36,314 bases of DNA from Myxococcales bacterium (GTDB lineage Bacteria > Myxococcota_A > Polyangia > Polyangiales > Polyangiaceae): assembly GCA_012514535.1 (NCBI GenBank), contig JAAZAA010000107.1:1-36314 (forward strand), in the 5' to 3' direction. The notes beneath the pieces were generated by a model. That model saw nothing but the letters and a program-made list of their open reading frames with translations. It ran no database searches and was not told where the DNA came from. The translations under genes and the position numbers were made by a program. Positions 1 to 36,314 of the stretch are shown here, piece by piece (positions within the stretch are counted from its first letter, which is position 1; every line of letters starts with the position of its first letter).

Positions 1-167
1 CAGAGCGCGGTGACAGAGCGCGGTGGCGCGCCGCGCGGAGCGCCTCGTCACGGAGAACGAACGATGCTGCGACGACGAGCCAGCGGCGCTCTCAGTCCCG
101 TCCCTCGAGGCGCCCCCACTCGCGCGTCTGACTCGCGCCCCACTCGCGCCCCTGACGCGAGACACGT
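1..167. other. Left-edge intergenic segment
   Basis: No convincing gene is seen. The stretch opens with two copies of a 12-13 base unit beginning CAGAGCGCGGTG and contains several ACTCGCGC-type repeats near 118-165. It lies downstream of the minus-strand peptidase gene that ends at 168. Confidence 0.4.
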
Positions 168-866
168 CTACTCGAGACCGAGCCGCACCATGTCGTCCTC
201 GTCGAGGCCGAAGTAGTGGCCCACCTCGTGGAGCACCGTGACGCGGACCTCCTCCATGAGGTCCTCAGGCTCCGGAAAATCCGCGCAGAGGTTCGTGGAG
301 AAGAGCACGATCCGAGTGATCTGGGTGCTCTGCGCGTGGTTCAGGTGGGCGACGTGGTCGAGCCCCTCGAACAAGCCGTAGGCGCGTGGGTCGAAGCCCT
401 CTTCCACCAGCGCGCGGGAGGGACGCGGTTCCAGCACGACCAGCACGTTGCCGAGCCGCTCCTGGTACTCCTGGGGGAGGGAGTCGAGGACGCGTCGCGC
501 CTCGTCGGCGATGCGATCCGCCAGGGGCCCATCGACGTCGGCCTCGTCGGCCGCGCCGTCCAGCTCCCAGGTGCGCAGGTAGTGCGCTCGTCCGCGGTCG
601 TGGTCGTCCAGCTCGAGGTAAGCGCTTCCCAGGAGGTGGTGCGCGTCCGCGTCTTCGTCGTCGACCTCCACGGCGCGACGAAGCGTCTCCACCACGTCCT
701 CCCACGCGCCGCACGCCGCGTGACCCTGCGCGCGGAGGTAGAGCACCGGAGGCGTCTCCCGGAGCGGCGGGGGCATCGCGGCGATCACGCGCAAGCCGAG
801 CTCGGGGTCCTCGTGCAGCAGCTCCTCGAGCTCCGCGAGGGAGTCGTCGTCGATGTCGGTGGCCAC
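168..866 (-). CDS. TPR-containing zincin-like metallopeptidase
   Basis: This 232-residue protein ends in an HEVGHYFGLDE motif (H213, E214 and H217 as zinc ligands and catalytic Glu), the signature of the short zincin-like (DUF1025/Zincin_1) metallopeptidase family. The C-terminal half (about 115-232) is the peptidase-like domain, including the stretch VVLEPRPS and the VTVLHEVGH helix. The first ~110 residues are acidic and carry one or two TPR-like helical pairs around residues 40-105 (VETLRRAVEV, HHLLGSAYLEL), an extension that the minimal family lacks. There is no signal peptide, so it is probably cytoplasmic. The start is GTG at 866; a GAGGAG purine run lies about 13 nt upstream. Substrate is unknown. 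It diverges from the AI-2E exporter gene, with 83 bp between them. Confidence 0.8.
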   Translation of the reverse strand: MATDIDDDSLAELEELLHEDPELGLRVIAAMPPPLRETPPVLYLRAQGHAACGAWEDVVETLRRAVEVDDEDADAHHLLGSAYLELDDHDRGRAHYLRTWELDGAADEADVDGPLADRIADEARRVLDSLPQEYQERLGNVLVVLEPRPSRALVEEGFDPRAYGLFEGLDHVAHLNHAQSTQITRIVLFSTNLCADFPEPEDLMEEVRVTVLHEVGHYFGLDEDDMVRLGLE

Positions 867-949
867 GGTTTTCGGTCGGCTCCTCTTCCAATGGGGTGGG
901 GTACGTAGCTACCTTAGCGGAAGGACCCGCCAGGGTCCCGAGCCGCCGC

Positions 950-2305
950 ATGTCTGGGCAATTCGACCATGGCCCCACCGAGGGGGGCCCTTACGGCGAT
1001 CTCGAGCCGTCCTGGACCCGTCGCAGGGTCGTCTTCTTGGCGATCTCCGGGGTCGCCTTGGTGGCGCTGCTGCTGGCGACGAGGACGGTGCTGCTGCCCT
1101 TCGTGTTGGCGCTCATCATCGCCTACGTGCTGACGCCCCTCGTAGGCTTTTGTGAGCAGCGTCTGCGGATGCCCCGGTCGCTCGCCATCCTCGTGGTCTA
1201 CGCGGTGACCTTCGGCGGCATCTACTCCGGCGTCGCGGCGATGGCGCCTCGACTCTACGAAGAGACGGTGCATCTGACCCGGGACGCGCCGGCGCTGTTG
1301 CGTCAGGCCGCGGCGCGCTGGGGCCCCCAGGTGGACGCGTGGGTCAACGCCTACCTGGAGCGGGGAGGACCGGAGCGTGGGGCGGCGCCGGAGGGCGCGG
1401 CGGAGCCCGAAGCGCCCGCCTCCGAGCCGGCCATCGCCGTGCTGCAACGCCCCGATGGCTCCCTGGCGATCGAGCTGCGCTCGGGCGTGGACGTCATCCA
1501 GGAGAACCCCCGGCGCTGGCGGATCTCTGCCCGGGAGGAGATCCCGCCCGAGGGCTTCAGCGTCTCGGCGCTGGTGGACGAGAGCCTCGAGCGCTTCATC
1601 AACTACGTGAAGCTCAACGCCATCGGGGTCTTGAAGCTGGGGCAGACGATCGTCGCCAACGTGGCGCGCGCCATCTTCTTGACCTTCATGACGCTCATGG
1701 TCGCGGGCTACGTGATGCACACGCGGGAGCGCATCCTGGGGTTCTTCCGATCCCTCGTGCCGCCCCTGTCGCGGCAGAGCTTCGACCGGCTGCTGTTTCG
1801 CATGGACCGCGGGTTGGCGGGCGTCGTGCGCGGGCAGCTGCTCATCTGCCTGGTGAACGGAGTCCTGTCGGCGGTGGGGTTCTGGATGTTCAACCTCAAC
1901 TACTGGCCGATCCTGGCCATCGTGGCGGGCGTGATGAGCATCGTGCCGATCTTCGGCTCGATCCTGAGCACCGTGCCCGCGGTGGCCATCGGGTTGACGC
2001 AGGATTTTTGGACCGCCTTCTGGGTGCTGGTGTGGATCGTGGGTATCCACCAGGTGGAGGCGAACCTCCTGAACCCGAAGATCATCGGCGTCTCCGCCAA
2101 GCTCCACCCCGTGCTCGTGGTGTTCTCCCTCCTCGTGGGCGAGCACTTCTTCGGCCTCTGGGGGGCGCTGCTGGCCGTCCCGGTGCTGTCGTTGACTCAG
2201 AGCCTGTTCAATCACTTCCGCTACGAGTGGCTGCCGTACGCGGGCCCCGACAGCCTCGGAGCCGAGGAGCTGGCTCGGCGGACGGCCCGCCGGGATCCCT
2301 CCTGA
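950..2305 (+). CDS. AI-2E family transporter
   Basis: A 451-residue polytopic inner-membrane protein of the AI-2E transporter (TqsA/PerM/YdiK) superfamily. Residues ~20-60 form the N-terminal hydrophobic pair (VVFLAISGVALVALLLATR, LLPFVLALIIAYVLTPLV). A long charged periplasmic-type loop follows, then the conserved C-terminal helical block with the features GQLLICLVNGVLSAVGFW, FGSILSTVP and QVEANLLNPKIIG that define the family. An insert rich in Glu/Ala/Pro at ~145-165 lengthens the loop. Members export signalling molecules or, in some species, act as Na+/H+ antiporters; the substrate cannot be read from sequence. The frame is open far upstream, but that part is antisense to the peptidase gene, so ATG 950 is chosen; GTG 896 is an alternative start. 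Confidence 0.88.
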   Translation: MSGQFDHGPTEGGPYGDLEPSWTRRRVVFLAISGVALVALLLATRTVLLPFVLALIIAYVLTPLVGFCEQRLRMPRSLAILVVYAVTFGGIYSGVAAMAPRLYEETVHLTRDAPALLRQAAARWGPQVDAWVNAYLERGGPERGAAPEGAAEPEAPASEPAIAVLQRPDGSLAIELRSGVDVIQENPRRWRISAREEIPPEGFSVSALVDESLERFINYVKLNAIGVLKLGQTIVANVARAIFLTFMTLMVAGYVMHTRERILGFFRSLVPPLSRQSFDRLLFRMDRGLAGVVRGQLLICLVNGVLSAVGFWMFNLNYWPILAIVAGVMSIVPIFGSILSTVPAVAIGLTQDFWTAFWVLVWIVGIHQVEANLLNPKIIGVSAKLHPVLVVFSLLVGEHFFGLWGALLAVPVLSLTQSLFNHFRYEWLPYAGPDSLGAEELARRTARRDPS

Positions 2306-2347
2306 ATCGAGGGCTCCCGAGCCGAGGAGGCGAGGGGGGCGCGCGAC

Positions 2348-2377
2348 TTGCACGGGCCGCGAGGGCGACGCTATAGG
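2348..2377 (+). promoter_or_regulatory. Candidate leaderless promoter for the 2384 gene
   Basis: TTGCAC (2348-2353), an 18-nt spacer and TATAGG (2372-2377) form a good sigma-70-type promoter; six bases later comes the GTG start at 2384. The predicted +1 falls on or next to the start codon, implying a leaderless mRNA. TATAGG is also the -10 of the tRNA-Glu promoter. Confidence 0.55.
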
Positions 2378-2383
2378 CCCGCC

Positions 2384-3346
2384 GTGGCGAACGAGACGCG
2401 GAAGATCCGCAGGGCTGGCGGTCGGGACCAGACGAGCGGCAAGAGCAAGAAGGCACAGCTGAAGAAGCCGCTCGCCTTGCAGCCGGGAGACGTGCCCGAT
2501 CCGCTGGGCCCCGCGCAGCTCCGGGCGACGTTCCTCCGGGTGGGGTTGATCGTCGGCGCGCTCTGGCTCGTCGGCGCCCTCGTCGCGGGGGTGAGCACGT
2601 CGTCCACCGTCATCACCGTGGCGTTGGCGGTCCCTGGGGTGCTGACGGTCGTGATCCTCGGAGTCCTGGTCTGGACGCTCCGGCAGGCGAAGAAGGCCCG
2701 GGGCGTGGCCAGCATCCTGCAAGGGGTGGAGTCCGCGGAAGATCGCAAGGCCGCCCTCGAGAAGCTCGAGGCCGGCTTCAAGAAGAACGATCCCGCGAAG
2801 GTGTTCGCCAAGGCGCAGCTGGAGATGCAGGAGGACCCGCGCAAGGCCCTCGCGACCCTCGAGCAGCTCGATCTGTCCAAGGTAATGGCGCCCGTGGCGG
2901 ACGAAGCGCGCACCCAGCGGGCCATGCTCCACCTGATGCTCGGTGAGGTGAGCCTGGCGCGGCAGCTCGCGGACAACGTCGATCTGAAGCGTCAGCAGGA
3001 TCCTCGGTCGCGGGCGATGATGGCCGCGATCGTGTCGGAGGCGTGGGCCCGCAGCGGACAGGCGAAGAAGGCCATCGAGACCCTCGACGTGTTCGACCTG
3101 ACGGACGCGCAGCTCGAGCCGCTGCGACCGCAGATCTACCGCTCGTACGCCTACGCGTACGCGCACACCAATCGGCTCAAGGATCTGCGGCGGGCGCTCC
3201 GGCGCATGCTCGACATCGACGTACGCTTGCTCGGCGGCTTCCTCATGAAGAAGACCCACCCGCTGCTGCAGAAGGAGGCGCGCCGTCTCGTCGAGCAGAG
3301 CGGCGCCGTGCCCCGGCAGATCCACGTGCAGCGCCCCCGGGGCTGA
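2384..3346 (+). CDS. Conserved membrane protein with TPR-like helical domain
   Basis: A 320-residue protein of unknown function. The first ~45 residues are basic and probably cytoplasmic. Two transmembrane helices follow (about 51-70 and 77-99), then a long soluble helical region (100-300) with TPR-like pairs such as RAMLHLMLGEVSLARQLAD and AWARSGQAKKAIETLDVF. Both membrane helices lie near the N-terminus, so the helical domain probably sits in the cytoplasm as a protein-binding scaffold. GTG 2384 is preferred because the only earlier start, TTG 2348, lies inside a good -35 element. The gene is downstream of the AI-2E gene with a 78-bp gap and its own promoter. No enzymatic motif is visible. 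Confidence 0.7.
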   Translation: MANETRKIRRAGGRDQTSGKSKKAQLKKPLALQPGDVPDPLGPAQLRATFLRVGLIVGALWLVGALVAGVSTSSTVITVALAVPGVLTVVILGVLVWTLRQAKKARGVASILQGVESAEDRKAALEKLEAGFKKNDPAKVFAKAQLEMQEDPRKALATLEQLDLSKVMAPVADEARTQRAMLHLMLGEVSLARQLADNVDLKRQQDPRSRAMMAAIVSEAWARSGQAKKAIETLDVFDLTDAQLEPLRPQIYRSYAYAYAHTNRLKDLRRALRRMLDIDVRLLGGFLMKKTHPLLQKEARRLVEQSGAVPRQIHVQRPRG

Positions 3347-3409
3347 GCTCACGGAGGCGCGACGGTCGCTGGAGGCCCGCTCGAAGGCGCCGCCGGCTCA
3401 CCCGTCGCC

Positions 3410-5464
3410 TCAAGCAGGGGTCGCGGACGGCTCGAGTGCGGTGGGAACGCCGCGGCTCTCGGGATCGAGTGATCCTCGCTGAGGTGCTGCGGGCGGGAGC
3501 AGGCGGATCGTGCCGACGAGCTCGAGCTCCAGCTGGGGCAGGAGTTCGGCTGCGCTCACGACCGGCAGCAGCGGGAACTCTTCGGCGATGAGTCCCCGGA
3601 CGTGGGGGCGGAGCTCGGCGGGCGCGAGGAGGACGACGGGCGGCGTCGTGGGGGATGTCGTCCCGTGCGGCGGCGTCGCCGGGGGACGCTGCCCGGCGCT
3701 GGCCGCGGTGTGCAGGGTGTGACGGAGGGCGCGGAGGATGTCCCGGGTGGCGGCGGGAGCGAGGGCCACCGTGTCGGACCGGGACGCGAAGCGCCTGGCC
3801 TCGCGGATCGTGTCTTCGATCAGGGCGTCGAAGCGGAGGCAGCGGAGGCGCGAGGTGGAGCCGGCGAGGGCGCGCGACAGCGCCGCCCGGCTGGCGTGGC
3901 GTGCGAGGGGCAGCAGCGCGCCGGGCGTCGTCTCCTCGGGGAGGGGCGTCGCCGGCCGGGCCAGGGCGGAGAGGATCGCTCGGATCCCGGTGAGGGGGAC
4001 CTGCTCCCGGAGCAGGAGGCGCAGCACCTCCGTGAACGTGGCGAGGGGGATACGTCCAGGCACGGCTTCGCGGACCGTCACGGGAGCCTGGACCGCGAGC
4101 TCGTCGAGCCACTGCTGGACCTCCTCGAGGCCCAGGAGCTCCGCGGCGTGCTGGATCAGGGGAGGAGAGAGCTCCGCGACGAGGCGCTCCACGCCGGGCT
4201 CGTTGGCGGGGGGGCCGTGCAGCGCGGCGCGGTGGACCGGGGTGCCCCGGAGGAGGAGCTCGACGGCGCCGTCCGGGAGCCGCTCGTCGACGCGGAAGGT
4301 CGGGCGCTGCTCGAGGACGGCGGGGGGCAGCCCCAGAGGGCGCAGCGTGGTCTCCACCAAGCCCCGCGCGACACGCTCCAGGGGCGCGGGCCCGAGGCGG
4401 AGCCGCGGCATGGGACCGCGGGCCAACCAGGTGGCGCGATCGGGGGCCACCGCAAAAGCGAGGGCCCCGTCCTCCTCCTGGGCCGAGGGGACTCCGGGGC
4501 GGAGCAGGGAGACCAGCGCGCAGGCCGCTCCCGCGGCGACGAAGGGCCAGGCGGGCATCCCCGGGGCGACCGCCACGAGAAGACACGCGACGCTCACCCA
4601 GCGCAGCACCTGGGGCTGGCGGAGGAGCTGGTGGACGAGCTCCGCCCCGATGCCCGCTCGGGTCTCCCCGGCGACGCGCGTCACGAGCACTCCGGCAGCG
4701 GTGGCCACCAGCAGGGAGGGGACCGCCGCGGCGAGCCCGTCGCCGATGGTGAGCAACCCGTACCGGTGCAAGGCCGTGAGAGCGTCGAGCCCGTGTTCGG
4801 CCATGCCGACGCCGAAGCCGCCGATGAAGTTCACGGCGATGACGAGCAGGGACGCGATGACGTCCCCCCGGACGAACTTCATCGCGCCGTCCATCGCCCC
4901 GAAGAACTGGCCCTCCTGGTCGAGGCGCGCGCGGCGCGCCTCTGCGCCGCGTGCGTCGAGGGTGCCGGCACGGAGCTCTGCGTCGATGGCCATTTGCTTG
5001 CCCGGCAAGCCGTCGAGCACGAAGCGCGCGCCCACCTCCGCGACTCGCTCGGCGCCTCGGGCGATGACCACGAACTGCACGATGGAGAGCAGGGCGAAGA
5101 GCACTCCGCCGATGATGGCGCTGGAGCCTGCGACGAGGTCACCGTAGGCGCGGATGACGCGGCCGGCGTCGGCCTGGGCGAGGATGAGGCGTGTCGACGA
5201 GACGTTGAGGGCCAGCCGCAGCAGGGTGTTGAGGACGACCCATGTGGGGAACGCGGCGACGCGGAGAGGGTTGTCGACGCGCAGGGCGACGAGGAGGAGG
5301 ACCAGCGACGCGGCCAGGTTCCCGGCGAGGAGGACGTCGAGGAGCGGCGTAGGGAGGGGCACCAGGAGCAGGGCCACCGCCCCGATGGTGAAGCCCGCCA
5401 AGGCCACGTCCGCCCAGGAGCCCGGCTGGCGCCGGGCTCGCGCCCCCATCCCCTCCTCGCCCAT
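3410..5464 (-). CDS. sctV: FlhA/SctV family type III export gate protein
   Basis: A 684-residue FHIPEP-family protein, the nonameric export-gate component of type III secretion and flagellar export. The N-terminal half has about eight membrane helices. It includes the family hallmark loop with LPGKQMAIDAELRAG, then AMDGAMKFVRGDVIASLL, NFIGGFGVGM and LLTIGDGLAAAVPSLLVATAAG. The C-terminal half is the cytoplasmic ring domain, ending with VVLLAPAELRPHVRGLIAEEFP, equivalent to the conserved subdomain that docks chaperones. Length matches the family (about 650-700). The gene lies 49 nt downstream of a FIST-domain gene on the same strand; no ruler, needle, ATPase or other export gene is adjacent. 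Whether it serves a flagellum or a non-flagellar injectisome cannot be decided here. The start could also be the in-frame ATG five codons later. Confidence 0.9.
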   Translation of the reverse strand: MGEEGMGARARRQPGSWADVALAGFTIGAVALLLVPLPTPLLDVLLAGNLAASLVLLLVALRVDNPLRVAAFPTWVVLNTLLRLALNVSSTRLILAQADAGRVIRAYGDLVAGSSAIIGGVLFALLSIVQFVVIARGAERVAEVGARFVLDGLPGKQMAIDAELRAGTLDARGAEARRARLDQEGQFFGAMDGAMKFVRGDVIASLLVIAVNFIGGFGVGMAEHGLDALTALHRYGLLTIGDGLAAAVPSLLVATAAGVLVTRVAGETRAGIGAELVHQLLRQPQVLRWVSVACLLVAVAPGMPAWPFVAAGAACALVSLLRPGVPSAQEEDGALAFAVAPDRATWLARGPMPRLRLGPAPLERVARGLVETTLRPLGLPPAVLEQRPTFRVDERLPDGAVELLLRGTPVHRAALHGPPANEPGVERLVAELSPPLIQHAAELLGLEEVQQWLDELAVQAPVTVREAVPGRIPLATFTEVLRLLLREQVPLTGIRAILSALARPATPLPEETTPGALLPLARHASRAALSRALAGSTSRLRCLRFDALIEDTIREARRFASRSDTVALAPAATRDILRALRHTLHTAASAGQRPPATPPHGTTSPTTPPVVLLAPAELRPHVRGLIAEEFPLLPVVSAAELLPQLELELVGTIRLLPPAAPQRGSLDPESRGVPTALEPSATPA

Positions 5465-5513
5465 GAGAGCGGACGGTAGAAAGGGGAAGGGGCCCTCACA
5501 AGGGGGCGCGAGC

Positions 5514-6800
5514 TCAGCTTGGGGCGCAGAAGAGCGCGAACACGCCCGTGTAGAGCTGGAGCGCCGTCACCTCGCCGAAGGGCGCGAGCTCGAAGGCCGT
5601 CTGCAAGCCGACGAGGGGGAGGTCACCGAAGCGCGAGCGGATGAGCTTCGTGTCGACGTCGGCGGCTCCGTAGAGGGCCGCGCCCCGACCAGCGCAGTTC
5701 ACGTAGATGCCGAAGCGCGGCGCGGAGCCCGCCACCGCGCGAGACAGCGCCCCGAGGCGATCGCCGAGGGCCTGGCGGCCCGTCGAACCGTCGCGCACCG
5801 CGAAGGCCACCCGTGCGTCCGGAGGGAGCTCTCCCACGAGCACCCCCCCGCGGCTCGGATCGACTCCCTGGATGGCCCGGAGCAGGATCGAGGAGGAGGT
5901 CGCGCGCGGGACCTCCAAGGAGGGGAGCCCGCTCCAGGGGCTCCGCTCCGGCTCCACGTCCTCGGGGGCGCCCTCGATCGCGAGCAGCAGCAGGGGCTGA
6001 TCGGGCAGGCCCTCGGCGGAGGCGCTCAGCACGTCGAGGGCGCGCTCCCCCTCGATCTCGAGGAGCATGGAGCCCCTCGTGCGGGTGGCGGCGCGCCAGG
6101 GCCCGAGGAGGCGGCACGCGGGCGCGGCGGCGATCCGCGCCGGGCCCATGCCGGACAACAGCAGGGCCGCCCCCGGTCCGGCGTGGAGCCGCCCGGAGTG
6201 GACCAGGAGGACGTCCCGTTCGGGCAGCGTCCCCCCTCCGAACACCCGCGCGCCGGCCGCCCGTCTCCCGGCCGCTTCTCCCTCCGCTTGCCCCATCCCA
6301 GAGCGCCTGGAGGTCGCACCGATCGAGCCGAAGAGGTCCTCCTCGAAGGCATCCGCCCGCACCAGGACGAAGGCCGAAGCGGACGGCTCCGCCCGGAGGG
6401 CGTCCCCGAGCGCCTGGGCGAAGGCCTCGACGCGCGCCTCCCCGCCCACGCCGGTGGCGCGCACGCCCTCGAGGATCAGACCCGCCGCGGCCGACTGGCG
6501 CTCCACCTCGCCGCGCTCCGTGAGCACCCCTGCGCCCGCGGCGACGAGCCACGCGCCGCTCGACGCCGCTGCGCTGGTTGACTCGCCGCCCGACCTGCCG
6601 CCCGACTCGCTGGCCAGCCCTCGGGTCAGCCCCGCTGCCAGCCCGGCGGCGATGTCGGAGAGGTGCTCGGCCAGGCGCCCGCTCACGAAGAGCAGGCCGA
6701 CGGAGGGCCTCCGGAGGCGACGCCACCGGTCGAGGGCGGCCTTCACGACCCGATCGGGCCGCTCCGTGCGCACCTCGAAGCTCGCCGCTCCGTTCCCCAT
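5514..6800 (-). CDS. FIST N/C domain signal-sensing protein
   Basis: A 428-residue protein with the FIST_N domain (about 20-230; RRPSVGLLFVSGRL, LVSGMGPARI-like core) and FIST_C domain (about 240-428). FIST_C ends with the typical block YVNCAGRGAALYG, GDLPLVGLQTAFELAP and TALQLYTGVFALF. FIST proteins are thought to bind small ligands, perhaps amino acids, and signal to histidine kinases or chemotaxis proteins; none is fused here. There is no signal peptide, so it is cytoplasmic. A GGAGG lies three bases before ATG 6800. It is followed by the sctV/flhA homologue after 49 nt, so the two may be co-transcribed, and it diverges from the PP2C gene. An Ala/Ser/Gly-rich stretch at ~65-85 is a probable linker. 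Confidence 0.85.
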   Translation of the reverse strand: MGNGAASFEVRTERPDRVVKAALDRWRRLRRPSVGLLFVSGRLAEHLSDIAAGLAAGLTRGLASESGGRSGGESTSAAASSGAWLVAAGAGVLTERGEVERQSAAAGLILEGVRATGVGGEARVEAFAQALGDALRAEPSASAFVLVRADAFEEDLFGSIGATSRRSGMGQAEGEAAGRRAAGARVFGGGTLPERDVLLVHSGRLHAGPGAALLLSGMGPARIAAAPACRLLGPWRAATRTRGSMLLEIEGERALDVLSASAEGLPDQPLLLLAIEGAPEDVEPERSPWSGLPSLEVPRATSSSILLRAIQGVDPSRGGVLVGELPPDARVAFAVRDGSTGRQALGDRLGALSRAVAGSAPRFGIYVNCAGRGAALYGAADVDTKLIRSRFGDLPLVGLQTAFELAPFGEVTALQLYTGVFALFCAPS

Positions 6801-6940
6801 GGTCCTCCGTTGCTGCCTCAGTGAATTTCCCGCCCGGTCCTCCTGTCTACCCCATCTCGGCTGGCTCCCGTAAGAGCCCCGCGAAAAGGCCGTCGGCGGT
6901 CTCTACCGTGGCCGGCTCGTTTGACCTAATGTGCGGGAGC

Positions 6941-7687
6941 ATGGCGGCCTTTCCCGTCACGTTGACCTCCTACGCCGCTACGGACGTCGGGCGTCGTCGT
7001 AAACACAACGAGGACGCTTTCCTCTGTGACGACGAGCTGGGCTTGTGGGTCGTCGCCGACGGCATGGGCGGCCAAGCCGCGGGCGAGGTCGCGAGCCAAC
7101 AGGCCGTGGAGACGGTGCTGGAGATGGTCCGGCGCGCCCTCCGGAGCCCCAAGGAGGGACACACCCTCAACCATCCGCGCATCCTCGAGTCCGCGGTGCA
7201 GGCGGCGACGTACATGGTCTTCGGGATGGCCGAGCTCGACCGGGCCAAGGCGGGGATGGGCACCACCTTGTCGGCGCTCCTGGTGTCCCCCCGGGGAGCG
7301 GTGCTCGCGCAGGTGGGGGACAGCCGCATCTATCGCATCCGGGACGCCCGGGCCGAGCAGCTGACGGAAGATCACACGCTGGTGAACTGGCAGCTGCGGC
7401 AAGGCCTGATCTCGGAGGAAGAAGCCCGCCGCAGCCGGCAGCGCAACGTCATCACTCGCGCCGTCGGCAACCGCGAGTACGTCCAGGTCGATCTGATCGA
7501 GACGGACATCGCCCTCGGCGATCAGTTCCTGCTCTGCAGCGACGGCCTCCACGGTTACCTGCACCCCGCCGAGATCCCCGAGTACGTGAAGCCCGGGGGG
7601 CAGGCCGCCGTCGACAACCTGGTGCGCCTGGCGAACGAACGAGGGGGCAAGGACAACATCACCGCCGTCCTCGTCGAAGTCGTCTGA
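6941..7687 (+). CDS. PP2C-family serine/threonine phosphatase
   Basis: A 248-residue stand-alone PP2C (Stp1/PstP type) catalytic domain that removes phosphate from Ser/Thr of proteins in a Mn/Mg-dependent way. Metal-binding and catalytic motifs are all present: RKHNEDAF (N23-E24-D25), VVADGMGG (D40), GMGTTLSALL, VGDSRIYR, LCSDGLHGYL and GKDNITAVLVEV. No regulatory or membrane domain is attached. ATG 6941 is preferred over ATG 6929, because a TAATGT hexamer at 6928-6933 sits seven bases upstream of it in the position of a -10 element (no good -35 is seen); starting at 6929 would add four residues. Partner kinases are not encoded here. Confidence 0.9.
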   Translation: MAAFPVTLTSYAATDVGRRRKHNEDAFLCDDELGLWVVADGMGGQAAGEVASQQAVETVLEMVRRALRSPKEGHTLNHPRILESAVQAATYMVFGMAELDRAKAGMGTTLSALLVSPRGAVLAQVGDSRIYRIRDARAEQLTEDHTLVNWQLRQGLISEEEARRSRQRNVITRAVGNREYVQVDLIETDIALGDQFLLCSDGLHGYLHPAEIPEYVKPGGQAAVDNLVRLANERGGKDNITAVLVEVV

Positions 7688-8039
7688 CGTACCGCGCGGC
7701 GAGTATCCCGTCGGACCGCGCCGTGTCCGGCTCTCGTCTCCCGGTCGGTGCCGGGGGAGGGGAGCGCTCGGTGGGCCGAGTCGGGGTCTCTGGGTCAGTT
7801 TGAAAAATGTGAGCGAATCTCGTGGCTTGTGAGTTCACAGGAGAGGTGATGCTCGAGCGTTTCGGGGCCGCCGAGTGAGCCACTTATTTGTGTCGAACGC
7901 GCAGACCCTGGTAGCGGTCGTGCAGACGGTTCGCCCCAGGGCGAGCCCCAGCGGCGGTCGTGGGTCTCCACGAGGAGCGCGTCCGGTCGGAGTGACCTCT
8001 CCTCAACAACAGCAGCCACGCCAGAAGGTCGGGGTACAG
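7688..8039. other. 352-bp intergenic region ahead of ddl
   Basis: No conserved gene is seen between the PP2C stop and the chosen ddl start. The part around 7795-7835 is less GC-rich than its surroundings. It contains one very short, well-initiated reading frame (7849-7878, separate entry) and is otherwise Arg/Pro/Gly-coding in all frames. It may hold the ddl promoter and leader. Confidence 0.4.
7849..7878 (+). CDS. Possible nine-residue leader ORF upstream of ddl
   Basis: A strong Shine-Dalgarno run (AGGAGAGG, 7839-7846) precedes ATG 7849, which opens a frame of only nine codons (MLERFGAAE) ending in TGA at 7876-7878. The stop overlaps a GTG at 7875 that opens the extended ddl frame. It could be a leader peptide coupling translation to ddl, or a chance ribosome-binding site. 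Low confidence. Confidence 0.25.
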   Translation: MLERFGAAE

Positions 8040-9110
8040 ATGCAAGCAGTTCGAGTCGGTGTCGTGATGGGTGGGGTTTCGAGCGAGCGGGAGATCTCGC
8101 TGAGGTCTGGCGCGGCGGTCACCGAGACCCTCGGGCAGCTGGGCTACGACGTGGTGCCCATCGACCTCGGCTCGGGCGCGAGCGCGCTGGCGGATCTGGC
8201 GGGTGCGTCCATGGACGTGGCGTTCCTCGCTCTCCACGGGCGACAGGGAGAGGACGGCGTGGTGCAGGGCATCCTCGAGATGCTCGGCATTCCCTACACG
8301 GGTTCGGGGGTCCTCGGCAGCGCCTTGGCGATGGACAAGCTGAAGAGCAAGGAGCTGTTCCGCTTGCACAACGTGCCGACGCCCCCGTACTACGAGCTGC
8401 GGCGCTCCCAGACGGAGGCGCTGGCGGAGATCCATGGGTCCTTCGGATACCCGGCGATCGTCAAACCCCGCCGTGAGGGCTCCAGCCTGGGCGTGGTCAA
8501 GGTCGACAGCCTGGCCGAGCTCAGCGCGGCGGTGGAGAACGCGCTGCAGTACGACGACTCGGTGCTGGTGGAGCGCTTCGTGAGCGGGCGAGAGATCGCG
8601 GTGGGCCTGCTCGACGGGCGCGTGCTCGGCGCCATCGAGATCGCGCCCCGCGGTGACGTCTACGACTTCGAGGCGAAGTACACGCCCGGCATGAGCGATT
8701 ACTTCATCCCGGCGCGGCTGGAGGCCACGCGGATCACCGGCGTCCTCAAGCTCGCCGAGCGAGCGGTCGAGGCCCTCGAGGTGCGCGGCGCCGCGCGGGT
8801 CGACCTGCTGGTGACCGAGGGCGCCAACGAGTACGTGCTGGAGGTGAACACCTTGCCGGGGATGACCGAGACGAGCCTCTTCCCGCGCATCGCCGCGGCC
8901 GCCGGCTACGACTTCGGTGGCCTGTGCGAGGCAATGCTCCAGTCCGCCCGCCTCGACAGCTCCTGCGTGCGTCCGCACGTCGTCCCGCGTCATGCTGCCC
9001 CCGGGGAGCTCTCCACCTGGGAGGCGGACGGATCCTTCGAGGACGCGGGCTATGCCGTCGTGGCCGCCCGTGGCCGCCGCGGGGCCCGCTCGGTCCAGCG
9101 GTCCGCCTGA
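8040..9110 (+). CDS. ddl: D-alanine--D-alanine ligase
   Basis: A 356-residue ATP-grasp enzyme that joins two D-alanines for peptidoglycan precursors in the cytoplasm. Recognisable motifs are VVMGGVSSEREISLRSG at the N-terminus, LHGRQGEDGVVQGILEMLGI with IPYTGSG, the ATP-binding KPRREGSSLGV, and the substrate/metal block EVNTLPGMTETSLFP. The core matches Ddl to about residue 305. A further ~50-residue tail (CVRPHVVPRHAAPGEL to the end) is not usual in the family. The frame is open upstream to GTG 7875, but the extra 55 residues are low-complexity, so ATG 8040, directly before the first beta strand (VRVGVVMGG), is chosen. No mur or fts genes flank it. Confidence 0.9.
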   Translation: MQAVRVGVVMGGVSSEREISLRSGAAVTETLGQLGYDVVPIDLGSGASALADLAGASMDVAFLALHGRQGEDGVVQGILEMLGIPYTGSGVLGSALAMDKLKSKELFRLHNVPTPPYYELRRSQTEALAEIHGSFGYPAIVKPRREGSSLGVVKVDSLAELSAAVENALQYDDSVLVERFVSGREIAVGLLDGRVLGAIEIAPRGDVYDFEAKYTPGMSDYFIPARLEATRITGVLKLAERAVEALEVRGAARVDLLVTEGANEYVLEVNTLPGMTETSLFPRIAAAAGYDFGGLCEAMLQSARLDSSCVRPHVVPRHAAPGELSTWEADGSFEDAGYAVVAARGRRGARSVQRSA

Positions 9111-9196
9111 ACCTCGGACGCCGCCGCTCGGATCTCCCTTCGTCGCCGTCGGCGATGGAAGGGTGCCTGGATGTGGTGGTGAGCCGAGCGGTGCTC

Positions 9197-9202
9197 TACA
9201 AA
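9197..9202 (+). promoter_or_regulatory. Possible -10 hexamer for the EIIA-like gene
   Basis: TACAAA lies six bases before ATG 9209, the same spacing as the stronger leaderless promoters in this window, but no good -35 is seen 17-18 nt upstream. The bases AAAGG in the same place could instead act as a weak ribosome-binding site. Confidence 0.25.
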
Positions 9203-9208
9203 GGCGGC

Positions 9209-10054
9209 ATGGTTTCGAAGGGCTGGTTGAAAGCCGGCAACGTGCTCCCCGCGGTCGCCGCGGAGAGCTTGGAGCAGCTCATCGCCATCGTCGCGCAGAA
9301 CATGGCGGAGGTGGGCGGGATCGATCCGGAGCGGGTGAGCCAGGCCTTTCGCCGCGCCACGGCGGGCGAGAACTTCTCCCTCGGCAGCGGGGTCGCCATC
9401 CCGCACACGGAGGACCCGGGCCTCGAGGAGACCCTGGTCTGTCTCGTGACGACGGCGGCGCCGCTGCCCCTCCGCACCCTCGACGGGCGAGCGCCCGACA
9501 TCTTCCTCTTCATCCTGTCCAAGCCGGATCCCCACGCCCACCTCGTGCTCCTGGCCCACTGGGCGCGCCTGGCCCAGAGCCGCACGTTCCTCGAGGGGCT
9601 GCGGCGCTCGGCCACGCCCGACGAGGTGCTGGCCCTGGTCGACGCCGCGGAGCTGCGCCACCGCGCGCACGCGGGCGCTGCGAGCCCACGAGCGTCCCAC
9701 GATCTCGTGTTGATCTCCGTCAGCGGTGAGAAGCTGGTGGACGCGCTCCTCATCGGTCTGGTGGACGACGGCTTCGACGACGCCTGCGTGCTCGAGGCCC
9801 AGAGCCTTCGGGAGGCCGCCGCTCGTGAGGTGCCGCTCTTCGCGGGCTTCCGGGACATCTTCGGTGATCCCGGGGGGCGCCGGATCTTGTTGTTGGAGGC
9901 TCCCGAAGAGCGGACGGAGGGGCTCGTGAGCGCGGTGCGGCGCATCTGCGAGGAGCACGAGGCCCGCGACGCCCGGATCTCCGTTCTGCCCCTGCAGCTG
10001 CACTGGGCCAGCCCCGTCGCTCCGGTGAGCGGCGGGGGTGAGGGACACGGATGA
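9209..10054 (+). CDS. EIIA(Ntr)-like domain fused to PII-like domain
   Basis: A 281-residue cytoplasmic regulatory protein. Residues ~8-150 match PTS EIIA type-2 (PtsN-like) domains, with the phosphorylatable histidine H66 in SGVAIPHTED and the downstream LFILSKPDPHAHLVLLA block. After a linker, residues ~160-260 resemble PII-like domains of transporter-associated proteins: LVLISVSGEKLVDALLIGL, CVLEAQSLREA, VPLFAGFRDIF and a C-terminal strand-helix. The gene overlaps the next, a CPA2 antiporter gene, by ATGA (10051-10054), indicating translational coupling. A role in gating or tuning the antiporter in response to phosphorylation or nucleotide state is inferred from this context. ATG 9155 would add 18 residues. 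No EI or HPr is nearby. Confidence 0.8.
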   Translation: MVSKGWLKAGNVLPAVAAESLEQLIAIVAQNMAEVGGIDPERVSQAFRRATAGENFSLGSGVAIPHTEDPGLEETLVCLVTTAAPLPLRTLDGRAPDIFLFILSKPDPHAHLVLLAHWARLAQSRTFLEGLRRSATPDEVLALVDAAELRHRAHAGAASPRASHDLVLISVSGEKLVDALLIGLVDDGFDDACVLEAQSLREAAAREVPLFAGFRDIFGDPGGRRILLLEAPEERTEGLVSAVRRICEEHEARDARISVLPLQLHWASPVAPVSGGGEGHG

Positions 10055-11274
10055 GCCGAGGGCTGCTCGCCGTCGTGCTGCTGGGGGTGATCGCCGTCAC
10101 CTACTGGCGGCCGCTGCGGCGGGTGCGCAGCGCCCTCGGCTTCGATTACCTGCTGTCGACCGGACACGCGTTCCTCCTGGCGGGCTTCCTGCTGGGCTCG
10201 ATGTTCGAGCGCACCACCACCCTGGCGGAGGATCTCGCGCCGGCGGTCACCTTCGCCGCGGGCTGGGTCGGGTTCGCCGCGGGGATGCGCTTCGACCTCC
10301 GGGTGCTCCGCGCCGTCCCCGTGCGGGTGCTCGCGGTGGCCCTCACTCCGGCGGTGGCCGCGGCCCTGGCGGTGGGGCTGGCTGGCGCGGGGGTTCTGTA
10401 CTTGTTCCATTCGGGGGGCGCCGAGGCCCCGGCCGCCGCCCTCGTCCTCGGCGCCGCCGCCTGCACGAGCGGGCCCACCCTCGTGGCCATCGCGCGGACG
10501 CGCAAGGCGGGGCAGGCGCCCCGCGCCAAGCCCGTGCTGCGCATGCTCGAGCTGTCGGCGGGCTTCGACGACATCTTGGTGGTCGCCTTCACGATCGTGG
10601 GGTTCTCTCTCTTCCGCAGCAGCCCCGAGCCGGTGGCGGTCGTCTGGTTCGTCGGCATCGCGCTGGCAGGTGGCGCCCTGCTCGGTGGGGTGATCTGGCT
10701 ATTTTTGGGGGGACGGGCGGCGGAGGACGAGCGGCTCCTGCTCGGCCTCGCGATGGTCGCGTTCATCGCGGGGTTCGGCGGCTGGCTCCACGTCTCGCCC
10801 GCGGGCGTCGCGGCCGTCGCGGCGATGACCCTCGTCAACTTGCCCGGCGACCGCATGGCGAAGCTGCTCCTCGCGGTCCGGCGCATGGAGCGCCCGGCGG
10901 TCGTCATCCTGATGACGGTGATCGGCTTCCACGTCGCGGGCACGACGACGTGGCTGTTCCTGCCCCTGGCCGGGCTGCTGACGCTCCTGCGGGGGCTGGC
11001 GAAGCGGTACGCCGGGGACGCGGTGGCGGGCGTGAATCCTCGTGCTCCGGGGCTCGAGGCGAGCCCGGAGTGGGGGCTCGGGCTCGTCTCCCAGGGCACG
11101 CTCGGGCTCGTGGTCGCCCTCAGCTTCTTCTACGTGTGGCAGGACGAAGTGGCGCGCTCCGTGCTCGCGGCGGTGGCCCTGGCGAGCGTGCTCAACGAGG
11201 TGGCGGCGCCGCCACTGCTGCTGCGCCTCCTCAAGGGCGTCTCCGTCCGCTCCGCGGCGGCGAGCTCGCCGTGA
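10051..11274 (+). CDS. CPA2-type cation:proton antiporter (DD motif)
   Basis: A 407-residue inner-membrane protein with about 12 hydrophobic helices and the fold of the monovalent cation:proton antiporter-2 family (KefB/NapA-like). The unwound-helix region reads ACTSGPTLVAI and is followed by SAGFDDILVV, placing a D173-D174 pair at the ion-binding site. In characterised CPA2 proteins an Asp-Asp pair goes with electrogenic transport; that reading is by homology only. There is no C-terminal TrkA-N/RCK domain; regulation may come from the coupled EIIA-PII protein, whose stop overlaps this start by four bases. The second antiporter gene starts 18 nt after its stop, making a compact three-gene unit. 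Confidence 0.82.
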   Translation: MSRGLLAVVLLGVIAVTYWRPLRRVRSALGFDYLLSTGHAFLLAGFLLGSMFERTTTLAEDLAPAVTFAAGWVGFAAGMRFDLRVLRAVPVRVLAVALTPAVAAALAVGLAGAGVLYLFHSGGAEAPAAALVLGAAACTSGPTLVAIARTRKAGQAPRAKPVLRMLELSAGFDDILVVAFTIVGFSLFRSSPEPVAVVWFVGIALAGGALLGGVIWLFLGGRAAEDERLLLGLAMVAFIAGFGGWLHVSPAGVAAVAAMTLVNLPGDRMAKLLLAVRRMERPAVVILMTVIGFHVAGTTTWLFLPLAGLLTLLRGLAKRYAGDAVAGVNPRAPGLEASPEWGLGLVSQGTLGLVVALSFFYVWQDEVARSVLAAVALASVLNEVAAPPLLLRLLKGVSVRSAAASSP

Positions 11275-11292
11275 CGTTCGAGTGAGTCCGTC

Positions 11293-12675
11293 ATGAACAC
11301 GAGCTCCGTCCTCGATCGACTGATCCACCGCGCCTTGCCCTTCCTGGTGCTGTTCGGCGTGCTGCTGCTCCTGCGCCTGAGCGGCGCGGGGGTCGACGCC
11401 ACCGGGCCGCAGAGCACGACCATCGCGCTGGGGTTCATGCTCATCGCCGCCTTCGTGGGCGGCAAGGTCGCGGTGCGGGCGCGCTTGCCGCGCATCTCGG
11501 GCTACCTGCTCGTTGGCATGGTCCTCGGACCCCACGTGTCGAACCTGCTCACGGGGGACATGCTCCAGGCGACCAAGACCATCGAAGGGGTCGCCGTCAC
11601 CCTGATCGCCCTCACCGCGGGGGGCGAGATCCGGACCACCTGGCTCCGCCAGAAAGCGCGGATCCTGGCCACCCTCACGAGCCTGCAGCTCCTCTTCGTC
11701 GGGGTGAGCATCACCGCCGTCGTCTATTTCGGGAGATCCCTCTTCCCCTTCATCCCCAACGACGACCTCACCCTCGCGGGCATCATCGCGGTCTGCCTCG
11801 CGGCCATCGCGATCTCCAACTCACCGACGGTCACGATCGCGGTCATCGCGGAGAACCGGGCAACGGGACCGCTCAGTCGCACGGTGCTCGGCGTCACGGT
11901 GCTCGTCGACGTCTGCGTGATCGTGCTGTTCGCGGTCACGTTGGGGTTCGCCCGCGAGACCCTCGGCGCGGGCGCGGGGCCTTCCCTCGCGCTCACCCTG
12001 CTCCGCGACATCGGCGGATCCATCGTCGCGGGGATCTTGTGCGGGGTGGGGATCGGCTTCTTCCTCGAGTTCGTGAACCGGGACGTCCCCGTCTTCGTGC
12101 TCGCGCTCTGCTTCGGCATCGCGCAGGTCGCGGAGATGGCGCACCTCGAGGCGCTCCTGGTCGCCCTCACGGCGGGGTTCTGGGTGGAGAACTTCTCGAG
12201 CGCTCGTGGGGAGCAGCTCATCGAGGCGATCGAGCGGGTGTCGCTGCCCGTCTTCGCGCTGTTTTTCGCGGCGGCGGGGGCGAAGGTCCACCTCGGCGCC
12301 CTCGCGGCCATGGGCCCCTTGGCCCTCTTGCTCTCGTCCGTGCGTGGCGTGGGGATCTGGCTGGCCACCCGCGTCGGGAGCGCCATCAGCCCGGTGGAGC
12401 CGGTGGTGGCCCGCTACGCCTGGATGGGGCTCATCAGCCAGGCGGGCGTCACCCTCGCGCTCGCCGCCATCCTGGGGCGAGCCTTCCCCGAGTGGGGCGA
12501 TGACATCCAGGTGCTGATCATCGCCATGATCGCGCTCCATGAGCTGATCGGGCCGATCGGCTTTCAGCACGCGCTGCGCCGCGCGGGCGAGATTGGGCAG
12601 GTGCCGCGATCGAGCCAGACGCCACCCCCTCCGGCGCCGCCCGCAGACGTCCCGGCGTCGTCGAGCGGGCCGTGA
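11293..12675 (+). CDS. CPA2-type cation:proton antiporter (VD motif)
   Basis: A 460-residue inner-membrane antiporter of the CPA2 family, again with roughly 12 helices: LPRISGYLLVGMVLGPHVSNLL at helix 2-3, IAISNSPTVTIAVIAE at the first unwound helix and LGVTVLVDVCVIVLF at the ion site. Here V205 precedes the key D206, unlike the DD pair of the preceding protein, so the two are likely to differ in ion or stoichiometry (inference). The C-terminal ~30 residues are Pro/Ser-rich without a TrkA domain. It is third in a unit with the EIIA-PII-like gene and the first antiporter and ends 13 bp from the convergent UspA gene. Confidence 0.85.
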   Translation: MNTSSVLDRLIHRALPFLVLFGVLLLLRLSGAGVDATGPQSTTIALGFMLIAAFVGGKVAVRARLPRISGYLLVGMVLGPHVSNLLTGDMLQATKTIEGVAVTLIALTAGGEIRTTWLRQKARILATLTSLQLLFVGVSITAVVYFGRSLFPFIPNDDLTLAGIIAVCLAAIAISNSPTVTIAVIAENRATGPLSRTVLGVTVLVDVCVIVLFAVTLGFARETLGAGAGPSLALTLLRDIGGSIVAGILCGVGIGFFLEFVNRDVPVFVLALCFGIAQVAEMAHLEALLVALTAGFWVENFSSARGEQLIEAIERVSLPVFALFFAAAGAKVHLGALAAMGPLALLLSSVRGVGIWLATRVGSAISPVEPVVARYAWMGLISQAGVTLALAAILGRAFPEWGDDIQVLIIAMIALHELIGPIGFQHALRRAGEIGQVPRSSQTPPPPAPPADVPASSSGP

Positions 12676-12688
12676 GGGAGCCGGGGGC

Positions 12689-13141
12689 TCAGTCCGCCTT
12701 CGAGGCGCGGACGGTCAGGACGGGGCAGGGCGCCTGGCGCACGACGCGCTCGGCGACGGAGCCGAGGAACGTGTGCCCGAGGCCCGTGCGGCCGTGGGTC
12801 CCCATGACGATCAGGTCGAAGTGTTCCTCCTCCGCGACCCGGAGGATCTCCGAGAAGGCGGCGCCCATCACGGTCTTCGTGTCGACCGAGACGGCCCCGG
12901 CGTGCTCCGCGACGGCCTTGGACTGCTGCACCTGCTTGTCGATCGCCTGAGTGAGCTCCGCCAGCTGCTCGGGAGAGTAGAAGACGTAGCCCTCTGGCAG
13001 CGCGTAGTTCAGCGTCTGGTAGGCGTGGAGGAGCGTGACGGGGGCATTGTACGTCTTCGACAGCTCCGCCGCGTAGTGGATGGCGCGGATGGAGTGGTCG
13101 GAGAAATCGATGGGAACGAGGATCTTGGTGAAACGGCTCAC
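12689..13141 (-). CDS. Universal stress protein (UspA family)
   Basis: A 150-residue single-domain Usp protein. It opens with FTKILVPIDFSDHS and ends with the ATP-binding motif GTHGRTGLGHTFLGSVAE (G-x2-G-x9-G-S) plus CPVLTV, so it belongs to the nucleotide-binding subgroup. The start is GTG 13141, because a strong GGGAGG lies at 8-9 nt spacing upstream; a longer frame from 13177 would translate that ribosome-binding site. It converges on the antiporter gene with only 13 bp between stops. Usp proteins often respond to energy or osmotic stress and sometimes bind antiporters, so the neighbourhood may be meaningful, but it is on the opposite strand. Confidence 0.9.
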   Translation of the reverse strand: MSRFTKILVPIDFSDHSIRAIHYAAELSKTYNAPVTLLHAYQTLNYALPEGYVFYSPEQLAELTQAIDKQVQQSKAVAEHAGAVSVDTKTVMGAAFSEILRVAEEEHFDLIVMGTHGRTGLGHTFLGSVAERVVRQAPCPVLTVRASKAD

Positions 13142-13264
13142 GGAATCGGACCTCCCTGGAAGAGAGCCTCCTGCCATGGTCCGCCCACGAATTCCAGAGC
13201 CGTCGGCCCAGAACGGCTAGGGGGGGCGAAGGCTACCTGCCTCGGCCACGCGGCGCGTGACGAT

Positions 13265-13293
13265 TGGACGGTTGACGTAGCGTCAACCGTCCA
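13265..13293. promoter_or_regulatory. Perfect 13-bp inverted repeat, probable TA operator
   Basis: Arms TGGACGGTTGACG (13265-13277) and CGTCAACCGTCCA (13281-13293) are perfectly complementary around a 3-base centre TAG. The repeat lies 17 bp ahead of the start of the DUF4258-like gene. The following gene encodes an MqsA-like DNA-binding antitoxin; such antitoxins repress their own operon from palindromes with short spacers. Operator assignment is inference. Confidence 0.6.
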
Positions 13294-13310
13294 TCAAGGT
13301 ATGAGGACAG

Positions 13311-13561
13311 ATGACGCCAGTGGAGGCGCTCCGGGAAGCGGCCCTTGCGGGGCGTGCTCAGCAGTTCGAGGTGAGCAGACACGCCTTGCAACGGATGGGA
13401 GAGCTCGTCTGGACATCTGCTCAGCGCTCAAGACGGCCACGTCCGCAACTTGTGAGAACGAGACGAAGTGGCGGCTTGCCGGTGGCCACGACCTGGATGG
13501 AGATGGGATCGAACTGGTCGTCGTCCTCACTGGACGATGCCTCGTCGTCACGGTGCTGTGA
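13311..13561 (+). pseudogene. Frameshifted DUF4258 (MqsR/RelE-like) toxin gene
   Basis: Starting at ATG 13311, preceded by AGGA, about 31 codons encode MTPVEALREAALAGRAQQFE then VSRHALQRMGE, the start of a DUF4258-type small toxin-like domain. Between about 13398 and 13406 the homology jumps to the -1 frame and continues RLDICSALKTATSATCEN, KWRLAGGHDLDGDGIELVVV and LTGRCLVVTVL, stopping at 13561. Joined, the two parts give ~84 residues, the normal family length. A single-base deletion explains it; no classic slippery heptamer is present, so a programmed frameshift is unlikely. A sequencing error cannot be excluded. The MqsA-like antitoxin follows after 36 nt, and the region is less GC-rich than its neighbours, suggesting acquisition. 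Confidence 0.65.
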
Positions 13562-13597
13562 AAGGGAGAGTCGCGGTGATCCTGCGACGGAAATGTG

Positions 13598-14011
13598 ATG
13601 CATTGCCACGCTTGCAACAGAGAGAGGCTCGAACGGCAGACGGTGGAGCTCGTCACGAAGGTGGGCCCGCACGCAGTGCTTGACCGCACGCTGACCCGGC
13701 CCGTCTGCCTCGACTGCGGCGAGTTCACGATTTCGGCGGACGACCTCGAGATGGTCGAACTGCGGGCAGCGCTGGTGGCGTTCACCGATGCCCCCCGCGT
13801 GACTGGCGAGATGGTACGTTTCGCTCGCAAGGCCCTGGGCTTGACCCAGGCCGAGCTCGCAGACCGCATCGGCTCCACCAAGGAAAGTGTTTCTCGCTGG
13901 GAACGTGAGGAGCGCCCCATGGAGCCGTGGGTGCCGTTGACCGTGCTGGGGCTGGTCCGGGAGAAGCTCATGCCGCCGCCGACGGGCGTCGAGCTGAAGC
14001 GAGCCGGCTAA
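13598..14011 (+). CDS. MqsA-like zinc/HTH antitoxin
   Basis: A 137-residue protein with an N-terminal zinc-binding part holding two CxxC pairs (C3/C6 and C37/C40) and a C-terminal Cro/CI-type helix-turn-helix (about 74-105; FARKALGLTQAELADRIG, STKESVSRWEREER). This order matches MqsA/YgiT-type antitoxins, which neutralise an RNase-like toxin and repress their own operon. GTG 13595 directly precedes ATG 13598 and could be the start. It lies 36 nt after the frameshifted DUF4258-like toxin remnant, and a perfect inverted repeat upstream of that is the likely operator. With the toxin broken, the antitoxin may survive as a regulator. Confidence 0.85.
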   Translation: MHCHACNRERLERQTVELVTKVGPHAVLDRTLTRPVCLDCGEFTISADDLEMVELRAALVAFTDAPRVTGEMVRFARKALGLTQAELADRIGSTKESVSRWEREERPMEPWVPLTVLGLVREKLMPPPTGVELKRAG

Positions 14012-14017
14012 GCAGGA

Positions 14018-14060
14018 GGTCCCCCACCGTCGCGACGCCGGGCGCGCCGACGGTGGGACC
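14018..14060 (+). terminator. Hairpin downstream of antitoxin gene
   Basis: GGTCCC-CC-ACCGTCG (14018-14032) can pair with CGACGGTGGGACC (14048-14060), giving a 13-bp GC-rich stem with a 2-base bulge and a 15-base loop just after the stop at 14011. There is no T-tract, so it is a possible but non-canonical terminator or mRNA end stabiliser. Confidence 0.4.
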
Positions 14061-14215
14061 GAGCTCTGGGGAGCGGACCGCGCCGGGTACCGAGGGAGCG
14101 CGATGAATCAAGCGCTGGCACCGGTCCGCCCACACGGCGCGAGGGCTGGGTGGGCCCGCTCGCGCCGTTGGGCTGGGGCTTGCTCGGCCCTTTGGCGAGG
14201 TGCCGGGGGCCAACG

Positions 14216-14253
14216 CTTGCTTCGGGGGTGCCCCGCGAAGACTACGAAGCAAG
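14216..14253 (-). terminator. Hairpin downstream of tRNA-Glu
   Basis: Perfect 9-bp arms CTTGCTTCG (14216-14224) and CGAAGCAAG (14245-14253) lie just beyond the tRNA 3' end on the minus strand; the loop contains a further GGGG/CCCC pairing. No T-run follows on the minus strand (one lies before the stem), so it could terminate or protect the precursor RNA. Role inferred. Confidence 0.4.
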
Positions 14254-14260
14254 GTAAAAA

Positions 14261-14338
14261 TGGCGTCCCCAGCGGGATTCGAACCCGCGTCGTTGCCTTG
14301 AAAGGGCAATGTCCTGGGCCTGACTAGACGATGGGGAC
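14261..14338 (-). tRNA. tRNA-Glu (anticodon TTC)
   Basis: Read on the minus strand, the sequence folds as a cloverleaf: acceptor GTCCCCA pairs with TGGGGAC, the anticodon stem is TTGCC/GGCAA around loop CTTTCAA (anticodon TTC), and the T arm is GCGGG-TTCGAAT-CCCGC. The discriminator is G and CCA is encoded (14261-14263). It decodes GAA/GAG. A strong promoter lies directly upstream. Confidence 0.97.
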
Positions 14339-14349
14339 AGGCGGCCCGT

Positions 14350-14378
14350 CCTATAGCGACAGTGGGTGGGTCCTGCAA
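14350..14378 (-). promoter_or_regulatory. tRNA-Glu promoter
   Basis: On the minus strand TTGCAG, exactly 17 nt, then TATAGG, ending 11 nt before the tRNA 5' end. It serves as an internal reference for what a housekeeping promoter looks like in this genome. Confidence 0.75.
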
Positions 14379-14409
14379 CGGGCTCGGCGGGAAAAACGGG
14401 GCAAGCCTC

Positions 14410-14805
14410 CTACGAGGCCGCCCAGGCGCACGTGACCTCCGCCGTGAAGCTGCTGGCGGGGGAGCCGCGGTAGGTGACGACGGTCTCCGTGCGTCCGGGG
14501 GCGACCTGGATCTGGAGACCGCTGGGGTTCACGTCCGTGCGCACGTGACAGGAGACGGGCCGCTCGCAGGCGTTCGTGACGTAAACGAGGTGGTCGTAGC
14601 CCACACTGAAACGCGCCTGGGTGCGGTAGGACACGCAGGTCGCCGGCTCGGTCTCCTCCGCGAGCTCCGTGGGCGGCGCTTCCGCCGCCTGTGCCGAGCC
14701 CCAGGGGAACAGGCTCGCCGCGGCCAGCGCCGCCGCGCCGAGGCCCCAGGGAAGGCGGCGGCGCGGAGCCGTTTTCCGTGCAGCCGTGTTCTCGTCGCCG
14801 CTCAT
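14410..14805 (-). CDS. Small secreted protein with four cysteines
   Basis: A 131-residue protein of unknown function. It has an N-terminal basic stretch (RKTAPRRR) and a hydrophobic core (GLGAAALAAASLF), with a likely signal peptidase I site after AQA near residue 40. The mature part holds four cysteines (57, 80, 86, 126) and beta-rich segments (FSVGYDHLVYVTN, GLQIQVAPGRTETVVTY), consistent with a small disulfide-bonded periplasmic or secreted beta domain. No family is recognised. It lies between tRNA-Glu and a Roadblock-like gene on the same strand, with a tandem-repeat-bearing 253-bp gap upstream. Confidence 0.65.
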   Translation of the reverse strand: MSGDENTAARKTAPRRRLPWGLGAAALAAASLFPWGSAQAAEAPPTELAEETEPATCVSYRTQARFSVGYDHLVYVTNACERPVSCHVRTDVNPSGLQIQVAPGRTETVVTYRGSPASSFTAEVTCAWAAS

Positions 14806-14896
14806 CGTCCGATCGATGCCATGGACGACCTCTGCGGGCCACCTCGGGCCGTCGCTCGGTCAGTCCTTCGGCGTCCGGGCTCTCGCCGGTGGCGCC

Positions 14897-14947
14897 GTGG
14901 CTGGGTCCGCTGCGTGGCTGGGTCCGCTGCGTGGCTGGGTCCGCTGC
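14897..14947 (+). repeat. Three exact 17-bp tandem repeats
   Basis: GTGGCTGGGTCCGCTGC occurs three times head to tail at 14897, 14914 and 14931, in the 253-bp gap between the secreted-protein start and the end of the upstream Roadblock-like gene. Confidence 0.9.
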
Positions 14948-15058
14948 GTGGTGATCCGCGGTCGTGCCGGACGGGTTGGCGATGAGGGGGTCACCGCTGG
15001 GCGGGTCCCCTGAGGGGAGCCTTCGAGGAAAGCCCGTGCTCTCCGTCGGGGCAGGGGC

Positions 15059-15955
15059 TCAGCGGCGGGGGAGACGGACGACGCGGCCGCCCCGGGGCGG
15101 CGGCTCGACGGGGGGCAGCGCCAGGACGTGCCGCTCGATGACGGGGAGCGCGTGCAGCGCCGCGCCCTCCACGTGCAGCTCCGAGAACTCGCCGTCGAAG
15201 CACAGCACGAGGACGTAGATGGACGCGAAGGAGCGCGCGAAGTAGCCGAACCCCGGCCGGCGCACGAGCCGCCGGAACGAGGGCGGCCCCTCCGCCTGCT
15301 CCGCTTCGCCGCGCAGCTCGCCGAGGACGACGGCCTCGAGGATCTGGGCTTTGCGCGCCCGGAGCGGGCGGCCAACGAGACGCTCCACGAGGCGCAGCGC
15401 CCGCCGGTGCTCTTCGCCTCCCAACGCGAGCTCCCCCAACGCGTGATCGATCTCTTCGTGGTTCAGCCCCGCCACCATCGCCAGGTCGACGTGGTGTTCC
15501 CGGGCGACGCGATACAGCCGCGCGAGGGCGCGGGCCTCGTTCAGGTCGTAGTCGTCGCCCCGGGGCTCCGAGGTCCCCCAGAGCATGGGAGAGGTGACGT
15601 CGATGACCACCGCGCTCGACGCCCCGGTGCGCCCGGCGAGGGCACAGAGCTCGTCCTCGAGCCGGCGTCGCGCCAGGTGTCGCTCCGCGTCCGGGCGGGC
15701 GCTCGGCGCCGGCGGCATCCCGATGTCGAAGAACGACGCCGCCATGTGGCGGAGACGCACGGCGACCTCATGGGGCGCCTCCGGCGGCGCCTCGAAGAGG
15801 GCGACGAGCCGCCAGCCCGTCGCCAGCTCCGCGTACACGGCGCGTGGCCCCTCCGGGGGGCGTCCGCCGAGCTCCAGACGCGCGTCGTCACACCCGAGCT
15901 CGCGGCACACGAGCTCCAGCACTCTGTTGAGGGTCTCCCGGCTCACCTGATTCAT
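15059..15955 (-). CDS. Roadblock/LC7-like hypothetical protein
   Basis: A 298-residue cytoplasmic protein. Two segments look like Roadblock/LC7 (MglB-like) folds: one around 108-190 (GASSAVVIDVTSPMLWGTSE, then a helix), and one around 235-285 (FASIYVLVLCFDGEFSELHV, then ALPVIERHVLALPP). The first ~90 residues form another alpha/beta region. In Myxococcota such proteins regulate small Ras-like GTPases (MglA type), but no GTPase lies next to this gene, so its partner is unknown. The start is ATG 15955. The fold assignment rests on pattern recognition and is moderate. Confidence 0.55.
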   Translation of the reverse strand: MNQVSRETLNRVLELVCRELGCDDARLELGGRPPEGPRAVYAELATGWRLVALFEAPPEAPHEVAVRLRHMAASFFDIGMPPAPSARPDAERHLARRRLEDELCALAGRTGASSAVVIDVTSPMLWGTSEPRGDDYDLNEARALARLYRVAREHHVDLAMVAGLNHEEIDHALGELALGGEEHRRALRLVERLVGRPLRARKAQILEAVVLGELRGEAEQAEGPPSFRRLVRRPGFGYFARSFASIYVLVLCFDGEFSELHVEGAALHALPVIERHVLALPPVEPPPRGGRVVRLPRR

Positions 15956-16171
15956 TACAGCACAAGTCGGGCAGTCCGGTGTGCCTCAGGCTGGGAAAAG
16001 ACCCCGCCGCTGACGGACGTCGGGGGCGGGGGCCGACGGAGCGGCCGCCGAGGGGGGCCGAGGCGGCCGCGCTGTGGGAGGGGGATTGCCGCGCCTGGGC
16101 GGACGCCCGGGGCTGGCCCGCGGGAGCGGACGGGGAGCGCCGTGGGGAGTCGAGAAAAAAAAGAGAAGGCG

Positions 16172-16304
16172 TTCGTTAGGAGTGCTCTGACGAGGCGCTC
16201 GCCGCGTCGGCGGCATGGGCGTCGGCGGCGGAGGTGCTTTCGTTAGGAGTGCTCTGACGAGGCGCTCGCCGCGTCGGCGGCATGGGCGTCGGCGGCGGAG
16301 GTGC
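16172..16304. repeat. 67-bp tandem duplication across a gene end
   Basis: A 66-bp sequence beginning TTCGTTAGGAGTGCTCTG is present twice, at 16172-16237 and 16239-16304, with one intervening base. The second copy contains the last codons and stop of the minus-strand endopeptidase gene; the first lies just after the stop. The copies appear identical, suggesting a recent duplication (or an assembly artefact). Confidence 0.95.
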
Positions 16305-17568
16305 GTCCTTTGGAGCTTTGTTTGCGCAGGTTTCGCTCCGGTGGGTCGTAGGGGGGCAGCCGGCGCGTGGGGAAGGTGAGCTTGCCGGTGACGGGCGCGG
16401 GGCCGCCGGTGCGCGGGATCTTGTAGGTGCGTTTGGCGATGATGACCGTCGAGCGCAGGCCGTTCGCCTTCTGAATCGCCCGCACCGTCGTGCCGTAGAC
16501 GCGGGCGAGCTTGATGAGGCTGTCGCCCTTCTTCGCCACGTGGTTCACGTAGGACACGACGGGCGGGATGAGCCGATGCTTCACGAGCAGGGGGTAGGCC
16601 CGCTGCGCGCCCCGCTGCGCCATCGGGTTGAAGAAGCGCACGTGGAAATGGGTGTGGTGGCCCTTGACGTGGCGGATCAGGGCAGGGCGGCCCGGGCGCG
16701 TCTTGAAGAGGCCCTCCACCCACTCCGGGTCCTCGCCGAGATCGAGGGCGTAAGCCTTCAACAGGCGCTGCAAGCTGTGATCCAGCAGGATCATCTCGAC
16801 GTCCGTCTCCGTGATCAGGGCGCGCACCAGCGCCCAGTTCCGCTCGACGTCGAAGTTCGCGGCCGTCCCGCGGGCGTACCACCGCCGGTCCCCCGAATAA
16901 TAAAAGCCGAGGTCCACGTCCCGGCCCGACTGGTGGCTCAGGTGCGGGCTCAAGTAGCCGCCGGTGCGGGAGCTCACGTGGCCCACGTGCAGGGGCGGCG
17001 TCCCCGGGAACCGCTCGTGGACCTTGCGCACCGCCGCCTCGAGGTAGTCGATGGTCTCCTGGGTGCCGTAGGCGAACCCCGGGGACACCAGCTCGAACAG
17101 CTCGCCCTCCGGGAGCTGCACGCCGTTGAGGAGGCGGCCGTTGTTGGGCAGGCCGACGGAGAGGGAGCCGAGGGCGGGTCGGTCGCCGGTGACGAGCTTC
17201 TCGAGCTCCGAGTCGGACAGATCGTCGAAGGGGTGCCGGGGCGTGAAGACCTGCTGGGGTGCCTCGCGACGTTCCCGGGCGGTGCGCGAGCCGCGACGCT
17301 GCTCGGGGGACGCAGCCTGGGCGCGGGGGGGAGCCTCGTCGGGCTCTGTGGGGCTGCCCTCGAGAGCGGTCTCGGCGGCGTCCGGGGGGGCGGGGCCCTC
17401 CGGATCTTCCGGGCTCGTGTCTCCGGCGGGGGCCCCAGCGAGGTCTTCGGCGGCGGCGGTCGCCTCGGCAGCTCGGGCCGGCCGGTCGGCCTGCGAGGCA
17501 CCGCAGGCGAGCAGCAGGAGGCTGCCGCACAGGCCGAGGCATACTTGCGAGGCTGAGATCGATCGCAC
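16243..17568 (-). CDS. M74 murein endopeptidase (MepA-like) lipoprotein with LysM
   Basis: A 441-residue envelope protein. It starts with a lipoprotein signal (LLLLAC, Cys22). A long Ala/Pro/Glu-rich linker reaches to ~105. The penicillin-insensitive murein endopeptidase domain spans about 110-325, with metal ligands in HLSHQSGRDVD (H212, D219) and GHHTHFHVRF (H307, H309). A LysM peptidoglycan-binding motif follows at ~344-385 (VAKKGDSLIKLARVYGTT) and then a basic, Ala/Ser-rich tail. It should cleave D-Ala-mDAP cross-links while anchored to a membrane. The GTG 17568 start has AAGGAG five bases upstream. E. coli MepA has neither a lipobox nor LysM. The 3' end is part of a 67-bp tandem duplication. 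Confidence 0.9.
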   Translation of the reverse strand: MRSISASQVCLGLCGSLLLLACGASQADRPARAAEATAAAEDLAGAPAGDTSPEDPEGPAPPDAAETALEGSPTEPDEAPPRAQAASPEQRRGSRTARERREAPQQVFTPRHPFDDLSDSELEKLVTGDRPALGSLSVGLPNNGRLLNGVQLPEGELFELVSPGFAYGTQETIDYLEAAVRKVHERFPGTPPLHVGHVSSRTGGYLSPHLSHQSGRDVDLGFYYSGDRRWYARGTAANFDVERNWALVRALITETDVEMILLDHSLQRLLKAYALDLGEDPEWVEGLFKTRPGRPALIRHVKGHHTHFHVRFFNPMAQRGAQRAYPLLVKHRLIPPVVSYVNHVAKKGDSLIKLARVYGTTVRAIQKANGLRSTVIIAKRTYKIPRTGGPAPVTGKLTFPTRRLPPYDPPERNLRKQSSKGRTSAADAHAADAASASSEHS

Positions 17569-17672
17569 GCGGGCTCCTTCGAGGGCCGACGCTTGGGGGG
17601 GCGCCGAACCAGCGGTGGGGTGGGTGCCGGTGCCAGCATGTCAGAGGCTCCGGCCCGCTGCCAGGCCCGGGC

Positions 17673-18623
17673 TCATCCGCCGGTTTCGTACCAGTCGACC
17701 GTGCGCCGCAGGCCCTCGTCCAGGGAGAGGGGGGCGCCCAGCAGCTCGGCGAAGCGACGCCCGTCCAGCACGGAGCGCCCGACGTCTCCGGCGCGCGGCG
17801 GGCCGTGGCGCAGGTCGACGGGGGCCCGGCCCAGCTCCTCCGTGAGCCGGAGCACCCGGTGGGCGAGCTCCTCGGTGGCGGTGCCCACGCCCGTGGCGCA
17901 GTTCAGGACGCGGTCGGGGACGCGGCCCTCCAGGGCGGCGACGTTGGCCCGGGCGACGTCCGTGACGTAGATGTAGTCCCGCACGCAGCCCGCATCCCCG
18001 CGCTTCTGGCGCCCGAAGACGGTGAGCGGCAAGCCCGCGAGCGCGCGGTCGAAGTAGATCGCGACGACCCCCGCCTCGCCGTGGGGATCCTGGCGCGGAC
18101 CGTAGACGTTCGCGTAGCGGAGCAGGGTCGGGGTGAGGCCGTACTGGCGGGCGTAGACGTCGAGCAGCTGTTCGTAGGCGAGCTTGTGGATGGCGTAGGG
18201 GCTGATGGGAGCGGTGCCGTGGTCCTCCGCGGCCAGGGTGTTCTCCGCCACCTCGCCGTAGATCGCGCCGCCCGTGCTGGCGAACACGAGGCGCTCGACG
18301 CCGAGGCGCACGCAGGCGTCCGCCAGGTGGATGCCCCCCAGGAGGTTCACCTCCGCGTCGAGGGCGGGATCGCGCATGCTCACGCTGACGCTCGCCTGGG
18401 CCGCCTGGTGGCTGACCACCGTGGGGCGGAAATCCTCCAGGGCCCGCTCCGTCGCCTCCCGGTGGCGCAGATCGACCTCGTAGAAGTGGACGTTGGGGGG
18501 CACGTTCTCCCGCTTGCCCGTGCTGAGATCGTCGACGACCGCCACTTCGTGCCCCGCCGCCAGCGCGGCGGCGGCGACGTGGCTGCCGATGAAGCCAGCG
18601 CCACCGGTGATCAGGATGCGCAT
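17673..18623 (-). CDS. NAD-dependent sugar-nucleotide epimerase
   Basis: A 316-residue extended short-chain dehydrogenase of the UDP-glucose 4-epimerase type. The NAD-binding glycine motif ITGGAGFIGSH is at residues 5-15, followed by VVDDLSTGKRENV. The catalytic residues are in FASTGGAIYG (S116/T117) and the Y143-x3-K147 of SPYAIHKLAYEQ. RYANVYGPRQ and the VRDYIYVTDVARA block are typical of GalE-like enzymes. Substrate (UDP-Glc, UDP-GlcNAc or a uronic acid) cannot be told from sequence. ATG 18623 begins right at the first beta strand; a longer frame from 18674 would add 17 unlikely residues. A TATGCT hexamer lies just upstream. It stands alone, divergent from pdxH. Confidence 0.88.
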   Translation of the reverse strand: MRILITGGAGFIGSHVAAAALAAGHEVAVVDDLSTGKRENVPPNVHFYEVDLRHREATERALEDFRPTVVSHQAAQASVSVSMRDPALDAEVNLLGGIHLADACVRLGVERLVFASTGGAIYGEVAENTLAAEDHGTAPISPYAIHKLAYEQLLDVYARQYGLTPTLLRYANVYGPRQDPHGEAGVVAIYFDRALAGLPLTVFGRQKRGDAGCVRDYIYVTDVARANVAALEGRVPDRVLNCATGVGTATEELAHRVLRLTEELGRAPVDLRHGPPRAGDVGRSVLDGRRFAELLGAPLSLDEGLRRTVDWYETGG

Positions 18624-18730
18624 GCGTGAGCATACGGCGCCCTCGCCGCGGCCGAACAGTCTGCGACCCGCCATGGCAGAGGGACCACCAGAGGTGCTAC
18701 AGGGTGCTCCGCAGACACGGCGTGCTCCCC

Positions 18731-19321
18731 ATGGACCCCGAAACCACCGACGATCCCCTGGCGCTGTTGGAGGCCTGGATCGCCGACGCCCAGAGCGCCG
18801 GCCTGGCGCTCCCCGAGTCGATGACCTTGGCCACCGTGGGGGCCGACGGGCGGCCGTCCGCTCGCGTGGTCCTCTACAAAGGCATTTCGGGGGGCGGGCT
18901 GAGGTTCTTCACGAACTATCGGAGCCGTAAGGGGCAGCAGCTCGACGCTGTGGCCTACGCGGCGCTCGTCTTCCACTGGGCGACCCTCGAGCGTCAGGTG
19001 CGCGTGGAGGGGGTCGTCGAGCGGCTCTCCGCCGAGGAGTCGGACGAGTACTTCGCCACCCGGCCCCGGGACAGTCAGCTGGGCGCCTGGGCATCTCCCC
19101 AGAGCGAGGTGATCGCCTCCCGCGAGGAGCTGGAGCAGCGCCTGGACGAGCTGACGCGGCGCTACGAAGGCGGCCCCGTGCCGCGGCCCCCCCACTGGGG
19201 CGGGTATCGGGTCGTGCCCGAGAGCGTCGAGGTGTGGATCGGGCGGGGCGGGCGGCTCCACGATCGCTTTCGTTTCCATCGCGTCGAAGGCGGCTGGGCG
19301 CGGCAGCGGCTGGCTCCCTGA
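18731..19321 (+). CDS. pdxH: Pyridoxamine 5'-phosphate oxidase
   Basis: A 196-residue FMN-dependent enzyme that oxidises pyridoxine or pyridoxamine 5'-phosphate to pyridoxal 5'-phosphate. Family blocks are in order: SARVVLYKG (FMN), RFFTNYRSRKGQQL, VFHWATLERQVRVEG, YFATRPRDSQLGAWASPQS, and the C-terminal PPHWGGYRVVPESVEVW with RLHDRFRF. Length is slightly below E. coli PdxH because the variable N-terminus is short. ATG 18731 is chosen, but GTG 18722 or 18704 in the same frame are possible. It diverges from the epimerase gene and converges with the tetR-type gene. Two TetR-like operators lie just past its stop. Confidence 0.93.
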   Translation: MDPETTDDPLALLEAWIADAQSAGLALPESMTLATVGADGRPSARVVLYKGISGGGLRFFTNYRSRKGQQLDAVAYAALVFHWATLERQVRVEGVVERLSAEESDEYFATRPRDSQLGAWASPQSEVIASREELEQRLDELTRRYEGGPVPRPPHWGGYRVVPESVEVWIGRGGRLHDRFRFHRVEGGWARQRLAP

Positions 19322-19392
19322 GTGGTCGCTGCGCGGCGCTTCGCCCATCGCGAGCGAGGGGCGCGTGGGGCGCGTGGGGCGCGTGGGCGCGT

Positions 19393-19409
19393 GGTTGACA
19401 TCGTTCACC
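19393..19409. promoter_or_regulatory. TetR-like operator, site A
   Basis: GGTTGAC-ATC-GTTCACC, an imperfect inverted repeat with 7-bp half-sites and a 3-bp spacer, the same architecture as sites B and C. It lies between the convergent pdxH and tetR-type genes. Confidence 0.45.
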
Positions 19410-19456
19410 TCGGCGGCGGCGTCGAGAATCCGCGCAAGCAGGCGCCGCTGGGGACG

Positions 19457-19473
19457 GGTTAACGGTGTTAACT
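19457..19473. promoter_or_regulatory. TetR-like operator, site B
   Basis: GGTTAAC-GGT-GTTAACT: the core GTTAAC-N3-GTTAAC is perfectly symmetric. It sits 84 bp past the GGTTGAC of site A and 32 bp beyond the tetR-type stop codon (minus strand). Confidence 0.55.
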
Positions 19474-19504
19474 GTCGGGGCATTCCGCGCGGACGTCCGC
19501 GGGC

Positions 19505-20101
19505 TCAGCGCTCGCTCGGTCGCCCCACCGCGAGGGCCGCCAAGATCAGATCCAGCTGCCGTTCACGGAGCTGATTCACCTCCTCCGCGTCTCGCTCGAG
19601 CTGACCGTTGAGGAGCAGGCTGGCGAGACCGTGCACGGAGGCCCAGACGCACGCCGCGCGCTCCCGGGGATCTCCGGGAGCGAAATCCCCTGCCGCCTGA
19701 CACTCCGTCACCCGATCGACGAGGAACTGGAAGCTGCCGCTGCCCTCCCGTCGCGCCTCCTCATCCAGCTTGTGGAGGCCGAGATCCTCCCAGGGCGTCA
19801 TGAAAATCAGCGCATAGTCCCGCGGATGCGTCACGGCGAAGTCGAAATAGCGCTGCCCCGCCTTGCGCATGCGCTCGAGGGGCGTCGCCTCCTCGAGGGC
19901 GTCCATCAGGTACGAGTCGAAGACGCGGAACCCCTCCTGGATGGCAGCGCTCACGAGGGCGTCCTTGCCGTCGAAGTGGCGATAGATCGCCGTCGCCGAC
20001 AGGTCACAGGCGGCCGCCACCTTGCGCATGGAGAACCCCGCGATGCCCTGCTCGAGGAGCAGATCCCGCGCGGTCGCCAGCAGCCGCTCTCGCGTCGCCA
20101 C
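19505..20101 (-). CDS. TetR/AcrR family transcriptional regulator
   Basis: A 198-residue regulator. Residues ~3-50 form the TetR helix-turn-helix (RERLLATARDLLLEQGIAGF, then SMRKVAAACDLSATAIYRHFDGK). The rest is a helical ligand/dimerisation domain of the TetR_C WHG-like type (RYFDFAVTHPRDYALIFMTP, VWASVHGLASLLLNGQL). Such proteins repress genes until a small hydrophobic or metabolite ligand binds. The start is GTG 20101. An inverted repeat (site C) overlaps its -10 and spacer, strongly suggesting autorepression. Two more matching repeats lie beyond its 3' end. The ligand and other targets are unknown; oxidase subunit III lies upstream on the same strand. Confidence 0.92.
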   Translation of the reverse strand: MATRERLLATARDLLLEQGIAGFSMRKVAAACDLSATAIYRHFDGKDALVSAAIQEGFRVFDSYLMDALEEATPLERMRKAGQRYFDFAVTHPRDYALIFMTPWEDLGLHKLDEEARREGSGSFQFLVDRVTECQAAGDFAPGDPRERAACVWASVHGLASLLLNGQLERDAEEVNQLRERQLDLILAALAVGRPSER

Positions 20102-20107
20102 GGCGCG

Positions 20108-20136
20108 TGGTTAACAGTGTCAACCGAAGGGATCAA
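20108..20136 (-). promoter_or_regulatory. tetR promoter, candidate leaderless
   Basis: On the minus strand TTGATC, 17 nt, TAACCA, then six bases to the GTG start at 20101. Operator site C covers most of the -10 and part of the spacer, so bound repressor would exclude RNA polymerase. Confidence 0.55.
20109..20125. promoter_or_regulatory. TetR operator, site C (autoregulation)
   Basis: GGTTAAC-AGT-GTCAACC: 7-bp half-sites matching at six of seven positions with a 3-bp spacer, located 8 bp upstream of the tetR-type start and overlapping its promoter. Matches sites A and B (consensus GGTTRAC-N3-GTnnACC). Confidence 0.65.
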
Positions 20137-20152
20137 GGTCGAAAGAGCGGGG

Positions 20153-20212
20153 CTCCGGCTCCGCTTGGCTCCGGCTCCGCTTGGCTCCGGCTCCGCTTGG
20201 CTCCGGCTCCGC
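20153..20212 (+). repeat. 16-bp tandem repeat, about 3.75 copies
   Basis: CTCCGGCTCCGCTTGG repeats at 20153, 20169 and 20185, with a partial copy at 20201. It lies in the gap upstream of the tetR-type gene. No gene is seen between 20137 and 20416. Confidence 0.9.
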
Positions 20213-20277
20213 GCGACTCGGTTCCAGGGGTGCTCTGCTCGGTGCCTGCGACGCGCGGCGCAGGTGATGCGGGCGCA

Positions 20278-20342
20278 GTGCGAGGGCGTCGTGCGAGGGC
20301 GTCGTGCGAGGGCGCAGTGCGAGGGCGCAGTGCGAGGGCAGG
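20278..20342 (+). repeat. 13-bp tandem repeat, five copies
   Basis: Five units beginning GTGCGAGGGC and ending GTC, GTC, GCA, GCA and AGG start at 20278, 20291, 20304, 20317 and 20330. Each is 13 bp. They are non-coding, between the oxidase subunit III-like gene and the tetR-type gene. Confidence 0.9.
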
Positions 20343-20416
20343 GCGCTCGGCCTCGCGCGCGAGCGCGCGGCGACGGGCAACGCGGGGCCACGGGGCCGTC
20401 GGGACGAGCCTCGGCT

Positions 20417-21022
20417 TCAGGTCATCACGACGAAGAGCAAGACGAACCAGACGACGAGCAGGTAGTCCCAGTACTGGGCGCAGAGACGCACCCCCTCCAT
20501 GCGGGAGCTCGAGTACTGACGCCCGTGGGCGCGGGCGATCACCAGACCAAGCGGGATGAAGCCCGCCAGGACGTGGAGCGCGTGCAGGGCGGTGAGGGCG
20601 TAGACCGTGAAGACGTAGAGGGGCTGGACGTCCACGGGCACGGCCGCGGCCAGCAGGGAGCGCCAGTTCTGGATCTGGGCGAGGAGGAAGCCGACCGCGA
20701 GGGCTCCGGAGATCCACAGGGCGCGCTCGAGGGTCGTGAAGGCGTTGCGCTTCAGGGCGGCGATGCCCCAGCGCATGCTCACGCTCACCCCCACCAGCAG
20801 CGCGCTGCTGGCGGCGAGCCCCCAAGGCAGCGGAGGGAGGGGGCGCGCGTGCCAGAGCTCGTTCTGCGACCGTGTGACCAAATAGGCGATGATGCTGGCC
20901 CCGAACAGCATGGTCAGGGACACCAGCGTCACGTACAGGCCCAGCTGGGCCACGGAAATCCCCGCGAGCGAGGGGCGTGAGCCATCGTCGGCTCGCTGGC
21001 GCGAGAAGCTGGGATCGGCCAC
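20417..21022 (-). CDS. Heme-copper oxidase subunit III-like protein
   Basis: A 201-residue membrane protein with five predicted helices, matching short cytochrome c/quinol oxidase subunit III (CoxC/CyoC type). Signature parts are SQLG-like VAQLGLYVTLVSLTMLFGA, the Trp-rich helices QIQNWRSLL, FTVYALTALHALHVLAGF (conserved His near the helix III-IV region) and the C-terminal CAQYWDYLLVVWFVLLFVVM (the usual YWHFVDxVW variant). It lacks subunits I and II nearby, so it is either an orphan subunit or part of a dispersed oxidase operon. The start is GTG 21022, six bases after a good -10. Confidence 0.87.
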   Translation of the reverse strand: MADPSFSRQRADDGSRPSLAGISVAQLGLYVTLVSLTMLFGASIIAYLVTRSQNELWHARPLPPLPWGLAASSALLVGVSVSMRWGIAALKRNAFTTLERALWISGALAVGFLLAQIQNWRSLLAAAVPVDVQPLYVFTVYALTALHALHVLAGFIPLGLVIARAHGRQYSSSRMEGVRLCAQYWDYLLVVWFVLLFVVMT

Positions 21023-21028
21023 GGACGG

Positions 21029-21057
21029 TCCTTAGCTCGCTCCCGACGGTCGGACAA
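21029..21057 (-). promoter_or_regulatory. Oxidase subunit III promoter, candidate leaderless
   Basis: On the minus strand TTGTCC, 17 nt, TAAGGA, then six bases to the GTG start at 21022. The predicted mRNA begins at or next to the start codon. Confidence 0.55.
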
Positions 21058-21187
21058 TACGTGGGGCCGCCGGGCAGGAAGGGCGAAGCAGGGGGTTGGC
21101 CCGGTGCCGTTTTCGCTATGCTCGGCCGGGCCAGGCCCTTCGTGGCACGGCGCTCCGAGTCCCCGCAGCTTTTCCCCTTCGCGCGCC

Positions 21188-23425
21188 GTGCAACGCCACT
21201 CCGTTTCCCCCAGCTCCGCCGAGGCCGGCGTCGCCCGGGAGTCGAGCGATCCGCCCGTCTCCTCCGTCGCCGTTTCTTGGGTGCCGACCCCGCGCCGCCG
21301 GGGACGTTCCGTCCCCGCCCTCTTCGACTGGGTGGCCGGGCTCATCACCTCGAGCGGGATCGCCGCGAGCTTCTTGCTCGGCGCCGATCGGGTGTTCCGC
21401 CCGGACTGGGACTTCACCTGGGAGGACCACTGGATCGGCTCGGCGCTCTTGGTGGGCGCGGTGGCGGGCTGGCTCGGGCTGATCTGGAGCCTGGTCGTGC
21501 TCGTCGAGCTGGCGATCACGCGGCCGCTCCGGCGCCGCCCGAACTTGCGGCGCTGGGCGCGGGCGGGGTTCCACGCGGTGCTGTTCGGGGGGCTCGTCTG
21601 GAGCACGGCGCGCTGGACCTTCGAGGGCAAGCGGGTGAGCCAGACCGTGCTCGCGCAGGTGGGGCCGCCCCTGTTCGTCGCGGTGGTGATGGCCGTCGTG
21701 GCGGGGTTCGTGTGGTGGGTCATCGGTGTCGAGCGACGCTGCGCGCGGGGGGAGCACGGCCGCGCGCTGCTCGTCGGCGGCGGTCTGATCGTCTCGGCGG
21801 CGCTGCCGGTGTGGCTGGACATGACGATGTACGTGTCCCTCTACGAGCCCCTGCACCGGCTGCTGGAGGCGTTGGCCTTCGCCCTCATCTTCACGGGGAG
21901 CCAGCTGGTGGGCTTCGTGGTGGTGCGCCGGTGGAGCGGACTTTTGTGGGCCTCTCGAGGGATCGCCGCCTGCCTCGTGGCTTACGGCGCGACGTTCGCC
22001 CTGTCCCCCGCCCTGCGGGACCAGACGGACCGCCTCCTCGGGCACACCTGGGTCGACGAGATCTACGTGGGCCGCGCGCTGCGCCGCGCCCAGAACATCG
22101 AAGCCACCCTCCAGGGCACCGACCCGAAGAGCCTGGAGATCGTGCGGGTGCACCGGCTCGCCGAGCGCTACGGGCTCGGGAACACGTCCTTGGACCCGCG
22201 CTGGGACGTGCCGCCGCCGCCGAGCTCCGCGGCGGTGCGGGAGCTGCGGGGTGGGCCGCGCAACGTCCTGGTCTTCTACGTCGACACCCTCCGCAACGAC
22301 GTGGCGCGGGATCCGGAGCTGATGCCGGCGATGGTGCGCTTCGCCGAGCAGTCCCTGGATTTCCGCCGCGCCTACGCGCCCGGCTCGGACACCCTGCGCA
22401 CCCTGCCCGCGCTGACCGGCGGCAACTATTACGTCCAGCACAACCACGCCAACGACCTCTGCAACATCGCGCAGCGGACCGCCCACGAGTCCGTGCTCGT
22501 CACGCCGCGCTCCGCCCACGAGTTCCTCCGCAAGCTGCGCCCCGCCTTCGCCTTCGAGAAGGTCATCGAGGTGCGGGACTACGCGGAGGAGAAGAAGGTC
22601 TGGGGCTACGGCGCCGACCAGCCCACCGCTCCGAAGCTCGTCGACGAGACGCTCGCCTACATCGAGCAGCGCCCCCAAAATCAGCCTTTCTTTCTGTGGA
22701 TGTTCCATTTCGACCAGCACAGCTGGCGGGAGATGGAGGAGGGCTACGTGGAGGAGCGCGCCGCGACCCTCGGGGTGCCCCGGGAAGGGGAGCTCAACTG
22801 GCGCTACCGGACGATCGCGCGGAGCATCGACGCGGAGTTCGAGCGGCTCATCGAGGGGATGGAGCGCCTCGGGGTCCTCGACGACACGGTGATCCTGGTG
22901 GTGGCCGATCACGGGGAGGGCCTCGGCCGCGCGGGCTTCTGGGTCCACTCGGTGTTCCTGTGGGAGTCGCTGATCCGCGTGCCCCTCATTCTGCGGGTGC
23001 CCGGGGTGGAGCCGCGGGTCGTCGAGGACATCGTGTCCCTCGTGGACGTCGCGCCGACCCTCGCGCCGTTCCTCGGCAACGGTGAGGATCGGCGGGGCTA
23101 TCAGGGCATCGATCTGCTGGCTTACGCCGCGGGGGAGCACCCGGAGCGGCAGCACCCGCTGGTGCTCCGCGCCGCCAGCCGCGATCGGCTCGTGCGCGTC
23201 GGGCTCCTGGATCCCGAGACCGGGCTCAAGCTGGTGGTGCGGCTCGAAGCGGCGCTCCCGGAGCTCTACGATCTGGACGCGGAGGATCCCGACGCGACGA
23301 GCGTGGCCACGCAGCGTCCAGGCATGACCCAGGCGCTGCTCCAGCGGGTGGCCACCTCGCCGGTGTTTCCGCGGGATCTGCGGGATTTCGAGCTCCTGGC
23401 GGATCTCGGCGTCAAGGAGTTCTGA
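21188..23425 (+). CDS. Membrane-anchored sulfatase-fold enzyme
   Basis: About 745 residues: an N-terminal membrane part with roughly six helices (up to ~300), then an alkaline-phosphatase/sulfatase-fold domain facing outward (about 360-740). Metal and catalytic motifs visible are VLVFYVDTLRNDV (first metal Asp), GSDTLRTLPALTGG at the nucleophile position, VVADHGEGLGRAG (DHGE), and WVHSVFLWE with IRVPLILRVPG. The CxPSR-type FGly sulfatase motif is missing and a Thr (or Ser) probably replaces the nucleophile, so it resembles LTA-synthase or phosphoethanolamine-transferase-like enzymes more than true sulfatases. The start is uncertain: GTG 21104, 21188 or 21280. TATGCT at 21117 could be a -10, which favours 21188 or later. 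Confidence 0.78.
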   Translation: MQRHSVSPSSAEAGVARESSDPPVSSVAVSWVPTPRRRGRSVPALFDWVAGLITSSGIAASFLLGADRVFRPDWDFTWEDHWIGSALLVGAVAGWLGLIWSLVVLVELAITRPLRRRPNLRRWARAGFHAVLFGGLVWSTARWTFEGKRVSQTVLAQVGPPLFVAVVMAVVAGFVWWVIGVERRCARGEHGRALLVGGGLIVSAALPVWLDMTMYVSLYEPLHRLLEALAFALIFTGSQLVGFVVVRRWSGLLWASRGIAACLVAYGATFALSPALRDQTDRLLGHTWVDEIYVGRALRRAQNIEATLQGTDPKSLEIVRVHRLAERYGLGNTSLDPRWDVPPPPSSAAVRELRGGPRNVLVFYVDTLRNDVARDPELMPAMVRFAEQSLDFRRAYAPGSDTLRTLPALTGGNYYVQHNHANDLCNIAQRTAHESVLVTPRSAHEFLRKLRPAFAFEKVIEVRDYAEEKKVWGYGADQPTAPKLVDETLAYIEQRPQNQPFFLWMFHFDQHSWREMEEGYVEERAATLGVPREGELNWRYRTIARSIDAEFERLIEGMERLGVLDDTVILVVADHGEGLGRAGFWVHSVFLWESLIRVPLILRVPGVEPRVVEDIVSLVDVAPTLAPFLGNGEDRRGYQGIDLLAYAAGEHPERQHPLVLRAASRDRLVRVGLLDPETGLKLVVRLEAALPELYDLDAEDPDATSVATQRPGMTQALLQRVATSPVFPRDLRDFELLADLGVKEF

Positions 23426-23500
23426 GCTCGGCGCGAGCGGGGCTGCGCGGCTGCCGGGGTCGTCTTACGCGGCGCTGGGCGGCCGGGGGGGGCGGCGGCG

Positions 23501-23533
23501 TCGCGGTGGTCTCGCGGTGGTCTCGCGGTGGAG
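23501..23533 (+). repeat. 11-bp tandem repeat, three copies
   Basis: TCGCGGTGGTC occurs at 23501 and 23512, with a near-identical third copy at 23523 (ending GGTGGAG). It is in the convergent gap after the sulfatase-fold gene. Confidence 0.85.
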
Positions 23534-23543
23534 CAGTGCGGTG

Positions 23544-23649
23544 TTCGGACAGCGCGGCGCTCGGGCGGCGCAGCGTGGCGCTTCGGACAGCGCGGCGCTC
23601 GGGCGGCGCAGCGTGGCGCTTCGGACAGCGTGGCGCTCGGGCGGCGTAG
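23544..23649 (+). repeat. 38-bp tandem repeat, 2.8 copies
   Basis: Two full 38-bp units (23544-23581, 23582-23619) begin TTCGGACAGCGCGGCGCTCG. A partial third from 23620 shows C-to-T changes. They fill the gap between two convergent genes (23425 and 23671). No gene is seen in 23426-23670. Confidence 0.9.
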
Positions 23650-23670
23650 GGCGGTCCTGCCGCTCGCGGC

Positions 23671-24981
23671 TCAGTCGGCGCCGACGTGTACGGCGCGGGC
23701 GATCTCGCGGCTGGCGCGGGAGGCCCGGTTGGCGTCCGTGAAGGGGAACGTGATCACGGATCCCGCCGCGGACGAGGTGATCATCCCTCCGCTGTTGCCG
23801 AGCAGGGCCGCGAGGTGAGCCTGATCGAGGGGGCGCGTCGCCTCCCGGATCGCGGCGAAGGCGTAGGCGCGGTCCAGGGAGGATGGGCCTGGCCCTCCCG
23901 GGGCGTGGGGGTCGCCTGCGGTCCCCGCGCGCAGGAAGGCGCTGGCGAGGTGAGGGGGCTCGGCGTAGAGCCCCACGAGATAGACCAGGGCCGTGGCCGC
24001 GTCCGCAGGGGAGGGACCGCGGAACCAGGAGCCCACGTGGTGGGTCGCGCTGTGGTCGCAGCGGGCGACGAGGCCCGCGTGGGTGGCGCCGAGCCGATCG
24101 CTCAGGGCGTTCGCCACGTGGAAGTAGCGCACCCGCTCCTCCGGACGGAAGTAGGGGTCGACGAGCTGGCCCCGGAAGGTGAGGCGCAGCCCCGTGGCGC
24201 GGCGCCCGGAGGGGCCCTCCACGAGCTCCGGGGTGAGCTCGACCCCGGTGCCCGGCCCCGAGAGCTTCGCCAGCTCGGGCTCCTCCTGCCACACGAAGGA
24301 CGCGAGGCGCCCGGTCTCCACGGGTGAGACGAAGCTGCCCAGGGCAGGGTGGTCGTGGAGCGACGCCGACGTGTCTCCGCTCAGGAGCAGCAAGTCCACG
24401 ATCCACCCCTCGGTCTCCGCCGGGCCGATGGTGCCTCCCCGCAGCACCCGAGCGCGGGCCCCCGCGCAGACGCGTGCCGCCCGCTCGGCGCGCTCTCGCT
24501 CGCCCGGGAGATCCGCCGTGCCCTCCACGACGCCGCTCCGGTGGCCGCCCGGGGTCGCGGCGCGACGGGACACCTCCGGCTCGGGCGCGTCGGGGCGCGC
24601 GGCGTAGGCAGCGCCGAGGGCGACCGCGCCGAGCAGCACCACCGCGCCCACCCAGCCGCCCGAGCGCCGGCGTGGGCGGAGGGTGGGCAGCTGAGAGCGG
24701 CGGGACATGAGCCGTCGGACGAGCTCTCCCGCGCGTCGGCGCCGCCCCTCTTCGGGCAGGGCGCTCCAGGACTGATCGAGATCGCCGAGGGGCTCGCGCA
24801 GCACCCCTTGGGGGGCGTACCAAATGAGCTCTCCGCCTTCGACGCAGAGGGTGCCGGGGGCGCCGAAGCGCGCGAGGCTCTCGGCGGCGTAGATCTCGAT
24901 CTCTCGGTGCGTGCTCCGGCTGCTGCTGGGCGCCGCGGCGGGTACCGATGACGTGCGCCGCTCCGAGTCCTCTGCCGACAT
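23671..24981 (-). CDS. Hypothetical single-pass membrane protein
   Basis: A 436-residue protein without a recognised family. Residues ~1-100 are polar and predicted cytoplasmic, with a Ser-rich beginning and a segment EIEIYAAESLARFGAPGTLC-type region. One transmembrane helix follows at ~108-128 (GGWVGAVVLLGAVALGAAYA). The remaining ~300 residues are predicted periplasmic and contain repeated alpha/beta-looking segments such as LRLTFRGQLVDPYFRP and VRYFHVANALSDRLGA. The end (AALLGNSGGMITSSAAGSVI) is conserved-looking. ATG 24981 follows a GGGGAAG; a longer start at 25038 is possible. It diverges from surE and may be lineage-specific. Confidence 0.55.
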   Translation of the reverse strand: MSAEDSERRTSSVPAAAPSSSRSTHREIEIYAAESLARFGAPGTLCVEGGELIWYAPQGVLREPLGDLDQSWSALPEEGRRRRAGELVRRLMSRRSQLPTLRPRRRSGGWVGAVVLLGAVALGAAYAARPDAPEPEVSRRAATPGGHRSGVVEGTADLPGERERAERAARVCAGARARVLRGGTIGPAETEGWIVDLLLLSGDTSASLHDHPALGSFVSPVETGRLASFVWQEEPELAKLSGPGTGVELTPELVEGPSGRRATGLRLTFRGQLVDPYFRPEERVRYFHVANALSDRLGATHAGLVARCDHSATHHVGSWFRGPSPADAATALVYLVGLYAEPPHLASAFLRAGTAGDPHAPGGPGPSSLDRAYAFAAIREATRPLDQAHLAALLGNSGGMITSSAAGSVITFPFTDANRASRASREIARAVHVGAD

Positions 24982-25206
24982 GCGCTTCCCCTGCGCCACG
25001 GCGGTGCCCCGGGCACCGCGGCGACGAAGCGGGATCATCGCCCTGCCGGCGCGCCCCTGGCAAGCTGCCCGGCGGATCCAGGCCGCTGGCGGGCAGTCCG
25101 CCGCCCCGCCCGAGAGACGACCCCCTCCGTGCCGGCAGTCCGGCCCAGCGGTCTCCCGCGCCCCGGGCGGGACGTGCTGGAGCGCGGCGCGGAGCCGCGG
25201 GAGCGC

Positions 25207-25235
25207 TTTACGGATCCGCCGGCGCGGCGTAGGAG
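25207..25235 (+). promoter_or_regulatory. surE promoter, candidate leaderless
   Basis: TTTACG (25207-25212), 17 nt, TAGGAG (25230-25235), then seven bases to ATG 25243. TAGGAG includes an AGGAG that could equally be a ribosome-binding site, so the two readings compete. Confidence 0.4.
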
Positions 25236-25242
25236 CGGAGCC

Positions 25243-26025
25243 ATGAGCTCGGCATCGTCTCCCCGTCCCCTCGTGCTCCTGGCCAACGACGACGGAGTCC
25301 GGGCGGAGGGGATCCAGGCCCTCGGGGCCGCCCTGGCCACCTGGGCGGAGGTCGTCATCTGCGCGCCCGACAGCGAACAGAGCGCCTCGAGCCACTCCCT
25401 CAGCCTGTACCGGCCCCTGCGGCTCACCCAGCACGGGGAGGGGGTGTACTCCGTGGACGGGACGCCCGCCGACAGCGTCTACGTGGCCCTCTATGCGGAA
25501 GGGGTGCTGCCCCGTGAGCCCGATCTGGTGGTCTCCGGCATGAACCACGGCCTGAACCTGGGCGTCGACGTGTTCTACAGCGGCACCGTGGCGGCGGCGC
25601 GCGAGGGGGCGCTCCGGGGCTACGTCTCCCTGGCGGTCTCCGCGTCGCCGGAGGCGGACACCGCCGCGGCGGCGCGGGAGGCGTCGCGGATCGCCCGGGG
25701 CATCGTGGAGATCGGCATGCAGGGGCCGCGGCTGTTCAACGTCAACTTTCCCCCCGGCTCCGCGTGGCCCGTGCGCGCCACGCGCTTGGGGCGTCGCGTG
25801 TACGGCGGAGGGGTGCTGGAGCGCCTCGATCCCCGGGGACGGCCCTACTTCTGGATCGGGGGGAGCTCGGAGGTCGTGCACGAGTCGGCCCCGGGCAGCG
25901 ACACGGAAGCCTACGACGCGGGGATGGTGGGCGTGACCCCGCTCGTCTTGGATCTGTGGTCGAGCGCCCTCGAGCCCGACGCGCAGCTCCTGGTGGATGC
26001 GTTGCAGTCGGGCCGGAGAGATTGA
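25243..26025 (+). CDS. surE: 5'/3'-nucleotidase SurE
   Basis: A 260-residue divalent-metal-dependent nucleotidase acting on nucleoside monophosphates. The metal-binding LLANDDG opens the protein. It is followed by ICAPDSEQSASSHSLS, the conserved VSGMNHGLNLGVDVFYSGTVAAAREG block, and LFNVNFPP. Length is the usual 250-270. ATG 25243 is the first start in frame with good upstream signals. apt follows 32 nt downstream, but with a promoter whose -35 overlaps the surE stop, so the two nucleotide-metabolism genes may be partly independent. Confidence 0.95.
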   Translation: MSSASSPRPLVLLANDDGVRAEGIQALGAALATWAEVVICAPDSEQSASSHSLSLYRPLRLTQHGEGVYSVDGTPADSVYVALYAEGVLPREPDLVVSGMNHGLNLGVDVFYSGTVAAAREGALRGYVSLAVSASPEADTAAAAREASRIARGIVEIGMQGPRLFNVNFPPGSAWPVRATRLGRRVYGGGVLERLDPRGRPYFWIGGSSEVVHESAPGSDTEAYDAGMVGVTPLVLDLWSSALEPDAQLLVDALQSGRRD

Positions 26026-26050
26026 TGCCCGTACCGCCATCGGGTAGCTA
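26022..26050 (+). promoter_or_regulatory. apt promoter, candidate leaderless
   Basis: TTGATG (26022-26027, overlapping the surE stop), 17 nt, TAGCTA (26045-26050), then seven bases to ATG 26058. Those seven bases (GTGAGGG) contain a purine run too close to the ATG for a normal ribosome-binding site. Confidence 0.55.
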
Positions 26051-26057
26051 GTGAGGG

Positions 26058-26702
26058 ATGGCCACGCGTAAACGTCCGGCGAGCCCGCGGCCGGCTCGCA
26101 TCCAACCGACCCCCCGCGGTGTCGATCGGGACAAGGCGGTCCGTGCAGGGGTGGCGCTCTTGGGTCCGCCGGAGTTCGACGCCGTGGCCTACGTGGCGGA
26201 GCTCATCCGCGGTGTGCCGGACTTTCCCCAGCCGGGCATTCTGTTTCGGGACATCACGCCCTTGCTGGCGGATCCCCGGGGGTTTCACATCGTGCTCGAC
26301 GCCATCGCCCATCGCTTCGTCGGTGAGCACATCGACGCGGTGGTCGGCATCGAGTCGCGAGGGTTCATCTTCGGCGGCGCTCTGGCGGCGCGCCTGAACG
26401 CGAGCTTCGTGCCCGTGCGCCGCCCGGGCAAGCTCCCCTCCCGCACGGAGAAGGTCTCCTACTCCCTCGAGTACGGGGAATCCGAGCTGGAGATGCACCG
26501 CGACTCCTTGGCGGAAGGGGCGCAGGTCCTGATCGTCGACGACCTCCTCGCCACGGGCGGGACGGCGGCGGCAGCCGCGGAGCTCGTCGATCGTCAGGGC
26601 GCGCACGTGCACGCCTTCGCGTTCGTGATCGAGCTCGAGGCCCTCGGCGGGCGCGGACGGCTCGAACCGACGCCCGTCGTGTCCGTGCTCAAGTACGAGT
26701 GA
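26058..26702 (+). CDS. apt: Adenine phosphoribosyltransferase
   Basis: A 214-residue purine-salvage enzyme converting adenine and PRPP to AMP. The core is typical: IRGVPDFPQPGILFRDITPLL, VVGIESRGFIFGGALA, the flexible-loop SYSLEYGESELEMH, and the PRPP-binding VLIVDDLLATGGTA. The first ~38 residues (TRKRPASPRPARIQPTPRG) are a basic, Pro-rich extension not found in the ~175-residue canonical enzyme; some or all may be real, since the promoter places +1 at ATG 26058. It follows surE. Confidence 0.95.
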   Translation: MATRKRPASPRPARIQPTPRGVDRDKAVRAGVALLGPPEFDAVAYVAELIRGVPDFPQPGILFRDITPLLADPRGFHIVLDAIAHRFVGEHIDAVVGIESRGFIFGGALAARLNASFVPVRRPGKLPSRTEKVSYSLEYGESELEMHRDSLAEGAQVLIVDDLLATGGTAAAAAELVDRQGAHVHAFAFVIELEALGGRGRLEPTPVVSVLKYE

Positions 26703-26760
26703 GACCGCGGCGGGACCGCGGCGCTGCGGCGTCTGGTGGTGGGGGGCTCGACGTCGAGCT

Positions 26761-27999
26761 TCAGCGATCCCGCGCCGGGAACGCCTGGACCAGGGCGACC
26801 TCGTCGTGACCGCACAGGAGCGCGACGAGCCGATCGAGCCCCAGGGCGTTCCCCGCGCTCGGGGGCATGCCCTCGTCCAGGGCCGCGAGGAAGCGCTCGT
26901 CCAAGGGGTACACGGGCTCCCCGCTGCGGGCACGGCGCGCCCGCTCCGCCTCGAAGCGGCGGCGCTGCTCCGGGCCGTCCGTGAGCTCGCCGAAGCCGTT
27001 GCACAGCTCGATGCCCGCGACGTAGAGTTCGAAGCGCTCCGCCACCGTGGGATCCTCCGGGCAAGGACGCGCCAGCGGCGCCTGGCTCAGCGGGTAGTGG
27101 GTGAGGAAGATCGGGTGAGCCTCCGCGGCCAGGGCGGGCTCCACCTCCTGCACCAACAGCTCGAAGAAGCGGAGCTCGTCGTCTCGGGCCAGGGCCACGG
27201 CGTCCGCGATCCCCGCGTGACGCTGGAACGCCTCCCGCACCGTGAGCCGCTCGAAGGGAGGCGCGAGCTGGAGCTCGCGCTGCTTGCCGTTCACGACGGC
27301 CGCCACGGACGTCGAGCCCCTGGTGGCGGACGCGGCGCGGGCGAGCAGGCGCTCCGTGTCCGCGGCGACCTCCGTCCAGGGGGCGAAGGCGCGGTACCAC
27401 TCCACCAACGTGAACTCGGGCTCGTGGTGCCTGCCGAGCTCTTCGGCGCGGAAGCACCGGGCGATCTCGAAGATCCGCGGCATGCCCCCGACGATCAGCC
27501 GCTTCAGGTGCAGCTCGGGCGAGGTGATCAGAAAGTCGCGCTCCGCGCCCCGCTCGACCCCGCCGAGGGAATGGACGTGGGGATCGAGGCCCGGGCAGGG
27601 GACGAGGCTGGGGGTCTCCACCTCGACGAAATCCTCGCCGTGGAAGTAGTCCCGGATCGTCCGCAGGATGGTGTCGCGGGCGACGAGGTGGTGGGCCCGT
27701 CCGGACCAGGCGAGGCGCGCGTGTTCGCCGGTGCCCCGGGGCGCGGCGCCTGGGCTGAGCTCCAGGGACGTCGCGCGAAAGCGGCTGCCGTCCCAGGTGC
27801 CCCGCGCGAGCACCCAGCTGCCTTCCGCCGGGAGGTCGGCGTCGCCAGGGGGCGGCTCGAAGGAGATCTGGCACCAGGCGTCCGCGATGAGGAGCTCGGC
27901 CGTGCGCCGAGCGACCACCCGGCCTCCGAGGGCGAGGACGTCGCTGCTCGCGGCTCGCCGCAGGAGCGCGCGGGGAGAGAGAACGGTCTCAGCCGGCAA
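26761..27999 (-). CDS. epmA: EpmA-like EF-P lysine ligase with OB-like N-terminus
   Basis: A 412-residue class II aaRS-like enzyme of the EpmA/GenX/PoxA group, which attaches (R)-beta-lysine (or a related amino acid) to a Lys of elongation factor P. Motifs include TPSLVPCPGLDPHVHS, LITSPELHLKRLIVGGMPRIFEIARCFRAEE, HHEPEFTLVEWYRAF and the motif 3-like NALGLDRLVALLCG. E. coli EpmA has about 325 residues and no anticodon-binding domain; here ~90 N-terminal residues look like an OB fold (ALGGRVVARRTAELLIADAW, SWVLARGTWDGSRFRATSLE). EF-P and EpmB are not in the window. The TTG start at 27999 overlaps the sctS stop by 11 bases, so translation is likely to be coupled. Confidence 0.85.
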   Translation of the reverse strand: MPAETVLSPRALLRRAASSDVLALGGRVVARRTAELLIADAWCQISFEPPPGDADLPAEGSWVLARGTWDGSRFRATSLELSPGAAPRGTGEHARLAWSGRAHHLVARDTILRTIRDYFHGEDFVEVETPSLVPCPGLDPHVHSLGGVERGAERDFLITSPELHLKRLIVGGMPRIFEIARCFRAEELGRHHEPEFTLVEWYRAFAPWTEVAADTERLLARAASATRGSTSVAAVVNGKQRELQLAPPFERLTVREAFQRHAGIADAVALARDDELRFFELLVQEVEPALAAEAHPIFLTHYPLSQAPLARPCPEDPTVAERFELYVAGIELCNGFGELTDGPEQRRRFEAERARRARSGEPVYPLDERFLAALDEGMPPSAGNALGLDRLVALLCGHDEVALVQAFPARDR

Positions 28000-28240
28000 A
28001 GGCGCGCTCGGCGAAGGACACGATCTGGGAGCCCATCCACGTGGCCGTCATGCCTACGGCCAGGGCCACCGCGACCAGGCGAGGAAGATGAGAGAGGGCG
28101 GCGTCGTGGACGTGCACGATGCTCTGCAGGAGCGAGCTCACCAGCCCCACGAGCGCAGCGATCCCGACGACGGGGAGGGAGAGCATCACGCTGAGCACGA
28201 GGGCCTCTTGCCCGAGTCGAATCAGCTCTTCGAGGGTCAT
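27989..28240 (-). CDS. sctS: FliQ/SctS family type III export protein
   Basis: An 83-residue protein with two membrane helices (about 16-38 and 55-75) and the family pattern LGQEALVLSVMLSLPVVGIAALVGLVSSLLQ. FliQ/SctS is normally four copies in the export-gate complex with FliP/SctR and FliR/SctT. None of these is adjacent: instead the gene sits between a small lipoprotein gene (17 nt upstream) and epmA (overlapping 11 bases). Length is right for the family (about 85-90). A GGAGG directly abuts the ATG, which is unusual. Its sister component SctV is at 3.4-5.5 kb. Whether the system is flagellar or injectisome is undetermined. Confidence 0.85.
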   Translation of the reverse strand: MTLEELIRLGQEALVLSVMLSLPVVGIAALVGLVSSLLQSIVHVHDAALSHLPRLVAVALAVGMTATWMGSQIVSFAERAFAG

Positions 28241-28257
28241 CCTCCGACCGCGCCTCG

Positions 28258-28572
28258 TCAGCCGGCGCCGCCCGCTCCTCCGGCGCCTCCGCTCGAGGTG
28301 CCCCCCGTCGGCGCGCCGCTGCCGGTGCGGGGACGGCAGCTCGGCACCGCGTCCGTGCGATCCTCCGCCGGGCAACAACGATCGACCCGATCGTCGCCGC
28401 CGCGCAGCTCGTTGGCGGGCGTACACACGAGGCTGCCGCTGCAGTCCTCGTTGCCGTTCAGCAGGGAGCACCGCTCACCCTCGCCTTGGCGGGAGCAGCC
28501 CCCGCTGGCGAACGCCACCGGAAGGCCGACCAGAAGGCTCGCGAGGAGGAGGCGGAGGGCACGCTGCGTCAC
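28258..28572 (-). CDS. Small cysteine-rich lipoprotein
   Basis: A 104-residue protein of unknown function. A hydrophobic signal (LRLLLASLLVGLPVAFASGG) ends at C26, a near-canonical lipobox (SGGC). Six more cysteines follow (35, 44, 50, 66, 67, 79), probably forming disulfides, then a flexible Gly/Ala/Ser tail. Such small Cys-rich lipoproteins with a Gly tail are common in Myxococcota. The start is GTG 28572 with its own candidate leaderless promoter overlapping the pgsA stop. It lies between pgsA and sctS on the minus strand. Confidence 0.7.
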   Translation of the reverse strand: MTQRALRLLLASLLVGLPVAFASGGCSRQGEGERCSLLNGNEDCSGSLVCTPANELRGGDDRVDRCCPAEDRTDAVPSCRPRTGSGAPTGGTSSGGAGGAGGAG

Positions 28573-28578
28573 GGCGCG

Positions 28579-28607
28579 TGCTTAACAGGGAGCCAGCGGT
28601 GACTCAA
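28579..28607 (-). promoter_or_regulatory. Lipoprotein promoter, candidate leaderless
   Basis: On the minus strand TTGAGT (overlapping the pgsA stop), 17 nt, TAAGCA, then six bases to GTG 28572. The last 19 bases before and including the start match the tetR promoter at 18 positions. Confidence 0.55.
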
Positions 28608-29320
28608 GCCCCGGGGGTGGGGTGGGTCTTGGCCTTGGCGTCCTTGCGCTCGACGGCCTGGGCGAACAGGCCGACGTACTGGAACGCGCTGATGACCGAG
28701 AAGATCAGTGAGACGTAAACGAGGGCGCGCCCCACGACCACGAGGTCCACGACCCCCAGATCGACGATGCCGAGGTGGAGGTGATAGGGGTACCCGATCA
28801 GCAGGCAGAGGATGCCGATCATCTGCAGCGCGGTTTTGTTCTTGCCGCCGCCCCCCGCCGCGATGACCACCCCCTCGCTGCTGGCGATGCTGCGCAGGCC
28901 CGTGATGCTGATCTCACGGGCGAGGAGCAGGGCCACGGCCCACTCGGGGATGCGCCCCATCGGCACCATCCACACCAGCGACGCCATGACCAGCAGTTTG
29001 TCGGCGAGGGGATCGAGGAACTTGCCGAGCACGCTCACGATGTTCATGCGGCGCGCGAGGTAGCCGTCGAGCAGATCCGTGAACGCCGCCGCGGAGTACA
29101 CGAACGCCGCCACGAGGCAGTCGTGGGGGGTGCCGTTGTCCAGCAGCCAGAGCACCACGGGGATGATGGCGATGCGCCCCATGGTGAGCAGGTTCGGCAA
29201 GTTCAGCGCGTCCTTCTTGAGGGAAGAACGGCGCGCCGCCCGCTCGGGGCTCGCCGCGCGGGCGCGGCGTGCGCCACCGTCGCGCGATCCCGAAGCACGG
29301 GGAGGACGCGGGCTCGACAT
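28604..29320 (-). CDS. pgsA: CDP-diacylglycerol--glycerol-3-phosphate 3-phosphatidyltransferase
   Basis: A 238-residue inner-membrane enzyme making phosphatidylglycerol phosphate. The CDP-alcohol phosphotransferase motif is complete: DLLDGYLARRMNIVSVLGKF then LDPLADK (D-x2-D-G-x2-A-R-x8-G-x3-D-x3-D). Several hydrophobic helices flank it. The first ~50 residues are a basic extension (PRPPRASGSRDGGARRAR) ahead of the usual LPNLLTMGRI start, so a shorter N-terminus is possible. The ATG 29320 lies 36 bp after the hisA stop on the same strand, and the lipoprotein, sctS and epmA genes follow, giving a mixed-function run. Confidence 0.93.
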   Translation of the reverse strand: MSSPRPPRASGSRDGGARRARAASPERAARRSSLKKDALNLPNLLTMGRIAIIPVVLWLLDNGTPHDCLVAAFVYSAAAFTDLLDGYLARRMNIVSVLGKFLDPLADKLLVMASLVWMVPMGRIPEWAVALLLAREISITGLRSIASSEGVVIAAGGGGKNKTALQMIGILCLLIGYPYHLHLGIVDLGVVDLVVVGRALVYVSLIFSVISAFQYVGLFAQAVERKDAKAKTHPTPGA

Positions 29321-29356
29321 GGGCGGGACCCTACTCTGGACCAGGCAGAGCGACAA

Positions 29357-30088
29357 TCACTCGGCGCGGCGGCCTCCCCGGCCCGCCGCGATCGCCTCCT
29401 GGACGGTGAAGTTGCCCTCGTGCAGGGCGCGTCCGACGATGGCCGCCACGATGCCCGGCTCCGTGGCGAGCTCCTCGATGTGCGCGAGGGTCCCGACGCC
29501 GCCGCTCGCGATCACGGGCACGCCGCCCTCCGCCGCGAGGCGCGCCGTCTCCTCGACGTTGGGGCCCACCTGGGTCCCGTCGCGCTCGATGTCCGTGTAC
29601 AGCACCGCGGCGAGCTCCTCGCCCTCGAACTGCCGCACCAGGTCGACGGCGCGGGTCTCGCTTTGTTCGAGCCAGCCCTCGGTGGCGACGTAACCCTGCC
29701 GCGCGTCGACCGCCAGGATGATCCGGTTCGGAAACGCGCGGGCGGCGCGACGCACCATCTCCGGATCGCGCAACGCCGCGCTCCCGAGCACGACCCGCTC
29801 GACGCCGAGGGCGATGTAGCTCTCCACCGCTTCGAAGGTGCGGACGCCGCCACCCACTTGCACCCCGGGACCGAAGGCGTCGACGACGGCGCGCACCAGA
29901 TCGCCCTGGGCGGCGCGGCCCCGACGGGAGCCCTCCAGATCCACCACGTGCAACCTCGGCGTGAGCCCTCGCCAGGTCGCCGCCAGCTCCGCGGGCGCGT
30001 CGGAGTAGATGGTCACTTCCTCGAAGCGCCCCTTGGTGAGGCGCACGGCCTTGCCGTCCAGCAGGTCGATGGCAGGGATGACGTCCAT
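29357..30088 (-). CDS. hisA: Phosphoribosylformimino-AICAR-P isomerase
   Basis: A 243-residue TIM-barrel isomerase of histidine biosynthesis. It opens with MDVIPAIDLLDGKAVRL (catalytic Asp). HVVDLEGSRRGR, VQVGGGVRTFEAVESYIALG, DIERDGTQVGPNVEE (second catalytic Asp) and VIASGGVGTLAHIEEL follow. No other his gene is in the window, so the pathway genes are dispersed. It heads the hisA-pgsA-lipoprotein-sctS-epmA run on the minus strand and diverges from the 30182 gene. A candidate leaderless promoter abuts ATG 30088. Confidence 0.95.
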   Translation of the reverse strand: MDVIPAIDLLDGKAVRLTKGRFEEVTIYSDAPAELAATWRGLTPRLHVVDLEGSRRGRAAQGDLVRAVVDAFGPGVQVGGGVRTFEAVESYIALGVERVVLGSAALRDPEMVRRAARAFPNRIILAVDARQGYVATEGWLEQSETRAVDLVRQFEGEELAAVLYTDIERDGTQVGPNVEETARLAAEGGVPVIASGGVGTLAHIEELATEPGIVAAIVGRALHEGNFTVQEAIAAGRGGRRAE

Positions 30089-30095
30089 GCGGCGC

Positions 30096-30124
30096 CTTGT
30101 ACGCCGGAGCGGCACACCAGGGAA
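30096..30124 (-). promoter_or_regulatory. hisA promoter, candidate leaderless
   Basis: On the minus strand TTCCCT, 17 nt, TACAAG, then seven bases to ATG 30088. The -35 is weaker than in the other examples. Confidence 0.35.
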
Positions 30125-30181
30125 GCGCAGGGGCCCGCCGCTGTACCCTGGTGGGGGGATTTGAGATAGTGGGGGGCCGCC

Positions 30182-30658
30182 ATGGAGGACACTTCCTCGG
30201 TCAGCGAGCTGCTCCAGCCCTCCCTGGCTGGCAGAAAGCTCCGCCAGCAACCCCTCTCGGACACGGCCACCGTCGTGATCTCCTTTCTGGGCGGGGCGCC
30301 GGCGGCGATCCTGGCCGGTGTGTTCAACGCGCGCCGGATGGGCCGCCCGGCGTGGGACGGGTACCTGGCGGCGGCGCTGTTCGCGGCGTGGCTGGGGTGC
30401 TGTCTGCTCTTCTTCCGCTCGTCGGGCGCGGCGAGCGTGCCCGAGTGGTTGGGGCAGGGGCGACTCGTGCGCACGTTCCAGCAGGGGACCGGGCTCCTCG
30501 TGTGTGGGGCGTTCTTCCTCGCGCAGCGCGCCGCCCGCCGCGCCGCGGCGCTCCTGGACGGGCCACCGCCGCGCCCCTGGCTGCCGGGGCTCGTGATGGT
30601 GCTCCTCGGCCATTTGGTCATCGGCGTCGTGCTGTGGTGGGGAGGGCAGTTTGGCTGA
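30182..30658 (+). CDS. Four-TM hypothetical protein of TPR/AAA+ operon
   Basis: A 158-residue membrane protein with no recognised family. A ~27-residue polar N-terminus (MEDTSSVSELLQ) precedes four predicted helices (about 29-48, 58-76, 103-120 and 134-154). The sequence between them is short, so most of the protein is in the membrane. It is the first of three overlapping genes; its stop (30656-30658) lies inside the next gene, whose TTG start is at 30651. This overlap and the identical strand argue for a complex with the downstream TPR membrane protein and AAA+ ATPase. Confidence 0.65.
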   Translation: MEDTSSVSELLQPSLAGRKLRQQPLSDTATVVISFLGGAPAAILAGVFNARRMGRPAWDGYLAAALFAAWLGCCLLFFRSSGAASVPEWLGQGRLVRTFQQGTGLLVCGAFFLAQRAARRAAALLDGPPPRPWLPGLVMVLLGHLVIGVVLWWGGQFG

Positions 30659-31523
30659 GCTCGCGGAGCTGCAGCAGGTCGATCTGTTGCTCGACGTGCG
30701 CCGGACGGCGACGGCGCGGGAGCGGCTGAGCGCGCTGCTGCGCCGCGATCCGAACGACGTGGAGGTGCTGGTGCGCCTCGCCCGCGCCGAGCACCTCGAC
30801 GACGACGAGGAGCAAGCCCTCGAGCACGTCGAGCGCGCCCTCGCCAGCGATCCGACCCACGAGGGCGCCCGGTTCCTGCGCGCCTCCATCCTCTGCGAGT
30901 CGAAGCGCTACGCAGAAGCGGAGGAGATGCTGCTCGGCCTGCTCCGAGAGAACCCGCGGGACGCGGACTATCTCGCCGCCTACGCCCGGGTGATGCTCCT
31001 GGCCCTGGAGCTCGACAAGGCGGGGCGCCTCGCTCAGGAAGCCATCCGCCTCGAGCCGGAGAACCAGCACGCCCTGCTCGTGCACGGGCTCATCGCGAGC
31101 GTGCGAGGTCGGGACGAGGAGGCGCAGGCCGCCCTGACCACACTCCTCGCCAGCGATCCCGAGAGCACGCAGGTGGTGTGGTTGCTCTTTCACATGCTGA
31201 TCACGGCGCGGCGCTATCGGGAGGCGGAGCGCGTGGGGCAGCAGCTGCTGCGGCTCGATCCGACCGACGAGTCCATCGTCGACGCCCTCGTCGAGCTCCG
31301 GGTGGCGAACCACTGGGCGGCCTGGCCCCTCTACCCGCTCCTGCGGTGGGGCTGGGCGGCCTCCGCTGCCCTGTGGTTCGTGGCGATCGTCGGAGGGCGC
31401 GCCCTGGTGCGCTGGAACCCGACGGTGGGGATGACCTTCCTCGGCGCCTACGTGATCCTCGTGATCTACTCGTGGACCTACCAGCCCATCTTCAAGCGCT
31501 GGGTCCGCCGGAGGGCCTCATGA
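30651..31523 (+). CDS. TPR membrane protein of TPR/AAA+ operon
   Basis: A 290-residue protein. About 220 N-terminal residues form five to six TPR-like repeats (ARAEHLDDDEEQALEHVERA, LRASILCESKRYAEAEEMLL, AREAIRLEP-like helices). Two C-terminal membrane helices (about 223-247 and 254-275, ending YQPIFKRWVRR) anchor it. The TPR domain is presumably cytoplasmic. It starts at TTG 30651 with GGAGGG four bases upstream, overlapping the preceding gene by 8 bp, and overlaps the AAA+ gene by ATGA. No catalytic motif is visible; it probably recruits or positions the ATPase at the membrane (inference). Confidence 0.75.
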   Translation: MAELAELQQVDLLLDVRRTATARERLSALLRRDPNDVEVLVRLARAEHLDDDEEQALEHVERALASDPTHEGARFLRASILCESKRYAEAEEMLLGLLRENPRDADYLAAYARVMLLALELDKAGRLAQEAIRLEPENQHALLVHGLIASVRGRDEEAQAALTTLLASDPESTQVVWLLFHMLITARRYREAERVGQQLLRLDPTDESIVDALVELRVANHWAAWPLYPLLRWGWAASAALWFVAIVGGRALVRWNPTVGMTFLGAYVILVIYSWTYQPIFKRWVRRRAS

Positions 31524-32767
31524 CGACCTTGCTCGACCTCGAGCGCAGCTTGCTCCAGAACCCCTTCGACGCGCGCTTGCGCCACGCCTACGCCGAGGCC
31601 TTGGAGAACGCGGAGCGCCACGAGGACGCCCTGACCCAGTGGCGGCTCCTGTGCAGTCAGGGGGAGAGCGCCGCGGTGTGGCTCCGCGTGGCGCTGTGCC
31701 TCGGCGCTCTGGGCCGCGACGACGAAGCCGCGGATGCGCAGGAGGCCGCAGAACGCCAGCCGGACCATGAGCAGGCGCGGGCTGCTCTGTCGCCCGCCCA
31801 GCGGGCCGCCCTGGGCGCCCGGGCGCCGCGCCAACCCCTGCGGCTCGTGTCCGGAGGAGCGCACGAGGTGCCGGATGCGGGCGAGGTGATCTCGATCCAT
31901 CGCGCCGCCAAGGTGCGCTTCGCGGACGTGGCGGGGATGGACGAGCTGAAGAAGATCCTGCGCCTGCGCATCATCGAGCCCTTCTTGCGCCCGGGGCTCT
32001 TCCAGCGGTTCAAGCGCAAGGCGGGCGGCGGCGTGCTCCTGTATGGCCCGCCGGGGTGCGGCAAGACGATGATGGCGAAGGCCATCGCCACGGAGTGCGA
32101 CGCCAGCTTCACCGCGGTGGGGATCAGCGACGTGCTGAACATGTTCGTTGGCCAGTCCGAACAGAACCTGGCGGGGGTCTTCGACAAAGCTCGCAGCGAG
32201 CGCCCGGCGGTCCTGTTCTTCGACGAGCTCGACGCGCTGGCCTACTCGAGGAGCAAGGCCCACTCGGATCACACCCGCACCACCGTGAACGAGTTCCTGA
32301 ACCAGCTCGACGGCATGAGCGGGCAGAACGACGGGGTGCTCGTGCTCGGCGCCACCAACATGCCCTGGGACGTCGACGAGGCCATGAAGCGCCCGGGCCG
32401 CTTCGATCGGCAGGTCTTCGTTCCGCCGCCCGACGCCCAGGCCCGGGAGGAGATCTTCCGGATGAAGCTGCGGGACGTGCCCGTCGCGGAGCTCGACTAC
32501 GCCGCCCTGGCGCGCCTGACGGAGAACTTCTCGGGCGCCGACATCGACGGGGTGATCGAGGCGGCGAAGGACGGGGCGCTGCTCCAACTCCTCGACGCGG
32601 TGGAGGAGGTGCGCATCCAGCAAGAGGATCTGACCCGAGCGATCGCCGAGGCGGTCCCGAGCACCCTCGACTGGCTGAAGACCGCTCGCAACCTCGTGAA
32701 GTTCGGCGGCGTCGGGCGCGCCTACAAGGACGTCGAGCAGTACCTGCGGCAGACGCGCATGTACTGA
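31520..32767 (+). CDS. TPR-AAA+ ATPase (classical AAA clade, Vps4/Cdc48-like)
   Basis: A 415-residue ATPase. Residues 1-95 form an N-terminal helical TPR-like domain (FDARLRHAYAEALENAERHE and a second pair). After a linker, a single AAA module begins with FADVAGMDELKKILR. The Walker A is GPPGCGKT (176-183), the Walker B VLFFDELDAL (231-240), sensor 1 ATN (278-280) and the arginine-finger region RPGRFDR (291-297). The lid is ENFSGADIDGVIEAAKDGAL. The domain resembles classical AAA remodelling enzymes such as Vps4, katanin and FtsH/Cdc48, but has no protease domain. It probably forms a hexamer that threads or disassembles a protein. The ATGA overlap with the TPR membrane gene indicates coupling. 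Confidence 0.85.
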   Translation: MTTLLDLERSLLQNPFDARLRHAYAEALENAERHEDALTQWRLLCSQGESAAVWLRVALCLGALGRDDEAADAQEAAERQPDHEQARAALSPAQRAALGARAPRQPLRLVSGGAHEVPDAGEVISIHRAAKVRFADVAGMDELKKILRLRIIEPFLRPGLFQRFKRKAGGGVLLYGPPGCGKTMMAKAIATECDASFTAVGISDVLNMFVGQSEQNLAGVFDKARSERPAVLFFDELDALAYSRSKAHSDHTRTTVNEFLNQLDGMSGQNDGVLVLGATNMPWDVDEAMKRPGRFDRQVFVPPPDAQAREEIFRMKLRDVPVAELDYAALARLTENFSGADIDGVIEAAKDGALLQLLDAVEEVRIQQEDLTRAIAEAVPSTLDWLKTARNLVKFGGVGRAYKDVEQYLRQTRMY

Positions 32768-32844
32768 CGGGGCACGTCCGGGCAGGATGAGCGCGGCGGG
32801 CGGGTGAAGGGTCCCTGACGAAGGCGTAGGGGCGCGCCGAGACG

Positions 32845-33942
32845 TCAGAAGCCGAGCATCAGGCCGACGGAGACGTTCAGCGTCGGGCGTCCGACGGTCG
32901 CCACGTCCCGTCGATCGAAGCGCATGCGGGGAGCATCCGTGAGCAGCGAGCCTCCGGAGAGCAGGTAAACGCCGAGGCGACTCGTCAGCCAATGACCTCC
33001 GCCCGCTTGCAGGCCGAAGGCGGGGCTCCAGTGGACGCCGCTGCCCGCGGTGAACCCCGTCCGGGCCTCCGCCCGCGCCGCATAGTGGGCCGCCCCGAGA
33101 CCTCCCGCGACGAACAGGAACCCGCCGGGCCAGGGCTGGGTCTCGGCGCCGACGGCGACGTGCATGGACGTCCGCTGCAGCTCCGCGATGCCCTCTTCGG
33201 CGTCGTAGCGCCCCCCGAGGAAGCCGTGCTGGACCGTCAGCCCGAGGCGGAACCAGGACGGTTGCCACCAGACCGCGGCCTGGATCCCACCCTGTCCGGT
33301 CCCCGGGGGAAGCTCCAGCTCGGCGAGGGCCCCGATCCATGCGGACCACGGGGGGGGAGTCACGGGCGGGCCGCTCGGCTCGTCGCGCTGCGGCTCCGAC
33401 GGCGGCGGCGCGACGGTCGGCTCGCGAGGTTCGGGGAGGGGGGCGATGCGCGTGAAGTCCGTCACCGCTCCGGGCAGGCCGCTGCCCGCCTCGTTCTGTG
33501 TTTCCACTTCGTGCCGGGCGTACTGGATCATCGCGGCGCGCAGGGCCTCCACGGCGCGCACGGCGACGACCTCCGCGTCCATGCCTGGGTGGTTCCGCTG
33601 GGCCGACTGGCTCACGGGGGTCTCGAGGCCCCGGGCGTAGGCCCGGATGTCGATGCGCGACCGCTGCTGGGACAGGACGATGGCCCCGTAGTCGCCCGCG
33701 TCGAGGGGGACGAGCTCCTCGTCGGAGACGCTCCCCGGCGGTCGGATCTCGACGCGCAGCCCGACGGCGGCCAGCTCACCGCTGATGCGGATGAGCGCCT
33801 CGTCGATCAGGGGATCCGTACGCTCCGGAGGGAAGATCAGGACCCGCGCCTCGCCCCGGGCCAGCGCGCTCGCGCTTGTGAGGAGCAACGCGAAGAGCCA
33901 GGCGAGCGCCCTCCTCGCACGGGTCGTCGAACGCCGGCTCAC
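32845..33942 (-). CDS. Outer-membrane beta-barrel-like hypothetical protein
   Basis: A 365-residue secreted protein. A signal peptide (LAWLFALLLTSASALARG) starts it. Residues ~35-145 resemble a TolB-like or GTP-binding-like alpha/beta domain (ARVLIFPPERTDPLIDEALI, GAIVLSQQRSRIDIRAYARG). A Pro/Glu-rich linker at ~150-195 follows, and the C-terminal ~165 residues are amphipathic strands ending in GLMLGF, typical of an outer-membrane barrel. GTG 33942 has a near-perfect candidate promoter upstream. It follows the ECF and FecR genes on the same strand after a 183-bp gap and may be their target, which is untested inference. Confidence 0.6.
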   Translation of the reverse strand: MSRRSTTRARRALAWLFALLLTSASALARGEARVLIFPPERTDPLIDEALIRISGELAAVGLRVEIRPPGSVSDEELVPLDAGDYGAIVLSQQRSRIDIRAYARGLETPVSQSAQRNHPGMDAEVVAVRAVEALRAAMIQYARHEVETQNEAGSGLPGAVTDFTRIAPLPEPREPTVAPPPSEPQRDEPSGPPVTPPPWSAWIGALAELELPPGTGQGGIQAAVWWQPSWFRLGLTVQHGFLGGRYDAEEGIAELQRTSMHVAVGAETQPWPGGFLFVAGGLGAAHYAARAEARTGFTAGSGVHWSPAFGLQAGGGHWLTSRLGVYLLSGGSLLTDAPRMRFDRRDVATVGRPTLNVSVGLMLGF

Positions 33943-33950
33943 GTGAGCCG

Positions 33951-33980
33951 AGAATACCCACGGTCGGGGAGAGACTTCAA
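33951..33980 (-). promoter_or_regulatory. Promoter of the beta-barrel protein
   Basis: On the minus strand TTGAAG, 18 nt, TATTCT, then eight bases to GTG 33942; near-leaderless. It lies within the 183-bp gap after the FecR-type gene, which otherwise holds nothing recognisable. Confidence 0.45.
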
Positions 33981-34125
33981 TGCGGAGGGGCCAGCCGAAA
34001 AGCCCGCGCCCCAGTGCGCTCCGCTCGGAGGGCTCCTGCTCCGACCGCTCGTGCTCCGGCCGCGGCTCGCGGGCGCCTGCGCTCACCGGTGGGCCCTGGC
34101 CCGGGAACGAAGCGGCGCCCTCCGC

Positions 34126-35424
34126 TCAGTCGTTGAGCAAGATATCACGGGCGGTGTCGGCGTAAGGCCCGTGGGGGAAGCGCGCGACGTACTCACGAGC
34201 CACCTCACGAGCCTTGTCGTCGCCCCGCGTGGCGCGGATGAGGGTCAGCTTCCGTCCCAAGGTCTCCGACGCGTAGACGCCGGTCGGCGCTTCGGAGAGA
34301 TAGGTGTCGAACCAGCGCAGCGCCTGCTCCGGGCGCCCCATCTGATCGTCGATGCGCCCGAGGAAGAACGCCGCCTGCGCGCTGGCCGCCTGACCTGCGA
34401 AGCGCTTGCGGATCGTGGTCCACGCCTGCACGGCCAGCTTGGTGTTGCCCGTGTAGCGGGCCGCCTGGGCGAGGGCCTGGAGCTCGGTGGCGTCCCGTCG
34501 AGCGAGCACCTGCTCCACGCCTTCCCGCTGAGCGCTGCGGACGACGTCCTCGAACTTCCCCGACGCGACCTGCTCGCGCCAGCTCGGTCCCGCGCTGCGC
34601 CCTTCGCTGACGCCTTCGCCGGCCCCATCGCTCGGCGCGCCAGGGCCCCGTCGCGTCGCGCTCCGGGGATCCTCGCGCTTGGCCGTAACCGCTGGATCGG
34701 ACGCTTCGCCGGGGAGGGCGTCCAGGGGCGCGGCCTCCGTCGCGTCGACGACCTGCTGGTGCTCGTCGAGGATCAGCACCTCACCGGCCCCCAACCGCCG
34801 CGGCTTTTCGCCCGGCCCCGTCACCACGACGCGACCCTGGTGCATCACCAGCGCGAACCGGCCGCGATCGGCGTCCCAGCTGAGATCGAAGCGCGTCCCC
34901 ACCACCTCCACCTCGTAGGGGCCCGCCAGAAACCTCCAGTGGGTCTCCGGGTTGGGCACCACGTGCACCGTGACCTTGCCCTGCGAGAGGCGGGTGACCA
35001 GCTTGCGCTCCCCGACCACGTGCACGTTGAGAACGGTGTGCTTCGCCGCCTCGATGGAGCTGTCGTCGCTGAACAGCAGCTTGGCGGGTTCGTCCTCGGT
35101 GGTGATCAGCTCTCCCTGGGAGTGCCCTCCCACGAGCTCGTACTCCAGGCCGGGAGGCGGACCTCCGTCGACCATCAGGGCGACCCCTGCGGCGATCGCC
35201 AGGGCGGGCACACCGATCCAGAGCAGACGCCGGGCCCAGGAGGGCCGCGCCGCCGGGGCGGGGCGGATCCCGAGGCGCTCCGCCTGCTGTCGCTGCTGGA
35301 TGCGCCGCCAGGTGAGCTCGGCGGTCTCACGCTCCTTGCGGCGCGTGCGGATGTGCTCCTCGGCCAAGGCCCGGAACACGGTCGTGACTTGCTCTTCGCG
35401 GAGCGGCGGTGCTTGTCTAGCCAT
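34126..35424 (-). CDS. FecR-domain and TPR protein (anti-sigma-like)
   Basis: A 432-residue protein. About 65 cytoplasmic residues rich in Arg/Glu/Gln helices precede one membrane helix (about 68-85). A periplasmic FecR domain (about 95-215; ELVGGHSQGELITTED, VTRLSQGKVTVHVVP, FDLSWDADRGRFALVMHQGRV, GEVLILDEHQQ) follows. A disordered Ala/Gly/Ser linker leads to a C-terminal TPR region (~285-430, ending FPHGPYADTARDILL). FecR proteins relay a periplasmic signal to their partner sigma factor across the membrane. Its start overlaps the sigma factor stop by eight bases, so the two are co-translated; the TPR tail is an addition to classical FecR. Confidence 0.85.
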   Translation of the reverse strand: MARQAPPLREEQVTTVFRALAEEHIRTRRKERETAELTWRRIQQRQQAERLGIRPAPAARPSWARRLLWIGVPALAIAAGVALMVDGGPPPGLEYELVGGHSQGELITTEDEPAKLLFSDDSSIEAAKHTVLNVHVVGERKLVTRLSQGKVTVHVVPNPETHWRFLAGPYEVEVVGTRFDLSWDADRGRFALVMHQGRVVVTGPGEKPRRLGAGEVLILDEHQQVVDATEAAPLDALPGEASDPAVTAKREDPRSATRRGPGAPSDGAGEGVSEGRSAGPSWREQVASGKFEDVVRSAQREGVEQVLARRDATELQALAQAARYTGNTKLAVQAWTTIRKRFAGQAASAQAAFFLGRIDDQMGRPEQALRWFDTYLSEAPTGVYASETLGRKLTLIRATRGDDKAREVAREYVARFPHGPYADTARDILLND

Positions 35425-36079
35425 GGCTGCCCCCGGATCGGTCCCGAATGTAGTCGGCGAGCAGGGCGTTGCGGCTGACGCGCTTGCGCACGTGCTCGTT
35501 GGCCCGGCGGACGCGCCGCTTGGCCGTGGAGAGAGAGACGTGGAGCACCTCGGCGATCTCCACCATGCTGAGCCCCTCGAGGCCGCTGAGCACGAAGGCG
35601 ATGCGGTCCTCCGTGTTGATGTCGTCGAGGATGCGGCTGAGCTGGAGCAGCGCGGCCTTCGCCTTGGGGTCGTCGGTGCTGGTCCCGCGCTCCCACTCCT
35701 GGGGACCGCCCACCAGCTTGTAGATGAGGCGGCGGCGCTTGCGCTGCCGGACCTCCCGGCGGACCACGTTCATCGCGATCGACACGATGTAACTCCGGAT
35801 GCCGCTCGCTTGGCGGATGTTCTTGGCACTCTCGAAAAATCCAACGAAGACGTCACTGACCAGATCCTCGATGTCCCCGTGGGGTCCGAGGGATTTCACC
35901 AGCAGGCCGTAGACGAGCCGGTAATAATCGTCGAAAGCTCGCCGCTGCCAATCCGAGCCGCCGTGCTGGATGGCTTCGAACAACGCGATTTCTTCGGCGA
36001 CAGGCACTCGTTCTACAAAGGGCGATGCCAACGATTGCGCCGTGGGGTGAGACCCGGATGTCAGAGCCAAACGTTGCAT
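35417..36079 (-). CDS. ECF-type RNA polymerase sigma factor
   Basis: A 220-residue ECF sigma factor. Region 2 (about 45-115; ALFEAIQHGGSDWQRRAFDD to DLVSDVFVGFFESAKNIRQ) contacts the -10, and region 4 (about 155-205; LSGLEGLSMVEIAEVLHVSL then STAKRRVRRANEHVRKRV) contacts the -35. It is the upstream partner of a FecR-type gene, overlapping by eight bases. ATG 36079 is chosen; the frame continues upstream to TTG 36232, but the first ~50 residues would be poorly conserved. A TATGAT at 36197-36202 (minus strand) may be the -10, giving a leader of about 110 nt. Confidence 0.9.
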   Translation of the reverse strand: MQRLALTSGSHPTAQSLASPFVERVPVAEEIALFEAIQHGGSDWQRRAFDDYYRLVYGLLVKSLGPHGDIEDLVSDVFVGFFESAKNIRQASGIRSYIVSIAMNVVRREVRQRKRRRLIYKLVGGPQEWERGTSTDDPKAKAALLQLSRILDDINTEDRIAFVLSGLEGLSMVEIAEVLHVSLSTAKRRVRRANEHVRKRVSRNALLADYIRDRSGGSHG

Positions 36080-36196
36080 GCCGAGGGGGCCAGGTGGAGC
36101 GGCGAGGCGACCGGGAGGCGGCACGTGGCCCGAGCGCCAGCTCCGATGGAGCGGCGGCGCGACGGAGCCTTCGGACCGACGTCTCCAGTGGTCACC

Positions 36197-36202
36197 ATCA
36201 TA
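36197..36202 (-). promoter_or_regulatory. Possible -10 for the sigma factor gene
   Basis: TATGAT on the minus strand, close to the consensus TATAAT. No matching -35 lies 17 nt upstream; a TTGACC is present but 24 nt away. ECF autoregulation from another element is possible. Confidence 0.3.
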
Positions 36203-36232
36203 GCAGGGTCGCTTTTCCCCGATACGGGTCAA

Positions 36233-36314
36233 AATAAGTCGACCCAGCCGAGTTTCCTGCGCTTTCGCCGATGGGCGGTGTATCTTCGCTTCGTGTGGCG
36301 CGGTCCTTTTCGTC
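36233..36314. other. Right-edge intergenic segment
   Basis: Short, slightly AT-richer tail upstream of the sigma factor gene, cut by the window edge. No gene is seen. Confidence 0.3.

Follow-up and report, generated by a model that had tools for sequence, protein, structure and literature searches.

In a published survey, systems comprising both Vps4 and ESCRT-III are regarded as confined to archaea and eukaryotes, and a Vps4 is recognized by (i) an MIT domain or (ii) ESCRT genes nearby (PMC10936438). The locus described here lies in a window—meaning the whole stretch of 36,314 nucleotides that was analyzed, contig JAAZAA010000107.1 of a Myxococcales bacterium—and encodes, in three overlapping genes, a 4-TM membrane protein, a TPR protein with two TM helices (TPR-2TM protein), and an ATPase with a TPR domain and an AAA core.

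With Vps4/CdvC (ESCRT-IV), this ATPase shares a single classical AAA domain, a small helical-repeat N-domain, the clade, and the fold (Z ~25). Unlike Vps4/CdvC, it is bacterial, its N-domain is TPR and not MIT, its partners are TPR and 4-TM membrane proteins, and no ESCRT-III gene recurs at the loci of its family or lies beside the window genes. Among solved chains, Cdc48/p97 (D2) is the top-ranked AAA core by sequence and by fold; however, the ATPase has one AAA domain instead of two in tandem, bears no p97-type N-domain, and falls into a separate clade. FtsH—the genome of the window encodes two FtsH-like proteins—is likewise a membrane-linked classical AAA unfoldase in bacteria, but the ATPase described here lacks both the fused zinc protease and a TM helix, and its membrane link would be a separate subunit. 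Msp1/ATAD1 extracts membrane proteins without a protease and is a comparison for how the module might work, although Msp1, which lies outside our tree sampling, has its own TM helix and no TPR partner. For IetAS, the AAA core matches IetA, but the alignment is limited to this core, and no subtilisin-like IetS partner is found among the neighboring genes.

A preliminary description made from the DNA alone had recognized no named system in this combination, and none was found here. No paper naming the ATPase family was found in the literature searched, a scope outside which most subscription journals and bioRxiv preprints fall; the family is apparently widespread in bacteria and unnamed. The probability is roughly one half that these genes encode a membrane-docked unfoldase free of any protease, for which the TPR-2TM protein is the dock and by which proteins associated with membranes are extracted or disassembled.

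Gene Layout of the Locus

The three genes occupy 30182–32767 on the + strand, with all ORFs confirmed at the following positions:

30182..30658, + strand: 4-TM membrane protein gene (ORF, 158 aa, ATG start)
30651..31523, + strand: TPR-2TM protein gene (ORF, 290 aa, TTG start)
31520..32767, + strand: TPR-AAA ATPase gene (ORF, 415 aa, ATG start)
30640..30646, + strand: Shine-Dalgarno-like run GGGAGGG before the TTG of the TPR-2TM gene (sequence reading, spacing 4 nt)
31510..31515, + strand: Shine-Dalgarno-like run GGAGGG before the ATG of the ATPase gene (sequence reading, spacing 4 nt)

The first two genes overlap by 8 bp (30651–30658) and the last two by 4 bp (ATGA, 31520–31523), in line with the preliminary description. 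Its placement of the TTG start inside the previous stop codon has to be corrected, as TTG (30651–30653) stands just upstream of TGA (30656–30658). These overlaps make the proposed joint production of the three proteins expected, and both internal starts are preceded by purine-rich, Shine-Dalgarno-like runs, as read by eye. A purpose-written codon-usage gene caller, trained on ATPase genes of the family, chose the identical three ORFs, starts included, although this GC-rich DNA offers many competing ORFs on the antisense strand.

Upstream of the trio lie hisA and pgsA, downstream an unknown 413-aa protein without Pfam match, a FecR-TPR protein, and an ECF sigma factor. Since these flanking genes are on the minus strand on both sides, the trio makes up a putative operon by itself. 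The downstream genes (32845–36232, convergent to the trio) look like a separate regulatory operon. A promoter scan at the trio found no sigma-70 site, the terminator-like sites lie inside genes, and no Rfam elements were found in the region. Elsewhere in the window, at 27989–28240 on the minus strand, an 83-aa two-helix protein appears FliQ/SctS-like (flagellar or type III export) by eye and adjoins an EpmA-like gene.

The ATPase

The ATPase matches the AAA (3.5e-41) and AAA_lid_3 (4e-7) models in Pfam/NCBIfam searches and displays the following elements:

31520..31816, + strand: N-terminal TPR domain (residues 1–99; helix hairpins in the model, profile match to partner TPRs)
32045..32068, + strand: Walker A GPPGCGKT (residues 176–183; invariant in 9 homologues)
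32144..32152, + strand: aromatic pore loop 1, FVG (residues 209–211; from the alignment, Y/W/F-hydrophobic-G in the family)
32222..32227, + strand: Walker B acidic pair D235 E236 (invariant in 9 homologues)
32390..32407, + strand: RPGRFD (residues 291–296; R291 and R294 invariant in the alignment), which we take to be the arginine-finger motif from general knowledge of AAA proteins
32657..32764, + strand: C-terminal family signature (residues 380–415; T382, W385, and Y402 invariant)

With these motor motifs kept and no match to a peptidase domain—the protein ends in a helical tail ~50 residues past the AAA lid match—the claim of a complete classical AAA core without a protease domain is well founded. 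Hydropathy shows no TM helix. The structure model (pLDDT 78.8) displays TPR-like hairpins at residues 4–99 and a disordered linker at 100–129, followed by the AAA core; this model and that of the TPR-2TM protein were made from shallow alignments (4 and 2 rows). Closest to the core among solved folds are p97/Cdc48, spastin, and archaeal and yeast Vps4, which are tied at Z ~24–26 with an rmsd of ~2.7–4.3 over ~242–277 residues.

For the N-domain, the family profile matches the TPRs of the partner protein at 9.1e-15, versus 0.013 over 30 columns for archaeal MIT-type N-domains, and no MIT domain was matched in Pfam. Judged by these profiles, the N-domain is a TPR domain and not an MIT domain, and the model hairpins agree with the TPR-like domain that had been proposed for it.

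Relationship to Vps4 and ESCRT Systems

In maximum-likelihood trees, the ATPase family is monophyletic (100/100; 100/99 in the first tree) and forms a clade with archaeal Vps4-type and planctomycete MIT-type ATPases (99.4/100), from which Cdc48 D1, Cdc48 D2, PAN, and FtsH are excluded. In the first tree, which included long-branch sequences, this grouping reached only 60.7/75. Inside the clade, no sister group of the family gains firm support (37.9/73). As sampled—against prokaryotic outgroups, and not against eukaryotic Vps4, katanin, spastin, Msp1, or crenarchaeal CdvC—the family is thus placed as Vps4-type by descent, but it is not Vps4 by definition, because it has neither an MIT domain nor nearby ESCRT genes. 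The origin of Vps4 from a Cdc48-type ATPase (PMC10936438) agrees with our tree. Methanogen matches were rejected as orthologues: they are Vps4-like, have a gene for an ESCRT-III-like protein next to them, and are not part of the family clade. Two further archaeal single-AAA ATPases (L202 and L203) have no clear N-domain, bear a C-terminal tail as in the methanogen Vps4-type proteins, and group with these at 76.7/91.

This position raises the possibility of a bacterial ESCRT-IV, in which the ATPase would disassemble a polymer of the ESCRT-III superfamily (PspA/Vipp1 or another filament) at the membrane, with TPR instead of MIT recruitment. Besides the clade, it could draw on the related methanogen ATPases, which adjoin an ESCRT-III-like protein (Snf7 0.0019, below cut-off) at loci that match the Meth_adaptin ESCRT loci of PMC10936438, and on the two PspA homologues encoded in the genome of the window. 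Nevertheless, the ATPase has no MIT domain, no ESCRT-III or PspA gene is among its recurrent neighbors, and nearly all Myxococcota searched have PspA, namely 29 of 31 genomes with the ATPase versus 20 of 23 without it, so that a specific co-occurrence is not supported. We consider a bacterial ESCRT-IV of this kind unlikely.

A separate set of loci in Planctomycetota was met during the search. In three clusters (L170, G599:C472:3552-12529; L171, G545:C185:1232-9801; L226, G521:C65:1-14000; see also L225), a Snf7/ESCRT-III-like gene lies close upstream of a Vps4-like ATPase. These ATPases have an MIT-like N-domain (the Pfam MIT model gives no match), are ~40% identical over nearly their whole length to the archaeal Vps4-like ATPase of L204, and group with it at 97.9/100. 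The Snf7-like protein reaches 9.4e-6 with Pfam Snf7, just under the cut-off, and its three-sequence profile matches the gene adjoining the L204 ATPase at 5.8e-13 (best unrelated 0.84). Further coiled-coil proteins are encoded in the clusters, as is a Ser/Thr kinase in L170 and L171, and the same contigs carry, by eye, hypoxanthine phosphoribosyltransferase, cytidine deaminase, and glycyl-tRNA synthetase. By sequence, these clusters look like an ESCRT-III/Vps4 system in bacteria, whose assignment to Planctomycetota is supported by synteny between two of the three genomes, binning errors being otherwise possible.

The Membrane Partners

The TPR-2TM protein matches TPR_19 (2.4e-22, Pfam) and many other TPR models, and comprises ~6 TPRs followed by two long C-terminal helices:

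31344..31514, + strand: codes for both C-terminal TM helices plus the basic tail (residues ~232–288; hydropathy and model)

Its AlphaFold model (pLDDT 81.5 overall, lower in the hairpin) places a solenoid of TPR helices at residues 2–220 and the long helices at 222–255 and 257–289—an anatomy that is predicted and, together with the TPR_19 match, agrees with the earlier view of TPRs held by two C-terminal helices. Because no signal sequence is seen and the tail is basic, both ends are expected in the cytosol, with the hairpin presumably in the inner membrane. An HMM of the last 95 aa of the TPR partner, with the window left out, finds the window protein at 4.9e-20 as well as most partners in other clades, and the C-termini of the two gene-order groups match each other in a profile–profile comparison at 96% and 3.8e-9. 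In many planctomycetes, the TPR partner is instead longer and has some five or six TM helices; a fusion with the 4-TM protein was rejected here, as the extra TM region shows no homology (E 0.17 and 0.3).

For the 4-TM protein, there is no Pfam or NCBIfam match; it bears the motif LLxPxL...FxGG...N.RR.GR. By hydropathy, three TM segments stand out clearly in the window protein, and four in several homologues. An HMM built from nine myxococcal and planctomycete homologues of other genomes, hence with the window left out, finds the window protein at 1.1e-20. Between the two gene orders described below, the 4-TM proteins match with a profile P of 2.2e-4 over 128 columns (0.005 for the Bacillota version), and both probably belong to one family. 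One further candidate, at L121, was flagged as 4-TM by the size and TM filter and is a different protein by eye. Apart from TPR, no domain known for enzymatic activity or substrate binding is seen in either membrane protein.

The 4-TM gene is present at fewer than one third of the Myxococcota ATPase loci, which makes the 4-TM protein an accessory and presumably an optional membrane subunit. In one planctomycete (L167, G475:C12), two tandem copies of the 4-TM and TPR pair precede the ATPase, with HMM matches at positions -4, -3, -2, and -1; likewise, L174 (G828:C1) has two copies of each membrane gene around a single ATPase gene. These duplications suggest a unit made up of both membrane subunits.

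Spread of the ATPase and Constancy of its Partners

A search with a profile of nine homologues found the ATPase gene in 49 of the 378 Myxococcota genomes sampled (weakest match 1e-127) and in 6 of 199 Bacillota genomes. Of 244 Planctomycetota genomes, 47 matched, three of them (~1e-96 to 1e-99) with a different, MIT-type ATPase, leaving ~44. Records of Streptomyces, Nonomuraea, and Actinomyces in a plasmid collection also bear the ATPase; two of these records have an annotated TPR gene next to it, and in the third this gene was called by us. The module is hence not a myxococcal speciality but also belongs to Planctomycetota, Bacillota, and Actinomycetota. Two other genomes of the window's genus (G001 and G002) carry neither the ATPase nor PspA, whereas the genome of the window (G000) has both—an observation on few genomes only.

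The neighborhoods of 91 ATPases were read, with a gap of 120 bp as the same-operon limit and two MIT-type Planctomycetota loci left out of the partner count. A TPR partner, nearly always with C-terminal TM helices, lies in the ATPase operon at 43 of 51 Myxococcota, 25 of 29 Planctomycetota, 5 of 6 Bacillota, and all 3 actinobacterial plasmid loci; at the other four Planctomycetota loci, it lies just past the gap limit or one gene away. All-against-all clustering of neighbors recovers the TPR family at 83 of the 91 loci, and the next family at 10 (protein kinases by eye); among these loci, no neighbor other than the TPR gene recurs, substrate candidates included. Hence, the TPR-membrane gene is the constant partner and the pair is the core, the trio being one form of it. 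Docking at the membrane would not apply to every locus, because 8 of the 51 Myxococcota loci have no nearby TPR partner and the partner at the Bacillota locus L006 bears no TM helix.

The full trio recurs in two orders across Myxococcota, Planctomycetota, and Bacillota. The order 4TM-TPR-ATPase is found at L005, L095, L114, L118, L120, and probably L110, and in planctomycetes at L162–L165 and L167; ATPase-4TM-TPR is found at L076–L080, L082, L091, and L094, and in Bacillota at L174 and L175. The nearest relative, L005, whose ATPase is 61–62% identical, has all three genes arranged as in the window and overlapping by 4 bp. The trio is not a chance arrangement, because L005 keeps this order and homologous trios occur in other phyla. 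The pair alone occurs as TPR-ATPase and ATPase-TPR, and as the association holds while gene order varies, chance linkage is disfavored. Co-transcription without shared function, to which overlapping genes alone would be open since they prove no complex, is for the same reason—persistence across phyla and rearranged orders—extremely improbable. The preliminary description had suggested looking for the trio in other Myxococcota, where it is indeed found, although most ATPase loci lack the 4-TM gene; it had also taken a wide occurrence of the ATPase without the two membrane genes as speaking against a joint machine, which is not observed for the TPR-membrane gene and is in part observed for the 4-TM gene.

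The patchy spread, with the absence from two genomes of the genus and the plasmid copies in Streptomyces and Actinomyces, might fit an AAA-based anti-phage or conflict system, as might a PADLOC match to IetA at 2.2e-35. That match, however, spans the AAA core and not the whole protein, the window ATPase scores higher on the CDC48, FtsH, and PAN models than on the IteA/IetA model, there is no serine protease or other effector gene, and defense neighbors do not recur. A role of this type thus appears very unlikely.

Proposed Mechanism

For the membrane-docked unfoldase, complex formation, the direction of action, and the type of substrate are what we infer. Judging from its family, the ATPase would assemble into a Vps4/Cdc48-type ring. 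The TPR-2TM protein would sit with its C-terminal hairpin in the inner membrane, both ends being cytosolic, and its long TPR arm in the cytosol may recruit the N-terminal TPR domain of the ATPase to the membrane by contact. Powered by ATP, the aromatic pore loops of the ring might then thread a protein associated with the membrane, one that the 4-TM subunit could select or hold. As no protease is present, the outcome would be extraction from the membrane or dismantling of a membrane-bound assembly, not degradation. A suitability for membrane remodeling or protein extraction had been proposed before, and in our trees the ATPase groups with types that are so used; the module may serve in either way and may have a role in the envelope.

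TPR proteins commonly scaffold envelope machines. The module might therefore serve an envelope or secretion complex as its chaperone or assembly factor; the TPR-2TM protein would then be the scaffold, ATP would be spent on assembly and not removal, and the 4-TM protein could be a core channel component. Yet genes for secretion, pili, or the envelope are not among the recurrent neighbors of the module, and the aromatic pore loops favor threading, which leaves an assembly factor rather doubtful.

The membrane-docked unfoldase can be set into a wider frame, which we put forward tentatively. The family may be a bacterial branch of the Vps4 radiation in which TPR–TPR docking on a dedicated membrane receptor replaced MIT/ESCRT-III recruitment, and which serves in several phyla as a general membrane-protein extractor or a machine for the disassembly of membrane polymers.

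Vps4-type ATPases are otherwise described from archaea and eukaryotes. With a conserved family of this type, tied to membrane partners of its own, bacteria would possess a dedicated Vps4-like motor, and the module would be a tractable system in which to ask how motors of this kind acquired their action on membranes. As it is present in several phyla, establishing its function in a single host could serve to annotate many genomes. The ATPase ring may be an overlooked bacterial machine that pulls proteins apart at membranes.
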